From assembly GCA_020073445.1 (NCBI GenBank), contig JAIQFE010000019.1, positions 62,001 through 126,000 on the forward strand: a stretch of DNA of 64,000 nt. Direction: 5' to 3'. A model generated the notes under the pieces. The model ran no database searches, was not told the origin of the DNA, and saw nothing but the letters and a program-made list of their open reading frames with translations. This DNA is from Terriglobia bacterium. Lineage in GTDB: Bacteria; Acidobacteriota; Terriglobia; Bryobacterales; Bryobacteraceae. Of this stretch, positions 1 through 64,000 are shown in pieces. The translations under genes were made by a program, and so were the position numbers. The number at the start of each line of letters is the position of its first letter. Position 1 is the first letter of the stretch.

Positions 1-376
1 GGAAGTCGACCGCTTGCGCGGCGTGGTCCGCAAGGTGGTGGAAGGCAAGCAGGAAGCCGACAAGCTGCTGAAAGGCCGGCCGAAGCCCTTCTTGTCGTCG
101 CGCATGAAGATCCGGCCGCGCGTCTCTTTCAAGGACGACGCTTCCGACGGCGCCACGCTCATCGAGATCGTGTCCGAGGACCGGCCCGGCCTTCTGTACG
201 ATCTGGCGAACGCCATTTCGCTGGCCGGCTGCAATATCGAGGTGGTGATGATCGACACCGAAGCGCATAAGGCGCTGGACGTGTTCTATGTCACGCACCA
301 AGGCGGCAAGCTGGCGGACGAGCTGCAATCGGAACTTAAGTCTGAGTTGCTGGCCGCTTGCATCGGCTCGCGATAG
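1..376 (+). CDS. glnD: [Protein-PII] uridylyltransferase, C-terminal ACT domain (partial)
   Basis: The reading frame is open from the left edge and ends at the TAG at 374-376, so only the last ~125 residues are seen. The visible part carries an ACT-type ligand-binding domain (TLIEIVSEDRPGLLYDLANA, then CNIEVVMIDTE and ALDVFYV), which is the arrangement of the final ACT repeat of GlnD. GlnD adds and removes UMP on PII proteins in response to glutamine; the ACT repeats sense the amino acid. The catalytic nucleotidyltransferase and HD domains would lie outside the window. Another ACT-domain protein cannot be fully excluded from this fragment. Confidence 0.85.
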   Translation, partial: EVDRLRGVVRKVVEGKQEADKLLKGRPKPFLSSRMKIRPRVSFKDDASDGATLIEIVSEDRPGLLYDLANAISLAGCNIEVVMIDTEAHKALDVFYVTHQGGKLADELQSELKSELLAACIGSR

Positions 377-391
377 TTTGGGAGGCTTCCC

Positions 392-1021
392 ATGAACTGG
401 ACGCTGTGGTGGCTGTTCGTGCCCGTGGAAACGGTTCTTTGCCTTACGCCGGGACCGGCAGTTCTGTTGGTTCTGGCTACCGCACTACGCCGAGGTCCGC
501 GCGCGAGCGCCTACTCGATCCTAGGCATTCTTTCCGCCAATTCAATCTACTTCGCACTTTCCGCAACCGGGCTGGGAGCGGTGCTCCTGGCCTCGTATCG
601 CATCTTCTTTCTGGTGAAGTGGGTGGGAGCCGCGTATCTGATTTATCTTGGCTTGAGAGCCCTGCTTTCGAAATCAAGCTCACTGGGGAGTCCTCAGATT
701 GACCGGGAAGGCAGCCGGCCCGCCCGGCGGCTGGTTGGGGACGGCTTACTGCTGCAACTCTCCAACCCGAAAGCGATCGTATTTTTCGCCGCGCTTCTGC
801 CCCAGTTCATCGACCCCAACGGTGACCTGGTCGTGCAATTACTCGTGCTGGGATGCACTGGTATCGTCATCGAGAGTATCGTCCTGCTGAGTTACGGCCT
901 GGCTGCGGGAAAAGCTCTGGGGGTGGCGCGGCAACCCCGCTATGCAAGATGGACCAACCGTGTTTCAGGAATGTTACTGATTGGCGCGGGCGGCGGTTTG
1001 GCCGCTCTGCGGCGGTCATGA
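392..1021 (+). CDS. LysE-family amino-acid exporter
   Basis: This 209-residue, strongly hydrophobic protein has the LysE/RhtB pattern: an N-terminal membrane helix carrying T19-P-G-P, a second helix with small residues, the segment [16 protein letters not shown], a basic cytoplasmic linker (about 95-115), and a second helical half containing [17 protein letters not shown], which is typical of the family. About six membrane segments are expected. The family exports amino acids or related small metabolites across the inner membrane; the substrate cannot be deduced. It starts 15 bp after glnD on the same strand, so it may be co-transcribed with it. Confidence 0.88.
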
Positions 1022-1033
1022 TACACCTGAGTA

Positions 1034-2386
1034 TTGCGCTCAAATATTCTCCGGTTCGCTCTCGCGCTGTTGGTGATGGGTTCGGCTGCGGCGCAGGATT
1101 CCACAGTTGACCAGCCTTCCGAACGCTGGAATCTTTACTTTCAGGCCACTTCTATTGGCGATTATCACGGCGACTTCCCCGCGCGTTACAGCGGTGCGCA
1201 TAGTCTCCAGAACACCTGGGAGCGCGACGTCTCTCTAACCAGCACGCTGTATCTGGGGCTTCGCCTGCCCGGCGACACCCAGATCTATATCGATCCCGAA
1301 TTAGCAGGCGGGCGCGGATTCAGCGGCGTTAACGGAGTCGCGAACGCTCCCAACGGCGAGTTGCCGCGCGTCGCCACAGCAACTCCCAAACCGTATCTCG
1401 CCCGAGCCTACATCACCCACGACTTCGGCTTCGGCAGCAAGCGCGAAGAGGTCGAGAGTGACGCGAACCAGCTCTCGGGATCGCGGCCGATGACGCGTTA
1501 CTCCATCACGGCCGGCCGCTTCACGGTCACCGACTTCTTCGATAACAATCGCTATACCCACGATCCTCGGACGCAGTTCCTGGGTTGGGGCATCATGTAC
1601 AACGGTGCGTGGGATTATCCTGCTGACGTTCGCGGCTACACCTGGGGCTGGATGCACGAGTTCCACACTCGCCGCTGGACCGTGCGCTACGCCAACGCGG
1701 CGGAACCCCGCGTCGCGAACGGCTTGCGGTTCGACCGGCGCCTTTTCGTCAATCGCGGCGATATGTTCGAGGGCGAAATTCATTACAGCGAAGGTGAGCA
1801 TCCCGGGACGCTGCGGCTGCTCGGTTTCGCCCTGCACACGAATTCGGGCGACTATGCCGAAGCGTTGCGCCTCGGTCAACAGACGGGATCGGTCCCGGAT
1901 ATCACGGCGGTGCGCCGCAATGGCACGCTAAAGTACGGATTTGGGATCAACCTCGAGCAGCAGATTACGAAGAGCGTGGGCGTGTTCGCTCGCCTTGGTT
2001 GGAACGACGGCAAAACGGAAAGCTTCGCGTTTACGGCGATCGATCGTCTCGCGACCGGCGGGGTCTCGGTCTCGGGCCCGCGCTGGAAGCGTCCCGATGA
2101 TGTCGTGGCTACGGCCCTCACGGTTAGCGGCCTCTCCGGCGTGCATGCGTCCTATCTGGCGCACGGCGGTCTGGATTTTCTGATCGGCGACGGGGCGCTG
2201 CAATACGGTCCTGAATACGTGTGGGAGAGCTACTACAGCGCGCGCCTGTTCGGCGGCGTGTTCGCATCGATCGATTTGCAGCACATCGCCAATCCCGCCT
2301 ACAACCAGGATCGTGGCCCAGTGTGGGTTCCCAGCGCGCGCCTGCACCTGGAATTCAAGTTACACGGCGCGTCAAAGAACCCGTAG
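1034..2386 (+). CDS. OprB-type carbohydrate-selective porin
   Basis: The 450-residue product begins at a TTG (1034) and has a signal peptide ending near AAAQ (residues 18-21), followed by a beta-strand-rich outer-membrane barrel sequence. The central segment with GRFTVTDFFDNNRYTHDPR, then GAWDYPADVRGYTWG, matches the conserved core of OprB-type sugar porins. These proteins form outer-membrane channels that favour sugars; the specific substrate is unknown. It lies 12 bp downstream of the LysE-type gene and converges on modC, with a 15-bp overlap of the 3' ends. The TTG start is chosen because it gives a complete signal peptide. Confidence 0.82.
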   Translation: MRSNILRFALALLVMGSAAAQDSTVDQPSERWNLYFQATSIGDYHGDFPARYSGAHSLQNTWERDVSLTSTLYLGLRLPGDTQIYIDPELAGGRGFSGVNGVANAPNGELPRVATATPKPYLARAYITHDFGFGSKREEVESDANQLSGSRPMTRYSITAGRFTVTDFFDNNRYTHDPRTQFLGWGIMYNGAWDYPADVRGYTWGWMHEFHTRRWTVRYANAAEPRVANGLRFDRRLFVNRGDMFEGEIHYSEGEHPGTLRLLGFALHTNSGDYAEALRLGQQTGSVPDITAVRRNGTLKYGFGINLEQQITKSVGVFARLGWNDGKTESFAFTAIDRLATGGVSVSGPRWKRPDDVVATALTVSGLSGVHASYLAHGGLDFLIGDGALQYGPEYVWESYYSARLFGGVFASIDLQHIANPAYNQDRGPVWVPSARLHLEFKLHGASKNP

Positions 2387-3442
2387 CGACTCGCGAGGGA
2401 ACTCGATCACCCAGTCCTTGGTGTCGCGAACGCGCTCGTAGTCGGAACGTGAAAGATCGACCGCGATGGCACCGGCAAATTCCAGACGCATCCCTTGGGG
2501 CTTTTGGACGGTGCGTTCGAGCTGTGCGGGAATCTGATTGGCGCCGGGCTTGCCGTTGCGTTCCAGCGCGTGCAGGCTCTCAGGCCGCACACACACGGTG
2601 ACACGATCGCCCTTCAGGTGGCCCGGAAAGTAGGGTCCGTCCAGCTCGTATTCGCCCATCTGCACTTTGCTCGTATTGCGCCCGGGGTCGAGCGCACGGA
2701 TCTCTGCGGGAAGCAGATTGAAGATACCCAGCAGGCGCGCGACGTCGACATTCGCAGGTTGTTCGAGGATGGCGGCGGGCGTGCCGCTTTGCACCAGCCG
2801 GCCTTCGCGCACCACCATCATCGCTTCGCCCAGTTCGAAGCATTCGTCCAGGCTGTGGGTCACCAGCAGCGTGGGAGTCTTGAAATCCGCGCGGACCTGA
2901 CGCAGGACCTCGTAGAATTCGGCTCGCAGTGGTGCGTCCAGACCCTGCGCCGGTTCGTCGAACAGCAGCAGCTTGGGCGCTCCGATCAACGCGCGCGCGA
3001 TACAGCAGCGCTGACGCTGTCCGCCGGATACTTCATGCGGACGGCGGCCCGCCGAATCGACCAGCCGGAACTTTTCGAGCATCTCATTCACGCGGCGATG
3101 GCGCTCCAGGCGCGGCCTGCGCTCGGCCGCGAACTCCAGGTTCTGGCGCAGTGTCATGTGCGGGAACAGGGCGTAATTCTGGAACACGTAGCCGCAATTG
3201 CGGGCTTGTGGGGGCAGGCTGACGCCTGCTGAACCGTCAAAGAGAATCTCGTCGTCGAGCAGAATGCGGCCGTCGTCCGGTCGAACGAAGCCTGCGATCA
3301 GATCGAGCGTCAGCGTTTTTCCCGACCCGCTCGGTCCGAACAGAACTGTGACGCCCGCGGTCGCCTGAAATTCGAGATCGAGCGAGAACGACGCCGAATC
3401 AGGCCGTGCGGGAAAGGTCTTGCGGAGCCGGGCGCTGATCAT
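2372..3442 (-). CDS. modC: Molybdate ABC transporter ATP-binding protein
   Basis: The 356-residue ATPase has Walker A GPSGSGKT (36-43), the signature VSGGQRQR, Walker B LLLFDEP and a switch-histidine region THSLDE. A C-terminal extension of ~120 residues (beginning near VRPESLHAL) fits the TOBE/Mop oxyanion-binding domain of ModC. It powers uptake of molybdate together with ModB, whose gene lies 10 bp upstream on the same strand. No periplasmic binding protein gene (modA) is adjacent. A sulfate or other oxyanion transporter is the main alternative, but pairing with a ModB-like permease favours molybdate. Confidence 0.88.
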   Translation of the reverse strand: MISARLRKTFPARPDSASFSLDLEFQATAGVTVLFGPSGSGKTLTLDLIAGFVRPDDGRILLDDEILFDGSAGVSLPPQARNCGYVFQNYALFPHMTLRQNLEFAAERRPRLERHRRVNEMLEKFRLVDSAGRRPHEVSGGQRQRCCIARALIGAPKLLLFDEPAQGLDAPLRAEFYEVLRQVRADFKTPTLLVTHSLDECFELGEAMMVVREGRLVQSGTPAAILEQPANVDVARLLGIFNLLPAEIRALDPGRNTSKVQMGEYELDGPYFPGHLKGDRVTVCVRPESLHALERNGKPGANQIPAQLERTVQKPQGMRLEFAGAIAVDLSRSDYERVRDTKDWVIEFPRESLRVL

Positions 3443-3452
3443 ATTGAGAAGA

Positions 3453-4115
3453 TCAGGCCTTTGCCGGGCTCAGGCGGTTGGCCAGCGTCAGGATCAGCAG
3501 CGCGACGGCCGAAATCACCAGCACCAGCGTGCGCGCGACCATGGTGTTGCCGGCTTCGTAAGCGTCGTAGATCGCGACCGCGACCGTCTGCGTGCGTCCC
3601 GGAATGTTGCCCGCCACCATGAGCGTGACGCCGAAATCTCCCAGCGATCGCGCGAAGGCCAGCGCCACGGCGGCCAAGATCGACCGTCGCGCGAGCGGAA
3701 GCGTCACTCGCCAGAACAATCGCCATTCCGATGCGCCCAGGTTACGGGCTGCGCGTTCCAGGCTGCGGTCCACACTTTCGAGCGCGGCCCGGGCCGACTT
3801 CACCAGTAAGGGAAGCGCATGCAGCAGAGCGGCGAGCACCGCGGCTTTCCAGGTGAACACGAGAGGCGAACCGAAGATGTTTTCCCACAGCTTGCCGAGC
3901 GGACTATTTCCCGCAAGCAGCACCAGCAAGTAGTATCCGAGGACGGTGGGAGGCAGGACCAGCGGGAGAGTGATGGCTGCATCCAGGACTTCCTTGCCGC
4001 GAAACTCGCGGTTCGCAAGGATGTATGCGAGCCACAGGCCGGCGACAAAAGCTACCGCGGTGGAAACGAATGCAACACGCAGGCTGAGCCACAGCGGAAA
4101 CCAATCGATCTGCAT
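3453..4115 (-). CDS. modB: Molybdate ABC transporter permease
   Basis: This 220-residue inner-membrane protein has about five hydrophobic segments and the permease EAA loop (ARNLGASEWRLFWRVTLP), which docks onto the ATPase. The N-terminal sequence PLWLSLRVAFVSTAVAF and the region LVLPPTVLGYYLLVLL are characteristic of ModB. It precedes modC in the same operon. The molybdenum-enzyme genes at 61974-64000 are a possible consumer of the imported molybdate (inference). A TATAAT hexamer lies only ~10 bp before the ATG, suggesting its own promoter with almost no 5' leader. Confidence 0.88.
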   Translation of the reverse strand: MQIDWFPLWLSLRVAFVSTAVAFVAGLWLAYILANREFRGKEVLDAAITLPLVLPPTVLGYYLLVLLAGNSPLGKLWENIFGSPLVFTWKAAVLAALLHALPLLVKSARAALESVDRSLERAARNLGASEWRLFWRVTLPLARRSILAAVALAFARSLGDFGVTLMVAGNIPGRTQTVAVAIYDAYEAGNTMVARTLVLVISAVALLILTLANRLSPAKA

Positions 4116-4125
4116 GGAAGTTCCA

Positions 4126-4131
4126 ATTATA
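4126..4131 (-). promoter_or_regulatory. Putative -10 element (TATAAT) of modBC
   Basis: Read on the minus strand the sequence is a perfect TATAAT, with a weak -35 match (TTCGCG) about 18 bp upstream. Transcription starting ~7 bp downstream would leave a leader of only a few bases before the modB ATG at 4115. The motif match is seen directly; promoter activity is inferred. Confidence 0.4.
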
Positions 4132-4171
4132 GAACCTCTTCAGATCATCCGCGAATGAACGGGAAAATGTT

Positions 4172-4423
4172 TTATTCGACGCCGTCTGCCAGAACGCGGA
4201 CGTGATTGTCGCGGACTTCGACGTATCCGCCGGTAACGGTGAAACTCTCGGTCTTGCCGCCCGTGGTGAGCGTCAGCTTCCCGTGAGCCAGTTCGCTGAG
4301 CAGAGCGGCGTGGCCGGGAAGGATGCCCATGTAGCCGTCCTTGCCGGGAATCTCGGCGTAGTCGGCCTGCTGGTCGACCACCAGCTTCTCCGGCGTCGCG
4401 ATTTCGATATGCAGCGTGTCCAT
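4172..4423 (-). CDS. atpC: ATP synthase epsilon subunit, short form
   Basis: The 83-residue product matches the N-terminal beta-sandwich of F1 epsilon (LHIEIATPEKLVVDQQADYAEI, then GYMGILPGHAALLSEL). It ends right after this domain (RVLADGVE). Typical epsilon subunits have ~130-140 residues with a C-terminal pair of helices that can extend and inhibit ATP hydrolysis; these helices are absent. There is no sign of a frameshift, because the following sequence does not encode the helical domain in another frame. It is the last gene of the ATP synthase operon and is separated from atpD by an 80-bp gap holding a hairpin. Confidence 0.88.
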   Translation of the reverse strand: MDTLHIEIATPEKLVVDQQADYAEIPGKDGYMGILPGHAALLSELAHGKLTLTTGGKTESFTVTGGYVEVRDNHVRVLADGVE

Positions 4424-4430
4424 ATTCTAA

Positions 4431-4495
4431 TGCGCACAACGGAACGCGGCGGCAGCGACAGCCAGCATGTAATGACGCCGCCGCGTCCTGTGCGC
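4431..4495 (-). repeat. Intergenic hairpin between atpD and atpC
   Basis: Bases 4444-4453 are complementary to 4477-4486 (10 bp, GC-rich), and 4432-4438 are complementary to 4489-4495 (7 bp), separated by an asymmetric internal loop. No T-run follows, so it does not look like an intrinsic terminator. It could be an RNA-stability element or a decayed palindromic repeat. Confidence 0.6.
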
Positions 4496-4503
4496 GATCA
4501 CGG

Positions 4504-6835
<2,332 letters not shown>

Positions 6836-8380
6836 TTACTTGCGCGCCGCGACAGCCTTGTGAGATTGATCCTGGACAAACCGCGACTTGAATTCCTGAA
6901 TCGCCGAATTCAGCTTGCCCTTCATTTCGTCGTCGATGGTCTTCTTTTCCTTAATCGTCGTGAGGATCGCCGGATGCGCATTCTCCAGGAACCTGTACAG
7001 CTCCTGTTCGAACGCTTTAATCTGATCCAGAGGCAGGTCGTCCAGCACGCCGTTCGTGCCGGCATAAATAATCGCCACCTGTTTTTCGACGGGGAGCGGC
7101 GAATACTGGCCCTGCTTGAGGATTTCGACCATGCGTGCGCCACGCGTCAGCTGGGCCATCGAAGCCTTGTCGAGTTCCGAGCCCATCTGGGCGAAGGCTG
7201 CCAGCGCGCGATACTGCGCCAGACTCAATCGCAAGCCGCCGGCGACTTGCTTCATCGCTTTGGTCTGCGCGTTGCTGCCGACGCGGCTGACCGAGATACC
7301 TACGTCGATAGCGGGACGAATGTTCGAGTTGAACAAGTCGGTTTGCAGGTAGATCTGGCCGTCGGTGATCGAGATCACGTTGGTCGGAATGTAGGCGGAA
7401 ACGTCGCCTGCCTGGGTTTCGATAAAGGGCAGGGCAGTCAGCGATCCGCCGCCCAGGTCGTCATTGAGCTTGGCAGCGCGCTCGAGCAGGCGGCTGTGGA
7501 GATAGAACACGTCGCCGGGGAACGCTTCGCGTCCGGGCGGCCGGCGCAGCAGCAGGGAAATTTCGCGATACGCCGCGGCGTGCTTGGAAAGATCGTCGTA
7601 GATGCACAGCGCATGGCGTTTGGTATCGCGGAAGTACTCGCCCATCGCGCAGCCCGAATAAGGCGCGATATATTGCATCGGCGCCGGATCGGATGCCGTG
7701 GCGGCGACGACGATGGTGTACTCCATGGCACCGTAGGTTTGGAGCGTCTTGACCACCTGCGCGACGGTCGAACGCTTCTGCCCGATCGCGACGTAGATAC
7801 AAATTACGCCGCTGTCCTTCTGGTTGATGATGGTGTCGAGCGCGACGGTGGTCTTTCCGGTCTGACGGTCGCCGATGACCAGTTCGCGCTGGCCTCGGCC
7901 GACGGGAATCATGGCGTCGATGGCTTTGATCCCGGTTTGCAGCGGTTCGCGCACCGGCTGCCGGTCGACGATGCCGGGAGCCAGACGCTCGATGGCGTAG
8001 AACTCCTTGGTCTCAATCGGCCCTTTTCCATCGATTGGCTGGCCGAGCGCGTTGACCACGCGGCCCACCATGGCTTCGCCCACCGGAACCGACATGATGC
8101 GGCCCGTGCGGCGAACCTCGTCGCCTTCCTTGATGCCGGAGAATTCACCCAGCAGTACGGCGCCGACCTGGTCTTCTTCCAGGTTGAGCGCGATTCCGGA
8201 AACGCCGCCCTTGAACTCGATCAGCTCGCCGGCCATGACGTTTTCCAGGCCGTACACGCGGGCGATACCATCGCCCACCGAGATCACCGATCCGGTTTCC
8301 GCTACGTTTACCGCGCGTTCGTAATTGTCGATTTCCTCGCGCAACAGGCGCGAGATTTCATCTGCCCGAATTTGAGCCAT
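6836..8380 (-). CDS. atpA: ATP synthase F1 alpha subunit
   Basis: The 514-residue non-catalytic nucleotide-binding subunit has the P-loop GDRQTGKT, the N-terminal segment [16 protein letters not shown] typical of alpha, and the C-terminal helical domain. It forms the alpha3-beta3 ring of F1 with AtpD. It follows atpH by 37 bp and directly abuts atpG. A long open frame on the opposite strand here is a by-product of codon bias and was not annotated. Confidence 0.97.
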
Positions 8381-8417
8381 AGTTTGTTTTCACGAGACAG
8401 GTTTTACTTCAGGGAGC

Positions 8418-8966
8418 TTACCCTGCTCCCAGCCTTGTTCGTAGCCTTTCCAATTGCCCCCGCACACTGCCGTCGTAGACTGTAGAGCCTACGTGCGCGA
8501 CCACGCCACCGATCAGCGAAGGGTCGCTCGAAAACTTGAGTTTTGCTTTCTTTCCCGCTATACGCGAGACCTGGGCTTCTAATGTGGCCCGCTGCGCATC
8601 CGTAAGCGGCGTCGCGCTGCGAACATCCGCGGCGACAAATCCCAGACGCTCGTCCAGCAGGGTTTCGAAACCGTCCACGATAGAGGCGAATTCGTGCGCG
8701 CGGCGATGGTCGATCACCACGTACACGAAATTGCGGATCTTATCCATCACGCCCATCGGTTCCAGGAGCTTGCGCATCACGGCCCGCTTGCGGGAAGGCG
8801 CTACGGCCGGAGAATTGAGCGCGTTCTGCAGCGTCTGCGATCCGTGGATCAGGGCCTCCACCGCGCGCAACTGGGAGAGCACCTGTGCCGGGTCGACATT
8901 CGATCCGGGTGCGGTAACCACGTCCACCAGCGCCCGCGCGTACCGTGCTGAGACTACCGAAAGCAT
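8418..8966 (-). CDS. atpH: ATP synthase delta subunit
   Basis: The 182-residue protein fits F1 delta: an N-terminal helical domain (SARYARALVDVV) and a C-terminal part with VVAHVGSTVYDGSVRGQLERLR, which matches the family's ending. Delta sits on top of F1 and ties it to the b-type stalk. The gene starts 1 bp after the atpF stop codon, consistent with one transcript. Confidence 0.93.
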   Translation of the reverse strand: MLSVVSARYARALVDVVTAPGSNVDPAQVLSQLRAVEALIHGSQTLQNALNSPAVAPSRKRAVMRKLLEPMGVMDKIRNFVYVVIDHRRAHEFASIVDGFETLLDERLGFVAADVRSATPLTDAQRATLEAQVSRIAGKKAKLKFSSDPSLIGGVVAHVGSTVYDGSVRGQLERLRTRLGAG

Positions 8967-8967
8967 G

Positions 8968-9564
8968 CTAGTTTCTTGCCCCGCCGTTCTGAGAGGCTTG
9001 CCGCTCCAGATCGCGCACGAAATCGTCCACTAACGCCGATTCCGTAGCGCCGTCGATCCGCGAGCGGAGGCGCTCTTCCGCCAGACCCATGGCCAGCTCG
9101 CCCGCGTATTCCTTAAGCTGGCGGCGCGCGGTCTTGCCGACGGATTCAATCTCCACCGCGGCCTGCTGCTCGATCTTCTTGATTTGTGCCGCAGTCTCCC
9201 GGCTGATGCGGTCGCCTTCCTGCTGCATCTCGGCGGCGGATTGCGTGCGGAATTTTTCGATGTCGGCTCCCAGCGCATTCAGGCGGGCATCCATTTCAGT
9301 GGAACGCTTTTCCGCGTCCTGCTTCATCTGTTGCGCTTCGGAGATGCCCATCTGGATCTCTTTCGTGCGCGCCCGGAACAACGGGGGCAGGCCTTTGGCC
9401 ATCCCGTAGCCCAGGGCGATCGCCAGGATCCCGAAATTGGCCCATTTCCACATTTCGTCGTTGTTTGGAACGGGCTCGCTCGCCTTGTGCTCGGCAGGTT
9501 CCTGGGCGGCCAGCGACATCGCCAGCGCTATAACAAAGACCGGGAGGAGCAACAGCTTCTTCAT
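8968..9564 (-). CDS. atpF: ATP synthase b subunit, with N-terminal extension
   Basis: The 198-residue product has a hydrophobic N-terminus resembling a signal peptide (residues ~2-21, ending in AAQ), a second hydrophobic segment (MWKWANFGILAIALGYGM, ~39-56), and a long charged coiled-coil. This is the layout of a peripheral-stalk b subunit with an extra N-terminal segment; whether the extension is cleaved is unknown. It overlaps the upstream b'-type gene by 4 bp. With its neighbour it would form a heterodimeric stator. Confidence 0.88.
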   Translation of the reverse strand: MKKLLLLPVFVIALAMSLAAQEPAEHKASEPVPNNDEMWKWANFGILAIALGYGMAKGLPPLFRARTKEIQMGISEAQQMKQDAEKRSTEMDARLNALGADIEKFRTQSAAEMQQEGDRISRETAAQIKKIEQQAAVEIESVGKTARRQLKEYAGELAMGLAEERLRSRIDGATESALVDDFVRDLERQASQNGGARN

Positions 9565-10010
9565 GAGGCCCTCTTGCCCAGGACCATCGCGACGATCTGA
9601 TCCGCCACCGCGGCGCTGGTATCCTGCAAGGACTTGCGGGCTGCCGCGGCATCCTGGGCGATCGCTTCCCGCGCCGATTTCACGGTCGCCTCGCTCCGGG
9701 ACCGAGCTTCCGCCATTTGTTGGGCTTGCTCATCCAGCCAGCGCTTCCGGATCTCTTCCTGCTGCTTGTACACCACTGCCCGGGCGTCGCGAAGTTTCGC
9801 CTCGTATTCGTCGGCCTTGCGAGTGGCTGCCGCGAGGCTGTCTTCGGCGGTCTTGCGAGCGCCTTCGGTCAGCTCGCGCCGCTTCTGCATCACGCGATCC
9901 AAGGGCCCGAACAGCACGGCCTTCAGATAGAAGTGCAGGATGATCAAAAGAACGACGGTGATACTGGCTTTTTGCAGTATCCCACCTAGGGCATTTAGCG
10001 TTTCTTGCAT
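9561..10010 (-). CDS. ATP synthase second b-type (b') subunit
   Basis: This 149-residue protein has one N-terminal membrane helix (about 14-33) followed by a long alpha-helical, charged stretch (FGPLDRVMQKRRELTEGA and onward), as in b/b' stator subunits. It is the first gene of the operon and overlaps atpF by 4 bp. Two different b-type genes suggest a b-b' heterodimer, as known in cyanobacteria and phototrophs. The operon contains no atpB or atpE, so the membrane rotor and channel must be encoded elsewhere. Confidence 0.88.
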   Translation of the reverse strand: MQETLNALGGILQKASITVVLLIILHFYLKAVLFGPLDRVMQKRRELTEGARKTAEDSLAAATRKADEYEAKLRDARAVVYKQQEEIRKRWLDEQAQQMAEARSRSEATVKSAREAIAQDAAAARKSLQDTSAAVADQIVAMVLGKRAS

Positions 10011-10074
10011 TCAGAAAACTTTTTGCAGGGAACCTGGAGTTAAGAAACGAGCAGAACTATCTCTTAAACGGACA

Positions 10075-10103
10075 AGCTATCACATTGGGAGGCTTTTGGT
10101 CAA
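10075..10103 (-). promoter_or_regulatory. Putative promoter of the ATP synthase operon
   Basis: On the minus strand TTGACC (10098-10103) is followed after 17 bp by ATAGCT (10075-10080), ~65 bp before the first start codon. The match to a sigma-70 promoter is moderate. The 197-bp divergent gap 10011-10207 shows no gene, and nothing else in it could be identified. Confidence 0.35.
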
Positions 10104-10207
10104 CTTTCAATAGCTTACGGATGGTATTTCCGGCTCCCCGGGAAAGGGTAGGCCGAAACGAATTCTAACGCCCAATTCTGTCAAGTGCCCGGTGGTATCC
10201 TCGGGGT

Positions 10208-11041
10208 GTGAATTGGCCGAAGGCGCTATTGGCAGTCGCTGGGGTAGCTGCCTGCGTCAGCGCCGCGTACGCCTTCCAGAACAAATTCCGCGAATTCCCC
10301 GGCGAGGACGAGATGGGGCCCGTGTCGGCGGACCAGCTGACTCCTTCCGAGTTCGTTTTCGGACGGCTGATGTACCCTTCCAGTGGGGGAGGCGGTCGTT
10401 TTAGAGGCTTCGGCCGGGATTGGCGCCAAGGCGGCCGCACCAACTGGACCAACGACTATCCGGCTGGGGATCGCCACTTCATGACGGCACTCCTCCGGCT
10501 TACGCGAATTAACGGGCGGCGCGTGGAGCAGCCCATCAATCTCGAGGATGGCGACGATATCTTCAACTGGCCGTTCCTATTCGCCGCCCGCACCACCAGC
10601 ATCGACCTAACCGGCGACATGGCGGCCAAGCTGCGCGAGTACCTGGATCGGGGAGGCTTTTTCATCGCCGACGACATGTGGGGGGTCGGCGAACAGCAGG
10701 CAATAGCCGACACGGTCCATCAGCTCTATCCCAACCGCGAGCTTGTGGAGTTGCCGGACGATGCCCAGGCGTTCCATATGCTGTTCGATCTCGACAAGCG
10801 CTATCAGATTCTCGGACAGTGGGCCAGGTTCAACGGGATGCGCCCGCTCGACGGCGTTTCTTACGACCCGCACTTCAAAGGGGTCTTCGACGAGAAGGGG
10901 CGCATGACCATGGCGGCGTGGTTCAACAACGATACGGGCGATTCGTGGGAGTGGGCCGATGATCCGTCGTACCCGGAAAAGTTCTCGGCATTGGGCATCC
11001 GAATCATGGTGAATTACGTCGTCTACGCGATGTCGCACTAG
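10208..11041 (+). CDS. DUF4159-domain exported protein
   Basis: The 277-residue protein starts at GTG and has a signal peptide (residues 1-24, ending AYAFQ). The rest fits the DUF4159 domain: a WTNDYPAGDRHFMTALLRLTRI segment (residues ~80-100) followed by ~200 residues with SIDLTGDMAAKLREYLDRGG and FIADDMWG, a glutamine-amidotransferase-like fold in related proteins. The biochemical role of the family is not established. It is transcribed divergently from the ATP synthase operon and converges on the next gene, with a 4-bp overlap of the stop regions. Confidence 0.8.
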   Translation: MNWPKALLAVAGVAACVSAAYAFQNKFREFPGEDEMGPVSADQLTPSEFVFGRLMYPSSGGGGRFRGFGRDWRQGGRTNWTNDYPAGDRHFMTALLRLTRINGRRVEQPINLEDGDDIFNWPFLFAARTTSIDLTGDMAAKLREYLDRGGFFIADDMWGVGEQQAIADTVHQLYPNRELVELPDDAQAFHMLFDLDKRYQILGQWARFNGMRPLDGVSYDPHFKGVFDEKGRMTMAAWFNNDTGDSWEWADDPSYPEKFSALGIRIMVNYVVYAMSH

Positions 11042-11412
11042 GTCCGCGCGACGCGGACTAGGATCACCGCAGCCACGAACAGCAGATACAGCGCGATTTG
11101 GGAGAAAGGCGCTCCGTGGATTCCTTGCGCAGGTTCGAGGGCGAAGGCCGCCAGAAAAAGCGCCGGCGCAACAAGCACGCAAGCGGACACAATCTGCCGG
11201 GCCCGCTGCTTCGCCGACGGGGCCAACGCGAATGCCAGATTCAGCACTGCGGAGAGCAATATGAACAAGTGCCGCGAGCGGTAAACAGCCCGGGTCACGT
11301 CATCCAGCTGCGGGACTGGGGGCACCCGAATCCACCGCATATACGCACCGCTCAGCAGAAAGACCACCAGTGTCGCGGTGCCAACGATCCAGTGTGCTCG
11401 CCTCCAGTTCAT
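11038..11412 (-). CDS. Small four-helix membrane protein, unknown function
   Basis: The 124-residue product has four evident hydrophobic segments (about 10-25, 48-64, 76-92 and 104-120) separated by short basic loops. I do not recognise a named family. Its start codon overlaps the stop of the AlkD-like gene by 4 bp (ATGA type), so the two are very likely translated from one mRNA, although a link to DNA repair is not evident from the sequence. Confidence 0.7.
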   Translation of the reverse strand: MNWRRAHWIVGTATLVVFLLSGAYMRWIRVPPVPQLDDVTRAVYRSRHLFILLSAVLNLAFALAPSAKQRARQIVSACVLVAPALFLAAFALEPAQGIHGAPFSQIALYLLFVAAVILVRVART

Positions 11413-12107
11413 GCAACGTCTCCAGATAAGATCCGCTTACGCTGTGCCGCGGGAAATCGCTCGATCGCGTATCGAAGCGTCGTTCGGGGCAGCGCGGAGT
11501 AGTTCTGCTTCAGAAAGTGCAGCAGCGCGGGCGCTGACTGTTTCCCAGTCTCGCGCAACGCCCACCCGACGGCCTTATGGATCAGGTCGTGGTCATCTTC
11601 AAGCAGAAGTTTGGCGATGGCGAATGTGTCGTCTATCTCGCCAGCCTTGATGAATGCGAACGTGGACACAATCGCGATGCGGCGCTCCCAGAGATTCGTG
11701 GATTTCGTCAGGCCGTACAGAATCTTGCGAGGACGCGTCAAGAGATGCTGGCCGACGATGTAAGGGGCTGACGTATCGACCAGGTCCCAGTTGTTCACGA
11801 ACTTCGTGTGCTTTAAGTAGAAGTCGAAGATCGCTTTGCTCTTTTCGCGTTCATACTGCGCGACCAGGATCTCGAGCGCGGCGAATCGATGCTCGTGTAT
11901 TGGAGAAGCAAGCAGCTTGGCGACATCGGTCAGTGGAAAGTGAATGTAGTGGTGAGCAATCCGCCGCATCGTCGGAACGGTGAGCCCGATGAAGCGGTCG
12001 CCATGGCCGTACTCGCTTTTGCCGGTCTTGAAGAACCACGCGAGATTCTTCGCTCGCTCCGGGTCGGCTGATGCCCTCAGTTCTTTCTTAAGATCGGAAA
12101 GTCGCAC
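11409..12107 (-). CDS. DNA alkylation repair protein, AlkD-like
   Basis: The 232-residue, all-helical protein matches the AlkD family of HEAT-like-repeat DNA glycosylases. The conserved blocks are present: LTVPTMRRIAHHY, FVNNWDLVD, LWERRIAIVSTFAFI and HDLIHKAVGWALRE. In AlkD the WDLVD segment supplies the catalytic Asp and a DNA-contacting Trp; both are here. The family excises N3- and N7-alkylated purines. The start is taken at GTG (12107). It is divergent from the small ribbon-helix-helix gene, with 22 bp between the two starts. Confidence 0.9.
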   Translation of the reverse strand: MRLSDLKKELRASADPERAKNLAWFFKTGKSEYGHGDRFIGLTVPTMRRIAHHYIHFPLTDVAKLLASPIHEHRFAALEILVAQYEREKSKAIFDFYLKHTKFVNNWDLVDTSAPYIVGQHLLTRPRKILYGLTKSTNLWERRIAIVSTFAFIKAGEIDDTFAIAKLLLEDDHDLIHKAVGWALRETGKQSAPALLHFLKQNYSALPRTTLRYAIERFPAAQRKRILSGDVA

Positions 12108-12129
12108 ATTGACACAAGATAGTATACGA

Positions 12130-12300
12130 ATGCCGATGGAGGTAATCCGGATCGTTATCGACGCCGAGCTGCTTCGCGAGATTGATCAGGCCGCTCGCCG
12201 TGCCGGCATCAGCCGGTCCGCGTTCATTAGCGATGCGCTCCGCGAATACCTCAAACGACTACGCCCCCGCAGGCCGACGGAGCGGGATCGCAAGTTTTGA
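12130..12300 (+). CDS. Small ribbon-helix-helix (CopG-type) DNA-binding protein
   Basis: The 56-residue protein begins MPMEVIRIVIDAELLREIDQ and continues with ARRAGISRSAFISDALREYLKRL, the beta-strand plus two-helix pattern of RHH/CopG/MetJ-type regulators. A second in-frame ATG at 12136 is an alternative start. Such proteins are often antitoxins or autoregulators, but no toxin gene follows: the next 105 bp is a hairpin repeat. It may act on the short divergent region it shares with the AlkD-like gene (inference). Confidence 0.75.
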   Translation: MPMEVIRIVIDAELLREIDQAARRAGISRSAFISDALREYLKRLRPRRPTERDRKF

Positions 12301-12320
12301 GTTGGATGCTCTTGCGGTTT

Positions 12321-12425
12321 GTGGGGTCAGGCTTTCAAGCCTGCCGTCGGCTTTCCAGCCGGCGTCTCATATCAGGATCGGGGCCGGGCAGAAGCCCGGC
12401 TGCAGCCTTGAAAGGCTGACCCCAC
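12321..12425. repeat. 105-bp intergenic repeat made of four consecutive hairpins
   Basis: The outer 24-bp arms (12321-12344 and 12402-12425) are inverted copies with two mismatches. Between and within them are four short stem-loops: AGGCTTTCAAGCCT, CGGCTTTCCAGCCG, CCGGGCAGAAGCCCGG and AGCCTTGAAAGGCT. The two mismatches between the outer arms occur as a pair that keeps the small local hairpin intact. It lies between the RHH gene and the 3' end of korB. No ORF or transposase is present. Confidence 0.8.
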
Positions 12426-12430
12426 GTTTG

Positions 12431-13483
12431 TTACCTAAACTCTTCCTGCATCCGCTCCAGCTCCGCCGACCCCGGACACAGCTTCTCATACGCCAGATCG
12501 CGCAGCGGCGTCGGCGATGACTGCCCCAGCTCGTGCATATCCGGCGCGTTTGGATCGATGTACAGGAGCCCCGTGACCACGGCGTTCGCGGGCTGATCAT
12601 CCAGATACGCCGCCACCTTCCGGCGATCCGTGGGATCGTAATCCTTGGGAACCGTGGAGAAGTGGACCACGCTGCCGTCGTGCATGGCAACCGATGTCGT
12701 GCCGGACTTGCTGATCTGCGCCAGGATTTCGCTCTGCGGCGGCACCCAATCGGCCTGCGTGGCCCGCAGCGTGTTCTTGCGCGTGTGCTTGTAGCTCTTG
12801 GTCGACCCTTCGTGATCGTTGAAGGTCACGCACGGCGACACCACATCCACCAGCGCGAAGCCGCGATGCGTGAACGCAGCCTTCAGAATTGGCACCAGTT
12901 GTTCTTTATCGCCCGAGAAACTGCGCGCGATGAACGTCGCTCCCAGCGACAGCGCCAGGCGCACGGGATCGATAGGAGCCATCCGGTTCGGCTCGCCGCG
13001 CTTGCTCTTCGACCCGATGTCGGACGACGCCGAGAACTGACCCTTCGTCAGCCCATACACGCCGTTGTTCTCGAGAATATACGCCATGCGGATATTGCGA
13101 CGGATCGCGTGGCACATCTGGCCGAGGCCGATCGAAAGCGAATCGCCGTCACCCGATACGCCGATGTACAGAAGGTCGCGATCGGCCGCGCCGGCTCCCG
13201 TCACGATCGCAGGCATACGCCCGTGGGCGGAGTTAAAACCGTGCGCGCCGCTCAGAAAATATGTCGGAGTCTTGGAAGAACAGCCGATGCCGCTCAGCTT
13301 GGCCACCATGTGCGGTTGGGTATCCAGCTCCCACAGCGCGCGAATGATGGCGGCGGTGATGGAATCGTGCCCGCAGCCGGCGCACAGCGTGGACATGGAC
13401 CCTTCGTAATCGCGGATGGTCAGCCCCAGCGCGTTGCGCTGCAGGGTCGGGTGCGTGGCGATGGGTTTTGCGATCGACGGCAT
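12431..13483 (-). CDS. korB: 2-oxoacid:ferredoxin oxidoreductase beta subunit
   Basis: The 350-residue thiamine-diphosphate subunit has C34-x2-C37 (LCAGCGHDS), the TPP/Mg2+ motif GDGDS (111-115) and its partner ENNGVYGLTKG (138-148), and a long C-terminal region. The enzyme oxidatively decarboxylates a 2-oxoacid to its acyl-CoA and reduces ferredoxin, or runs in reverse. The gene is 14 bp downstream of the fused alpha/gamma gene. 2-Oxoglutarate is the likeliest substrate by similarity; pyruvate or another ketoacid is possible. Confidence 0.9.
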   Translation of the reverse strand: MPSIAKPIATHPTLQRNALGLTIRDYEGSMSTLCAGCGHDSITAAIIRALWELDTQPHMVAKLSGIGCSSKTPTYFLSGAHGFNSAHGRMPAIVTGAGAADRDLLYIGVSGDGDSLSIGLGQMCHAIRRNIRMAYILENNGVYGLTKGQFSASSDIGSKSKRGEPNRMAPIDPVRLALSLGATFIARSFSGDKEQLVPILKAAFTHRGFALVDVVSPCVTFNDHEGSTKSYKHTRKNTLRATQADWVPPQSEILAQISKSGTTSVAMHDGSVVHFSTVPKDYDPTDRRKVAAYLDDQPANAVVTGLLYIDPNAPDMHELGQSSPTPLRDLAYEKLCPGSAELERMQEEFR

Positions 13484-13497
13484 GGTCGTTGCTCTTT

Positions 13498-15300
13498 CTA
13501 AATTTGGCTCAGAATCCCCTGCACTACGTGGCGGCTGCTCAGCGGGAATCCTCCGTACACCAGAACGCTACGCAGCTTTTCCTTCGGCACGGCGGTTTCC
13601 AGGATCAGCAGCGAGCGAAGTTGCGCGTCGCGGCTTTGCTCCACCACGAAATAAAAATCGTGCTTGGCCAGAAATCTCTCCACTACTTCGCCGAACGGGA
13701 ATCCGCGTATACGCAGATAGTCGGCGGGCGTGCCCTGGCGATCCAGTTGATCCAAGGCTTCGCGGACTGCCGGATCGCACCCGCCCATGGCGATCACGCC
13801 GAATTTCGCGCCTTCGCGAGGAACATACTCCGGCTCCGGGATGAACTTTGCCGCCGCCGCATGCTTCTTCTTCAGGCGATCCATCACTTCCTGGTACTCG
13901 TCCGGAATTTCGGTATAGCCGCCGAACTTGTTGTGCCCCGATCCGCGCGTGAAGTATGCGCCCTTCTGGCTTACGCCCGGCAACGTGCGCGCCGCCACGA
14001 AGTTTTCGTCCTCTTGGTTGTAGCGCTGGAATTTTCCGATCTTCTTCTCCAGATCCTCGGCGTTCAGAACCCGCCCGCGGTCCGGTTTGTAAGAATCGTC
14101 CCAGGTCAGGCGCGGCACCACCCAGTCATTCATGCCGATGTCGAGATCCGACATCAGGATCACCGGCGTCTGGAACCGCTCCGCCAGATCGAACGCCTTG
14201 ACGGCGAAATGGAAGCACTCGTTCGGATTCGCCGGGAACAGCAAAATGTGCCGCGTATCGCCGTGCGACGCATACGCCGCCATCATCACATCGGATTGCT
14301 GGGTGCGCGTCGGCATCCCCGTGGACGGCCCCACGCGCTGGACGTCGACTACCACCGCCGGAATCTCCGCGTAGTAACCGAACCCCAGCAGTTCATTCAT
14401 CAAGGAAAGCCCGGGACCAGCGGTCGAGGTAAACGCGCGGGCGCCGTTCCAGGACGCGCCCAGCACCATGCCGATCGCTGCCAGCTCGTCCTCGGCCTGG
14501 ATGATCAGGTAGTTGTTCTTCCCGGTTTCGGGATCTTTCCGGTATTGCTCGCAGAATCCTTTGAACCCGTCCATCACCGAAGTCGCCGGCGTGATCGGAT
14601 ACCATGCCGCGACGGTGCACCCGGCGTAAATCGCTCCCAGGGCCGTGGCCGTGTTGCCGTCAATCAGGATCTTGTCCTTGTTGGCGTCCATCTTTTCCAG
14701 ACGGAAGGGCAGGGGACATTCGAAGTGGTCCTTGGCGTATTGATAGCCCAGCAGCAGGGCCTTGCGGTTCGAATCGGCCAACGCCTTCTTGCCCGCGAAC
14801 TTCTCTTCGAGCAGCGCGTTGACCACGTCCATGTCGATATCGAGCGTCGCCACCATCGCGCCGGCGTAAGCGATGTTCTTCATCAGAATCCGTACCCGGG
14901 GATCGTCGAAATTCTGATTGCACAGCTCGGCCAAGGGCACGCCGAGAAACGTGATGTCTTCGCGATGCAGATCGGGGTCCAGAGGCCAGGACGAATCGTA
15001 CAGCAGGTACCCGCCTGGCCGGACTTCTTTGATATCGCGATCGTAAGTCTGCGAGTTCATCGCGACCATCAGGTCGTAATCGAGCGCCCGCGCGGAGTAG
15101 CCTTCCTTGTTGACGCGGATCTCATACCAGGTGGGCAGGCCCTGAATATTTGACGGGAACAGATTCTTGCCGCACACGGGAATACCCATGCGGAAAATGG
15201 CCTGCATCAGCAGCCCGTTCGCGCTAGCGGAGCCGGTTCCGTTGACGTTGGCGAGCTTGACCGCGAAATCGTTTACGCGAGTACGGAGGACGTCGTGCAT
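13498..15300 (-). CDS. korA: 2-oxoacid:ferredoxin oxidoreductase alpha subunit (gamma-alpha fusion)
   Basis: The 600-residue protein joins an N-terminal gamma domain (about 1-190, starting with KLANVNGTGSASANGLLMQA) to the alpha domain, recognisable by AAWYPITPATSVMDGF and AGPGLSLMNELLGFGYYAEIP. This fusion is usual for two-subunit KorAB enzymes. It binds CoA and, with KorB, forms the TPP active site. Its start codon lies 28 bp inside the end of the upstream flavoprotein gene, so translation of the two is probably coupled. Confidence 0.92.
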   Translation of the reverse strand: MHDVLRTRVNDFAVKLANVNGTGSASANGLLMQAIFRMGIPVCGKNLFPSNIQGLPTWYEIRVNKEGYSARALDYDLMVAMNSQTYDRDIKEVRPGGYLLYDSSWPLDPDLHREDITFLGVPLAELCNQNFDDPRVRILMKNIAYAGAMVATLDIDMDVVNALLEEKFAGKKALADSNRKALLLGYQYAKDHFECPLPFRLEKMDANKDKILIDGNTATALGAIYAGCTVAAWYPITPATSVMDGFKGFCEQYRKDPETGKNNYLIIQAEDELAAIGMVLGASWNGARAFTSTAGPGLSLMNELLGFGYYAEIPAVVVDVQRVGPSTGMPTRTQQSDVMMAAYASHGDTRHILLFPANPNECFHFAVKAFDLAERFQTPVILMSDLDIGMNDWVVPRLTWDDSYKPDRGRVLNAEDLEKKIGKFQRYNQEDENFVAARTLPGVSQKGAYFTRGSGHNKFGGYTEIPDEYQEVMDRLKKKHAAAAKFIPEPEYVPREGAKFGVIAMGGCDPAVREALDQLDRQGTPADYLRIRGFPFGEVVERFLAKHDFYFVVEQSRDAQLRSLLILETAVPKEKLRSVLVYGGFPLSSRHVVQGILSQI

Positions 15301-17072
15301 GAGACTCCAGAATTAGGTGCGCCAGCGTATGGAATGAGTAAGTCGAACTTTTGCATGTCCCAGGCCGCCGTCGGGCAGCGCTCGGCGCACAGGCCGCAGT
15401 GAACGCAAACGTCTTCATCCTTCACCATGGCCCGTCCGGTTTGCGGCAAGGGATTCGAAGCGTAAATTGCCTGTTCGAGGTTAGTGGCCGGCGCGGAAAG
15501 CCTGGTCCGCAGTTCCGATTCCTCGCCATCCCGGGTAATGGTCAGGCACTGCACCGGGCAGATGTCCACGCAGGCGTCGCACTCGATGCAGCGCTTCTCG
15601 ACGAACACCGTCTCGATATCGCAGTTGAGACATCGCTGCACTTCGCGTGCAGTCTGCTCCGGGTCGAACCCTAGCTCCACTTCAATGTTGAGCTGCTGGA
15701 AGCGCTTGGTCAGCTCCACATGCTGCATCTTCTGGCGCTTCGATGGGTTGTAGTCGTTGTGATAGCTCCACTCGCTGATGCCCATCTTCTGGCTGACCAG
15801 GTTGGAGCCTTGCTTGGGGCGATCGGTGACCGGCACACCCTGGCAATGGTTGTGAATCGAGATGGCCGCTTGGTGCCCGTGCGCGACCGCCCAGATGATG
15901 TTCTTGGGTCCCCACGCCGCGTCGCCGCCGAAGAAAACTCCCGGGCGCGTCGATTGGAACGTGGCCTTGTCCACCGTGGGCATGCCCCACTTGTCGAACT
16001 CGATTCCGAGGTCGCGCTCGATCCAGGGGAACGCGTTTTCCTGGCCGATCGCAAGGATCACATCGTCGGCGGGAAGAAACACTTCGTCGATCACGCGCGA
16101 TTTCTTGGCCTCGGCGTCCCATTCCAGACGCTCGAACTCCATGCCCTTCAGCACGCCGTTTTCGACCACGAAGCGCTTCGGCGCGTGGTTGATGACGATG
16201 TCGATGCCTTCTTCTTCGGCATCGTCCAGTTCCCACGGCGACGCCTTGAAGTATCCGCGCGGGCGGCGAGCCATCACCTTGATATCTTTCCCGCCCAGTC
16301 TTCGCGACGACCGGCAGCAGTCCATGGCCGTGTTGCCGACGCCGATGATCAGAACCCGCTCGCCGATCTTATCGATATGCCCAAACGCGACCGATTCCAG
16401 CCAGTCGATGCCGATGTGGATCCGGTCCGTGTCCTTGCGGCCCGGCAGATCTAATTCCTTGCCGCGCGGCGCGCCGGTGCCGACGAACACTGCGTCGTAC
16501 TTATCGTTCAATAGTCCTTGGAGGCTGCTGACAGGCGAGTTGTAGCGAATATCGACGCCCATGTCGAGAATCGTGCCGACCTCGTCGTCGAGCACCTTTT
16601 CGGGCAGCCGGAACGACGGAATATTCGACCGCATCAGCCCGCCGGGCTTGTTCTGTTTTTCGAAAATCGTGACTTCGTAGCCGAGCGGCCGCAAATCGTT
16701 CGCCACCGTAAGTGATGACGGGCCGGCTCCGATCAGCGCCACGCGCTTGCCATTCGATTCTGTTGGGATCTTCGGGAGCAGGTGCGAAATATCGCCCTTG
16801 AGATCGGCGGCCACGCGTTTCAGGCGGCAGATCGCGACGGGAGCTCCATCCAGGCGTCCCCGGCGGCAGGCCGGCTCGCATGGTCGATCGCAGGTGCGGC
16901 CTAGAATCGCCGGGAACACGTTGGATTCCCGGTTGACCATGTAGGCGTCGGTGTACTTACCCTGTGCGATAAGTCGGATGTACTGCGGCACGTTCGTGTG
17001 CGCAGGGCAGGCCCACTGACAATCGACTACTTGGTGGAAGTAATCAGGGTTGCGAACGTCGCTAGTCTTCAG
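15273..17072 (-). CDS. GltD-like NAD(P)H flavoprotein fused to a double 4Fe-4S ferredoxin; apparent CTG start
   Basis: From the C-terminus backwards, the product has an 8-Fe ferredoxin-like tail (CLNCD, CIECDACVDICP, CVHCGLCAERCP), an NAD(P)-binding fold (IIGVGNTAMDC), an FAD fold (LIGAGPSS) and a GltD-type cysteine region (CDRPCEPACRRG). The first ordinary start, GTG at 16991, would cut off the conserved Fe-S residues in VVDCQWACPAHTN. The open frame extends 27 codons further to CTG at 17070-17072, preceded by AGGGGA at an ideal 6-base spacing. No ATG, GTG or TTG exists between GTG 16991 and the upstream in-frame stop. It probably passes electrons between the KorAB ferredoxin pool and NAD(P)(H). 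Confidence 0.85.
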   Translation of the reverse strand: MKTSDVRNPDYFHQVVDCQWACPAHTNVPQYIRLIAQGKYTDAYMVNRESNVFPAILGRTCDRPCEPACRRGRLDGAPVAICRLKRVAADLKGDISHLLPKIPTESNGKRVALIGAGPSSLTVANDLRPLGYEVTIFEKQNKPGGLMRSNIPSFRLPEKVLDDEVGTILDMGVDIRYNSPVSSLQGLLNDKYDAVFVGTGAPRGKELDLPGRKDTDRIHIGIDWLESVAFGHIDKIGERVLIIGVGNTAMDCCRSSRRLGGKDIKVMARRPRGYFKASPWELDDAEEEGIDIVINHAPKRFVVENGVLKGMEFERLEWDAEAKKSRVIDEVFLPADDVILAIGQENAFPWIERDLGIEFDKWGMPTVDKATFQSTRPGVFFGGDAAWGPKNIIWAVAHGHQAAISIHNHCQGVPVTDRPKQGSNLVSQKMGISEWSYHNDYNPSKRQKMQHVELTKRFQQLNIEVELGFDPEQTAREVQRCLNCDIETVFVEKRCIECDACVDICPVQCLTITRDGEESELRTRLSAPATNLEQAIYASNPLPQTGRAMVKDEDVCVHCGLCAERCPTAAWDMQKFDLLIPYAGAPNSGVSCTTSSVLA

Positions 17073-17078
17073 AGTCTT

Positions 17079-17084
17079 TCCCCT
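17079..17084 (-). promoter_or_regulatory. Shine-Dalgarno site supporting the CTG start
   Basis: On the minus strand AGGGGA ends 6 bases before the CTG at 17072. A TAAAAT hexamer (17093-17098) ~8 bp further upstream could be the -10 box, giving a short leader that includes this site. The GTG 81 bases downstream (16991) lacks a comparable site. Confidence 0.55.
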
Positions 17085-17137
17085 GAGATTTGATTTTACA
17101 ACAACTTAATCGCTAAACTTGACATTCTTCTCGACCT

Positions 17138-17863
17138 GTGAATTCTAGCAAACAATCCTTAGTGCTCCTGCCCGGCTTCCTCTGCGACCAAACGGTATGG
17201 AAACATCAGATGACGGCATTGGCGGATGTCGCAGACTCAAGCTGCATGGAATGGGCCCCCGAGCACGATTCCATCGTTGCCATGGCCGAGGCCGTGCTGC
17301 GCTGGGCGCCGCCGACGTTCGCACTCGCCGGGCACTCCATGGGCGGCCGCGTAGCCTTCCAGGTCTATCGGCTGGCGCCCGAACGAGTGACCAAGCTCGC
17401 AGTATTTAACACGGGCTCCGATGCGCGTCCCGCAGGTGACGCAGGGGCAGCCGAAGAAGCCGGTCGCCGAAAGTTGCTGGCGATCGCCCGCTCCCAAGGC
17501 ATGCGGCCCATGGCCGTCGAGTGGCTCAAAGGCATGCTCCCGCCGTACCGGCAGAGCGATACCCCGCTGGTCGAAGAAATCATCCAGATGTTCGAACGCA
17601 AGTCGGCGGATCTGTTCGAAATCCAGATGCTGGCGCTGCTCGGCCGCCCGAATGCGACTCCCTTGCTCCAGCAGATCCAGTGCCCGGCGCTGGTGCTGAC
17701 GGGTGCCGACGACGCCTGGAGTCCGCCCGCCCGCCATGCTGAAATCGCTCAGTTCATTCCGCATAGCGAACTGGTGCTGGTTCCCAAGTGCGGGCATATG
17801 TCGACCATGGAGCGGCCGGATGAGGTGACCGCCGCCATGCGCGCATGGCTGAATCGGTTGTAA
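17138..17863 (+). CDS. Alpha/beta-hydrolase
   Basis: The 241-residue protein has the oxyanion-loop segment LLPGFLCDQTVW, the nucleophile elbow GHSMGG, the acid region LVLTGADDAWSP and the catalytic-histidine region KCGHMSTMERPDEV, so the Ser-Asp-His triad is complete. There is no signal peptide, so it is likely cytoplasmic. Substrate is unknown. A perfect TTGACA (17119-17124) lies just before the GTG start, which would put the -10 inside the first codons; a downstream GTG at 17161 is therefore an alternative leaderless start. It is divergent from the KOR operon. Confidence 0.85.
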   Translation: MNSSKQSLVLLPGFLCDQTVWKHQMTALADVADSSCMEWAPEHDSIVAMAEAVLRWAPPTFALAGHSMGGRVAFQVYRLAPERVTKLAVFNTGSDARPAGDAGAAEEAGRRKLLAIARSQGMRPMAVEWLKGMLPPYRQSDTPLVEEIIQMFERKSADLFEIQMLALLGRPNATPLLQQIQCPALVLTGADDAWSPPARHAEIAQFIPHSELVLVPKCGHMSTMERPDEVTAAMRAWLNRL

Positions 17864-17941
17864 ACTGAATGGCGTACTTGCGCCCGACCCCGATCGGGAC
17901 GGTATCATTAACCTTTCCCCTGAAGTGAACGGAATCATATA

Positions 17942-19132
17942 GTGGCTAGAATAGTTGGGGTCCTGAAAGAGACCTTCCCCGGTGAGCGGTGTGTGGCGAT
18001 CGTCCCGCGCTCGGTGGAGGTTCTCAAAAAATCTGACATCACGGTGATTGTGGAACCGTCGGCTGGCGTCGAAGCTGGCTACACCGACGACCAGTACATC
18101 GCCAAGGGCGCGACTACCGCCTCCCGCGCAGAGATTTTCGCGCAGGCCGATATCATCATCCAGTTCCGCAGCCTGGGTGCGAATCCCGAGGCTGGCCGCG
18201 CCGATCTTGGCTCCCTGCGCGCTGGCCAGATCGTGATGGGACTAGGCGAGCCGCTCACGGCGGTCCGTGAGGCTGCGGATCTCGCGGCCACGGGCGTGTC
18301 GTTCTTCGCGATGGAACTGATTCCGCGAACCACGCGCGCGCAGAGCATGGACGTGCTGTCCTCGCTCGCGACCATTTCGGGCTACGAAGCCGTGCTGCTG
18401 GCCGCTCAGGCGCTTCCGAAAATCTTTCCGATGCTGATGACCGCCGCCGGCACCATTACTCCTGCGAAGGTATTCGTCATCGGCGCCGGTGTGGCCGGGT
18501 TGCAAGCCATCGCCACGGCGCGACGCCTGGGATCGGTGGTCAGCGCGTACGATGTCCGTCCCGCGGTGAAAGACCAGATCGTCAGCGTGGGCGCGAAATT
18601 CATCAGCCTGGACGTCGAAGCCACCGCCGCCGAGGATAAGGGCGGTTACGCCAAGGTCATGGACGAGGCGTTCTATCGCCGCCAGCGCGAACTGATGCTG
18701 GAGGTAGTCCGCGAGCAGGACGTGGTGATTTCGACCGCCGCCGTTCCCGGCAAGAAGGCTCCCGTGCTGATCACCAGGGAAATGGTCGAAGCCATGGCGC
18801 CCGGGTCGGTGATCATGGATATCGCCGCGGTGCGCGGCGGCAATTGCGAGCTTACACGCCCCGGCGAAACCGTGATCCACAAGGGCGTCACGATCCTGGG
18901 CCCGACCAACTTCGCGTCCATGGCCCCCTACCACGCAAGCCAGATGTTCTCGGCCAACGCGATCACGTTTCTGAAGCACCTGATTGGGTTCCTGCCTCTG
19001 TCGAGCGAAGTGACCGATGACATCGTCACCGACACTCTGGTCACGCACGGTGGTGAGGTGACGAATTCTCGGGTCCGTGAAGCGCTCGGACTACCCGCCG
19101 CGGAGCCGGTTTCTTCCGGGAAGGTTTCCTAA
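17942..19132 (+). CDS. pntAA: Proton-translocating NAD(P) transhydrogenase, alpha-1 (NAD-binding) subunit
   Basis: The 396-residue protein, starting at GTG, matches domain I of transhydrogenase: N-terminal VGVLKETFPGERCVAIVPRSVEVLKK, the NAD fold VIGAGVAGLQAIATARRLG, and the conserved segment TAAVPGKKAPVLITREMVE. It binds NAD(H) at the cytoplasmic face. The split into three genes (pntAA, pntAB, pntB) is the Rhodospirillum-type arrangement. A perfect CCCGATCGGG palindrome lies upstream (17888-17897) near a weak TTGCGC/TATCAT promoter match with a long 19-bp spacer. Confidence 0.95.
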   Translation: MARIVGVLKETFPGERCVAIVPRSVEVLKKSDITVIVEPSAGVEAGYTDDQYIAKGATTASRAEIFAQADIIIQFRSLGANPEAGRADLGSLRAGQIVMGLGEPLTAVREAADLAATGVSFFAMELIPRTTRAQSMDVLSSLATISGYEAVLLAAQALPKIFPMLMTAAGTITPAKVFVIGAGVAGLQAIATARRLGSVVSAYDVRPAVKDQIVSVGAKFISLDVEATAAEDKGGYAKVMDEAFYRRQRELMLEVVREQDVVISTAAVPGKKAPVLITREMVEAMAPGSVIMDIAAVRGGNCELTRPGETVIHKGVTILGPTNFASMAPYHASQMFSANAITFLKHLIGFLPLSSEVTDDIVTDTLVTHGGEVTNSRVREALGLPAAEPVSSGKVS

Positions 19133-19135
19133 ACA

Positions 19136-19432
19136 ATGCAGTCCTACGAATTTGGTTTGTACGTCTTCATGCTCGCTGCGTTCCTCGGATTCGAGCTGGT
19201 CAAGCGAGTTTCCCCACTTCTGCACACGCCGCTGATGTCGCTCTCGAACGCGATCTCAGCCATCGCCGTGGTCGGCGCGATCCTGATTTCCGGCGAGAAA
19301 GACGCCTCCACGCTCCAGCGCGTGCTTGGATTCGTCGCGGTGATCTGCGCCACGCTCAACGTGGTCGCGGGGTACCTCATCACCGACCGCATGCTCAAGA
19401 TGTTCCGCAAGCGCGAGCCTGAGAAGAAATAA
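19136..19432 (+). CDS. pntAB: NAD(P) transhydrogenase, alpha-2 membrane subunit
   Basis: The 98-residue protein has three to four hydrophobic helices and the conserved TPLMSLSNAISAIAVVGAIL stretch of the PntA membrane domain, ending with a basic tail (DRMLKMFRKREPEKK). It forms part of the proton channel with PntB. It begins 3 bp after pntAA ends and 21 bp before pntB. Confidence 0.95.
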   Translation: MQSYEFGLYVFMLAAFLGFELVKRVSPLLHTPLMSLSNAISAIAVVGAILISGEKDASTLQRVLGFVAVICATLNVVAGYLITDRMLKMFRKREPEKK

Positions 19433-19453
19433 CCAAGAAATAGTCAAGACCAG

Positions 19454-20830
19454 ATGATAGAAAACGTTCTTCCCGCGATTTACCTGCTCGCCTCCGTCGG
19501 CTTCATTCTTGCCGTCAAGTGGATGAACAACCCTGCTACCGCGCGCCGCGGCGTGATCATCGGCGAAATCGGCATGCTGCTGGCCGTGATCGGAACGCTG
19601 CTGCGGCCCGAAGTGGTTGAGTACCGATGGATCTTGATCGGACTGGGAATCGGTTCCGCGATCGGCGCGCCCCTGGCCTACCTGATGCCGATGACGGCGG
19701 TTCCGCAGCTCACCGCGCTCTCGCATGCGTTCGGCGCTCTGGCATCGGCTTTAATCGGTACGGCGGAATACTACAAGGGCGAGATCCCGCTCGGCTTTCC
19801 GATGGGCGCCCTGGTGCTCGAATCGCTTCTGGGATTTCTGACCACCACCGCCAGTATCATCGCCTTCGCAAAATTGCAGGAGCTGATGCCCACGCGCCCG
19901 ATGACCTATAAGGGCCAGAACGTGGTCAGCCTCAGCATGCTGACTGCGGCGATCGTGATCGGCGGCTGGATGGTGGCCGCGCCCGCGCCTACGTGGGCGT
20001 TCCCGGCATTCATCGCTCTCGCTATGGGGTTCGGCATCATGCTGGTGATCCCGATCGGTGGAGCCGACATGCCCACCGTGATCGCGCTGCTCAATTCTTA
20101 TGCCGGCGTCGCAGCCGCGGCCATGGGTTTCGTGCTCAACAACCGCCTGCTGATCATCGCCGGCGCGCTGAACGGTTCGGCCGGTTTGATCCTGTCGATC
20201 ATCATGTGCAAGGCCATGAACCGGTCGTTCACCAACGTATTGTTCGGGGCGTTCGGACAATTGGCGGCCGCCGCTACCGGCACAGTGGCCCAGAGACCGG
20301 TCCGGTCGGCGACCCCCGACGAAGCCGCGTCGATTCTCGATTCCGCCCGCTCGGTGATCGTCATTCCGGGTTACGGGATGGCCGTGGCGCAGGCTCAGCA
20401 TAAGATTCGCGAACTGTACGACGCACTCACGAAGCGCGGCATTGACGTGAAGTTTGCGATTCATCCGGTCGCAGGCCGCATGCCCGGCCACATGAACGTG
20501 CTGCTGGCCGAAGCCGATATTCCCTACGACAAGCTGCTGGAGATGGACGAGATCAATGGCGATTTCCCCAATACCGACGTCGCGCTGGTGATCGGCGCGA
20601 ACGACGTGGTGAATCCCCTGGCGCGTACCGATAAGACCAGCCCGATTTACGGCACGCCGATCCTGGATGCCGATCGCGCCCGCACTGTCATGGTGATCAA
20701 GCGCAGCATGAGTCCCGGTTTCGCCGGCATCGACAACGAGTTGTATTACATGAACAACACGCTCATGCTCTTCGGCGACGCGAAGAATTTCGTCGCCGGC
20801 ATCGTCAAGGAATTGGCCGGTTCCCACTAG
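19454..20830 (+). CDS. pntB: NAD(P) transhydrogenase beta subunit
   Basis: The 458-residue protein has an N-terminal membrane domain with about eight helices (to ~residue 265) and a C-terminal NADP-binding domain III with VIVIPGYGMAVAQAQHKIREL and the GANDVVNP segment. The complex uses the proton gradient to drive hydride transfer from NADH to NADP+. Its position next to the flavoprotein-linked KOR operon suggests shared control of reduced-cofactor balance (inference). A short palindromic repeat follows the stop codon. Confidence 0.96.
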   Translation: MIENVLPAIYLLASVGFILAVKWMNNPATARRGVIIGEIGMLLAVIGTLLRPEVVEYRWILIGLGIGSAIGAPLAYLMPMTAVPQLTALSHAFGALASALIGTAEYYKGEIPLGFPMGALVLESLLGFLTTTASIIAFAKLQELMPTRPMTYKGQNVVSLSMLTAAIVIGGWMVAAPAPTWAFPAFIALAMGFGIMLVIPIGGADMPTVIALLNSYAGVAAAAMGFVLNNRLLIIAGALNGSAGLILSIIMCKAMNRSFTNVLFGAFGQLAAAATGTVAQRPVRSATPDEAASILDSARSVIVIPGYGMAVAQAQHKIRELYDALTKRGIDVKFAIHPVAGRMPGHMNVLLAEADIPYDKLLEMDEINGDFPNTDVALVIGANDVVNPLARTDKTSPIYGTPILDADRARTVMVIKRSMSPGFAGIDNELYYMNNTLMLFGDAKNFVAGIVKELAGSH

Positions 20831-20832
20831 AT

Positions 20833-20861
20833 GTGGCACAGGCCTTCAGCCTGTGCGCCAC
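20833..20861. repeat. 29-bp palindromic repeat after pntB
   Basis: GTGGCACAGGC and the complementary GCCTGTGCGCCAC flank a CTTCA loop, with a two-base bulge. There is no T-run, so it is not a classical terminator. It has the same size and placement, just after a gene, as the other intergenic palindromes in this window. Confidence 0.6.
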
Positions 20862-20877
20862 GATATAACATTGTCAT

Positions 20878-21261
20878 ATGAGCTGGCTGTTGCTCATCAT
20901 GATCCTCATCGCGCAAGTACGCTCCCGCGAATTCCCGCCTGACATCGTTCCCCCGGAAGTCCTCAAAGGCAAAGACGCACTGGAAACCGATCCCAAGCAC
21001 TACAGGCTGGAGCTGGAAAACGACCGTATGCGCGTCCTCCGTCTGACGCTCAAAGCCGACGAGGTCGCTCCCGTACACGACGATCACGATGCCTTATTCG
21101 TGTGTCTTAAAGAGTGTCACCTTCGCCTTACCCGTCCCGGAGGCCGCAGCCAGGATATCCATATGCAAGCCGGGGAATCGCGCTGGATCTACGGCGACAC
21201 ACGCTCCGAGAAGAACCTCGGCCCCCAGCTCTTGGAAATGTTGGTGATCGAGACTAAGTAG
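20878..21261 (+). CDS. Small cupin-like exported protein
   Basis: The 127-residue product has a hydrophobic N-terminus (residues 1-14), then a cupin-type core: RVLRLTLKADEVAPVHDDHDALFVCLKE and a second strand set ending GDTRSEKNLG. The histidines of PVHDDHD could bind a metal, but the second cupin motif is weak. I cannot assign a function. It lies 34 bp upstream of the amidohydrolase gene and is probably in the same transcript. Confidence 0.65.
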   Translation: MSWLLLIMILIAQVRSREFPPDIVPPEVLKGKDALETDPKHYRLELENDRMRVLRLTLKADEVAPVHDDHDALFVCLKECHLRLTRPGGRSQDIHMQAGESRWIYGDTRSEKNLGPQLLEMLVIETK

Positions 21262-21295
21262 CCCCTTTGGCGAGGGCCGCTATAATGGGGAGTTC

Positions 21296-22318
21296 ATGAA
21301 AATCGATATTTTCAATCACATCTTCCCCCAGAACTACTTCGACGAGTACATCGCAGGCCCCAAAGCTCTCCCCGATATCGGTAAGCGCGTGCGCAACATG
21401 CCGACCATCGTGAACCTGGACGCACGCTTCAAAGTAATGGACGAGTTCGGCGCATACTGCCAGGTCATCTCGTTGCCCGCGCCTGCTATCGAAGCATTCG
21501 GCGGGCCCGATGAGACCCCTGAAATCGCACGGTTCGCCAACGATGGTCTCGCCGAACTGTGCCGAAAACATCCCCAGCGTTTTCCGAGCTTCATCGCATC
21601 GCTCGCGATGAATAATCCCGACGAAGCCACCAAGGAAGCCATCCGCGCGGTGACCGAACTGGGCGCCGGCGGGGTCCAAATCTTCACCAACGTCACCGGC
21701 GAGCCGCTCGATGAGCCCAAGTACCAGCCATTCTTCGATGAGATGGCCAAGCGCGATATCGGCATCTGGATGCATCCGGCGCGCGGTGCGAACTTTCCGG
21801 ACTACATCACCGAGAAGAAATCGAAATACGAGATATGGTGGACCCTCGGCTGGCCCTATGAAACCAGCGCGGCGATGGCGCGCATGGTGTTTTCCGGTCT
21901 GCTCGACCGCAACCCGGGAATCCGGATCCTGACGCACCACTTGGGCGGTATGATCCCCTATTTTGAGGGCCGCGTCGGCCACGGCTGGGACCAGCTCGGC
22001 ACGCGCACTTCCGACCAGGACTACGTCTCGCTGCTCAAATCGATGAAGAAGCGTCCGGTGGATTACTTCCACATGTTCTATGCCGATACGGCGCTGTTCG
22101 GCGCGGACGGGGCCACGAAATGCGGGTTGGACTTCTTCGGATTTGACCATGTTTTGTTCGCTTCCGACGTGCCATTCGAGCCGTCCCCGGGTTTGTACAT
22201 CCGCGAGACCATCCGCATTCTTGACGCTATGGATATCACGGACGCCCAGCGCGAACAGATCTACCGCGGCAATGCGCTAAAATTTCTGAAGCCTTCCAAG
22301 GCCCTGCAAGCCGCCTAA
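21296..22318 (+). CDS. Amidohydrolase-family protein, ACMSD-like decarboxylase
   Basis: The 340-residue protein matches the amidohydrolase-2 group that includes 2-amino-3-carboxymuconate-semialdehyde decarboxylase and resorcylate decarboxylases: MKIDIFNHIFP at the N-terminus, DEMAKRDIGIWMHPARG, LTHHLGGMIPYFEGR and FASDVPFEPSPGLY near the end. In the classic family the N-terminal metal motif is HxH; here the first His is replaced by Phe (F6-N-H8), while the later His and Asp ligands remain. The reaction is likely a metal-dependent decarboxylation or hydrolysis of a cyclic carboxylic acid, but the substrate is unknown. Confidence 0.85.
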   Translation: MKIDIFNHIFPQNYFDEYIAGPKALPDIGKRVRNMPTIVNLDARFKVMDEFGAYCQVISLPAPAIEAFGGPDETPEIARFANDGLAELCRKHPQRFPSFIASLAMNNPDEATKEAIRAVTELGAGGVQIFTNVTGEPLDEPKYQPFFDEMAKRDIGIWMHPARGANFPDYITEKKSKYEIWWTLGWPYETSAAMARMVFSGLLDRNPGIRILTHHLGGMIPYFEGRVGHGWDQLGTRTSDQDYVSLLKSMKKRPVDYFHMFYADTALFGADGATKCGLDFFGFDHVLFASDVPFEPSPGLYIRETIRILDAMDITDAQREQIYRGNALKFLKPSKALQAA

Positions 22319-22321
22319 ATT

Positions 22322-23071
22322 ATGCGCTATCCCGTTGCCGTCGTAGCTTTGTTGATCGCGGTCGTACCTCTGACGGCGCAGTCCTACCGGGCGCCGCGCA
22401 CTCCCGATGGCCATCCCGATCTGCAGGGCATCTGGCAGGTGATGAATACGGCCGCGGTGAACCTCGAAGATCACATCGCTACGCTGGGCATGCCCGCCGG
22501 CCGGAGCGTGATCGTGGATCCGCCCGATGGCAAGATTCCGTACACGCCGGCAGCGGCGCAGCAGCAGAAAGAGAATTACAAAAACCGCGCCAAGGCCGAT
22601 CCTCTCAACATCTGCTACATTCCGGGCGTTCCGCGCGTGATGTACCTGCCGTTTCCGATCCAGATCGTGCAGACGCCCAAGTTTGTGCTGATGGCCTCGG
22701 AATTCGCCCACAGCCTGCGTCGCGTCTTCATGGATGGCAGCAAGCATCCCGATGTCGCCCTGTTCTGGATCGGCGATTCGCGCGGGCATTGGGAGGGCGA
22801 AACTCTGGTCGTCGACGTGGCCAACAACCTTCCCGACACGTGGTTTGACCGGTCGGGTAACTTCCACAGCGACGCTCTGCACATCGTTGAGCGCATCACT
22901 CGCACGGAGCCCGATATCCTCACCTACGAAGCGACGCTTGAGGATCCCCAGGTGTTCACCCGGCCCTGGACCATCCGCATGTTCCTATACCGCCATAAGG
23001 AGCCAAATCTCCAGTTACTCGAGTACGAGTGCAACGCGTATTTAGAGGACGCCGAGAAGGAGAACAAATGA
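22322..23071 (+). CDS. Secreted protein of an expanded acidobacterial family, copy A
   Basis: The 249-residue protein has a signal peptide (about 1-19) and the motifs TPDGHPDLQGIW, CYIPGVPR, GHWEGETLVVD, TWFDRSGNFHSDALHIVER and LEDPQVFTRPW. The same ordered motifs occur in the proteins at 23068-23991 and 31192-32010. I know this type of protein as abundant in Solibacter-like genomes but not a proven function. It starts 3 bp after the amidohydrolase gene and overlaps copy B by 4 bp, so the three form one translational unit. Confidence 0.75.
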   Translation: MRYPVAVVALLIAVVPLTAQSYRAPRTPDGHPDLQGIWQVMNTAAVNLEDHIATLGMPAGRSVIVDPPDGKIPYTPAAAQQQKENYKNRAKADPLNICYIPGVPRVMYLPFPIQIVQTPKFVLMASEFAHSLRRVFMDGSKHPDVALFWIGDSRGHWEGETLVVDVANNLPDTWFDRSGNFHSDALHIVERITRTEPDILTYEATLEDPQVFTRPWTIRMFLYRHKEPNLQLLEYECNAYLEDAEKENK

Positions 23072-23991
23072 GAAAACTGAATACGCTGAACCTGGTGGTG
23101 GCAGCCGTCACCGCCGCCGCGCTGATGACCTTCGCGCCGATGCCCGGTGCGGGCCAAGATCAAAAAGGCGGACGAGGAGGCGGCAAAGGCAAGGGCGGAC
23201 CTCCCGGCGGCGAGCAGTACGGGCCGTATTATGCCGCACCCCCGAAGGCCGGCGACCCTGTGGGGCGCACTCCTGACGGACAACCCGACATGCAGGGTTT
23301 CTGGACGCCTCGTTTCAATCAGGCGATCTTCGAAGTTCAGGATCATCCCAAGGCGCAGCCTGGAATCGGACCGGGCAAAGGCGCGATCGTCGATCCGGCC
23401 GATGGCCGGATTCCCTATAAGCCCGAGGCCGCGGCGAAAGCCCAGGAATTGCTCTCCAAGCAAATCTATCTCGAGCCGGAAGCGCATTGCTATGTGTCCG
23501 GGGTGCCTCACGCGGCCTATCAGCAGTTCGGCTATCAGATCGTGCAGCCCACGGGCTACGTTCTGTTCCTGACTGAGTACGCGCATACCTATCGCGCCGT
23601 CCCGACTGACGGCCGTCCGCACATTTCGCCCAACATCAAGATGTTCCGCGGCGATTCGGTGGGCAAATGGGAAGGCGGGACGCTGGTGATCGATACGACG
23701 AACCAGAACGGCAAGACCTGGTTCGACATGGCGGGCAACTTCACCACTCCGGCGATCCACGTGGTTGAGCGCTACACGCCGGTCGATACGAACAATATCA
23801 ACTACGAGGCCGTAGTCGACGATTCCACCATCTATACGCAACCGTGGAAGATCGCCGGGCAGCTCGGGCGGCACCCCGATCTCAACATGGAGCTGATGGA
23901 ATTCGCCTGTGTGGAAGGCAACCAGGATCTGGTGCATTACACCGAAGGCGTGGGCGGCAAAGCCAAGGAAAAAGGCCCGCTGACCAAGTAG
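23068..23991 (+). CDS. Secreted protein of the same family, copy B
   Basis: The start is set at the ATG at 23068, which overlaps the previous stop as ATGA and follows GAAGGAG. The 307-residue product has a signal peptide (about 1-29), then a Gly/Lys-rich linker (GGRGGGKGKGGPPGG), then the shared motifs TPDGQPDMQGFW, CYVSGVPH, DGRPH, GKWEGGTLVIDTT, TWFDMAGNF, IHVVERY and QPW. The Gly-rich linker is absent from copy A. Function unknown; it is probably periplasmic or outer-surface. Confidence 0.75.
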   Translation: MRKLNTLNLVVAAVTAAALMTFAPMPGAGQDQKGGRGGGKGKGGPPGGEQYGPYYAAPPKAGDPVGRTPDGQPDMQGFWTPRFNQAIFEVQDHPKAQPGIGPGKGAIVDPADGRIPYKPEAAAKAQELLSKQIYLEPEAHCYVSGVPHAAYQQFGYQIVQPTGYVLFLTEYAHTYRAVPTDGRPHISPNIKMFRGDSVGKWEGGTLVIDTTNQNGKTWFDMAGNFTTPAIHVVERYTPVDTNNINYEAVVDDSTIYTQPWKIAGQLGRHPDLNMELMEFACVEGNQDLVHYTEGVGGKAKEKGPLTK

Positions 23992-23997
23992 CAGTGG

Positions 23998-24038
23998 GGC
24001 CGACCTCCAGGTCGGCCGCTACTCCAGGCCGGCCCTAC
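23998..24038. repeat. GGCC-type palindromic repeat (double)
   Basis: A hairpin GGCCGACCT/AGGTCGGCC (23998-24017) is followed by GCTAC and then AGGCCGGCCCTAC (24026-24038). The last 13 bases are the exact reverse complement of 60801-60813, and GGCCGCTAC (24014-24022) is repeated at 60820-60828, so the two loci carry the same dispersed element. It lies between two converging genes. Confidence 0.7.
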
Positions 24039-24643
24039 TTCAGAATGGTCGCCCGCTTGATATAGTCGAGCTTCGGAAACCGCGGAACCAGGTACGCATT
24101 GGCTCCTTCTTCCACCGCGCCCGGATCGATGAACTTGCCTGTGGGCCGCAGCTCGCCATAGCCCGAGTAAAACTTATCCACGACGTCCAGGCCCTCCACC
24201 ACCTTGGCGAACGGCACGAAACGTTGCTCGTCCAGGACCGCATTATTGTTCAAGTTGATGAAGATCTCCGTGGCCCGCGTGTTCGGCCCGGATTGCGCGA
24301 ACGCCAGCGTGCCGACCAGGTTCTTCTGTTGCGGCGGATCGTCGACGATAAAGAGATTGCGCCAGACGGTATGAACATCGTAATCGCGATGCACGCCGAA
24401 CTGTACGACGAATTGGGGAACCACGCGGAAGAAGCGGCCTTCCGTGAAGTATCCCATCCGGACCAGCTCGTGGAACCGGTCCACTCCGTGGGTCGCCCAG
24501 GAACGCGTCGCCTCCACGATAACGTCCCCTTTTGAAGTTTCGAACTTCACCCGGAAGACTTCCGGGACCACGACCTTCTTCTCCCCGCAGGCGGAAAGTA
24601 AGAGACCGATCGCAAGCCCAACCGCGATCGTCCCAGCTCGCAT
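24035..24643 (-). CDS. Cyclophilin-type peptidyl-prolyl isomerase, lipoprotein
   Basis: Taking the ATG at 24643, the 202-residue product has a lipoprotein signal (GLLLSACGEKK), then a cyclophilin-like domain: FETSKGDVIVEATRSWATHGVDRFHELVRMGYFTEGRFFRVVPQFVVQFG, LVGTLAFAQSGPNTRATEIFINLNNN and FVPFAKVVEGLDVVDK. Family members catalyse proline cis-trans isomerisation during protein folding; this one would act in the periplasm. Several usual active-site residues are altered (RVVPQFVVQFG), so activity should not be assumed. It follows the FKBP lipoprotein gene by 11 bp. Confidence 0.85.
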   Translation of the reverse strand: MRAGTIAVGLAIGLLLSACGEKKVVVPEVFRVKFETSKGDVIVEATRSWATHGVDRFHELVRMGYFTEGRFFRVVPQFVVQFGVHRDYDVHTVWRNLFIVDDPPQQKNLVGTLAFAQSGPNTRATEIFINLNNNAVLDEQRFVPFAKVVEGLDVVDKFYSGYGELRPTGKFIDPGAVEEGANAYLVPRFPKLDYIKRATILK

Positions 24644-24654
24644 GGCGTGGGTGA

Positions 24655-25146
24655 CTACGAAATCCCCAGCAGCTCGATCTCGAAGACCAGAGTCGCGCCG
24701 CCGGGAATATCGGGCGGAGCGCCGGCATCGCCGTAGGCGATATTCGAAGGGCACACCAGCCGCGATTTCCCGCCGACTTTCATCAGCTGGACTCCTTCCG
24801 TCCAGCACGGAATCACCCGGTTCAGCGGAAACTCCGCAGGCTCTTTCCTCGCATACGAGCTGTCGAATTCCTTGCCGCTGGTCAGCGTGCCGCGGTAGTG
24901 GACCTTCACGGTATCTGTCGCCTTGGGCGATGCTCCCGAGCCGGCCGTTATCACGCGATACACCAGGCCGCTGGCGGTCTTAACCGCGCCCGGTTCGGCG
25001 GCGGCTGGGTCTAGGAAGGCTTTCGAATCGGGGTTTGAGTTAGGGGTTACGCTCACGAGTTTTTTCTCCGACGTGGCAGATGAATCCGGCGCTGAGGAGC
25101 ACGAGGCCAGGACCACGGGTAACAAGCAGATTAGGACGCGACGCAT
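24655..25146 (-). CDS. FKBP-type peptidyl-prolyl isomerase, lipoprotein
   Basis: The 163-residue protein has a lipobox (VVLASC, Cys16) and a complete FKBP domain: VKVHYRGTLTSGKEFDSSY, FPLNRVIPCWTEGVQLMKVGGKSRLVCPSNIAYGD and ATLVFEIELLGI. The Cys in VIPCW replaces the more common Gly/Ala. It is likely an outer- or inner-membrane-anchored periplasmic foldase. It lies 17 bp downstream of a second FKBP gene and upstream of the cyclophilin gene, so three isomerases are in a row. Confidence 0.9.
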   Translation of the reverse strand: MRRVLICLLPVVLASCSSAPDSSATSEKKLVSVTPNSNPDSKAFLDPAAAEPGAVKTASGLVYRVITAGSGASPKATDTVKVHYRGTLTSGKEFDSSYARKEPAEFPLNRVIPCWTEGVQLMKVGGKSRLVCPSNIAYGDAGAPPDIPGGATLVFEIELLGIS

Positions 25147-25163
25147 TCGCTCAGGATACCAGT

Positions 25164-25955
25164 CTACGGATTAATTGCCAGCAGTTCGATCTCGAAAACC
25201 AGAGTCGAGCCGGGAGGAATCGACGGGCGGCCTTGGTCTCCGTAGGCGAGATCCGACGGGCAAACCAGCTTCGATTTGTCGCCGACTTTCATCTTCTGCA
25301 CGCCTTCGGTCCAGCACGGGATCACGCCGGTCAGCGGAAACTCCGCCGGCATATTCCGTTTGTAGGAACTGTCGAACTCGGTCCCGTTGATCAAGGTGCC
25401 CCGGTAGTTGACTCGCACTCTGTCGCTCGCTTTCGGCGAAGCGCCCGTACCGGCCGCCAGCTCGCGATAGACCAATCCACTGGACGCACGAGTCGCCCCG
25501 GGTTCGGCCGCGGCCGTATCGAGAAAGGCTTTGGCCTTCACTTTTTCCGCAGCCGCCATTTTCGCCGACCGTGCCTGCGTGAACGGACCGAACTTGGCTT
25601 GCCACGCGCTCACTTCCAGGGCCGGCTTGCCAGCCGCGGCATCGGCAAGGGCTTGCCGGACAATGGCGTACTCTTCTGGTGAGATTCCTAACTGCGAAAG
25701 CTGCTGCGCCATGCTGAGCCCCAACGCATAGATCGTCTTTTGATCGTCCGTGGTCAATGCCCCGGGCGCGGCTGCCGGAGTGGTCGCCTTGGCCTTGGCG
25801 GATTTCGCCGCGGTAGAAGGAGTAGCGCCCTTAGCCGCAGGAGTCGCGCCCTTAGCCGCGGGAGTCGCCGCTTTCGGAGCCGGCGCGGCCTTGGTCGCTG
25901 GAGGCGGGGTTTGCGCCATGAGGATGGCCGGGAAAAGGATCAGCAATGCACGCAT
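25164..25955 (-). CDS. FKBP-type peptidyl-prolyl isomerase with helical N-terminal domain
   Basis: The start is placed at the ATG at 25955, which gives a signal peptide (to ~residue 15). The 263-residue product then has an Ala/Lys/Pro-rich linker containing a tandem AAKGATP repeat, a helical FkpA-N/Mip-like domain (TTDDQKTIYALGLSMAQQLSQLGIS), and an FKBP domain ending TLVFEIELLAINP. Mip/FkpA-type proteins dimerise through the helical part and act as periplasmic foldases. Only 22 bp separate its start from the divergent cytochrome gene, and the ribosome-binding site is weak. Confidence 0.9.
   Translation of the reverse strand: MRALLILFPAILMAQTPPPATKAAPAPKAATPAAKGATPAAKGATPSTAAKSAKAKATTPAAAPGALTTDDQKTIYALGLSMAQQLSQLGISPEEYAIVRQALADAAAGKPALEVSAWQAKFGPFTQARSAKMAAAEKVKAKAFLDTAAAEPGATRASSGLVYRELAAGTGASPKASDRVRVNYRGTLINGTEFDSSYKRNMPAEFPLTGVIPCWTEGVQKMKVGDKSKLVCPSDLAYGDQGRPSIPPGSTLVFEIELLAINP
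25819..25860 (-). repeat. Two tandem 21-bp units within the FKBP gene
   Basis: Units 25819-25839 and 25840-25860 differ at only two positions and encode the repeated AAKGATP heptad of the linker region. This is probably a simple in-frame duplication that lengthens the disordered linker. Confidence 0.7.
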
Positions 25956-25977
25956 TTTTCCAGGGTAACATTGGAGG

Positions 25978-26316
25978 GTGCGTGTCACGTATTTCGCTGC
26001 CGCCCTCAGTCTGACGTGCTCCACTCTGCTGCTGGGCCAGGATACTGCAGCGAACAAGGGGAAGGCGCTTTTCTCCAAGTACGGCTGCTACGAATGCCAC
26101 GGCACCCAGGGGCAGGGGACCACCGCGGGTGCTCGCCTCGCACCCAAGCCGATCGCTCTGGCAGCGTTGATCGCCTACGTGCGCCAGCCCAAGGGACAGA
26201 TGCCGCCCTATACCGCCAAAGTTGTTTCCGATGCCGATCTCGCCGACATCCGCGCGTATCTCGCGTCCATTCCCGACCCGCCGCCCGCCAAAAACATCCC
26301 GCTCCTGAACCAGTAG
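25978..26316 (+). CDS. Class I c-type cytochrome
   Basis: The 112-residue protein has a hydrophobic N-terminus, a single haem-binding motif C37-Y-E-C40-H41, and a GQMPPY segment whose Met could be the sixth ligand. It is a small periplasmic electron carrier; partners are not visible nearby. The annotated GTG start directly abuts GGAGG with no spacer, which is unusual, but no better in-frame start is visible. It is divergent from the FKBP gene and converges on the SMP-30 gene, 4 bp apart. Confidence 0.85.
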   Translation: MRVTYFAAALSLTCSTLLLGQDTAANKGKALFSKYGCYECHGTQGQGTTAGARLAPKPIALAALIAYVRQPKGQMPPYTAKVVSDADLADIRAYLASIPDPPPAKNIPLLNQ

Positions 26317-26320
26317 GATT

Positions 26321-27376
26321 CTAGCGACCCGCCGCCTTCAGCCGGACCTTGAACAGGTGCGTGCAGGCAGTAATGTACAGACCCTTGCCGTCGGCATCGC
26401 CGAACGCAACGTTACTCGCGCAGATGCGCGGCCTCGGTTCGCCCTGGATCTGCGGCAGTTGAAGGGTGCCCAGATGCTTGCCTTCCGGCGATGTGATCCA
26501 CACCTCCCCTGGGCCCACCGCGTTGACCGAATACAGATTCCCTTTGGAGTCGGTCTTCATGCCGTCGTTGCCGGCGTCGATAAACTTTCGGGGGTTGGCG
26601 ATGCTGCCGTCGGGCTGCACGTCCCAGCGCAGCGTTTTCCCGAATCCGGCCGTCACGTAGAGATATTTCTCGTCGGGTGAAAATGCGATGCCGTTAGGAA
26701 ACTCGCCCGGGCGATCCTTGTCGCTGTCGAGCAGCGTGATCTTTCCATCCTTGACTCGATAGACTCCGTTAAAAGGCAGTTCACGAAGTGGTCCAGTCGC
26801 CCCGCCGCGCAGTCCGTTCACGCTGTCGGTGAAATACACCGCGCCATCCGACTTCACCACCACATCGTTCGGACCACTCAAGCGCTTGCCCTCATAGCGA
26901 TCCGCAAGCAGCGTCCGCGTGCCGTCTTTTTCCAGCCGCGTTACTGTGCGATCCGCCATTTGGGTGATGATCAGGCGGCCCTGCGGATCGAGCGCCAGTC
27001 CATTGGAGCCGATCAGCAGGATCGCCAGTCGGCCGCTGACGGTTTGTTGGCCGACGTTCAAGGTGTCCGTTCCGGTATAGCCGCTTTTTTCGAGATACAC
27101 CGAGAGCGGCTTGCCCGCCATCCATTTGTAGATCACGTTCGCGGCGCAATCGCTGAACAGGAGATAGCCGCCGGCAGGATCCTGGATCCACACCGGACCC
27201 TCGGTCAGCCCGAAATGCTCGCCCAGGATCTCGATCTTGGCGTCGGTGGAAATGATCGCGTCCAGTGCCGGATCCAGCTTGACGACCTTGAACGGTCGCG
27301 GCGCAGGCGCCTGAGCACCGATCAATGCCGGCAACAGGACTGCGAGTGCCAGCGAGCGGCCCACTTGGCGTTTCAT
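26321..27376 (-). CDS. SMP-30/gluconolactonase-like secreted protein
   Basis: The 351-residue protein has a signal peptide (about 1-21) and the six-bladed propeller pattern of the SMP-30/LRE family: GLTEGPVWIQDPAGGYLLFSD, LSGPNDVVVKSDGAVYFTDS, FPNGIAFSPDEKYLYVT and DGMKTDSKGNLYSV. Metal-binding Glu, Asn and Asp residues expected for lactonases are present in these blocks. It probably hydrolyses a lactone in the periplasm. It directly abuts the upstream NTF2-like gene and ends the operon. Confidence 0.88.
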   Translation of the reverse strand: MKRQVGRSLALAVLLPALIGAQAPAPRPFKVVKLDPALDAIISTDAKIEILGEHFGLTEGPVWIQDPAGGYLLFSDCAANVIYKWMAGKPLSVYLEKSGYTGTDTLNVGQQTVSGRLAILLIGSNGLALDPQGRLIITQMADRTVTRLEKDGTRTLLADRYEGKRLSGPNDVVVKSDGAVYFTDSVNGLRGGATGPLRELPFNGVYRVKDGKITLLDSDKDRPGEFPNGIAFSPDEKYLYVTAGFGKTLRWDVQPDGSIANPRKFIDAGNDGMKTDSKGNLYSVNAVGPGEVWITSPEGKHLGTLQLPQIQGEPRPRICASNVAFGDADGKGLYITACTHLFKVRLKAAGR

Positions 27377-27931
27377 CTAATTCAAGTCCGCCGATTGCAG
27401 CAATGGATTGCTCCACGCCTTATTCCGCACATGCGTGCGCTTCTTTATCCGCCATCCTGCCGAGGTCTTCACGTACTGGTCCTCATACCCTCCGTATCGG
27501 GTTACGTCGCGCGGGCCCTTCTCGCCGATCGCCACCAGGTAGACACGTCCGCTCGCTCCATCTGGTGTCGGCGTGATCACGTGATTCACCATCAGGTGGC
27601 TCCAGTCCTTCCAGCCGACGTTCTTGCATCCCAGCGATCCGCCCCCCGCGGCGGCCGCCAGTTGTTCCCGGCCTTTGGCGCGCACCAAGCCGTGTTTCGC
27701 GAAGCCTTCCTCCGTGATGTTGTCGACGAATTCGCCGTCCGGCGTGTACAGATCGGCGTAATCGTATCCGTTGTTCGCACACGAATCGATGGCCTGTGCG
27801 TAACGATTCGCCAGTTGCTGAATCTCGATGTAGTCCAGCGCCGTCAGCGTTGGTTTCTGCTGCGCGCGAACCGCAACCAGCGTCAGAGCGCCAAGGCAGA
27901 AAATACCTGCCGCAATCAATCTGTTCCGCAT
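27377..27931 (-). CDS. NTF2/SnoaL-like exported protein
   Basis: The 184-residue protein has a signal peptide (about 1-23) and a SnoaL-type domain: TALDYIEIQQLANRYAQAIDSC, YADLYTPDGEFVDN, MVNHVITPTPDG and a final GWRIKKRTHV. The fold is used for many small-molecule enzymes; related proteins act as dehydratases or isomerases, but the substrate cannot be told. It lies between a methyltransferase gene and the SMP-30 gene, with no gap before the latter, suggesting one pathway. Confidence 0.8.
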   Translation of the reverse strand: MRNRLIAAGIFCLGALTLVAVRAQQKPTLTALDYIEIQQLANRYAQAIDSCANNGYDYADLYTPDGEFVDNITEEGFAKHGLVRAKGREQLAAAAGGGSLGCKNVGWKDWSHLMVNHVITPTPDGASGRVYLVAIGEKGPRDVTRYGGYEDQYVKTSAGWRIKKRTHVRNKAWSNPLLQSADLN

Positions 27932-27958
27932 GTCGAAGCTCTCCTTGTTTCCTGCGGC

Positions 27959-28510
27959 TTACTTCAAGTCGCGTGGGGGAATCGTCCAAAGATACAACTT
28001 CCGGCTGAAATACCCTTCGTCGCCGGTATCCACGGTGAACTCTTTCGCCGGTTTCCAGTCGCCCATATCGAACGTGTTGGAGACTACGCGCGTTCCCACG
28101 CGCAGTTCCTGCAATAGCTTGGGACGAAGCCGTGCGTTCACGCTGGTTAGCAGAAACAGCGTCACCACGCTAGCCTCGCGGATGTTGGCCTTGAACAGGT
28201 CGTTTTCCTCGAACCGGACCAGTTGTTCCACGCCGGCTTTCTTGGCGTTTTCGTTGGCTTCCCGGATGCGTTGCGGATCGATGTCGATCCCGACGCCCCG
28301 TGCGCCATAGAGCTTGGCCGCGGTGATCACGATACGGCCGTCGCCGCATCCCAGGTCGTAAACCACGTCGTCGCTGGTGACTCCGGCCAGCTTCAGCATG
28401 GCTTCCACGGCCACCTGAGTGGTCGGCAGATAGGGAACCTCGGGTGCCGGTTTTGGCGCCTGGGCCAGGGCACTCGAAACCAGGAGAATTGCGGCTGCCA
28501 GGGGTCGCAT
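27959..28510 (-). CDS. Exported class I SAM-dependent methyltransferase
   Basis: The 183-residue protein begins with a signal-like hydrophobic segment (residues 1-17), then has VPYLPTTQVAVEAMLKLAGV and the SAM site VYDLGCGDGRIVITAAK with the acidic GVGIDIDP that follows. The rest (SVVTLFLLTSVNARLRPKLLQEL) is typical of a small family resembling protein-lysine methyltransferases. An exported SAM enzyme is odd because SAM is cytoplasmic; the N-terminus may instead anchor it. It heads the three-gene minus-strand operon. Confidence 0.8.
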   Translation of the reverse strand: MRPLAAAILLVSSALAQAPKPAPEVPYLPTTQVAVEAMLKLAGVTSDDVVYDLGCGDGRIVITAAKLYGARGVGIDIDPQRIREANENAKKAGVEQLVRFEENDLFKANIREASVVTLFLLTSVNARLRPKLLQELRVGTRVVSNTFDMGDWKPAKEFTVDTGDEGYFSRKLYLWTIPPRDLK

Positions 28511-28620
28511 CTGACACCTCCTGGGGACCAGCCTATCCTAATCTGTACAAAACCGGGATTTCATCCGATAGAAACCCGTCAGACATGTAGTTGGATCACA
28601 ATAGAGGTGAGGGAGCTTCT

Positions 28621-29940
28621 GTGAATCTGGCGGGCTTTTTCGGCTGGCCAACGCGACTGAACGGGTCCGGGCCTCGAACCCCATCGCGCGCCGCGCGCAA
28701 GGCCATCCTGCTTTTCCGCAATCTCCTGTCCGAACGTGGCGAAGTTTCTGGCACCCTTCTCGCGGCCGAAGCATTGGCCGCCTATCAAGCGCTGGATGAT
28801 TCTTCCCGTACTGGATTCTTCGATCTTCTGGTTCAGGAATTCTCTCCCAATCCCGAGCAAGTCGCTAAAGCCAGCGACGCTTACCGCGCTGAACCATCCG
28901 CTGAAAATCTTGCCCGCCTGCAAGCCGCCGTGGAATCGCCTCGGGAGGAACTGTTCCAGCGCTTGAACCTTGCGCCCGGCGGCACCGGAATGTTGGTGGA
29001 GTTGCGCGGCCGGCTGCTGCGGAAGCTGGATCAGAATCCGCACTGGGAGCCGATCGTGGCGGATCTGGAGCGCCTGCTGATCGCCTGGTTCAATCGCGGA
29101 TTTCTGGAACTGCGCCGGATCGACTGGCGCACCTCCGCCCTGGTTCTCGAGAAGCTGATCCGGTACGAGGCGGTTCACGAGATCAAGGGCTGGTCCGATC
29201 TGCGCCGGCGCCTGGAATCCGATCGCCGCTGCTACGCGTTCTTTCATCCCGCTTTGCCGGACGAGCCCATCATCTTCATCGAAGTGGCGCTCACGCACGG
29301 CATGAGCGAAAAGGTCCAGCCGCTGCTCGATCCCGATTCTCCCGTTCTGCCTTGGGAATCGGCGGATTGCGCAATGTTCTATTCCATTACCAATTGCCAG
29401 GAAGGCCTGCGCGGTGTGCCCTTCGGAAGTTTTCTGATCAAGCAGGTGGTGGAGGACCTGGGCCGCGAGTTCCCGCGCATCCGGAAATTCGCCACGGTTT
29501 CCCCGGTTCCCGGTTTTCGCGAATGGCTCGCGTCGAATCCCGAGCTCGCCGGTCTTCAGGCCAAGCTCGCTCAAACCGGCTGGTGGGAGAACTCGGATCT
29601 CTCCGAAGAACTTCGCCAGGAGCTGGTTCCCCTGTGCGCACGCTATTTGCTGCACGCCAAGAACGGCCGTGAGCCGCTGGATCCAGTGGCGCGCTTTCAC
29701 CTCCGCAACGGAGCGCGCCTGGATCGGATCAACTGGCTGGGCGACATCTCCGCCGTGGGAATGCACCGCTCCGCGGGCATCATGGTGAACTACTTCTATC
29801 GCCTGGCCGATCTCGAAAAAAATCACGAAGCCTACACGTGCGACTATGACGTGGTGGCCGCTTCTGAGATCGAATCGCTCGCCAAACGCAATGCTCCGCG
29901 CCCCGCGCCCGCCCCCGACAACAAGCGCTTGCCCGCCTGA
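28621..29940 (+). CDS. Malonyl-CoA decarboxylase
   Basis: The start is placed at GTG 28621, which follows GAGGTGAGGGAG; a TTG 30 bases upstream is less likely. The 439-residue protein has the helical N-terminal domain and the catalytic domain with FHPALPDEPIIFIEVALTHGMSEKVQPLL, FYSITNCQEGLRGVPFGSFLIKQVVEDL, KFATVSPVPGF and FHLRNGARLDRINWLGD. The enzyme converts malonyl-CoA to acetyl-CoA and CO2, and so can drain fatty-acid precursors or recycle malonate. It stands alone, divergent from the methyltransferase operon. Confidence 0.93.
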   Translation: MNLAGFFGWPTRLNGSGPRTPSRAARKAILLFRNLLSERGEVSGTLLAAEALAAYQALDDSSRTGFFDLLVQEFSPNPEQVAKASDAYRAEPSAENLARLQAAVESPREELFQRLNLAPGGTGMLVELRGRLLRKLDQNPHWEPIVADLERLLIAWFNRGFLELRRIDWRTSALVLEKLIRYEAVHEIKGWSDLRRRLESDRRCYAFFHPALPDEPIIFIEVALTHGMSEKVQPLLDPDSPVLPWESADCAMFYSITNCQEGLRGVPFGSFLIKQVVEDLGREFPRIRKFATVSPVPGFREWLASNPELAGLQAKLAQTGWWENSDLSEELRQELVPLCARYLLHAKNGREPLDPVARFHLRNGARLDRINWLGDISAVGMHRSAGIMVNYFYRLADLEKNHEAYTCDYDVVAASEIESLAKRNAPRPAPAPDNKRLPA

Positions 29941-29986
29941 TTCAAGCCCTTCAAGCGCCACGTCCCGATGTGATATGCTGCATCGC

Positions 29987-30028
29987 CAAGGACACAAATC
30001 AAAGGACACAAATCAAAGGACACAAATC
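29987..30028 (+). repeat. Three tandem 14-bp units carrying the ribosome-binding site
   Basis: The unit AAAGGACACAAATC is present three times in direct succession (the first copy starts CAAGGA), ending 2 bases before the ATG at 30031. Each copy contains AAGGA, so the gene has three potential Shine-Dalgarno sites at 14-base intervals; only the last is close enough for normal initiation. Confidence 0.85.
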
Positions 30029-30030
30029 AT

Positions 30031-30531
30031 ATGAAAACCTTGGCTGTTCGCCTTGCCCCGCTGGCGCTTGCAGCGTTCTTATTCGGCTGTGCTCAGGCGC
30101 CGCCGCCCGCGCCCCCCGATACCCGCGCCGCCGATGAGAAGGCCATCCGCGACATCGAAACCGAATGGGTGAAAGCATTCGCCGCAAAGGATATGGATAA
30201 GATCCTCGCGCCCTATGCCGACGATGCGACGGTCCTGTTATCCAATGCGCCCACTATGGTTGGAAAAGACGCTATCCGGGCGGGAATGAAAGACACCGTC
30301 ACTGATCCCAAGTTCTCCCTGGATCTGAAAACCGTCAAGGTCTACGTATCCAAGGACGACCTGGCGTATTCGCAAGGCACCTACTCGGTCAAGACTGCCG
30401 ACCCGAAAACCAAGAAGGTTACGGCCGAAACGGGCCGCTACGTCGAGGTCTACAAGAAGCAGCCCGACGGTTCCTGGAAAATCGTCGAAGACATCAACAG
30501 CCCCGAAGCTCCCGCGACCCCCGCGAAGTGA
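30031..30531 (+). CDS. DUF4440/SnoaL-like lipoprotein
   Basis: The 166-residue product has a lipobox (AAFLFGC, Cys20), a Pro-rich linker, and a DUF4440-type domain (DEKAIRDIETEWVKAFAAKDMDKILAPYADDATVLL, then GTYSVKTADPKTKKVTAETGRYVEVYKKQPDGSWKIVED). Domains of this fold bind small ligands or act as simple enzymes; the function here is unknown. The start is preceded by the triplicated 14-bp unit, and an ~80-bp repeat element follows the stop codon. Confidence 0.82.
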   Translation: MKTLAVRLAPLALAAFLFGCAQAPPPAPPDTRAADEKAIRDIETEWVKAFAAKDMDKILAPYADDATVLLSNAPTMVGKDAIRAGMKDTVTDPKFSLDLKTVKVYVSKDDLAYSQGTYSVKTADPKTKKVTAETGRYVEVYKKQPDGSWKIVEDINSPEAPATPAK

Positions 30532-30542
30532 TTTGCTGGGAA

Positions 30543-30625
30543 GGGGACAGGCTACTCTGTCCCCTCGCGCAAAACCTTGACTTGGCGCACGAGCCTGGGA
30601 GTGGACAGAGCTGCCTGTCCCCTGC
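30543..30625. mobile_element. Miniature inverted-repeat element, copy 1
   Basis: The ends are inverted copies: GGACAGGCTACTCTGTCC (30545-30562) and GGACAGAGCTGCCTGTCC (30603-30620), and each end is itself palindromic. The same ~80-bp sequence recurs at 36919-36998. It encodes no protein. A non-autonomous mobile element or REP-like repeat is the best reading; the mobilising enzyme is not in the window. Confidence 0.7.
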
Positions 30626-30645
30626 AATCGCCTGCAGCCTGCGCT

Positions 30646-31164
30646 TTATTTGCCCTTGACGCTCGCCGCGGCGGGACCCACTGCGCCCTTGGTCGCCGAA
30701 TCCCAATGCTCCACCAGTTTCCCGTTCACGACCCGCAGCATGTCGAACCAAGTGGTGGTGTACTTTTTCCCCGGAGCCGACGGATCGTCGTACTCCTTCA
30801 CGAACGATAGCGTCACGTAGTCGCCTTCAGCCTGGATCGCGACCAGATCGTCGAGCGTCGCTGGAATCGGCGGCAGTTCCTTCGGCTTGATCGCATTGAA
30901 GTACGCCTTGAACCCCGCCATCCCGGTTTCGGCATTCGGGTTGTGCTGAATGTAGTCAGGCGCCATGTACTTGTCCGCTTCGTCTATGCGGAATCCTCGG
31001 AGCACCACGCGGAAAAAGTCATACACCACCTTCTTGTTCGCCGCGAGCTTCTTATCCTTGCTCTTGAGCATCGCGGCCTGATCCTTACCCGGGACCACGG
31101 GCAGTGCGGCGAATACCGGCGCGCAGGCCGCGGCCAAAGCGAGAGCACAACTAAGTAGGTTCAT
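30646..31164 (-). CDS. SnoaL-like exported protein
   Basis: The 172-residue protein has a signal peptide (about 1-19) and a polyketide-cyclase-like SnoaL domain: NKKVVYDFFRVVLRGFRIDEADKYMAPDYIQHNPNAETGMAGFKAYF, then VKEYDDPSAPGKKYTTTWFDMLRVVNGKLVEHWD. The HN and HW motifs are typical of this group. It is 27 bp downstream of the secreted-family copy C and probably co-transcribed with it. Substrate is unknown. Confidence 0.82.
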   Translation of the reverse strand: MNLLSCALALAAACAPVFAALPVVPGKDQAAMLKSKDKKLAANKKVVYDFFRVVLRGFRIDEADKYMAPDYIQHNPNAETGMAGFKAYFNAIKPKELPPIPATLDDLVAIQAEGDYVTLSFVKEYDDPSAPGKKYTTTWFDMLRVVNGKLVEHWDSATKGAVGPAAASVKGK

Positions 31165-31191
31165 CTTCGTCTCTCCTCAAAAGAAATAGTC

Positions 31192-32010
31192 TTACTTGCC
31201 TACCAGATGCCGGACGTCTACGTTGTTTTCCTGGCAGATGTACTCGTACAGTTCTCCGCCGGGGACGAACGGAATCAGATAACTGGTGGTCCACGGCTTC
31301 TCGTACATCTCGGGATCGTCGATAGTCACTTCGTAGCGCATCGACAGTTCATTCAAGCGCGTGAACTTCTCCATGATGTGCAATTGTTCCCCATGGGGGT
31401 GGCCGTCCTGGTCGAGCCAGGTGCGGTTATTGAATCCGATCACATCCGTCACCAGCGTGTCACCTTCCCAGTGCCCGATCGACTCCCCTAGGTACGTCGG
31501 ATTCGGATCCTTGGAATGCGGGCGTCCGTCCGTGTAGATTTCGCGCCATACGTGCGCGGCGCCTTCGAAAATGAAGAGCACGCGGTCGGGCTGCTGGAAA
31601 ATTTGAAATGGAAACGGAGTCGCATACATGCGGGGAATGCCGGGAGGCAGGCACAGCGCCTCCGGGTCGTCTTTCGATAACGTCGCCAGCCGCCGTTCGT
31701 ATTCCGCTTTTGCCGCCGCCTTGAACGGGACTTCGATCAGCTTCTCCACAGGCGACCGGTTCGGCCCGCCCGTTCCGGTTCCCGATAAATTCACGATGGT
31801 CCGGGGGTTCCAGGCGCCCTTGCCGTTCCCCAGATCCGGCTTCCCGTCGGCCAGCCGTGGCGTGGGTTTCGGATTGGCGGCTTGCGCACGCGGAACGTCG
31901 TTCAGCCGCCCGCCGATCCCCCCTTGCGCAGCCAGATAAGCTGGAATGATCGCGCCGAGCGCAGCTGCCGCCAAGACCCGCTGGTACATAATGTTTTTCC
32001 GGGTATGCAT
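31192..32010 (-). CDS. Secreted protein of the expanded family, copy C
   Basis: The 272-residue protein has a signal peptide and the same motif order as the copies at 22322 and 23068: ADGKPDL, CLPPGIPR, TDGRPHSKD, ESIGHWEGDTLVTD, TWLDQDGHPHGEQLHIMEKF and IDDPEMYEKPW. An in-frame ATG at 31989 (MYQRVLAAAALG) is an equally good start and gives a cleaner signal peptide. It is divergent from the arylmalonate-decarboxylase-like gene. Function unknown. Confidence 0.75.
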   Translation of the reverse strand: MHTRKNIMYQRVLAAAALGAIIPAYLAAQGGIGGRLNDVPRAQAANPKPTPRLADGKPDLGNGKGAWNPRTIVNLSGTGTGGPNRSPVEKLIEVPFKAAAKAEYERRLATLSKDDPEALCLPPGIPRMYATPFPFQIFQQPDRVLFIFEGAAHVWREIYTDGRPHSKDPNPTYLGESIGHWEGDTLVTDVIGFNNRTWLDQDGHPHGEQLHIMEKFTRLNELSMRYEVTIDDPEMYEKPWTTSYLIPFVPGGELYEYICQENNVDVRHLVGK

Positions 32011-32052
32011 AACGCCCTAAAATGATAGCCTATGTCAGAGGTGATCGCCATT

Positions 32053-32835
32053 ATGCATAGCAGTCGCCGGGAATTCCTGAAAGTTTCGGCCGCCGGACTC
32101 GCCAGCGTGGCTGCGGCATCGGCCGCGGAGCCCGTTCTGGGCATGATTTTCCCGCCCGCGGACTATCCGATTCCACCGGAGGCGAAGCTCATGTACCCCA
32201 CCGGGATCCGCTTTCTGGGCAAAGGCGTCGGCCTGGAACGGATGACGCCCGAGGGCTACGATAAAGCCGTCCCCAAGATTCTGCCCGCTGCCGAGGAACT
32301 GGCCAAGCAAGGCGCGAATGCCATCTCCATCATGGGCACTTCGCTTACGTTCTATAAGGGCGCGCAGTTCAATAACGACCTGATCGCGGCCGTCGCGAAA
32401 GCCACCGGGCTACCCGCCACGTCGATGAGCCGCGGAATCGTTGAAGGTCTCAAGGCAGTCGGTGCCAAGCGCGTCGCGGTCGCGACCGCCTATAACGAAA
32501 CCGTGAACGGCCGCCTGCGCGTGTTTCTGGAAGAATCCGGATTCCAGGTGCTAGGCGTGAAGGGCATGGGCATCGAACGCTTCGAGGATCGTCCTCCGGT
32601 GACGCAGGACGAACTGTTCAACTTCAGCGCGACCACCTATGAAGGGATGTCTAAAGCGGATACGCTACTGATTTCCTGCGGCGCGCTGAATACGCTGCGC
32701 TTGCTCGATCCGCTGGAGAAACGATGCAAAGTTCCTGTGGTGTCGAGCGCGCCTCACGCCTTATGGGCCAGCGTCCGGCTGCTGGGATTGAGCGGGCAGG
32801 CTAAAGGTTACGGCCGGCTTCTATCGCGGGCCTGA
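32053..32835 (+). CDS. Tat-exported arylmalonate decarboxylase/racemase-family protein
   Basis: The ATG at 32053 is chosen because GAGGTGA lies 8 bases upstream and the product starts with a twin-arginine signal (SRREFLK). The 260-residue protein closely follows the arylmalonate decarboxylase pattern: GMIFPPADYPIPPEAKLMYP, IMGTSLTFYKGAQFN, VAVATAYNETVN, LLISCGAL and VPVVSSAPHALW. Positions equivalent to the decarboxylase's Thr75, Ser76, Tyr126 and Cys188 are T96, S97, Y147 and C209. Only one catalytic Cys is present (G95 sits where racemases have the other), favouring decarboxylation. A signal peptide is unusual for this family. Confidence 0.85.
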   Translation: MHSSRREFLKVSAAGLASVAAASAAEPVLGMIFPPADYPIPPEAKLMYPTGIRFLGKGVGLERMTPEGYDKAVPKILPAAEELAKQGANAISIMGTSLTFYKGAQFNNDLIAAVAKATGLPATSMSRGIVEGLKAVGAKRVAVATAYNETVNGRLRVFLEESGFQVLGVKGMGIERFEDRPPVTQDELFNFSATTYEGMSKADTLLISCGALNTLRLLDPLEKRCKVPVVSSAPHALWASVRLLGLSGQAKGYGRLLSRA

Positions 32836-32989
32836 GCGCCATGGGCGGCGCTTTGAAGAAGAGTTTCATCGGACGGCTCGGGGGCTCAAAAGCTTTCCAA
32901 CGGGTTATCCCAAGCCTCTTCATTCGAGCAGTGAGCCGTCCTGCGCAGAAGATGGATGCGCACGGGATTTCGTTACGCGGGCAGGTCTC

Positions 32990-33640
32990 ATGAAGAAGAA
33001 ACGGCCGAGCTTCGATACTAAGTCCTTTTTGGCCAAGGTCGGCAAAGGCAGGACGATTACCGCCTACTGCAAGAACCAGCCGGTATTTGCCCAAGGCGAT
33101 CCCGCCGACGCGCTCTTTTATCTCCAAAAAGGCAAGGTCAAGCTCACGGTGGTTTCGCGCCACGGCAAGGAAGCGATTGTGGCCATTTTGGGGCCCACCG
33201 ATTTCTTCGGCGAAGGATGCCTGGCGGACCAACAGAAGCGCATCTCGACCGCTACCGCACTTTCTGATAGCTCGATCGTACGCATTGAAAAATCGGCAGC
33301 GATCAAAGTAATCCGGGACCAGCCCCGGTTCTCCGAGCTGCTGCTATCGTATTTGCTCTCCCGTAACATTCGGATCGAGGAAGATCTAATCGACCGGCTT
33401 TTCAACTCCAGCGAGAAGCGGCTGGCAAGGGTACTGCTCCTGCTGGCCAACTTCGGCACGAACGGCTCGCCCGAGCAAGTGATTCCAAAGGTCAGCCAGG
33501 AAACCCTGGCCGAGATGGTCGGCACCACCCGGGCCAGAATCAGCTTCTTCATGAACAAGTTCCGCAAGCTGGGCTTCGTCAAGTACGATGGCGGCCTCGA
33601 AGTCCACAGTTCACTCCTGAACGTCATCCTTCACGACTGA
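32990..33640 (+). CDS. Crp/Fnr-family transcriptional regulator
   Basis: The 216-residue protein has a cyclic-nucleotide-binding-type sensor domain (about 20-130, with FAQGDPADALFYLQKGKVKLTVVS and GPTDFFGEGCLA) and a winged helix-turn-helix (KVSQETLAEMVGTTRARISFFMNKFRKLGFV). No cysteine cluster of the FNR type is visible, so oxygen sensing through Fe-S is unlikely. Similar single-gene regulators are common in acidobacteria. The 154-bp gap before it (32836-32989) shows no gene. Its targets are unknown. Confidence 0.9.
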   Translation: MKKKRPSFDTKSFLAKVGKGRTITAYCKNQPVFAQGDPADALFYLQKGKVKLTVVSRHGKEAIVAILGPTDFFGEGCLADQQKRISTATALSDSSIVRIEKSAAIKVIRDQPRFSELLLSYLLSRNIRIEEDLIDRLFNSSEKRLARVLLLLANFGTNGSPEQVIPKVSQETLAEMVGTTRARISFFMNKFRKLGFVKYDGGLEVHSSLLNVILHD

Positions 33641-33724
33641 CGCTTCTCACAATTCCGCAAAAGTGAGCAGTTTTGTACAGACTGCGGTGAAGTTGTCCCT
33701 TATGCTGGAAGCCTCTTCGACAGC

Positions 33725-34804
33725 ATGAATATTCGCTGCTCCGCAGCACTCGCGTTGGGTCTGGTGTGCGGCCTGCCTGGCCGCGCACAGGAAGTTCCAG
33801 AACAAATCCAGGCACCTTCCCGCGATCTGGATCAACACACCATCAGGTCGAATATCGAATATCGGCTTACCCGCGGCGACCTGCCAAAGCTCTCCTTCGG
33901 AATCGAAAAGCCGAAAAACGTCGAAGTGGTCGGCGGCGGCGAAGAGCTTCTAAAGAGCTGTTTGAGTAACGCCACGATTTGGTCGAAAGATCCCCTGATG
34001 TTCCGGCTGGCGCACAGTCATGCGACCGAAATCCAAAGCTGCCGCGAGAACGAATCCCCCTCCATGCATGCCATCTTTCGGAAGGTGCCCAACAAGCCCC
34101 TGCAAGCCTGGGTGCATTTAGACGGGCACGGCGCTCAGACCTCGGGGAGCCGCATGGTCCACTTCGGCGAGTTCATCTATCACAAGCTCACCCTTCGGTC
34201 CAACGATCAGGACCAGATGTTCGAACATCTCCAGCGGTCATTTTCAAGCTCGCTCCAGACGCAGCCGGATCCCGTAACTCCGCTTACCGGGCACGAACAG
34301 TTCACGCTCTTCGCCTCCAAAACGCTGACCCGGGCGCAGCCATACGCCTCTTCCGTGATGTCGTCGGCTTTTCAGTTATTCAGCCCGAGCGACGTTTGGG
34401 GCCGGGGTATCGATGGGTTCACGAACCATCTGACGGCTTCCTTCACCCAGCGGGTGGCGACCTACGGCCTTCAGAGCGGCGCCGCCGCGGTTCTGCATGA
34501 AGATTTCCGATACCGGCCGTCGACCAGCAGCAACGTGTGGAAGCGCACCGGCCACGCTCTTATCAGTACGGTCGTCCTGGAAACGCCTCGGGGCGACGAC
34601 ATTGCTTTTGCCAACATTATCGCCGCCGTCGGCAGCGGAATCGTGATCCATACCTATCATCCAGGGCGGGAAATCTCTGCTCGCCCGGGCGCATGGAACC
34701 TCGCCGCTCTGAATCTGTTGGGATTCGCTCAAGGCAACCTCTGGACCGAGTTCAAGCCCGACATCAAGTACCTGGTCCGGCACAAACTGCTCCATCGAAA
34801 TTGA
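33725..34804 (+). CDS. Exported protein of unknown function
   Basis: The 359-residue protein has a signal peptide (about 1-21). Residues ~185-345 form a region I associate with acidobacterial proteins of unknown function: SAFQLFSPSDVWGRGIDGFTNHLTASFTQRVATYGLQSGAAAVLHEDFRYRPS, then TGHALISTVVLETPRGDDIAFANIIAAVGSG. It contains alternating small and aromatic residues that could be amphipathic strands of a membrane-associated domain. I do not recognise a named family. It is followed on the same strand by another exported protein. Confidence 0.6.
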   Translation: MNIRCSAALALGLVCGLPGRAQEVPEQIQAPSRDLDQHTIRSNIEYRLTRGDLPKLSFGIEKPKNVEVVGGGEELLKSCLSNATIWSKDPLMFRLAHSHATEIQSCRENESPSMHAIFRKVPNKPLQAWVHLDGHGAQTSGSRMVHFGEFIYHKLTLRSNDQDQMFEHLQRSFSSSLQTQPDPVTPLTGHEQFTLFASKTLTRAQPYASSVMSSAFQLFSPSDVWGRGIDGFTNHLTASFTQRVATYGLQSGAAAVLHEDFRYRPSTSSNVWKRTGHALISTVVLETPRGDDIAFANIIAAVGSGIVIHTYHPGREISARPGAWNLAALNLLGFAQGNLWTEFKPDIKYLVRHKLLHRN

Positions 34805-34861
34805 CCTCCGGCGATCCCCGCTCCCTTGCACCTGTCAGGTGGAATCGGTACGCTCTTCTCA

Positions 34862-35371
34862 ATGAAGGCACTTCGAATTTGCCTGGCGGGAATGTTTGCC
34901 GTCATCTTATCCGGACAAGCTCAGCCGAGAGATGTCGACGGCTGGGGCAAGATCCACTGGGGCATGACGATTGCCGATGCCAGCCAAGCTTATGTAATCG
35001 ACCGGCACGAAGATAACGAATTCTGGTCGCAGCTGATCGCACAGCCGGTTATGATCGGCGACATCACGATGCGGGTTTCCATCGGCGCCAAGCACGGCTC
35101 CGAGCAGATCAGCCGGGTACGCTTGTGGACGAACTTCAGGGGGAAGAACGGCGCGGACGATTTCGATACACTCAAGACGCAGCTGATCCAGAAATACGGC
35201 CCTCCAATCGATGGGGAAACGAGATCGGAAGGCACCGACGGCATCAGAACGTTCCTGTGGACCTTTCCTTCCACTTCCATTCGTCTGACCGTGACGCAAA
35301 GCCAAAACAGCCAGGGTCGCATCGAAGTGGAATACAACGCTACCGACAAGAACGCTCTGGACGCGTTGTAG
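34862..35371 (+). CDS. Exported protein with WGM motif, unknown function
   Basis: The start is placed at ATG 34862; the upstream TTG at 34826 lacks support. The 169-residue product has a signal peptide (1-20) and KIHWGMTIADASQAY at the start of the mature part. The similar AAWGMTQAEVLA occurs in the protein at 35943-36596, and such W-G-M segments begin a common repeat-like domain in secreted proteins. The rest predicts beta strands (VRLWTNFRG, FLWTFPSTSIRLTV). Function unknown. Confidence 0.65.
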   Translation: MKALRICLAGMFAVILSGQAQPRDVDGWGKIHWGMTIADASQAYVIDRHEDNEFWSQLIAQPVMIGDITMRVSIGAKHGSEQISRVRLWTNFRGKNGADDFDTLKTQLIQKYGPPIDGETRSEGTDGIRTFLWTFPSTSIRLTVTQSQNSQGRIEVEYNATDKNALDAL

Positions 35372-35378
35372 CCTGCCC

Positions 35379-35831
35379 TTAGAACGTATTGGGCATGGGA
35401 GTGAGTTTGGCTGACGAATAATCGGGAATCCTATTGCCGATGTAGTGGTGGTCGCGTCCGAGTGCTAGGGGACCACCCCCGTTCTTGATTGCCGTCATTG
35501 TCACGCGCATTCCATCTTCCTGTGTAAGCACGTCGAACTTACAGGTCGGGATGCCCGTGGTTGAGTCAAGATGACCTGTCGCAGTGAAAGTGATATGGCC
35601 ATCCTCAACGCGTCCGTCTTCGATGGGGGCTTCGCCGGGCCATGAGCCGATGCGCACCTTTCCAGTCACTAGATTCCCGTCAACCTTTAGATCCAGGATG
35701 ATAGAGCCTACGGTCTTTGGACCTGTTCGTGGATCGCCCACAAATACAACCTTCCATGCTCCGGTCAAATCGGAAGCGGTGGCATTCAGAATCAGGGCTG
35801 CGAAGAGAATCAGTATTCCACTGAATTTCAT
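35379..35831 (-). CDS. Small exported beta-rich protein
   Basis: The 150-residue protein has a signal peptide (1-19) and the sequence DLTGAWKVVF, GSIILDLKVDGNLVTGKVRIG and GHITFTATGHLDSTTG, a pattern of short strands seen in acidobacterial lipocalin-like or DUF-type extracellular proteins. No catalytic residues stand out. It converges on the gene ending at 35371, 7 bp away. Function unknown. Confidence 0.65.
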   Translation of the reverse strand: MKFSGILILFAALILNATASDLTGAWKVVFVGDPRTGPKTVGSIILDLKVDGNLVTGKVRIGSWPGEAPIEDGRVEDGHITFTATGHLDSTTGIPTCKFDVLTQEDGMRVTMTAIKNGGGPLALGRDHHYIGNRIPDYSSAKLTPMPNTF

Positions 35832-35942
35832 TGGCTGGCTCCTTTCGGTGCCCGTATTATCTCGAAAGGCAACTTTGAAAACTAGGGGCCTCGCAAAGCT
35901 GTAAAGCCCGACTAACTCCGCTCCCGATTTACAATAAGAATC

Positions 35943-36596
35943 GTGCGTAAGGCAATTGGGCTCGTCGTTTTTGGCTGCGCCGTTCTAGCAGTCAGCCAAG
36001 CTGGCGAGCTGGTGTCCCCTCTTTCCTCACCGCCCGATTTTCGCCAAGCCGCCTGGGGCATGACTCAAGCAGAGGTCCTGGCGACCGAAGCGGCCCAGCC
36101 CAGCGAGATTCGCGAAAGCAGCGGCGAAATCATCGTGCGCTACGATTCGATTCAACTGGGCGGGCTGGCATGCCGGGTCGTCTACATTTTTGCGGACGAC
36201 AAACTGGTGAGAGCGAAATACGTCTTCGATGCGGAGCACCGCGAGCCCAACGACTTCATCCGCGATTACCGGGCCATCGAACCGCTGTTGCACGATATGT
36301 ACGGGAAACCCGTCAGTGAGCGCGCCTTCTGGTCCGATGATTCGCTCCAGGACGAACCCAAGTCTTACCTGGAGCAAGACCGCGCTTCCGCCACCGATAT
36401 TCTCCCTTCAGACCAATTCGCCGGTCCTTCGATTGCCGCCGGGCATCTCAAGCTCTACACGCGCTGGCGCGGAGACCGCACCAAAATCTCGCACGGCCTG
36501 ACAGGCGAGAATTCCCGCATCACCCACCAGATCGAATTCCTGAGCGTCGAGCTGGAGCGCCTGGAAAACGACGTGCGCGGCGCCTCTCGCAACTAA
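35943..36596 (+). CDS. Exported protein with WGM motif, unknown function
   Basis: The 217-residue protein starts at GTG, has a signal peptide (about 1-20) and a conserved-looking AAWGMTQAEVLATEAAQPSEI segment after it, followed by strands (IIVRYDSIQLGG, CRVVYIFADDKLVRAKYVF). It resembles the protein at 34862-35371 in layout. It abuts the next small membrane-protein gene without a gap, so they are probably co-expressed. Function unknown. Confidence 0.65.
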   Translation: MRKAIGLVVFGCAVLAVSQAGELVSPLSSPPDFRQAAWGMTQAEVLATEAAQPSEIRESSGEIIVRYDSIQLGGLACRVVYIFADDKLVRAKYVFDAEHREPNDFIRDYRAIEPLLHDMYGKPVSERAFWSDDSLQDEPKSYLEQDRASATDILPSDQFAGPSIAAGHLKLYTRWRGDRTKISHGLTGENSRITHQIEFLSVELERLENDVRGASRN

Positions 36597-36791
36597 ATGA
36601 AGCTCACGCGGAACATCCTCGGCGGGCTCGCGATCCTGTTCGGCGCCATCTGGTTCCTGCAAGGGATCAACGTCCTTCCCGGCAGCTTCATGACCGGCGA
36701 CATTCGATGGGCCTTCTATGGCGGCGTCGCGATGAGTGTCGGCGCGATCCTGCTGGTCAGCACCAACCGCAAGCCGCGGCCAAAACGCTGA
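36597..36791 (+). CDS. Small two-helix membrane protein
   Basis: The 64-residue product has two hydrophobic segments (about 5-24 and 38-54) and a basic C-terminus (NRKPRPKR). The ATG directly follows the previous stop codon. Small proteins of this shape are common next to other exported genes in acidobacteria; the role is unknown. Confidence 0.6.
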   Translation: MKLTRNILGGLAILFGAIWFLQGINVLPGSFMTGDIRWAFYGGVAMSVGAILLVSTNRKPRPKR

Positions 36792-36797
36792 GATAGG

Positions 36798-36874
36798 TGG
36801 TGGGCGCGCAGGGATTCGAACCCCGGACCCCCTCGGTGTAAACGAGGTGCTCTAACCAACTGAGCTACGCGCCC
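36798..36874 (-). tRNA. tRNA-Val (anticodon UAC)
   Basis: The minus-strand transcript folds into a full cloverleaf: the 7-bp acceptor GGGCGCG/CGCGCCC, a D-arm with AGCTCAGTTGGTTAGAGC, anticodon stem CCTCG/CGAGG around TTTACAC, and a T-arm with GGTTCGAATCC. The anticodon TAC reads valine GUA. The 3' CCA is encoded. The length is 77 bases. Confidence 0.97.
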
Positions 36875-36883
36875 CTTCAAGCC

Positions 36884-36889
36884 ATTCTA
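36884..36889 (-). promoter_or_regulatory. Putative -10 element of tRNA-Val
   Basis: On the minus strand TAGAAT lies 9 bp upstream of the tRNA 5' end, the normal position for a -10 box. The corresponding -35 is weak. The repeat element copy 2 begins ~30 bp further upstream. Confidence 0.35.
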
Positions 36890-36918
36890 GCGTGTGGGGC
36901 CGGTTAATCGGCGTCACA

Positions 36919-36998
36919 GGGACAGGCTACTCTGTCCCCTCGCGTAAACTTGTGACTTCGCGCCAAGCTGGGAGTGGACAGAGCTGCCTGTCCCCCTG
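36919..36998. mobile_element. Miniature inverted-repeat element, copy 2
   Basis: This ~80-bp sequence is nearly identical to 30543-30625: GGACAGGCTACTCTGTCC (36920-36937) at one end and GGACAGAGCTGCCTGTCC (36976-36993) at the other, both unchanged between the copies. The middle part differs by several substitutions and a small deletion. It lies just upstream of the tRNA-Val promoter and downstream of the sialidase-like gene. Confidence 0.7.
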
Positions 36999-37003
36999 CC
37001 CCG

Positions 37004-38161
37004 CTACTTCAGCTGCGCCGTCTTGACACCAGTCTTCGCATCGCCCCAAGCGATCCAGGTTTCGTTCCCAGCGCGCACAATCTTGGGATATCCCAGGCTC
37101 GTCCGCGGACCTTCGGCGATCTTGAGCGCCGGTCCCGCGACCCCAGCAGGCGATATCAATCGCACCTGAGCGCTGGCCGAGCTCGCGCCTTCCTCGATCC
37201 AGGAAACGAACGCGCCCCCGTCGCTATTCAACGCCGTCGACGCATAACCCAGCGTATCTCCAGTGTTGACCTTGGTCGGCTTGCTGAACGTGGTTCCCGC
37301 ATCCGAAGAGAACACCACCTGCACTCGCGGTTTGTCGTCCGCCTCGGTGTACCAGGCGATGGCGACGCGATTATCCTTGGCCGCGGCCGACGCCGCATTC
37401 ACCGGGCAGGCATTGATCTCCCACTTATCCGGATACAGGATCTTGGACGTCGACCACTTGCCGCTCTCGAAACGCATTACCGCGATGTCGCGGATGTCTT
37501 TCGGCGTGTGGTCGCGATACGCCACCAGCAAGCCCTTTGAAGTATTCGCGACCGATGTCGGGCAGCACGAGCACGTATCCTTATCCAACTCTTCTTCTTT
37601 GATCTCTTTCCCATCCGCCCCGACCACGGTCCGCATCAGCGATACCGGGCCGTCTTCGCCCTTCAGCGCCTGGAGCCAGAACAGCGACGCCTCCTTGGGC
37701 CCGCTCGCCGCGATCGAGACTAGCCCATGCTGGACCGGGCTGTGGTCGTGGTGCGCGATCAGAGGCTTCGTCCATTTCACGCCGTCGATCGAGCTCGAGA
37801 CGTAGATGGTCTCTTCCTCGCTCGATTCCTTCCCTTTTTCGACCCAGTGAGCCAGTAGCGTTCCGTCGCTCAGGCTGACGAGCCCCGGCACCTCCGCCGG
37901 ATGCCGCCAGAACGGCCGGGCCGTGGCGATGATGTGCGCCTCCGACCATGCGGCTCCCTTGCGCACCGCATATTTCAAGGTGTATCCGCCGCCTTTGGTC
38001 GGTTCCACCCAGCTGAGAAGCGCGCTCCCGTCGGCGGCCACGGCCCAGTTTGGCTGGATGCTGCCTGCGACGGCCGGGTTCGGAACCGGCACTGGCTTAA
38101 GGGCCTGCGCGAATCCGCATGCAGACAAGGCCAGCAGAAGGATTGAGTGGGAAATCTTCAT
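37004..38161 (-). CDS. Sialidase-like beta-propeller exported protein
   Basis: The start is taken at ATG 38161. The 385-residue protein has a lipoprotein-like signal (LLLALSACGFAQ) and repeated strands with a sialidase-type layout (DGSALLSWVEP, DGTLLAHWVEKGKESSEEETIYVSSSIDGVKW, VVFSSDAGTTFSKPTKV, GGAFVSWIEEGASS). Full Asp-boxes are present only in degenerate form, such as SSDAGTTF. An unusual cysteine cluster DTCSCCPTS lies near the middle. It is probably a secreted propeller protein; sialidase activity is not supported by visible catalytic residues. Confidence 0.7.
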   Translation of the reverse strand: MKISHSILLLALSACGFAQALKPVPVPNPAVAGSIQPNWAVAADGSALLSWVEPTKGGGYTLKYAVRKGAAWSEAHIIATARPFWRHPAEVPGLVSLSDGTLLAHWVEKGKESSEEETIYVSSSIDGVKWTKPLIAHHDHSPVQHGLVSIAASGPKEASLFWLQALKGEDGPVSLMRTVVGADGKEIKEEELDKDTCSCCPTSVANTSKGLLVAYRDHTPKDIRDIAVMRFESGKWSTSKILYPDKWEINACPVNAASAAAKDNRVAIAWYTEADDKPRVQVVFSSDAGTTFSKPTKVNTGDTLGYASTALNSDGGAFVSWIEEGASSASAQVRLISPAGVAGPALKIAEGPRTSLGYPKIVRAGNETWIAWGDAKTGVKTAQLK

Positions 38162-38247
38162 TGGGAACCCCACCCGATTCTACCAATCCGTCTGATCGGC
38201 TTCAGAATGTTCGAAACTATTTAAGGAGCCATTCGTCTACTGACCCG

Positions 38248-39156
38248 ATGCGAAACGCGCCATTCTTCGCGATTGTTTTCGTTCTGTCCGTTTTCGGACA
38301 AACCGCGGACAACCTGACATTTGAAGTCGCCTCGGTGAAGCGCACGCCCCCGCCGGAACCCAACGCGAGGGTCTTCTTTGGCCCCCCGCGCGGAGGGCCC
38401 GGCACTCCCGACCCGGGACAAATCACCTGGTCCAATGCGGCTTTGCGAAACATCCTGATGACCGCCTATGATGTCCAGACCTATCAGGTCACCGCACCGG
38501 ACTGGATGAACACCGAACGGTACGACATCGTTGCCAAGATTCCCGAAGGAGCGACCAAGGCACAAGTCAACGTGATGTGGCAGAACCTGTTGAAGGAACG
38601 CTTCGGCATGGTCCTGCACCACGAATCGAAGGACTTTCAAGTCGACGAGTTGACTGTTGCCAAGGGCGGATCAAAGCTGAAAGAGACAGAGCTGCCTCCG
38701 GATGCACAGTCTTTTACGCCGTCCGGCGGCCCGCCAAAACTCGATAAGAACGGCTTTCCGGAGATGAATGGCAGCGGCGCGATTGTAATGATCTCCTTGA
38801 ACGCGGCTTCGACCTCGCCCAACGCGAGGATGGTCGGCAAGGGGCTGCCTTCAGCGGAGATTGCCAGCCGGTTGGCGGGATTGCTTCGTCGTCCCGTGAT
38901 CGACAAAACCGGGCTCACCGGCAAATACGATTTCACCCTGGAATATACGCCCGACATGTCGGGAATCCCGCTTCCGCCCCCGCCGCCGGGACTTGCGGGG
39001 CCTGTATCCTCCGGCCCAGCCGGAGTCGCCAGCGATCCGCCTACGAGCATCCCTTCCGCGGTCGAAAAACAGCTCGGCCTGAAGCTCACCTCGACCAAGG
39101 GGAAACTCGACGTCATCGTGGTCGATCGCGCCGAGAAGGTTCCTACCGAGAACTAA
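38248..39156 (+). CDS. TIGR03435-family secreted protein
   Basis: The start is the ATG at 38248, giving a signal peptide (1-17) and a 302-residue product. It shows the TIGR03435 order: FEVASVKRTPPPEPN, ALRNILMTAYDVQTYQVTAPDWMNTERYDIVAKIPEGATKAQVNVMWQNLLKERFGMVLHHESKDFQVDELTVAKGG, VIDKTGLTGKYDFTLEYTP and LGLKLTSTKGKLDVIVVDRAEKVPTEN. The family is abundant in soil acidobacteria and has no known function. A Pro-rich insert (about 240-265) precedes the last block. Its end overlaps the convergent TPR gene by 14 bp. Confidence 0.9.
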   Translation: MRNAPFFAIVFVLSVFGQTADNLTFEVASVKRTPPPEPNARVFFGPPRGGPGTPDPGQITWSNAALRNILMTAYDVQTYQVTAPDWMNTERYDIVAKIPEGATKAQVNVMWQNLLKERFGMVLHHESKDFQVDELTVAKGGSKLKETELPPDAQSFTPSGGPPKLDKNGFPEMNGSGAIVMISLNAASTSPNARMVGKGLPSAEIASRLAGLLRRPVIDKTGLTGKYDFTLEYTPDMSGIPLPPPPPGLAGPVSSGPAGVASDPPTSIPSAVEKQLGLKLTSTKGKLDVIVVDRAEKVPTEN

Positions 39157-39652
39157 TACTGGAGCGCTTATGCTCCAAGAGCTCGTTTAGTCTCTGTTGC
39201 ATGCGTGGGTTCTTCGGATCCAGCTTCAGCGGGTCCAGCTTCAGCGCCTGCTGGATCTCTTGCGTCGCACGATCATAATCGCCGGAGCAAAGCAGTGCGA
39301 GCCCCAGGTAATAATGCGTCGTTGGATCGTGAGGCAGCCACTGCGCGGCCTGTTCGAATGAAGTTACCGCAGTCTCACACCGGTCCGTCTTGACGTAGGC
39401 GACGCCGAGGAGACTAAAGACATAAGGAGCCGAATCAGGATATTTCGCAAGCATCAGGTGTAACTGCTGAATGGCGGCCTCGTGGTCGCCGGATTCAATT
39501 TCGTCTACCGCTTTCAGGAGCAGTGGCCGGACCTTCTCGCTGATGGGGTGACGGAGCAAATCAACGGAAACCGTCTGAGCCGAGACAGCGGATACGGCGC
39601 AAGCCGCACCCAGGACGAATGCGGCGAATCCCTTGGAAAACGTTCTTTCCAT
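39143..39652 (-). CDS. Exported TPR-repeat protein
   Basis: The ATG at 39652 is preferred to the adjacent GTG because GGAGG lies 8 bases before it. The 169-residue protein has a signal peptide (about 1-26) and three tetratricopeptide-like units (LLLKAVDEIESGDHEAAIQQLHLMLAKYPD, YVFSLLGVAYVKTDRCETAVTSFEQAAQWLPHD, THYYLGLALLCSGDYDRATQEIQQALKLDP). TPR domains mediate protein-protein contacts; the partner is unknown. Confidence 0.82.
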   Translation of the reverse strand: MERTFSKGFAAFVLGAACAVSAVSAQTVSVDLLRHPISEKVRPLLLKAVDEIESGDHEAAIQQLHLMLAKYPDSAPYVFSLLGVAYVKTDRCETAVTSFEQAAQWLPHDPTTHYYLGLALLCSGDYDRATQEIQQALKLDPLKLDPKNPRMQQRLNELLEHKRSSISSR

Positions 39653-39714
39653 CACCTTGTCCTCCCGTTAGAATCATCGGCGTCCGGGCGGACGAAGATT
39701 ACATATCCATGACG

Positions 39715-39729
39715 GTAATGTTACATTAC
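39715..39729. promoter_or_regulatory. 15-bp palindrome upstream of the TPR gene, possible operator
   Basis: GTAATGTTACATTAC is two 7-base inverted halves around a central T. It lies ~63 bp upstream of the TPR gene start, in a gap of ~145 bp between two minus-strand genes. The symmetry fits a dimeric regulator's site, but no regulator can be named. Confidence 0.35.
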
Positions 39730-39797
39730 GATGACTGCTCGCGCAATGGGTAGTTGAGCGGGCTTAGCCGCCGAATGCGCCAATAGGCGGGCACCTG

Positions 39798-41036
39798 CTA
39801 GTAGGCCCAATACGGTCCGGTGCCGGCAGCTGAGCGCTGGCCTTCGATCCCAACAAAAACAGTCCGGCCGAAGAAGAAAGGCAGCCCCCAATCGAACGCG
39901 CCCGGGTTGCTCCCGCCCACATCGTTGAACGCGTTATTGCCCGAACTGAAGAGCGTCACCGCATTCGCTACGGAGAACGCGACATTCGCCGAAACAGTTG
40001 TCGCGGATGCAATTGGATTCGGGCCGCTGTTGATCGCCGTTAGGCTTGTCGTGGAAGCAGGGCAATAGAAGCCCGCCTCCTGCCTGCTGCAATCGGGGAG
40101 GCCGGTAGTGGCCGAGTCCAGGAAGAACAGGCCGTTCGAGCCGCTGTCGATGAAGCTGCTGGAGTACTTCGTTCCGTTGAACGTGGTGGTGAAGTTGCCA
40201 AAGCCATCGGCGGCTTGAGCCTGCGCGCTCCCCAACGCATTGTCGGACTGCGTGCCGATGCCAAATATCATGGATCCCGATACCGATGCTGCCCCGCCCT
40301 CTGCAATCTGGGGAAGGACGATTAAGAAGCCGTTGTTGTCCTGGGGAAACGTCCAGACAGGGTTTTGCAGCTGCTCCGCCACGCTAACGGAGGCGATCGA
40401 GCAACCGGAGGCAGGGCAGCTGAAATAGATGGCGGGCGGCGACGTTGGGGAAGCGCACGCCGGGCCGCAATCCTGCCGGAAAAGGCCCACGCCGAGAATG
40501 CCGTTTGCGCCGAGATCGGAGATGGTTTCGACGGGCGTTCCGCCGGCGGTGCAGTCGTTTGGAGGGGCGGGGAAATTCGCGGGTCCCACTATCTGGATCG
40601 GCACCGCGGAGGCCACTTCACCCGCCATCTTGATATCCGCTTTCGCGATCGGTCCCCATTGATACGTGTTGTCCGCGAATTGGATGCAGTTCGCGATCGG
40701 CTGGCCGCTCGCATTCATGCTGTTCGGCAAATTCAACGTCAGTTGCGAAGCCAGAATGCGCAATCCCGTGGAACCGGTGTCGACCACGATGTGGTCAATG
40801 GTCTGGCAGGTAGCCGTGCCGGGTACGCAGATGGTGACGGTGGTGAAGAGAACATCTTCGTTTCCGGCAAACTGGCCGTTGACCAACGGACCTGCGTCCA
40901 CGATCACAGGCTGGGTGTTGTTCACAGGTGGAGGCGAAGGTGTGGTTTCACTGGAGCTGCTGCTGTTTCCATCGCCGCAACCCGAGAGACTCACCACTAT
41001 CGAAGCGACCGCGAGGGCCGTGAAGCCGCGCCTCAC
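39798..41036 (-). CDS. DUF3443-family lipoprotein with two aspartic-protease-like motifs
   Basis: The 412-residue protein has a lipobox (VVSLSGC, Cys20), a Ser-rich linker and a large domain that fits DUF3443. Two motifs stand out: VVDTGSTGLR (Asp86) and FIDSGSNGLFF (Asp297), each preceded and followed by hydrophobic residues as in the two catalytic lobes of pepsin-type proteases. Many cysteines suggest disulfides. It overlaps the DUF2844 gene by 4 bp, the usual partner. Function is not established. Confidence 0.75.
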   Translation of the reverse strand: MRRGFTALAVASIVVSLSGCGDGNSSSSSETTPSPPPVNNTQPVIVDAGPLVNGQFAGNEDVLFTTVTICVPGTATCQTIDHIVVDTGSTGLRILASQLTLNLPNSMNASGQPIANCIQFADNTYQWGPIAKADIKMAGEVASAVPIQIVGPANFPAPPNDCTAGGTPVETISDLGANGILGVGLFRQDCGPACASPTSPPAIYFSCPASGCSIASVSVAEQLQNPVWTFPQDNNGFLIVLPQIAEGGAASVSGSMIFGIGTQSDNALGSAQAQAADGFGNFTTTFNGTKYSSSFIDSGSNGLFFLDSATTGLPDCSRQEAGFYCPASTTSLTAINSGPNPIASATTVSANVAFSVANAVTLFSSGNNAFNDVGGSNPGAFDWGLPFFFGRTVFVGIEGQRSAAGTGPYWAY

Positions 41037-41476
41037 TGCACCACCTCTTGCGATACGCCATCCGGCAGCATCGAGTTCAGGTACGCGCGCCCCTGGAAAG
41101 CCCGCGTGTGACCGGTGCTCTCCACCACCAGGTCGCGGTTGTGGACCACTGCCGCTTTTCGCCGGCCCGCCTTGGGGTGCACACTATTCTGGAACTCCGC
41201 GAAGCTCGATCCCAGCAATTGAGACAAATCCGGGAGCGTCGGCCCTTTCCAGGAAACTCCAAACACCTTGCCGTCGAACGATACGTACTCCTTGATCAAG
41301 GTGCCGTCATCGCGGCTGATCTCATGCACGCGGTATCCATGCTCCGGCACCACCCTGCGGCTCGCTTTAAGTCTGACTTGGTCGGATATCACCGATTGCT
41401 CGGAACCGCCCAGCGCGGCGAATCCAGTCAGTGCGCTGACGAACAATGCCGTTAACGCGATCAGCGGCTTCTTCAT
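41033..41476 (-). CDS. DUF2844-family exported protein
   Basis: The start is taken at ATG 41476. The 147-residue product has a signal peptide (to ~residue 20) and matches DUF2844: VVPEHGYRVHEISRDDGTLIKEYVSFDGKVFGVSWKGPTLPDLSQLLGSSF, and a C-terminal part with VVHNRDLVVESTGHTRAFQGRAYLNSMLPDGV. It overlaps the DUF3443 gene (4 bp, ATGA), a pairing I know from other bacteria. The two likely act together at the cell envelope. Confidence 0.78.
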   Translation of the reverse strand: MKKPLIALTALFVSALTGFAALGGSEQSVISDQVRLKASRRVVPEHGYRVHEISRDDGTLIKEYVSFDGKVFGVSWKGPTLPDLSQLLGSSFAEFQNSVHPKAGRRKAAVVHNRDLVVESTGHTRAFQGRAYLNSMLPDGVSQEVVQ

Positions 41477-41594
41477 CCCTGTACTCCGCAAACCCTATCG
41501 AGTAAGGGACGCGGGACGGCCTCACAGCGTTACGACCGGCCTAATTGCCAAAAAGATATACTTTCCTCAAGGAACGGTCGGCGTCGGTCTGATT

Positions 41595-42455
41595 CTAGTT
41601 CCCAGATTGACTGGAAACCTGCCCAGTGCGCCTGGCGGCCAGAGAACTCTGCACTGCATCCCTGGTTTGACGAATCGTGGTCGTAAGATATTCGCGTGAT
41701 GCGCGGCGCACCAAGGGTCCAACGAACCATCGGATCGCCGACGGTATATCGCGACTCAGGACCATCACTTCCATTTCGATATGCACTCCGCCATCGCGCT
41801 CCTTCATGCGCGTGACGCTGTAGGCCCGCCAGATGAGGCCCGTGCCTTCGTCCTGCGGAAGAGTGTGCTGCCCGGAAGTGCCATAATCAGCGATTTCCCG
41901 AACGCGAGTCGTATGCGAGAGGCTGTACAGCCGTTGATCGTCTATACGAACGTAAGTAGTCTGATACTCGTTCTCGAGTACAATTCTTGAGAACACCGAT
42001 TTGTTCCGGAGCACCATCGAAAACCGGTCGATTGCCTCGCCGCTGGCGATGGCTCTGGAATCGACCACATTGGGACTGTAGAATTCGCTGTACCGCTCAT
42101 AATCCCGGACGATCAGCAAGACGTCCTGGATCGAAACGTTTGGAATGAATGCTGCCCCTATCCAGTCATGAACCAGCCCGGATGGCACTGGCACCGGAAT
42201 ATCGGGGCTGGCGGGAGCGACCACGATCTCTTTTCGCAACACTCTGCGCGCTCTATCCGGAGTCTGGTCCGTCCAGAGAAACGCGTCGTCCGCGTCTAGG
42301 CGGTGTTGTAACTGGACCCCCGCGGCATGAACGTACTCGTCCCAGGCGTTCACCGTCTCCTGTTTCAGGCTGGCTCCGCTGGTGTTCGCCGCGCAAACGA
42401 TCGCGTTTAGCGCCAACGCGCAGGCTGCCCCGAAGCGGTGAGTGGGACCATGCAC
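41595..42455 (-). CDS. Exported START/SRPBCC-like protein
   Basis: The 286-residue protein has a signal peptide (to about residue 22), then a region of ~200 residues with VHDWIGAAFIPNVSIQDVLLIVRDYERYSEFYSPNVVDSRAIA, RFSMVLRNKSVFSRIVLENEYQTTYVRIDDQRLYSLSHTTRV and a final helix (RASREYLTTTIRQTRDAVQSSL), a layout that fits a START-like lipid- or small-ligand-binding fold. The substrate is unknown. The gap 42456-42606 holds nothing recognisable. Confidence 0.7.
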   Translation of the reverse strand: MHGPTHRFGAACALALNAIVCAANTSGASLKQETVNAWDEYVHAAGVQLQHRLDADDAFLWTDQTPDRARRVLRKEIVVAPASPDIPVPVPSGLVHDWIGAAFIPNVSIQDVLLIVRDYERYSEFYSPNVVDSRAIASGEAIDRFSMVLRNKSVFSRIVLENEYQTTYVRIDDQRLYSLSHTTRVREIADYGTSGQHTLPQDEGTGLIWRAYSVTRMKERDGGVHIEMEVMVLSRDIPSAIRWFVGPLVRRASREYLTTTIRQTRDAVQSSLAARRTGQVSSQSGN

Positions 42456-42606
42456 GCTGTATCACAGCGCAGTTCTGGGTCCGATCTATCTGATTGATTA
42501 CAGGAGGCCGCGCAGGCTACAGATGAGCCTCAGCACTCAACTGGGCGGGAAGGCTCAGTTCGCGGTCCGGGGCCGTCGATGAATCGTCACACAACGGCAC
42601 GTCAAC

Positions 42607-43209
42607 TTACTGCTTGGGCGGACCGCCCTTGGCTGGACCACCCCGAGCCGGGGCAGGAGGCAGCGTGCCGCCTTCGGCCAGGATCTTCATGTTTTCCAAG
42701 AACGGCGTAAACTGGGCGGCTCTTCGCGTTTTGTCAGCCTCGCGCGCGGCGTCGTCCGCCAGCGTCGAGTTGTCCAACATCAGCGTGTAGATGATCTTCG
42801 ACGTGGTCGCGGTTACCGGCCTCGCTTCCAGCGTGCCGTGATAGAGAATGTACGGCTGGCCTTCCCGCACGGGCTGCGTGTAGGTGTAGGAGAGTTCCGT
42901 CTTCCCTACCAAGATTTCGTTGCCGACCGACCGGACTGCGCCGAACTCTCCATCCTTGCCCGAGATGATGGTGCAGGGGATCCGCGCCCATTCTCCGATA
43001 TCGCAGTACTTACCGATGCGTTTCCACACTTCAGCGGCGGGACGGTTCACCATGATTTCCATGGGAATGGAAACGTAGGTCGGATTGGGGATCGCCAGGG
43101 GAGCCGGGCCCCGGCCCTGCGCATGGGCGACTTGCGTCAGACAGGCGATTGCGATCGCGCAGCCAGCGGCTGTCTTACTGAAATAATTCGGCCTGAAGTA
43201 ATTCGGCAT
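42607..43209 (-). CDS. Exported SRPBCC-family protein
   Basis: The start is placed at ATG 43209, which follows GGAGAG at 5 bases. The 200-residue protein has an N-terminal duplication (NYFRPNYF), a signal peptide, and a polyketide cyclase/SRPBCC-type domain: SIPMEIMVNRPAAEVWKRIGKYCDIGEWARIPCTIISG, GAVRSVGNEILVGKTELSYTYTQP and a C-terminal Gly/Pro-rich tail. It likely binds a small hydrophobic ligand. Function unknown. Confidence 0.78.
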   Translation of the reverse strand: MPNYFRPNYFSKTAAGCAIAIACLTQVAHAQGRGPAPLAIPNPTYVSIPMEIMVNRPAAEVWKRIGKYCDIGEWARIPCTIISGKDGEFGAVRSVGNEILVGKTELSYTYTQPVREGQPYILYHGTLEARPVTATTSKIIYTLMLDNSTLADDAAREADKTRRAAQFTPFLENMKILAEGGTLPPAPARGGPAKGGPPKQ

Positions 43210-43366
43210 GGATTCTCTCCAAAATAGGTTTCGCCTCGGGGCGTCGTGCTGACGCACAATATTGGCACACGCAGCCCGCGGTAATCAACCTGACCGGATT
43301 CCCAGTAGCGGAGCAAGGGCTCAAGCGCGTAACCTAACGCTTGATAGAGAAGGAATTGATCGCGGC

Positions 43367-43597
43367 ATGACGATAGTTCACATCAGCGGCTGCCGTCGTG
43401 GCTTCTTGCTGATATCTTTTGTCAAACTGCTACGTAGCGCCACCGGCGAAGGTCTGGCTTCGGCATTCGACAAGGCAAATCGACTTGTGGAAAATCGCGA
43501 GGAGATTCGAGTGGAGTTCGGTGACGCAGGGGCGGCGACTAAATTCCTGAACGATGCGGAGGGCATTGGTGCAATCGGAACCCTGTCCGCCTTGTGA
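43367..43597 (+). CDS. Small protein resembling the ribosomal L7/L12 C-terminal domain
   Basis: The 76-residue product has VKLLRSATGEGLASAFDKANRLVEN, matching the L7/L12 core pattern of a helix with R-x2-T-G-x-G-L-x2-A, followed by an alpha-beta stretch ending GDAGAATKFLNDAEGIGAIGTL. An AAGGA lies 12 bases upstream of the ATG. The domain is used by EF-G and other GTPases to dock on ribosomes. No other member of the L10-L12 operon is near. Without this gene the stretch 43210-43814 would be empty. Confidence 0.5.
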   Translation: MTIVHISGCRRGFLLISFVKLLRSATGEGLASAFDKANRLVENREEIRVEFGDAGAATKFLNDAEGIGAIGTLSAL

Positions 43598-43702
43598 TCT
43601 CACTCTCGGGGCGCCGTCCTTTGGTTTCAGCAACTTCGTGGGTTCGTCTTGTCGCCAGGCCTCTTGATCGGGCGCTCGCGGAGGTCGCTTTAGTTAAGGG
43701 TG

Positions 43703-43761
43703 TATACTAGTTCCAGGGACGAGCAGTGGCAGTGGGCGAAAGCCCACTTTTTTATTGCTCG
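43703..43761 (+). promoter_or_regulatory. Leader of the rimP-nusA-infB operon
   Basis: A TATACT hexamer (43703-43708) is followed by a nested hairpin. CGAGCA (43720-43725) pairs with TGCTCG (43756-43761), enclosing the strong stem 43731-43748. Placed directly upstream of rimP, this fits a transcription attenuator for the operon. A convincing -35 box was not found. The rest of 43598-43814 shows no gene. Confidence 0.6.
43731..43753 (+). terminator. Intrinsic terminator hairpin in the rimP leader
   Basis: AGTGGGC and GCCCACT form a 7-bp stem closed by a GAAA tetraloop, followed by a run of T (43748-43753). This is a typical Rho-independent terminator. It would stop transcripts only ~40 bases after the presumed start unless read-through is allowed, which implies regulated attenuation. 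Confidence 0.75.
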
Positions 43762-43814
43762 CATCCATTGCTTGAGTTGAGTGTTGAATCGAGTGATTGG
43801 TCGGGATGTGAAAC

Positions 43815-44285
43815 ATGGCGGACCGGGCGACCATCGTAGAGAAAGTGCGGGAAATCACGGAACGGGTAGGCGCCGACAAGGCTCTGGAAGTCGTCGATGT
43901 CCAGCTGCTGGGCGGCGGCGGTACCCGTGTGCTGCGCATTTTCATCGATAAGCCCGAAGGTGTTACCCACGCCGATTGCGAGTACATCACGCAAAACGTG
44001 GGCACCATCCTGGACGTCGAAGACGTGATTCCAGGTGGACGGTACACCATGGAAGTGAGCTCGCCCGGCGTCGAGCGGAAACTCGCCAAACCCAAGGAAT
44101 TCGAGCGGTTTGTCGGCCATAAAGTGAAAATCGTCCTGCGCCAGCCGGTCGAAGACCAGAAGACCTGGATCGGCGCGCTGCGAAGTTTTGCCGAAGGAAT
44201 CATCACACTCGAGCCTTCTCCTGGCAGGAGCGTCCAGTTCCCCCTGGAACTGGTGGAGAGGGCCAATCTTAAGTTCGAGTGGTAA
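43815..44285 (+). CDS. rimP: Ribosome maturation factor
   Basis: The 156-residue protein matches RimP: VREITERVGADKALEVVDVQLLGGGGTRVLRIFIDKPEGVTHADCEYITQNVGTILDVED, then YTMEVSSPGVERKLAKPKEFERFVGHKVKI and an SH3-like C-terminal domain. RimP helps assemble the 30S subunit. It is followed by nusA (27 bp) and infB, the usual gene order, and preceded by the hairpin leader. Confidence 0.95.
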   Translation: MADRATIVEKVREITERVGADKALEVVDVQLLGGGGTRVLRIFIDKPEGVTHADCEYITQNVGTILDVEDVIPGGRYTMEVSSPGVERKLAKPKEFERFVGHKVKIVLRQPVEDQKTWIGALRSFAEGIITLEPSPGRSVQFPLELVERANLKFEW

Positions 44286-44312
44286 TCCCCCGAATCGGAG
44301 CAACTAACTGAC

Positions 44313-45755
44313 ATGACCAGCCTGGGCAATATTTATCAGTCCATCGAGATCCTGAGCAAGGAGAAAGGGATCGATCCGCAAATCATCCGGGATGCGGTGA
44401 AGGATGCCATGCTGGTAGCCGCTCGCAAGCATTTCCACGCCAACGAAGAGTTGGTAGCGGAAATGGAGGAAGGCACCGGCACGATCCAGATTTTCGGGGT
44501 AAAGAAGGTGGCGGATCCGGTCACCGATCCGGATAAGGAAATTTCGCTCGCGGACGCTCGCAAGCACAATCCGGAAATCGAAATCGGCGGAGAAATCCGC
44601 ACCCCAAAATCCCTGGATGCTCTGGGCCGGATCTCGGCGCAGACCTTCAAGCAGGTGATTCTGCAAAAGGTGCGCGAAGCCGAGCGCGAAAATATCTATT
44701 CCGAATTCTCCGGCCGCGTGGGCGAGCTGGTGACGTGCGTGGTCAAGCGCCTGGAAGGTCCCGATCTGGTGTGCGACCTGGGCAAAACCGAAGCCAGAAT
44801 TCTCAAGAAAGAGCAATCGCGCCTGGAAAGCTTCAGCGTGGGCGACCGCATCCGCTGCGTGATCCGCAGCGTCGAGAAGGCCGGCAAGAACGCGGGCGTG
44901 ATTGTTTCGCGCGCGGCTCCCGAACTGGTCATGCGCCTGTTCGAGCAGGAAGTTCCAGAAATTTACGACAACACCGTGGTGATTAAAGGCTGCGCCCGCG
45001 AAGCCGGGGAGCGGACCAAGATCGCCGTATCCAGCCGCGACCGGGACGTCGATAGCGTGGGCGCCTGCGTCGGCATGAAGGGCATGCGCGTGCAATCGAT
45101 TATTCGAGAATTGCGCGGAGAAAAGATCGACATCATCGAATACAATGACGATCCGGTGGTGTTCGCCACACACGCGCTGAGCCCGGCCAAAATCTCGCGC
45201 GTGACGATTCTGGACCCTATAGGTAAGCACATGGAAGTGATTGTCGACGACAGCCAGTTGTCGCTGGCCATCGGCAAAAAGGGCCAGAATGTGCGCCTGG
45301 CGGCCAAGCTGCTGGGCTGGCGGATCGATATCAAGAGCGAGGAAGAGAAGCGCCAGGAAGTGGAATCGCAGATGGACGCGATGGTGGTGCCGGGCGCTCC
45401 GGTTTCGGTCCTGATCGATCACGGGATCCCCGATACGCTGGTCGAGAAGCTGATGGAGGCGGGCGTAGGCACCGTCGAGAAATTGGGCGGAATGACTCCC
45501 GAGGAACTGGAAGTAATTCCTGGAATTGGTGTCGAGATGGTGGAGAAAATCCAGGAAGCCGTGGTGAGTTACTACGGGCAATTCGAATCCGGCGGTGAGA
45601 CGGAAGCAACGGTCGGGGAAGCCGCGGCCGCCGAACCAGTCGCCGATGCCGGTGCATCACTAGCGGAAGCTCCGCAAGAGCAATCTGTTACGATAGAAAT
45701 TGCAGAGGTTCCGGCAGGCGCGGAAGCTCTGGATAAGGAACAGGGTTTAATCTGA
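44313..45755 (+). CDS. nusA: Transcription termination/antitermination factor NusA
   Basis: The 480-residue protein has the N-terminal RNA-polymerase-binding domain ([21 protein letters not shown]), an S1 domain (near 135-205), two KH domains ([37 protein letters not shown] and [29 protein letters not shown]) and a C-terminal helix-hairpin-helix part ([16 protein letters not shown]). It modulates pausing and termination and antitermination of rRNA transcription. The acidic tail (about 425-480) is longer than usual. Confidence 0.97.
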
Positions 45756-45793
45756 CAACCCCGGTGTCGGAATTGGACGGCGGGGCACACAGT

Positions 45794-48778
45794 ATGGTCA
45801 AAATTCGAATTAACGAGCTGGCACGCGAGCTCGAGGTGAAGCCGAACGTGATCCTCGACATGCTCCCCGAGCTGGGCGTCACGGAAAAGAAAACCCACTC
45901 CAGCTCGGTCGATGAGCCTGTCGCGATAGAGATCAAGCGCCGGCTGACTGAGGAATCGAACGGATCGCCTGGCTCCGCCAGATCACGTGGTTCGAAATTG
46001 GCGGAGACCGAAACGCCGGTGGAACACGTAGCCGAAGTTGCTCCCGAGCCGTCGCGCGCACCTTCTGCTCCCAAGCATGAACCGGTAGCAGAAGCTCCGC
46101 AACCAGCAGCCCGCGAAGTTCCTGTGGAGGTTGCTCCTCCTCCTCCGGCTCCTCGATCCGCGCCGCTGCGTCCGCCTCTTGCTTCTGGACAACCGGGACA
46201 CGTTCCGGGACACGTTACCGAACGACCGGTTGCACCTCCGGTGGCGCCGCGCGGCATTCCGATTCCTTCGCGTCCTGCTCCGCCGGCGCCCAGGCCCGGC
46301 CAGATTCTTTCCGGTCCGCGCCAGCCCTTGCCGGGGTTGGAGACACGTTCATCCCAAGAAACAGCAGGGCCGCGGCCTCCGCTTGGACCTCCGCCCGCAG
46401 CTCCACATCCGACTGCGCACGTTCCCGCACAACATCCGTCAGCACCGGTGCAAGCCGGTCCGGGAATTCCCAGTATGCCGGCCCGCCCCGCGCCTCGGCC
46501 CGCGGTTCCTCCGGCCGCAACCATCGTGCCGGGAGCACCGATGGGCGCAGGTAGTCCGCTGCGGCCTCCCGCAAAACCGAATCTAGCCGGACAGCCGGTG
46601 GCCCGGCCGATTGTTCCGCCGCGCCCGGATTTAGTCGCAAAACTCACACGTCCGCCGGGTGCACCTGCCCCGGGGGCTCCTCGTCCCGGAATGCCGACGC
46701 GCCCCGCGAGTCCGGTTCCCGGCCAGCCGATTTATCGTGGTCCGATTCGTCCGGGTCAGCCGATGATGCGCGCCCCGGGCCAAGGGCCCGGAGGTTACCA
46801 AGGCGGAGGCCCCGGCGGTCCCGGTGGTCTGCGCGGCCGTGGCCGTCCGATGCATCCGACTTCGCCGCTGCGCGCGGAACCCGCCCCGCTGCCCGCCGAG
46901 CCTGGCCGCCGTCATGCGATCAAGCCCGGATCCCGCGACCGGCGCCGCGATGTGGAGCAGGAAGAGGGTCGCATCCGCCAGGTTTCGCGGAAGGCCCAGG
47001 CCTTTGAGCCGCCGCCCATCGATCGCGAGATCACTATCGCCGAGGGCATCACCGTAAAAGAACTTTCGGAGAAGCTCGGCATCAAGGGCAACGTGGTCGT
47101 GAAGCGCCTCTTCGATAAGAAGATCTTTGCCACCATCAATCAGACCCTCGACGTAAAACTGGCCGAGGAATTGGCCCGCGATTTCGGAGCTTCCACCAAC
47201 AAGGTGAGCTACGAAGAGGAAACCACGCACGAGATCCAGCAGGCGGAGATCGACGAGGACCGCGTTCGGCGCGCTCCCGTGGTCACTGTCATGGGTCACG
47301 TCGATCACGGCAAGACGTCGCTGCTGGACGCCATCCGTTTGGCGCATGTGGCCGATAAAGAAGCCGGCGGGATCACCCAGCATATCGGGGCTTATCGCGT
47401 CGAGAAAAACGGCCGCAATATCGTGTTCATCGATACTCCCGGTCACGAGGCGTTTACGCGAATGCGCGCCCGCGGAGCCAAGGTTACCGATATCGTGGTT
47501 CTGGTGGTGGCGGCCGACGACGGCGTGATGCCGCAGACGCTGGAAGCCATCGACCACGCCAAGGCGGCGAAAGTTCCGATCGTAGTCGCGATTAACAAAA
47601 TCGATAAGGGCGACGCCCAGCCGGAGCGTATCAAGCAGCAGTTGGCCGACCGCGGCCTGCTGGCCGAAGACTGGGGCGGCGATGTCGTCATGGTTCCGGT
47701 TTCGGCTCGGACCAAAGTAGGTATCGACCTGCTGCTCGAGATGATTCTGCTTTCGGCCGACCTTCTCGATCTCAAGGCCAGCCCGGCGCGGCCCGCCATG
47801 GGCAACGTGCTCGAAGCCAAGCTCGATCGCGCACGCGGTCCGGTGGCTACCGTCTTGGTGCAGAACGGCACGCTGCGCGTAGGCGACCATTTCATCTGCG
47901 GATCGGTGTTCGGGAAAGTCCGCGCGATGTTCGACGATCACGGCGAACCGATCCGGGAAGCCGAGCCGTCGACTCCGGTTGAAGTATTGGGATTGGATGC
48001 GGTGCCGGAAGTCGGCGACACGTTCCAGGCAGTCACCGATACGGCCAAGGCCAAGCAGATCGTCATGTACCGCGAAGTCAAGGCGCGCGAGCAGTCCATG
48101 TCTCGCAATACCCGCCTGACGCTCGACCAGCTGCACGATCAGCTGAAGGCCGGCGAAGTCAAGGATCTCAACATCATCCTCAAGACCGACGTGGGCGGCA
48201 CGGCCGAGGTGCTCTCGGATACCTTGCAGAAGCTCTCCACCGACAAGGTGAAGATCCGCGTACTGCGCGCGGCTGTAGGCGCCATCACGGAAAGCGATGT
48301 TTTGCTGGCCACCACGTCCTCGGCCATCATCATCGGCTTTAACGTCCGGCCGGAGCGCAATGCACAAGCCCTGGCGGAGCAAGAAAAGGTCGATATCCGG
48401 AACCACACCATCATCTATGAGCTGGTGGACGAGATAAAGCGCGCCATGACCGGCTTGCTGGAACCGGTGTTCAAGGAAGTCTACAAGGGCCGCGCGATCA
48501 TCCGCGAGGTGTTCCGCATCAGCAAGGTGGGCGCGGTCGCGGGCTGCACGGTGGACGACGGCGTTATCGGCCGCAACAACGAAATACGCCTGTTGCGCGA
48601 CAACAAGGTGGTCCATACCGGCAAGATCCTCTCGCTCAAGCGTTTCAAGAACGACGCCAGCGAGGTCAAGGCAGGGTTCGAGTGCGGTATCTCGCTCGCC
48701 AACTATAACGACCTGAAGGTCGGCGACGTGATCGAAGCTTTCGCCACTGAGCGCGACGAGACTGCGGCCGTAGCCTAA
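45794..48778 (+). CDS. infB: Translation initiation factor IF-2
   Basis: The ATG at 45794 ([16 protein letters not shown]) is preferred to the GTG at 45764 because it gives the conserved family start. The 994-residue protein has an IF2-N domain (1-50), a Pro/Ala/Gly-rich low-complexity linker (about 60-375), a second IF2-N domain ([20 protein letters not shown]), the GTPase domain with GHVDHGKT near residue 502 and NKID, and two beta-barrel/C2 domains. It brings initiator tRNA to the ribosome. The linker is why the protein is long. Confidence 0.97.
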
Positions 48779-48786
48779 CGGGTCCC

Positions 48787-49074
48787 GTGCCGGCGGTCGG
48801 CGTCATCACCTTTGAGTTGCGGCTGGAAGGGTCGCACTCGCTCAAAGACAAACGGCATTTTGTAAAGGGTTTGAAGGATCGTCTTCGATCCCGCTGCAAC
48901 GTAGCCGTGGCCGAGATCGACTATCAGGACTCCTGGTCACAGGGCCTGGTGGCGGCGGTGACGGTATCCCCGGACAAGCCTCATGCCGAGAAGATCCTCC
49001 AAAGCGCCGAGAAGGAAGCCGCTGCATTGCTGGGTCCGCTACTGGTGGATGTTACGGTCGAGTGGCTGGCGTAG
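48787..49074 (+). CDS. DUF503-family protein (YlxP-like)
   Basis: The 95-residue product starts at GTG, 8 bp after infB, and fits DUF503: VGVITFELRLEGSHSLKDKRHFVKGLKDRLRSRCNVAVAEIDYQDSWSQGLVAAVTVS and a final helix-strand unit. YlxP-type genes are often placed in the nusA-infB operon between infB and rbfA; here the operon stops after it, because the next gene is on the opposite strand. Its exact role is unknown; ribosome assembly is a reasonable guess. Confidence 0.85.
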   Translation: MPAVGVITFELRLEGSHSLKDKRHFVKGLKDRLRSRCNVAVAEIDYQDSWSQGLVAAVTVSPDKPHAEKILQSAEKEAAALLGPLLVDVTVEWLA

Positions 49075-49103
49075 TACATCCAAGCGGCACACGTAAACTG
49101 AAA

Positions 49104-49182
49104 CCGCTCCATTACTGTCGCGGCTCGGAAACCTTACAGAGCCGCGACATCTCGCAAAGGCAAATTGCCAGTAATGGAGCGG
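49104..49182. repeat. Three-way-junction inverted repeat between ylxP and the broken peroxiredoxin
   Basis: The outer arms 49104-49117 and 49169-49182 are perfectly complementary (14 bp). Inside, TCGCGGCTC (49118-49126) pairs with GAGCCGCGA (49139-49147), and GGCAAATTGCC (49159-49169, overlapping the outer arm by one base) can form a small stem. The result is a 79-base cloverleaf-like structure without a T-run. It may be a repeat element or a structured RNA end shared by the two converging genes. Confidence 0.75.
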
Positions 49183-49192
49183 TAGAAGTAAC

Positions 49193-49661
49193 TTACTTCG
49201 GCAGCGATCCCAGCCGCAAATACGGTTTCAGAGTCTTCAAGCCGCCAGGGAACTTCTTCTTGACCTCATCCTCGGGCATGGCTGCGGGGACCACGACATC
49301 TTCGCCTGGCTTCCAGTTCACCGGAGTCGATACACCCATCTTGGCGGTGAGCTGCAGGGAATCGATCACGCGCAGGATTTCGTCGAAGTTCCGGCCGGTG
49401 CTCATGGGATAAGAAAGCATCATCTTGATCTTCTTATCCGGACCGATCACATACACCGTGCGGACGGTAGCATTGTTAGTTCTTGAAATCCGGCTCCAGT
49501 CCCGCCATGTAGCCCAGTTCGGTGGTGCACACCGGCGTGAAATCTTTCGGGTGCGAGAACAGAATCGCCCAGCCGTCTCCGATCCATTCGTGAAACTTGA
49601 TCGGGCCCTGTGTTGTCTCGGCCGTGAAATCGGGAGCTACGTCGTTAATCCGTAGGGACAT
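49193..49661 (-). pseudogene. Peroxiredoxin (1-Cys, Prx6 type), internally deleted and frameshifted
   Basis: An N-terminal 61-codon frame ([60 protein letters not shown], stop at 49476) holds the catalytic Cys of [10 protein letters not shown] second frame, shifted by one base, supplies the C-terminal part (from NATVRTVYVIGPDKK, ending LRLGSLPK at 49193). Comparing with an intact family member of ~210 residues, about 55-70 residues in the middle are missing and the two parts are out of frame. The conserved ends are well preserved, so the loss looks recent, or it is an assembly error. Confidence 0.85.
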
Positions 49662-49678
49662 GAATCACCTTTCTCAAT

Positions 49679-52393
49679 CTAAGCTAAATCGAATTTCTCG
49701 TGATGCAATTGCGAGTCGCTCTTGATGAGCACCGGACGCCGCAGCACCTCTTCGAGTTCTTCCAGATACTTATTTTGATGCGATTTCAGAACTTTGGCTA
49801 CATCCGCGTGAACGCGTAGGACAACTTCCTTGCCTTCAACGCTCCCAGCCATCTTGCGGGCTTCCGCCAGGATCTCGCTGACCACCGTCTGGACGCTCTT
49901 GATATAGCCGGCGCCGTCGCAGTGGGGGCAGGGCGAGCACAGCGTGCGCTCGAGTGACTGCTTCACGCGCTTGCGGGTGATCGCCACCAGTCCGAAATCG
50001 TTGAACTGGAGAATTTTGTACGGAGCGCGGTCCGCACGCATGGCTTCTTCGAGCACCTGCATCACTTTCGTGCGGTTCTTGCGCTCATCCATATCGATGA
50101 AGTCGATGACGATGATGCCGCCCAGGTCGCGCAGGCGGACCTGCCGGACGATTTCCTTGATCGCCTCGGTGTTGGTCTTGACGATGGTATCTTCCAGGCG
50201 GTTGGTCTTGCCGACGTATTTGCCGGTGTTCACGTCGATGGCCACCAGCGCCTCAGTCTGGTTGATCACGATGAAGCCGCCGGATTTCAGCCACACCTTG
50301 GGGCGCAGAGCTTTTTCCAGCTCGCTGGTCACGCTGAACGCGTCGAAGATGGGCGCCTCGCGGGTGTACATCTTCACCTTGCCGACCAGCGCCGGCTGAA
50401 AGCGCTCCACGAACCGCAGAACGCTCTCGTAGGTTTCTTCGTTGTCGATCCAGATGGCCTTAAAGCTGTCGCCAAGCTGGTCGCGCAGGATTCTCTGCAC
50501 GATATCGAGATCGTGATGCAGCAGCGCCGGCGCGGGTTTCTTGTCGGCCTTGTTGCGGATGTCCGCCCAGAGGTTATAGAGGAACTCCATGTCCCCGGCG
50601 ATTTCTTCTTCGGTCCGGCCTTCGGCGGCGGTACGCGTGATGAACCCGCCCACTGGTCCGGGACGCTTGCCTTGCAGAATGCGTTTCAGCCGGAAGCGTT
50701 CTTCGTCGCTGGCGATCTTGCGCGAGACGCCCATGTGTTCGAGCGTCGGCATGTAGACCACGAAGCGTCCAGGCAGGGCGATGTGCGAGGTGATGCGCGC
50801 GCCTTTCTGACCCAGGGGCTCTTTCGCGATCTGAACGATGATCTCCTGGCCTTCTTTTAAAAGGTCGGCGATCGAAATCTGTTGCACTTGCGCGGATAAG
50901 ACGCGCTCGCGGCCGCGGGGCCGTTCGCCTTCGGGCCGCGGTCCACGCTCCTCACCCTCGGGGCGGGGAGCACGAGCGGTTTGTTCTGCCGTACCGTGTT
51001 CACGCGGGCCGCGATTATCCGGCCGGTCTCCACCACGTCCGCCGCGGCGGCGATTGCGGCGCGAAACACGATGCGGAAAGCGTCCGCCTCGTTCGCGAAC
51101 TTCCGCGGTGCCGCTGGCAGGCTCGGCTCCGGTTGTCTCCGCGGCGCCTTCCGCGGCCGCTGCGACCTCGCCTCCGGCTTCGACTTCCGTTTCGGATTCC
51201 CCTTCGGCCGTTTCCTCGTCGTCGGCTTCCTCGGCGTTCGCTTCCCCGAGGATCATCGCCTGGATATCCAGGTCTTCATCCTCATCGAGCATCGGCGCGG
51301 TGATCGGACCGGACTGAGCCGCGTCTTCCAGGTCTTCCGCTTCCTGAGCGCTGACAGCCTCAACGCCAGCGTGCGGCAAGGGCGGTGGCGTTGGAATGTG
51401 CCGGTGGGACTCGTGTCCGACGGAAGAAAGTGATCCGTCCGGAGCGGAGTGCGAGGGAGCGTCCGGCAGGGCGTTCTCCGGCGGATAGTGGATGGGCTCT
51501 TCGTAGACCTTTTGCTCGAGCTGTACGTCTAGTTCGACCTCGTCCAATTCGGCTTTGTCCAAGTCGGCTTGGGTCGGCAGCGGCGGCGGAACGGCGGCCG
51601 GCCGGGCATGCTCGACGGCATGTTCGACATGCGGGGGCGGACCACCGCGATACTTGGCCAGCGATTCGCCAGGCAGCACCAGCGGAATTTCCGTTCGAGA
51701 TTCCTCGCGTGTTTCCGGGCGTCCCATGGTGGCCGGTGCGGCGGGCTCGACGGCTTCGGTTTCCGATTCGGCTTCGGCGGGTCGCGGTCCAGCGTTGGCG
51801 GATGCAGGCCCCACCTCGGCGTATTTCGATTCGGGGAATCCGCGTCCGCGATTGCGGCGGCGGCGCGAACGGCGTCCCCGCCGGTCACGATCCTCTCCGC
51901 GATCCTGGCCGCCTGCGGAAGGCCGTTCTTGGCCTCCGGCGGTTGGCGCAGCGCCTGCCGGGGGCGCGGTCTCCGCAACACCGCTCACAGCGGCGGGAAC
52001 TTCTTCGCCGACGGGCGCCGAAACGGCGGCCACAGGCTCCTGCGGCGGACGCATTGCGGGACGGCGTTCCCGATCCCGATCCCGATCTCGATCCCGGTTA
52101 CCCTCACGCCCACCTTCACGAGGAGGGCGTTCGTCGCCAGTGACGCGATCGATGTCTTCGTGTTCCTCTTCCAGGAAGTCCGATACGTACAGGAACGTAT
52201 CGCGCTCTAGGCCCAGGTCGACGAAGGCCGACTGCATGCCTGGCAGCACGCGTGTCACACGGCCCTTGTGGATACTCCCGGCGAGCGAATACTCATTGGC
52301 CCGCTGGAAGTAAACCTCCACCAACTGATCGTCTTCCAGGAGCGCCACTCTGGTTTCGTGCCGATTGGACGAAATCACCAGTTCTTTGCTCAT
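49679..52393 (-). CDS. rng: Ribonuclease E/G-family endoribonuclease with large insertion
   Basis: The 904-residue protein starts like RNase G/E (MSKELVISSNRHETRVALLEDDQLVEVYF, then GSIHKGRVTRVLPGMQSAFVDLG), but about 415 residues (roughly 85-500) of low-complexity acidic, Arg-, Gly- and Pro-rich sequence interrupt the S1 domain. The normal sequence resumes at ISIADLLKEGQEIIVQIAKEPLGQKGARIT. The catalytic Asp region FIDMDERKNR and the Zn-link CSPCPHCDGAG are present. It initiates mRNA decay and rRNA processing. A disordered insertion could recruit other degradosome components (inference). Confidence 0.93.
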   Translation of the reverse strand: MSKELVISSNRHETRVALLEDDQLVEVYFQRANEYSLAGSIHKGRVTRVLPGMQSAFVDLGLERDTFLYVSDFLEEEHEDIDRVTGDERPPREGGREGNRDRDRDRDRERRPAMRPPQEPVAAVSAPVGEEVPAAVSGVAETAPPAGAAPTAGGQERPSAGGQDRGEDRDRRGRRSRRRRNRGRGFPESKYAEVGPASANAGPRPAEAESETEAVEPAAPATMGRPETREESRTEIPLVLPGESLAKYRGGPPPHVEHAVEHARPAAVPPPLPTQADLDKAELDEVELDVQLEQKVYEEPIHYPPENALPDAPSHSAPDGSLSSVGHESHRHIPTPPPLPHAGVEAVSAQEAEDLEDAAQSGPITAPMLDEDEDLDIQAMILGEANAEEADDEETAEGESETEVEAGGEVAAAAEGAAETTGAEPASGTAEVRERGGRFPHRVSRRNRRRGGRGGDRPDNRGPREHGTAEQTARAPRPEGEERGPRPEGERPRGRERVLSAQVQQISIADLLKEGQEIIVQIAKEPLGQKGARITSHIALPGRFVVYMPTLEHMGVSRKIASDEERFRLKRILQGKRPGPVGGFITRTAAEGRTEEEIAGDMEFLYNLWADIRNKADKKPAPALLHHDLDIVQRILRDQLGDSFKAIWIDNEETYESVLRFVERFQPALVGKVKMYTREAPIFDAFSVTSELEKALRPKVWLKSGGFIVINQTEALVAIDVNTGKYVGKTNRLEDTIVKTNTEAIKEIVRQVRLRDLGGIIVIDFIDMDERKNRTKVMQVLEEAMRADRAPYKILQFNDFGLVAITRKRVKQSLERTLCSPCPHCDGAGYIKSVQTVVSEILAEARKMAGSVEGKEVVLRVHADVAKVLKSHQNKYLEELEEVLRRPVLIKSDSQLHHEKFDLA

Positions 52394-52687
52394 CCTCAGC
52401 CTCCCTCCCGCGGTTACGCGGGGTGTTACGGGACTCGGGCTTTGGGTGGGACAGTTCTCAGGCGACTCGGGGTATGCGGCTGTCTCGTCACACGGAAGTG
52501 GAGTTCAAACTCGAACACCTCCGACTCAACCAGCCCAAAAGAAGCCTCCAACTACCGGCAGGCCTCAAAAATCTTCTACCGAAACTCGCCTTCCGTCCCC
52601 ACGCCGATACAACACGCGAGTCCGTACAGTATCTAAAACCTTTAATCGCGCAAAGCGCCCCGCCCCGCGCCTAAAACTAAACTCAAT
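52394..52687 (-). promoter_or_regulatory. Gap upstream of rng, possible long 5' leader
   Basis: This 294-bp stretch has no convincing gene. A hairpin CCCGCG/CGCGGG with a four-base loop (52407-52422) lies directly beside the GGGAGGGAGG ribosome-binding site. A moderate promoter (TTGCGC, 16-bp spacer, TACTGT on the minus strand, about 52630-52660) would give a leader of ~230 bases. Long, self-regulating leaders are known for RNase E mRNA in other bacteria; here this is inference. Confidence 0.4.
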
Positions 52688-53782
52688 TCAACTCGAAAAC
52701 CGCCGGAGCCGGACATTGTTCACCAGCCCCAGCATGATAAATATCGAAAACAGATTCGAGCCGCCGTAACTCATCAGCGGCAAGGGAATCCCCGTCACTG
52801 GCATATTGCCCACTACCATGCCCACATTGATCAGCACATGGAACAACAACATGGTCGCCACGCCCATGCAGATATACATGCCCGCCCGGTCTGGAGCCAT
52901 TTGAGCATTCTGCACGATCTGCATCAGCAACAAAAAATAGAGCCCGAGCACTACCACCACCACTACAAACCCGTGTTCCTCGGCAAAGGCCGCGAAAAGA
53001 AAATCGGTGTGCGGAACCGGCAGAAACCCGCCCTGAGTTTGGGTGCCGTGCGTCACGCCCCGCCCCCACAGCCCGCCGTCCCCAACCGCGATCTTGGACT
53101 GGATCACCTGATAGCCGTTTCCGCGAGGATCCTGGGAAGGATCGACGAACGAAGTCAGCCGCGCCTTCTGATAATCCTGCAGAAAGGGATAGGCTACGGT
53201 TATAGCCAACCCACCCGCTACAGCGATCGCTACCAGATAATGCCATCGAATCCCCGCCAGCAGAATCCCGACGCCCAACACCGGAAGGTACGTCAGCGAC
53301 GTCCCCAAATCCGGCTGCTTCATCACCAGGGCCGTCGGAATACCGACTAACACTCCTAGTTTCAACAACTCACGCCATCCCACCTCGTCGCGCTTCAGCT
53401 CCGAGAGGTAACGTGCTACCAGTAATATTATCACCAATTTAACGAATTCCGAGATCTGAAAATTGAACCCGACCCCGGGAACCCGGATCCAGCGGCGGGA
53501 CCCGAATACCTGCTTTCCAATCGCGAACGTCGCGATCAGGGCGGCGATCGAGAGTCCATAGAGAATCGGGACCTGTCCCAGCAGCGTGTGGTAGTCGATA
53601 GACGAAGCGATCCACATCATTCCGATGGCCACCACTACCCAGATCGCTTGTTTCCACCAGGCGTCCGACCACTTGGTGTTCTGGGTCGCGGAGTAGATCT
53701 GGAGGATCCCCAGGCAGCAAATGATCAGCGTGATGACGAGGAGGGACCAGTCCAGGTCGCGGAAGGATCGGTAGCGGGCCAT
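52688..53782 (-). CDS. rodA: Peptidoglycan glycosyltransferase RodA
   Basis: The 364-residue, ten-helix SEDS-family protein has the typical WKQAIWVVVAIGMMWIASSIDYHTL start, the KQPDLGTSLTYLPV segment, and a C-terminal GIPLPLMSYGGSNL. It polymerises glycan strands for cell elongation in the inner membrane with PBP2, whose gene lies 1 bp upstream. It is the last gene of the mre operon. Confidence 0.95.
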   Translation of the reverse strand: MARYRSFRDLDWSLLVITLIICCLGILQIYSATQNTKWSDAWWKQAIWVVVAIGMMWIASSIDYHTLLGQVPILYGLSIAALIATFAIGKQVFGSRRWIRVPGVGFNFQISEFVKLVIILLVARYLSELKRDEVGWRELLKLGVLVGIPTALVMKQPDLGTSLTYLPVLGVGILLAGIRWHYLVAIAVAGGLAITVAYPFLQDYQKARLTSFVDPSQDPRGNGYQVIQSKIAVGDGGLWGRGVTHGTQTQGGFLPVPHTDFLFAAFAEEHGFVVVVVVLGLYFLLLMQIVQNAQMAPDRAGMYICMGVATMLLFHVLINVGMVVGNMPVTGIPLPLMSYGGSNLFSIFIMLGLVNNVRLRRFSS

Positions 53783-53783
53783 C

Positions 53784-55709
53784 TCAGTGATCCTCGGGAA
53801 TGGACGTGGCCATCGAAACGGCAGGCGGCGAGACCGCTTGCCCCACCACAGAACCGGGCCGCTGGATCAGCGCCAGGGTGGGCTGAGTGAGTTTCGATAG
53901 CCGGGTCTTCTTGTCGAAGTAGGCTTTGATGACGTCGCGCGCGGTGGGAGCGGCCAGATTGCCGTGTTCGCCGGATTCGAGCAACACCGCGATCACGATC
54001 TCGGGATTTTCCCGCGGCGCGAACGCCACGAACCAGCCATTATCCTGCAGTTCGTCTTTTTCCAGCTTGCCCGACTTTCTGAGGTCGTTGGACACGCGCT
54101 GGGCGCTTCCGGTCTTGCCAGATACGGTAATTCCGGGGATTGCTGCCGACGTGCCGGTGCCGCCTTCATTCACCACTCCGTACATTCCGGAGACGACCTT
54201 GGCAATGTTATCCAGATTCCAGTTTTCGCGCCGTGGGTCAGCGGTGGCGGCCATCTTGACCAGATGCGGCTTGAACCAGACGCCGCCGTTCGCCATCCCG
54301 CCGATGGCGCTGGCGAGCTGGATGGGAGTGACGGTCACCGCTCCTTGTCCGATGGCGACCGAAATCGTTTCGCCCGCGTACCACTTCTCGCGCTGGGTTC
54401 GGAGCTTCCATTTGGACGAGGGCATCAAGCCTTCGGCCTCGCCAGGAAGATCGATGCCGGTCCTTTTGCCGATGCCGGCTTGCTCGGCGTATTCGGCAAT
54501 CCCGTCGATCCCGATCTTGTTGCCCACGGTGTAAAAGTAAACGTCGCAGGAATGGATAATTCCTGCTTTCATATTCACGCCGCCGTGCCCGCCCTTTTGC
54601 CAGCACTTGAAGTAACGGCCATAAAAAGTGCCACCGCCGCCGCAGCGCACGCTGAAGTTATCGTCGACCGAGCCGGTTTCCAGGCCCGCCAGGGCCACTA
54701 GAGGCTTGAATGTCGATCCGGGCGCGAACTGCGCTTGAATCGCCCGGTTGATCAAGGGATTGTCCGGGTTGGACGTCAGCGCTTTCCAGTCAGCGGCTTT
54801 GATATGCGCCGCGAACAGATTTGGATCGAAGGCCGGGCGGCTGACCATTGCCAGCACCGAGCCGTCGCGCGGATCCAACGCAACCACCGCGCCCTTCTTG
54901 CCTTCGAGAGCGATCTCCGCGACCGCCTGCAAGTCCAGGTCGATGGTCAACTGCAGGTTCTGGCCGGGAGTAGCGTCCTGGCTTTCGAGCACCTGGTGCT
55001 CGCGCCCGGCGACGTCAACGACAACACGTCTTTGGCCGTCGACGCCCTTCAGGATTTCGTTGTACTGGCGCTCGAGGCCGGACTTTCCCACCAGATCGCC
55101 TTGCGAGTAACTCGCGAAGTCGGAGGAATTCAGCTCGGTTTCGCTGACTTCGCCGACATATCCGATCACATGCGCGGCGAGGCCATTTTGCGGATACAGC
55201 CGGCGGGGTTCCTGGACCAGCTCGAGTTCCGGGAACGTTCCTGGGTCGCGATGCGAATCGATGAACGTCAACTCAGCCGGTGAGAGGTCGCGTTTGATAG
55301 GAATGGGACTATAGCGTTTACCGGAAGCGTAGCGCTTCACCGTGGCTTTCAAGTCGTCCAGATCCAGGTGCAAGCCTTCGGCGATGGGAGCCAGGTGCTC
55401 CAGCTTGAGGTTCTCCTGCGTGAGTTGGACCACGAAGGCGGGCTGATTGTCGACGATCACGCGGCCGTCGCGGTCGAGAATCTTGCCGCGGGGAGCGAGC
55501 ATCGGAACGGTCTTGATGCGGTTGCGCTCGGCCAGCGTGCTGTTGGTTTCGTGATCGCGAATCTGCAGGATCCAGAATCCGGCGATCAGGAACAGGAATA
55601 TCGCCACCGCGGCGTACTGGAAGACCGCAATACGGCCTAGCGCGAACTTGGTATCGTCGCGAAACAGCCGGTCGGAGGACTCATTCGCCGGACGTTCGGG
55701 ATCACTCAT
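53784..55709 (-). CDS. mrdA: Penicillin-binding protein 2
   Basis: The 641-residue protein has one N-terminal membrane helix (about 32-49), the PBP dimerisation domain, and a transpeptidase domain with the SxxK motif in APGSTFKPL, the SCD triad in GIIHSCDVYF, and KTG in VSGKTGSAQ. It cross-links lateral-wall peptidoglycan in the elongation complex with RodA and MreBCD. It is 42 bp after mreD and directly before rodA. Confidence 0.95.
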   Translation of the reverse strand: MSDPERPANESSDRLFRDDTKFALGRIAVFQYAAVAIFLFLIAGFWILQIRDHETNSTLAERNRIKTVPMLAPRGKILDRDGRVIVDNQPAFVVQLTQENLKLEHLAPIAEGLHLDLDDLKATVKRYASGKRYSPIPIKRDLSPAELTFIDSHRDPGTFPELELVQEPRRLYPQNGLAAHVIGYVGEVSETELNSSDFASYSQGDLVGKSGLERQYNEILKGVDGQRRVVVDVAGREHQVLESQDATPGQNLQLTIDLDLQAVAEIALEGKKGAVVALDPRDGSVLAMVSRPAFDPNLFAAHIKAADWKALTSNPDNPLINRAIQAQFAPGSTFKPLVALAGLETGSVDDNFSVRCGGGGTFYGRYFKCWQKGGHGGVNMKAGIIHSCDVYFYTVGNKIGIDGIAEYAEQAGIGKRTGIDLPGEAEGLMPSSKWKLRTQREKWYAGETISVAIGQGAVTVTPIQLASAIGGMANGGVWFKPHLVKMAATADPRRENWNLDNIAKVVSGMYGVVNEGGTGTSAAIPGITVSGKTGSAQRVSNDLRKSGKLEKDELQDNGWFVAFAPRENPEIVIAVLLESGEHGNLAAPTARDVIKAYFDKKTRLSKLTQPTLALIQRPGSVVGQAVSPPAVSMATSIPEDH

Positions 55710-55751
55710 TGCCCACCCTCATTCGGGCCCTTCCTAACAACTATCGACAGA

Positions 55752-56282
55752 TTAGTCGGTAACATCCAGTTTATCCAAGATGCGAAACAAAGGCACGGCG
55801 ACGGCGGCATTCAGGACCGCAAGCACCAGGGTCTGAACGGGTTCGAAGGATACGGCCTCCCCCAGCAGGGCGCGCGACAGCACCCAGTAAAAGAATTGGT
55901 GAAAGAAGAAAAAGAAGAATGCCAGCACCAGCCGGAGCAGGGCGCTGCTGCCTTCGAAGCGCTGGCTGACCGACGCGGCAAAATATCCCACCAGCGTCTT
56001 GGCGATCCCGAACATCCCCAGAGGATGGTTCGAAAGGGAATCCTGCGCTAGCCCGATACACATCCCGAACATCACTCCGAACGGCGGAGAGCGCCGCCTC
56101 AGCGAGTAATAGACGGTCACCAGCAGCGGCATCTCCAGGTAGGCCAGATACGTGAAAAACCGTGGCACATAAACCTGAAAGAGAATGGCAATCAGCGGAA
56201 CTCCGATGATCGCGAACCATCCGAATTTAGGGACTTTGGTTCTGCGGGGCGGTTCGCTGAATCCAGCGGAAAGGTCGCTCAT
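55752..56282 (-). CDS. mreD: Rod shape-determining protein MreD
   Basis: This 176-residue integral membrane protein has about five or six hydrophobic helices and the family's pattern of a basic N-terminal tail followed by GWFAIIGVPLIAILFQVYVPRFFTYLAYLEMPLLVTVYYSLRR. It overlaps mreC by 4 bp, so translation is coupled. It links MreC and the cell-wall synthesis enzymes in the inner membrane. Confidence 0.88.
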   Translation of the reverse strand: MSDLSAGFSEPPRRTKVPKFGWFAIIGVPLIAILFQVYVPRFFTYLAYLEMPLLVTVYYSLRRRSPPFGVMFGMCIGLAQDSLSNHPLGMFGIAKTLVGYFAASVSQRFEGSSALLRLVLAFFFFFFHQFFYWVLSRALLGEAVSFEPVQTLVLAVLNAAVAVPLFRILDKLDVTD

Positions 56283-57454
56283 GGACGGGGCTGGTTTACT
56301 GAGGGTGCCGCGGAAGGTGCTGCCGGATTATTAGCCGGAGCTTTTGGCGCCGGTGTTGGCGACGGAGGCGGCGCCGCCTTGGCTGCGCCCGGATCGGGGA
56401 TCTTGTTATCGGGGATCTTATTAAAGTCGGGCGCTCCGCGGCCACGTTCTCCGAAGACATGCTTTTGGTCTTCGCCGATCCGCCGCGTGCGTTCCACTTC
56501 CCGGTCCAGATCCGTCTGGGCGCCACGGTTATTGGATGTGTTGTGTGCGGTGTTCAGGGGATCCGTAACCTCGCCTTCGGCGGGAGGCAGAGGCTGGAGA
56601 TGAACGGACTGGTTGGGCGGAGGCAAATCGGGAATCGGCTTGTGGTCGCCTTCGAGGATCACGAGCACGTCTTCGAGTCCGTGCTGCAATCCGCTGGGAC
56701 TCAGGAAAATTTCCTTGACCGTGCGGCCCGGGCGGACGGCGGTCACGATTCCCGCGGGGAGCCCTTTGGGAAAGATACGGTCGTCGCCGGCGGTATAAAA
56801 CCATTCCCCGATCTCGACGTTTTGCTCGTTCTGGACGTAGTCCACGATCGCGTTGCTATTTCCGCTACCTTTCAGCGTTCCGTGGACCCGGTTCTTCTGC
56901 GACAGGACGCCCGCGGCGAACGTGGGATCTGTGGCCAGCAGAAGATTCGATGCGGTGGGGTAGGAGCTGACGATCTTGCCGACGATCCCATCCGGCGTGA
57001 TCACTGCCATGCCGGGCTGAATGCCGCTGCCGGTGCCGCGATCGATCAGGACAACGCGGCCGTTCGATCCCGGCGAGTTTCCGATGATACGCGCCGCTAC
57101 CGTCTTCATGCCGGATTGTTCCTGGAACACGGAGAGGGCCTTGCCGCGCTCGGCCGTATCGAGCTCGGAGCGAAGAACCTGGTTCTCGAGCTGGACGCGA
57201 TTCAGATCGGTTTGGAGGCGCTTGTTCTGCTCGCGCACGTCGAGCAGAACGAAGTAATCCTTCAGGAAATTAACGCTGCCGCTGCGGCCGCCTTCGAGCA
57301 ATCTCGCCAGCGGCGTGACTGCGGTGACTGCCCATACCCGGATCAGGCGGACTTCCGTATTGCTCTTGACCTGGTAGGCCAGCAGGACCAACTGGACGAG
57401 AATCGCCGCCACCAGCGCTGTAAGGTTGCGGTAGCGATTGAGAATCAAATCCAT
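56279..57454 (-). CDS. mreC: Rod shape-determining protein MreC
   Basis: The 391-residue protein has an N-terminal membrane helix (about 10-27), a coiled coil (about 70-105), and the MreC beta domain with VVAARIIGNSPGSNGRVVLIDRGTGSGIQPGMAVITPDGIVGKIVS. Beyond ~residue 280 it has a long hydrophilic, Pro/Ala-rich tail ending in NQPRP, longer than in many homologs. It is a periplasmic scaffold of the elongation machinery between mreB and mreD. Confidence 0.93.
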   Translation of the reverse strand: MDLILNRYRNLTALVAAILVQLVLLAYQVKSNTEVRLIRVWAVTAVTPLARLLEGGRSGSVNFLKDYFVLLDVREQNKRLQTDLNRVQLENQVLRSELDTAERGKALSVFQEQSGMKTVAARIIGNSPGSNGRVVLIDRGTGSGIQPGMAVITPDGIVGKIVSSYPTASNLLLATDPTFAAGVLSQKNRVHGTLKGSGNSNAIVDYVQNEQNVEIGEWFYTAGDDRIFPKGLPAGIVTAVRPGRTVKEIFLSPSGLQHGLEDVLVILEGDHKPIPDLPPPNQSVHLQPLPPAEGEVTDPLNTAHNTSNNRGAQTDLDREVERTRRIGEDQKHVFGERGRGAPDFNKIPDNKIPDPGAAKAAPPPSPTPAPKAPANNPAAPSAAPSVNQPRP

Positions 57455-57493
57455 AACAACTACTCCGGATTTATTCCAGGTCTTTACTCAACG

Positions 57494-58546
<1,053 letters not shown>

Positions 58547-58580
58547 CTAAAGAAGGTCAGCTCTGGCCAAGCTAACTCTG

Positions 58581-58609
58581 AAGGTACCATAAGGGTCCCA
58601 AGCGGGCAA
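58581..58609 (-). promoter_or_regulatory. Putative promoter of the mre operon
   Basis: On the minus strand TTGCCC (58604-58609) is followed after 17 bp by TACCTT (58581-58586). A start here would give a ~55-base leader before the mreB ATG. The spacing is ideal, and the hexamers are moderate matches. Confidence 0.45.
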
Positions 58610-58643
58610 GGTTTTGTGTTTTCAGCGCGCTAGACTGGAACAA

Positions 58644-59741
58644 GTGATCTCTCGCCGTACCCTTTTGGTCCTGCCCCTGGCAGCCGCCTGTACCCGACCC
58701 CAGGAAGCCTTCCAGGGCTATGCCTTTGTCGCCAACCAAGAGGGCGGGGCGATCGCCGCCGTCGATCTGGGCGCTTTGGCGGTGGCCCGGCATATCCCTC
58801 TGGAGGGCGCGCCTACGGAGGTCACGGCGGCCGCCCAGCGCCCTTCTGTGTATGCCCTTACGCCCGATAACGGCACGGTTCACGAGATCCAGATCGGCAA
58901 CCTCAAGCTGGCTCGCAAGCTGGCGGTGGCGTCCCAGGCGATCACCATGGCCCTGGCGGTCGACGAGCGGACGTTGTACGTCCTGGCCCGGGAACCGCGT
59001 TCGCTGATCGCGGTGGATCTGGATGGCTTCAAGCCAGCCTGGAAGCTGGCTCTACCCGATGAACCGGTGGGGATGGCGCTTTCCCCGGACGGGAAGACTG
59101 CCGCGCTCACCTCCGGGCGGGCGGTGTATTTGGTGGATTTGGCGGCCCGCAGGCTGAGTCCTCCGCTGGGCCAGGGGGATTATGGGCCGGTGCAATTCCT
59201 CACCGACAGCAAATCCCTGGTTGCGGGGAATCGCGGGGAGCGGCTACTCTCGGCCTACAGCGTCGCGGCCCAGCGTCTGATCACCCATCTGCCGATCTCC
59301 GTCCGGCCCGATCAATTCTGCTTCAGCCGCGATGGCGGGCAGTTGTTTGTGACCGGCGAGGGCATGGACGCGGTGGTGGTCGTGTACCCGTTTTTCACGC
59401 CTCAGGTGGGCGACACGGTGCTGGCCGGGCACACTCCGGGAGCCATGGATGTGTCCGAAGACTTGCTGTTCGTGGCGAGTCCGACGTCCGGCGACGTGAG
59501 TATTCTCAGCATCGCGACGCGCAAAGTGATGGCGGTTGTACCTGTTGGAAGCGATCCGGGGTTTATCCGGGTCATGGCCAACGATCAGTACGCCTTGGTG
59601 CTCAACCGGAAATCGGGAGACATGGCAATTCTGAGCGTGGCTGCAATCGCCCAGAAGAAGAGTCGCTATAGTCCTGTCGGTCTACGGGCGATGATTCCGG
59701 TGGGTTCGCGGCCGGTGAGTGCGGTCGTTAGGGCAATATAG
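58644..59741 (+). CDS. YncE-like beta-propeller lipoprotein
   Basis: The GTG at 58644 gives a lipoprotein signal (MISRRTLLVLPLAAAC, Cys16). The 366-residue product consists of repeated strand units of the seven-blade YVTN/YncE type: GYAFVANQEGGAIAAVDLGALAVARHIPLEGAPTEV, DERTLYVLAREPRSLIAVDLDG, GKTAALTSGRAVYLVDL and LLFVASPTSGDVSILSIATRK. It is probably a periplasmic binding or scaffolding protein. An upstream in-frame start (58614) would remove the clean signal. Confidence 0.78.
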   Translation: MISRRTLLVLPLAAACTRPQEAFQGYAFVANQEGGAIAAVDLGALAVARHIPLEGAPTEVTAAAQRPSVYALTPDNGTVHEIQIGNLKLARKLAVASQAITMALAVDERTLYVLAREPRSLIAVDLDGFKPAWKLALPDEPVGMALSPDGKTAALTSGRAVYLVDLAARRLSPPLGQGDYGPVQFLTDSKSLVAGNRGERLLSAYSVAAQRLITHLPISVRPDQFCFSRDGGQLFVTGEGMDAVVVVYPFFTPQVGDTVLAGHTPGAMDVSEDLLFVASPTSGDVSILSIATRKVMAVVPVGSDPGFIRVMANDQYALVLNRKSGDMAILSVAAIAQKKSRYSPVGLRAMIPVGSRPVSAVVRAI

Positions 59742-59751
59742 TCGGGGCGGT

Positions 59752-60060
59752 TTAGCTCTTGTTCCCGAGTTCGATCGAGGTGGGGTTGATCGGGTGATCC
59801 ATTTCGCTCAATGCGGCCCGAAGCATTTCTTCGCCGGATGGAACGGAAGGAAGCGCTGATGCCACCAGGGGATGCCCGATGGCAGGCCCGGAAGCCGGCC
59901 CAGAGGCGGGATGGATGGGAGCGTTGAGCTTGATGGCCGTGAGCAGATCCTTGATCTCGGTCAGCGTGGTCGCCATCTGGAAGACTTTCATTACCCCGGC
60001 AGCGAAGATCACAAAAGACACAATGCTGACAATGCTGCTTAGGCCGCCCATGTAGTCCAT
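59752..60060 (-). CDS. Small membrane protein, unknown function
   Basis: The 102-residue product has one N-terminal hydrophobic segment (about 6-28), an amphipathic helix (TTLTEIKDLLTAIKL), and an Ala/Pro/Gly-rich tail with the repeat SGPASGPAIG. I do not recognise a family. It is divergent from lolA and converges on the propeller gene. Confidence 0.6.
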   Translation of the reverse strand: MDYMGGLSSIVSIVSFVIFAAGVMKVFQMATTLTEIKDLLTAIKLNAPIHPASGPASGPAIGHPLVASALPSVPSGEEMLRAALSEMDHPINPTSIELGNKS

Positions 60061-60156
60061 CCGTACGTTCTCCTGGTGGGTATGGTCGGCAGAGTCGATG
60101 GGAAACTTTAGTTATCGGAAACGACGGGTACGTTCAATGCATCCAAGGAGTTAGTA

Positions 60157-60804
60157 ATGGCTAAGGCTAGTGTTGGTTTGTTCGCTGCGCTCCTGATGCT
60201 GGCCTCGGCGGGCCGGGCGGCCGAGCCCCCTGCGAACGTGGACCTTCAGCGGACTCTGAAGGGTGTCGAAGATCGCTACAACAAGATCCAGACCCTGCAG
60301 GTCAAGTTCACGGAGAACCTGACCTCGCGCGGACGGACCCGCACCGATTCAGGCACGCTGTACCTCCGCAAAAAAGGCAAGATGCGCTGGGAGTACATGT
60401 CGGGGACGCTGTTCGTCTCCGACGCCAAGTTTATCTATTCCTACTATCCCGACGAGCATCGCGCCGAGAAGATGAGCATGAAGGAATCCGACGACATGCG
60501 GGCACCTCTGGCGTTCCTGCTGGGCGAAGTCAATTTCGAGCGGGATTTCGGCGAATACCACACCAAACCGCAGGACGGAGCCGTGCTGATCACCGCTCTG
60601 CCCAAGTCGGATAAATTCCCGTACACGGAAGTGACGTTTCTGGTCGCGCCGGATTCGACCATTCGCAGGCTCGAAGTGAAACTGCAGAACAACGATCTGA
60701 TGGTGTTCACGTTCGAGGGTGAAAAGAAGAATCCGCTGCTGACCGATGCGCTGTTCCAGTTCACACCGCCGAAGGGTGTCGAGCTGGACGACCTCACGAA
60801 GTAG
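60157..60804 (+). CDS. lolA: Outer-membrane lipoprotein carrier LolA
   Basis: The 215-residue protein has a signal peptide (about 1-21) and the LolA pattern: LKGVEDRYNKIQTLQVKFTENLTSRGRTRTDSGTLYLRKKGKMRWEY, then FLLGEVNFERDF and a C-terminal FTPPKGVELDDL. It ferries lipoproteins across the periplasm to the outer membrane, which confirms a diderm cell. AAGGAG lies 6-7 bases before the ATG. Confidence 0.9.
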   Translation: MAKASVGLFAALLMLASAGRAAEPPANVDLQRTLKGVEDRYNKIQTLQVKFTENLTSRGRTRTDSGTLYLRKKGKMRWEYMSGTLFVSDAKFIYSYYPDEHRAEKMSMKESDDMRAPLAFLLGEVNFERDFGEYHTKPQDGAVLITALPKSDKFPYTEVTFLVAPDSTIRRLEVKLQNNDLMVFTFEGEKKNPLLTDALFQFTPPKGVELDDLTK

Positions 60805-60828
60805 GGCCGGCCTGAGGCCGGCCGCTAC
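60801..60828. repeat. GGCCGGCC palindromic repeat between lolA and recA
   Basis: GTAG...CTAC flanks a nearly perfect stem GGCCGGCCT/AGGCCGGCC with a single-base loop. The 13 bases 60801-60813 are the exact reverse complement of 24026-24038. It begins inside the lolA stop region and occupies about a third of the 72-bp gap before recA. Confidence 0.7.
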
Positions 60829-60876
60829 AACCACAACAAGCCTGAGAATTTCGGCGCGCTGGCTGCACCTATCATC

Positions 60877-61932
60877 ATGCTGCCAACCGAACGCAATCGC
60901 CTGATCATGCAGACCATCCTGCAGATGGAAAAGCAGTTTGGGAAAGGATCGGTGCTGCAGTTGGGCTCCCGCAACGCGGTGCCGGTCACGGTGATTTCGA
61001 GCGGATCGATCTCGGTGGACGCGGCACTGGGTGTCGGCGGATTCCCGCGCGGCCGCGTGGTGGAAGTGTTCGGGCCGGAATCGTCGGGCAAGACCACACT
61101 TGCACTGCAGGTAATTGCACAAGCTCAGGCCGCGGGCGGGGCGGCGGCTTTCGTGGATGCGGAACACGCGCTCGATCCCACATATGCCCGCAAGCTGGGC
61201 GTCGACATCGACAGCCTGATCGTGTCGCAGCCCGATTACGGCGAACAGGCACTGGAAATCACCAGCGCGCTGATCTCGTCTGGCGTGATTGACGTAGTGG
61301 TCGTGGATTCCGTGGCGGCCCTGGTCCCCAAGGCGGAGCTCGAGGGCGAGATGGGCGATAGCTTCATGGGACTGCATGCCCGGTTAATGTCGCAGGCGCT
61401 ACGCAAAATCACAGGAGCCGTGGCCAAGGCCAACGCCTGCATGATCTTCATCAATCAGGTCCGCGAGAAGATCGGAGTGATGTTCGGGAATCCCGAGACG
61501 ACGACCGGTGGGCGCGCGCTGAAATTCTTCTCGTCGGTACGAGTGGAAGTGCGGCGCATGTCGGCGATCAAGGATGGCGAAACGCTGGTCGGCAATCGTA
61601 CCAAGATTAAGGTTGTGAAGAACAAGATCGCGGCGCCGTTTCGCGAAGCCGAGGTGGATATTCTCTACGGCGAGGGGATTTCCCGCGAAAGCGACCTGAT
61701 CGATCTGGGTGCGGAGCAGGGAATCGTCGAGAAATCGGGCGCATGGTTCAGTTTTGCCGGAGAACGCCTGGGCCAGGGCCGCGATAACGCTCGCGTGTTC
61801 CTGAAGGAGCACCCGGAGATCCGGCAGCGGGTCGACGCCGGGCTGCGCGAGAAGATCGGGTTGCCCAAACCTGAAATATCCGCCAAGCCCGCCGCCTCGG
61901 AACCATCTCGGGCCGCCGCGCATACGGCTTAA
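60877..61932 (+). CDS. recA: RecA recombinase
   Basis: The 351-residue protein has the P-loop GPESSGKTT, the [17 protein letters not shown] region with the L1-L2 loops ([24 protein letters not shown]), and a typical C-terminal domain. RecA drives homologous recombination and the SOS response. The start is taken at the first ATG of the family-like N-terminus. No clear LexA box was seen in the 72-bp gap, which instead holds a palindrome, so transcription may come from lolA. Confidence 0.97.
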
Positions 61933-61956
61933 AGCCTCTTCTTCTTTGATAGAATC

Positions 61957-61973
61957 AGCGTGGAGCTCACGCT
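61957..61973 (+). promoter_or_regulatory. Hairpin covering the ribosome-binding site of the molybdenum hydroxylase operon
   Basis: AGCGTG (61957-61962) pairs with CACGCT (61968-61973), immediately before the ATG at 61974. The only Shine-Dalgarno-like GGAG lies in this stem-loop. The structure could limit translation unless opened, but no regulator is known. Confidence 0.5.
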
Positions 61974-62591
61974 ATGAAGAAGATTTCGCGGCGAAGGTTC
62001 GTTGAAGGCACTAGTGCAGGCATTGTTGCGGTTGCGGCGATACCTGCCGTTGAAGCGCAACAAAAACAGACTGCAGCGGTACCCACTTCCCCAGGTGTTC
62101 CCCGGACCACGATCAAGATCACCGTCAACGGCGTGGATCGGCGCGTGGAAGTAGAAGACCGCTGGACCCTGGTCGAGCTGCTGCGCGACCACCTGCAACT
62201 CACTGGAACCAAGATCGGCTGCGATCGCGGCGAGTGCGGGGTTTGCACGGTTCTGGTCGACGGCACGCCGCTGTACTCATGCAGCCAGCTCGCCGTGTGG
62301 ATGAACGGGCGCTCGATCCAGACCGTGGAGGGGCTCGCCAAGAACGGCAAACTCGATCCGCTCCAGGAAGCTTTCATTGAGCATGACGCGCCGCAGTGCG
62401 GCTACTGCACGTCGGGGCAGTTGATGATCGCCAAGGCTCTACTGATGAAGAACGCGCATCCGACTCGGGATGAAGTTCGGACCGCGATGACCGGAAATCT
62501 GTGCCGCTGCTCGAATTACAACCATTATGTGGAAGCGGTGATGGCGGCCGGTGGCACCACGCCGGCTACCGGGGGAGGGAACGCAGCATGA
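61974..62591 (+). CDS. Tat-exported (2Fe-2S) subunit of a molybdenum hydroxylase
   Basis: The 205-residue protein has a twin-arginine signal (SRRRFVEG), then a plant-type 2Fe-2S domain with C-x4-C-x2-C (CDRGECGVC, followed by the C of YSC) and a second cluster (CGYCTSGQ and CRC). This is the small subunit of xanthine dehydrogenase-type enzymes of the isoquinoline/aldehyde oxidoreductase group. It overlaps the large-subunit gene by 4 bp. The substrate is probably an aldehyde or N-heterocycle. Confidence 0.93.
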   Translation: MKKISRRRFVEGTSAGIVAVAAIPAVEAQQKQTAAVPTSPGVPRTTIKITVNGVDRRVEVEDRWTLVELLRDHLQLTGTKIGCDRGECGVCTVLVDGTPLYSCSQLAVWMNGRSIQTVEGLAKNGKLDPLQEAFIEHDAPQCGYCTSGQLMIAKALLMKNAHPTRDEVRTAMTGNLCRCSNYNHYVEAVMAAGGTTPATGGGNAA

Positions 62592-64000
62592 CACCCCTGA
62601 AGACGGTCGGCCACGCAACCCATCGCATTGATGCGCTCCAAAGAGTTACAGGTGCCGCGAAATACACCAGCGACCTTCATCTCCCCGGAATGCTGTACGC
62701 GCGCGTCCTGCGCAGCCCGCATCCGCATGCGCGCATTCGCAAGATCGATGTTTCTAAGGCGATGGCGCTGCCCGGGGTGAAGGCGATCCTGACGCATGAG
62801 AATTGCGACACCGCCTGGAGCAGCGGCGATCAGCTCAACCAGCGCAAGCTGTTCAACAATCCGGTGCGCTTCGCAGGCGATCCGGTGGCCGCGATCGCCG
62901 CGATCGACCGGCATGTCGCCGAAGACGCGACCCACCTGATCGAAGTCGACTATGAAATTCTGCCGTTCCTGACCGATCTCGAAGATGCGCTGAAACCCGG
63001 CGCGGTGGCGATCCATGAGGGAGGCAACCTCTCTCTCAATAACCAGCGCCAGCCCGTGCCGCAGACTTATAAGCGCGGCAACGTCGCCGATGGGCTCAAA
63101 GCCGCCGACCGCGTATTCGAGGATAACTTCACCTCGGCGCATCACAACAACGCGCAGCTGGAAATGCGCGTGTCCGTCGCGGAGTGGTCAGGCGACAAAC
63201 TGACAGTGCACGCCGCGACGCAGGGAATTGCCAATTGCCGCACGGATATCGCGAAGGATCTCAAGATCTCGGCGGACAACGTAAGGGTCATCAGCGAATA
63301 CATGGGTGGTGGGTTCGGCAATAAGAACCAGTGCCAGGATTCCGACCTGATGGCCGCGCTGCTCGCCAAGCAGGCCGGCGCTCCGGTGAAGCTCGAGTTC
63401 ACGCGCAAAGAGGATTTCGTCGCGGTACACGGGCGCTGGTCCAGCCGGCAATCCTACAAGGTCGGCGTGAAGAATGACGGGACGCTGACGGCGATCCAGT
63501 TCACGGCTCTCAGCGGCGCGGGTGCGTATCGGAAAGGCTCTTGCGATCTTTCGGGGACAGAGATTTATCAGGTGCCGCATTTGGAGACCAGCGTCTCCCC
63601 CGTATATACGAACACTGCTGTAGCGGCGAATTATCGCGCACCGGCGTATCCGCAGGCCGTCTTCGGGATCGAGTCGCTGATGGACGATGTCGCCTATGCG
63701 CTCAAGATGGATCCCATGGAATTCCGCCTCAAGAACATGACGCGGAAATTCCGTGACCAGACGCCGTATACGAGCATCGGACTCGAAGACTGCATCCGCA
63801 AGGGCGCTGAAAAGTTCGGCTGGAAGCAACGCTGGAAGCCCGTAGCGGGATCCGGCGAGGGTCCCGTCAAGCGCGGCGCGGGAATGGCCATGGGCATGTT
63901 CGGCTCGGGCCTGGGCCGCAGTAGCGCGGTGGTTCGCCTGGATGGCCAGGGCCAGTATCATCTTCATGTTGGTGTTACCGATGTAGGAACCGCCGCCAAG
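62588..64000 (+). CDS. Molybdopterin-binding subunit of the xanthine dehydrogenase family (partial)
   Basis: The frame opens at ATG 62588 (in the ATGA overlap) and stays open to the window edge, giving at least 471 residues. It has the family start (VTGAAKYTSDLHLPGMLYARVLRSPHPHARI), the molybdopterin loop YMGGGFGNKNQ, and the region LSGAGAYRKGS. It catalyses hydroxylation with a Mo-pterin cofactor; electrons pass to the 2Fe-2S subunit. It has no signal peptide itself and could be carried out with its Tat-targeted partner. Full length would be ~700-800 residues. Confidence 0.93.
   Translation, partial: MTPLKTVGHATHRIDALQRVTGAAKYTSDLHLPGMLYARVLRSPHPHARIRKIDVSKAMALPGVKAILTHENCDTAWSSGDQLNQRKLFNNPVRFAGDPVAAIAAIDRHVAEDATHLIEVDYEILPFLTDLEDALKPGAVAIHEGGNLSLNNQRQPVPQTYKRGNVADGLKAADRVFEDNFTSAHHNNAQLEMRVSVAEWSGDKLTVHAATQGIANCRTDIAKDLKISADNVRVISEYMGGGFGNKNQCQDSDLMAALLAKQAGAPVKLEFTRKEDFVAVHGRWSSRQSYKVGVKNDGTLTAIQFTALSGAGAYRKGSCDLSGTEIYQVPHLETSVSPVYTNTAVAANYRAPAYPQAVFGIESLMDDVAYALKMDPMEFRLKNMTRKFRDQTPYTSIGLEDCIRKGAEKFGWKQRWKPVAGSGEGPVKRGAGMAMGMFGSGLGRSSAVVRLDGQGQYHLHVGVTDVGTAAK

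Follow-up and report, generated by a model that had tools for sequence, protein, structure and literature searches.

A flavoprotein gene in a 2-oxoacid:acceptor oxidoreductase operon of Bryobacterales is very likely translated from CTG, with CTG or ACG kept across its clade

In E. coli, infC and pcnB are translated from AUU start codons, which are linked to control by IF3. The flavoprotein gene described here shares with infC and pcnB a conserved start codon outside ATG, GTG and TTG together with a Shine-Dalgarno (SD) sequence, but it uses CTG, and ACG in sister species, instead of AUU. CUG initiates poorly in E. coli (PMC11497404). Comparison of close genomes shows start codons being exchanged at a constant position, with better conserved SD sequences accompanying weak codons; switches to CUG are given as 2/61,358 from AUG, 1/5,080 from GUG and 1/2,468 from UUG (Belinky et al., 2017; PMC5622118). 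In contrast to these switches, the codon aligned to the start described here is CTG in 8 and ACG in 2 of 72 same-family genomes, a count drawn from a single gene and in part from one event passed on by descent. A Listeria study describes start codons that follow clades, together with a weaker codon that shifts the RsbW:SigB subunit balance; there, however, ATA and ATT arose under laboratory acid selection, and the natural flexible codons named are ATG and GTG (PMC13068326). In chloroplasts, non-AUG starts were kept over long evolution, but this is an organelle and the authors argue for over-expression, whereas lower expression is proposed for the flavoprotein (PMC9845219). A literature search for ACG starts in bacterial operons returned matches that, by title and abstract, deal with plants or chloroplast genomes, by which absence from print is unproven.

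The window, i.e., the whole analysed stretch of 64,000 nucleotides of a soil bacterium, carries the flavoprotein gene on its minus strand, with 599 codons if read from CTG. The features of the locus are as follows.

12431..13483, minus strand: 2-oxoacid:acceptor oxidoreductase beta subunit, KorB-like, ATG start (TPP_enzyme_C 82.5 bits, cut-off 21.9)
13498..15300, minus strand: 2-oxoacid:acceptor oxidoreductase alpha subunit, KorA-like, ATG start within the end of the flavoprotein gene (TIGR03710 560 bits, cut-off 483; SD -5.9)
15273..17072, minus strand: GltD-like FAD/NAD(P) flavoprotein with N-terminal Fer4_20 and C-terminal 4Fe-4S dicluster (sequence and Pfam)
16989..16991, minus strand: GTG (Val28), first conventional start codon in frame, unconserved in the homologue comparison (SD -1.5)
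16992..17072, minus strand: 27-codon N-terminal extension (amino-acid constraint among the four closest genomes)
17007..17021, minus strand: codons 18-22, C-Q-W-A-C, with Cys18 and Cys22 inside Fer4_20 (putative ligands, judged from the family)
17070..17072, minus strand: CTG, probable start codon (aligned codon NTG in 111/113 and ACG in 2/113 distinct homologues)
17079..17084, minus strand: AGGGGA, SD-like, 6 nt 5' of CTG (duplex energy -6.5, anti-SD assumed)
17093..17098, minus strand: TAAAAT, likely -10 box with its end 20 nt 5' of CTG (TANAAT enrichment; putative promoter)
17106..17108, minus strand: TAA, in-frame stop closing the frame upstream (sequence)

In the flavoprotein, Pfam models match at residues 17-91 (Fer4_20; 63.9 bits, cut-off 25.8), 110-399 (Pyr_redox_2; 95.2 bits, cut-off 26.1) and 494-570 (Fer4_7). 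A named NCBIfam model was not reached, the best of 61 being PRK12771 with 408 bits, under its cut-off of 516, and the best 25 of the 61 all being below; 'KorC' serves only as a working label for this GltD-like flavoprotein, which has two additional 4Fe-4S motifs. NfnA (PDB 9n5u) matches residues 12-504 of the window protein, GltD (PDB 2vdc) residues 17-411 and DPD (PDB 1h7x) residues 17-412, and the CxxxCP motif of NfnA and GltD aligns with that of the window protein. Unlike Fe-S flavoproteins of the GltD/NfnB type, the window protein has just 17 residues ahead of its first cysteine, carries a C-terminal dicluster and is encoded in an operon with KorA and KorB. The alpha and beta subunit genes are adjacent, which marks a 2-oxoacid:acceptor oxidoreductase operon, and the KorB-like protein scores 208 bits against TIGR02177, under the cut-off of 262. 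From its domains and the gene order, the flavoprotein may act as the electron carrier linking the Kor core with NAD(P)H.

The initial annotation had placed the first conventional start codon, GTG 16991, 27 codons downstream of CTG 17070-17072, had described the extension as free of ATG, GTG and TTG back to an in-frame stop, and had seen AGGGGA 6 bases ahead of CTG. Direct reading of the window bears this out: the minus strand runs from TAA (17108-17106) through GTT GTT GTA AAA TCA AAT CTC AGG GGA AAG ACT, with AGGGGA at 17084-17079, to CTG (17072-17070), and continues with AAG ACT AGC ... GAT TGT CAG TGG GCC TGC CCT GCG CAC ACG AAC GTG (16991-16989). Between TAA and GTG 16991 this frame contains none of ATG, GTG, TTG, ATT, ATC or ATA; CTG is the sole NTG codon, and the one ACG of the extension is codon 26, past the cysteines. 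Residues 8-33 of the flavoprotein read from CTG are NPDYFHQVVDCQWACPAHTNVPQYIR. Further upstream, TANAAT occurs in 58 of 73 upstream regions, mostly from Acidobacteriota and picked by locus number, compared with a mean of 4.3 after single-base shuffling; the leader predicted from the box is about 13-14 nt long.

For the comparison with homologues, the aligned codon was located 16 codons 5' of the DCQWACPAHT-type motif with gaps disallowed. The motif filter retained 152 genes from the 168 loci, 113 of them distinct; it missed L127 (G050), which has GTG at the aligned place and stands outside the counts, and G072 and G074, whose sequences stop inside the gene, were dropped. The codon aligned to the window CTG is GTG in 54, ATG in 26, TTG in 22, CTG in 9 and ACG in 2 of the homologues, i.e., conventional in 102 and near-cognate in 11 of 113. 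The background of NTG in frame is 2-6/113 at each of codons 1-8 upstream and 0-1/113 at each of codons 1-13 downstream, while codons 14 and 15 downstream, two valines before the cysteine motif, are NTG in 11 and 32 of 113. As an ordinary threonine codon, ACG is also present at +3 (32/113) and +5 (18/113). The ACG at the aligned codon of two sister genomes was not foreseen in the initial annotation.

A sequencing or assembly error replacing ATG would be the default view for a single case, but its probability is negligible here because G006, G011 and G012 have the same CTG as the window genome (G000), and divergence at fourfold sites is 33-37% among the three of these four close genomes whose gene is full-length. 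Among these four the 30-nt leader is identical at 28-30/30 positions. Within the extension, each pair of the four closest genomes differs by 3-5 synonymous and 0 nonsynonymous changes, a pattern indicating that the stretch 3' of the near-cognate codon evolves as protein. This conservation also bears on a start at GTG 16991, which would give a product 27 residues shorter, alone or in addition to the longer one. Although GTG 16991 is the first conventional start codon, its SD energy is just -1.5, and Cys18 and Cys22 of Fer4_20 would be lost. The initial annotation had named homologues starting there as evidence against CTG; the GTG is unconserved, with GTG in 5 of 8 near-cognate rows compared, GTA in G012 (L029) and GTT in G018 (L009) and G069 (L116). 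We regard this shorter product as very improbable and consider it highly likely, from the compared sequences, that translation of the flavoprotein in the window starts at CTG 17072. The observation that CTG is the only plausible start ahead of the Fe-S cysteines is confirmed, and its earlier interpretation is supported.

The phylogenetic distribution points in the same direction. In a 7-row clade with support 97/86 the aligned codon is CTG or ACG only, and in 8 sampled clade genomes it is never ATG, GTG or TTG; L029 was too short and was excluded from the trees. The L029 piece, from G012, is 96% identical over residues 1-278, lacks a GTG at the window's place and has its first ATG/GTG/TTG at +44. 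Similarly, G011 carries an in-frame TAG two codons 5' of CTG and then no ATG/GTG/TTG until codon +27. Since CTG or ACG is kept at the same spot in close relatives, the start looks inherited rather than a sequencing slip, and it probably dates back to the ancestor of this small Bryobacterales clade.

SD sequences were scored as duplex energies against an assumed anti-SD. At the aligned codon they range from -6.0 to -10.3 in 11/11 near-cognate rows, and of 20 in-frame alternatives scored in these rows 16 have energies of 0 to -3.3. The exceptions are ATT -1 in L029 and L037, with the same SD as CTG, TTG -24 in L010, with -8.4 at a distance of 15 nt, and ATG +33 in L071, with -6.1 and past the cysteines. 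A conventional in-frame codon that spares the cysteines is present in 8/11 near-cognate rows, either upstream (L007, L010, L037, L116, L067, L071, L081) or as GTG at +14/+15 (L009, L010, L037, L116, L067, L081), and none of those scored has a well-spaced SD. The window gene, G011 and G012 (rows L001, L008 and L029) have no conventional in-frame start from the upstream stop to the cysteines. Some members might nevertheless use a conventional start further upstream, in which case the near-cognate clade would be smaller than it appears. An in-frame ATG at -12 in G069 (L116) and a TTG at -12 in a Bryobacter MAG (L037) are in line with such starts, and a -10-like TATGAT, read by eye, just 5' of both codons would make these transcripts nearly leaderless. 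However, the SD energy is 0 at both -12 codons, whereas the aligned CTG has GGAGGG or GAGGGG (-9.8 and -7.0), and L116 and L037 agree at 12 of the last 30 nt before CTG and at 10 of the next 30. This reading is inapplicable to the window genome, G011 and G018, which have no such upstream codon, and we consider it unlikely, if less so than the GTG start.

Other routes to an unusual start were also considered. An unusual initiator tRNA was rejected, as the CAT form was found in 10/10 genomes with a pattern tied to a GGG...CCC anticodon stem, which a variant with another stem would escape. ARAGORN reported tRNA-Met with anticodon CAT in 12/17 fetched loci, so that every genome had one or more, while the remaining 5 loci gave no tRNA; an earlier, stricter pattern gave one CAT match, its other matches being probably due to chance. 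Motif searches of the fetched loci for an AUU start of infC, as a sign of IF3 control, gave nothing, and the apparent infC start is ATG in the 4 loci read by eye of the 21 fetched. Relaxed start choice was addressed by a crude ORF comparison of the window and 15 fetched stretches from 10 other genomes, in which 39 of 333 coding-like pairs were flagged, 7 of them the flavoprotein gene; it over-flags, given that one of these 7 includes G016, whose aligned codon is TTG. Of 122 selected ORFs that had a partner, a second version flagged 13 and missed the flavoprotein gene owing to an in-frame TTG that precedes the promoter box in G006, a poor sensitivity by which it settles nothing on genome-wide relaxation. 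On quick reading, the remaining flagged ORFs resemble shadow frames or tails that overlap with the preceding gene. Furthermore, mean fold energies gave no sign of special mRNA structure at the start, being alike for CTG (-12.6), GTG (-12.5), TTG and ATG (both -11.8), and the two ACG rows have a mean of -8.3.

We infer that the ordinary initiator tRNA with its CAU anticodon would start the flavoprotein at CTG 17072, AGGGGA aiding the weak near-cognate codon, so that the first residue would be fMet and both N-terminal cysteines would be retained. A low initiation rate would then be likely at the operon's first gene. KorA would start separately, from its own ATG and SD within the end of the flavoprotein gene, and a weak flavoprotein start would therefore leave the flavoprotein scarcer than the KorA/KorB core. 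The real flavoprotein yield could be very small, given how poorly CUG initiates in E. coli. That the weak start serves such a stoichiometric purpose is conceivable and has somewhat less than an even chance.

Selection for weakness is only suggested by the comparison with KorB: at the same 66 loci the flavoprotein starts with ATG in 16 and KorB in 51, with discordant loci 35 to 0. The much lower use of ATG than in KorB is seen in Acidobacteriota and in MAGs named Actinomycetota. KorA is not a clean control because outside the clade it frequently starts with GTG or TTG. The family can do without weak initiation, since homologues with ATG exist (26/113). A rival reading accepts CTG or ACG as the true start and challenges its purpose: a slightly harmful codon would have drifted in and been tolerated through an adequate SD and low demand. 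At least four changes between near-cognate and conventional codons on the tree are consistent with drift, though the cases outside the clade have alternative codons, and the SD is somewhat stronger for non-ATG than for ATG starts (mean -6.9 vs -5.8, p=0.07); at the window CTG it is not above the family norm, the GTG rows having a mean of -6.5. All five of the clade's full-length CTG rows keep the C of CTG; the same holds at 15 of 85 fourfold C sites, and judged by these sites such retention is not by itself unlikely under drift. However, one first-base change would give GTG, ATG or TTG, yet 0/8 clade genomes have one at the aligned codon, and KorB, in the same operon, is far more often ATG. 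Drift without regulatory meaning appears to us to have an even chance. The proposal that a deliberately weak start is heritable for this flavoprotein, the Bryobacterales clade having settled on non-standard codons including ACG so that the electron-transfer subunit stays scarcer than the Kor core or responds to IF3 levels, is tentative and rather unlikely as it stands.

As read from the codons, a gene caller limited to ATG, GTG and TTG would shorten the protein by 27 residues in both the window genome and G011 and by 44 in G012, with the loss of two likely Fe-S ligands, and it might choose an upstream TTG in G006 and G021 and a GTG 15 codons late in G018. Moreover, a clade whose start has shifted between CTG and ACG, with no strong codon at this place, provides a natural series for examining whether selection favours weak initiation, with KorB of the same operon as a built-in control. 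If true, the heritable weak start would represent a natural, clade-conserved ACG start on a bacterial chromosome.

The flavoprotein is a GltD-like Fe-S protein encoded by the first gene of an operon with KorA-like and KorB-like genes (2-oxoacid:acceptor oxidoreductase alpha and beta), and solved structures related to it include NfnA, GltD and dihydropyrimidine dehydrogenase.

Features of the flavoprotein gene and its operon
17108-17106 (TAA) to the stop ending at 15273, minus strand: flavoprotein frame
17072-17070, minus strand: inferred start CTG, with AGGGGA six bases before and LKTSDVRNPDYFHQVVDCQWACPAHTN after
16991, minus strand: GTG, first ATG, GTG or TTG of the flavoprotein frame
15300: ATG of the KorA-like gene, overlapping the flavoprotein gene end by 28 nt; then the KorB-like gene
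Flavoprotein residues 17-91: Fer4_20
Flavoprotein residues 110-399: Pyr_redox_2
Flavoprotein residues 494-570: 4Fe-4S dicluster

Next to the operon, the ORFs at 17942-20830 (plus strand) appear from their translations to encode the alpha and beta subunits of an NAD(P) transhydrogenase, which would be consistent with the flavoprotein being linked to NAD(P)H. The window genome (G000) also holds a second flavoprotein-type frame of 652 codons (G000:C6:200007-201863; L002, L004), whose product shares 43% and 33% identity with the window flavoprotein in two matched parts.

The initial annotation proposed CTG as the apparent gene start, and both the lack of ATG, GTG or TTG from the upstream stop to 16991 and the AGGGGA at six bases were confirmed on the window sequence. 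Homologues were drawn from the genus of the window (23 genomes), its family (matches at 1e-150 in 75 of 237 genomes) and named genomes (best 80 of 327); an order-wide search of 257 genomes again matched 75, those listed being identical to the family set. The 168 loci gave 152 genes with the DCQWACPAHT-type motif, 113 of them distinct, and the start was located 16 codons back from this motif with gaps disallowed. As the annotation had suggested checking, the homologues carry a start-type codon at the place of the CTG (GTG 54, ATG 26, TTG 22, CTG 9, ACG 2), and since NTG is rare at the neighboring codons, except +14 and +15, the family's start lies at this position. Counting one gene per genome in the own family (72 genomes) yields GTG 27, TTG 20, ATG 15, CTG 8 and ACG 2; G050, with GTG at the aligned place, missed the motif filter and stands outside this count. 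An Acidimicrobiaceae contig (L098) has two flavoprotein gene copies, one with ATG and the other with TTG at the aligned start.

The four closest genomes (G000, G006, G011 and G012) were compared around the CTG. G000 and G012 have their in-frame stop as the 12th codon before the CTG, with no conventional codon in between, in G012 an ATT adjoins the CTG, and G011, which around the start is identical to a named Bryobacterales MAG (L035), has an in-frame TAG two codons before it. G006 has a TTG at -15, upstream of a TAAAAT box and with a weak Shine-Dalgarno (SD) sequence. The first downstream ATG, GTG or TTG comes at +44 in G012 and at +27 in the other three, always past both cysteines, so that a conventional start in the window would remove two likely Fe-S ligands, as the annotation predicted. 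The 26 codons that follow the start differ in each pair by 3-5 synonymous and 0 nonsynonymous changes, and fourfold sites differ by 33-37% among the three full-length genes. Identity is 28-30/30 in the 30 nt before the CTG and 10-15/30 in the next 30, so that it is the conserved leader that holds a -10-like box (17093-17098) and the SD. This box ends 20 nt before the CTG in all four, the shortest of the distances (20-76 nt) measured in the 58 upstream regions that have this motif, which would give a leader of about 13-14 nt beginning near the SD. A divergent ORF (17138-17863, plus strand), in translation resembling an alpha/beta hydrolase, has its GTG 65 nt from the CTG, so that two promoters may be packed into this very short interval. 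On these comparative grounds, the CTG start of the window gene is very probably real.

A 41-row tree, sampled from the 113 so as to represent the genus and the CTG cases and leaving out the first 16 residues, groups the window gene L001, L007 and L008 (CTG) with L009 and L010 (ACG) and with L037 and L116 (CTG). This clade, with support 97/86, adjoins L011 and L012 (both GTG), and a quick 111-row tree recovers it (SH-aLRT 90). The partial CTG gene L029 of G012 is in neither tree. At least four changes between near-cognate (CTG or ACG) and conventional starts are required, the cases outside the main clade being L067, L071 and L081.

Some members might instead use a conventional upstream start. 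A cysteine-sparing ATG, GTG or TTG is absent only in L001, L008 and L029 and present in 8 of the 11 near-cognate rows, and in L116 and L037 (a Bryobacter MAG) the alternative directly follows a -10-like TATGAT, which would permit a nearly leaderless start. However, the scored upstream alternatives have poor SD duplex energies compared with the aligned CTG: ATG -12 in L116 (0 vs -9.8), TTG -12 in L037 (0 vs -7.0), GTG -13 in L071 (-1.7 vs -10.3), ATG -8 in L081 (-3.3 vs -6.5) and TTG -35 in L067 (-2.1 vs -6.0); a few conventional codons higher up in L067 and L071 fell outside the scoring. A strong SD was seen in 4 of 20 alternatives scored: ATT -1 in L029 and L037 shares the SD of the CTG but sits closer to it, TTG -24 in L010 is separated from its SD by 15 nt, and ATG +33 in L071 follows the cysteines. 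Upstream initiation in such members is unlikely.

The sisters G018 (L009) and G021 (L010) have ACG at the aligned place, and CAGGGGAGA precedes it by 5 nt (SD -8.2). G018 is devoid of NTG and ATN codons back to the upstream stop; G021 has TTG and CTG 24 and 22 codons upstream, absent from G018, the TTG with an apparent SD of -8.4 at the 15-nt spacing. The 26 codons after ACG differ by 6 synonymous and 0 nonsynonymous changes, and those before a GTG at +14 or +15 likewise differ synonymously, as judged by eye. ACG initiation is likely from these sequences, though less certain than the window CTG, since this GTG, which has no SD, would spare the cysteines and ACG is also a frequent threonine codon nearby among the 113 homologues.

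Regarding function, a low, SD-dependent initiation rate might keep the flavoprotein level below that of the Kor core. At 66 loci with readable KorB, KorB has ATG 51, GTG 10 and TTG 5, and the flavoprotein ATG 16, GTG 37, TTG 9 and CTG 4; ATG occurs only in KorB at 35 loci and only in the flavoprotein at 0 (sign test 6e-11, shared ancestry ignored). In the 7 rows of the clade, KorA starts with ATG behind a separate SD of -3.8 to -6.6; outside the clade it often has GTG or TTG. In E. coli, CUG is described as initiating poorly (PMC11497404), and the counts given in PMC5622118 make switches to CUG rare (2/61,358 from AUG, 1/5,080 from GUG, 1/2,468 from UUG). The 26 ATG homologues count against selected weakness, and the SD at CTG is no stronger than usual in the family. 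Across all five CTG rows 15 of 85 fourfold C sites remain C, so that persistence of CTG is by itself weak evidence for selection. Low initiation is our preferred reading, yet it is no more likely than tolerated drift.

An initiator-type tRNA with CAT was found in 10/10 genomes tested, and in the 4 of 21 infC loci that were inspected the gene apparently begins with ATG. A CTG start is of a rare yet already known kind; the unusual feature is a near-cognate start inherited through a clade, with CTG together with ACG.
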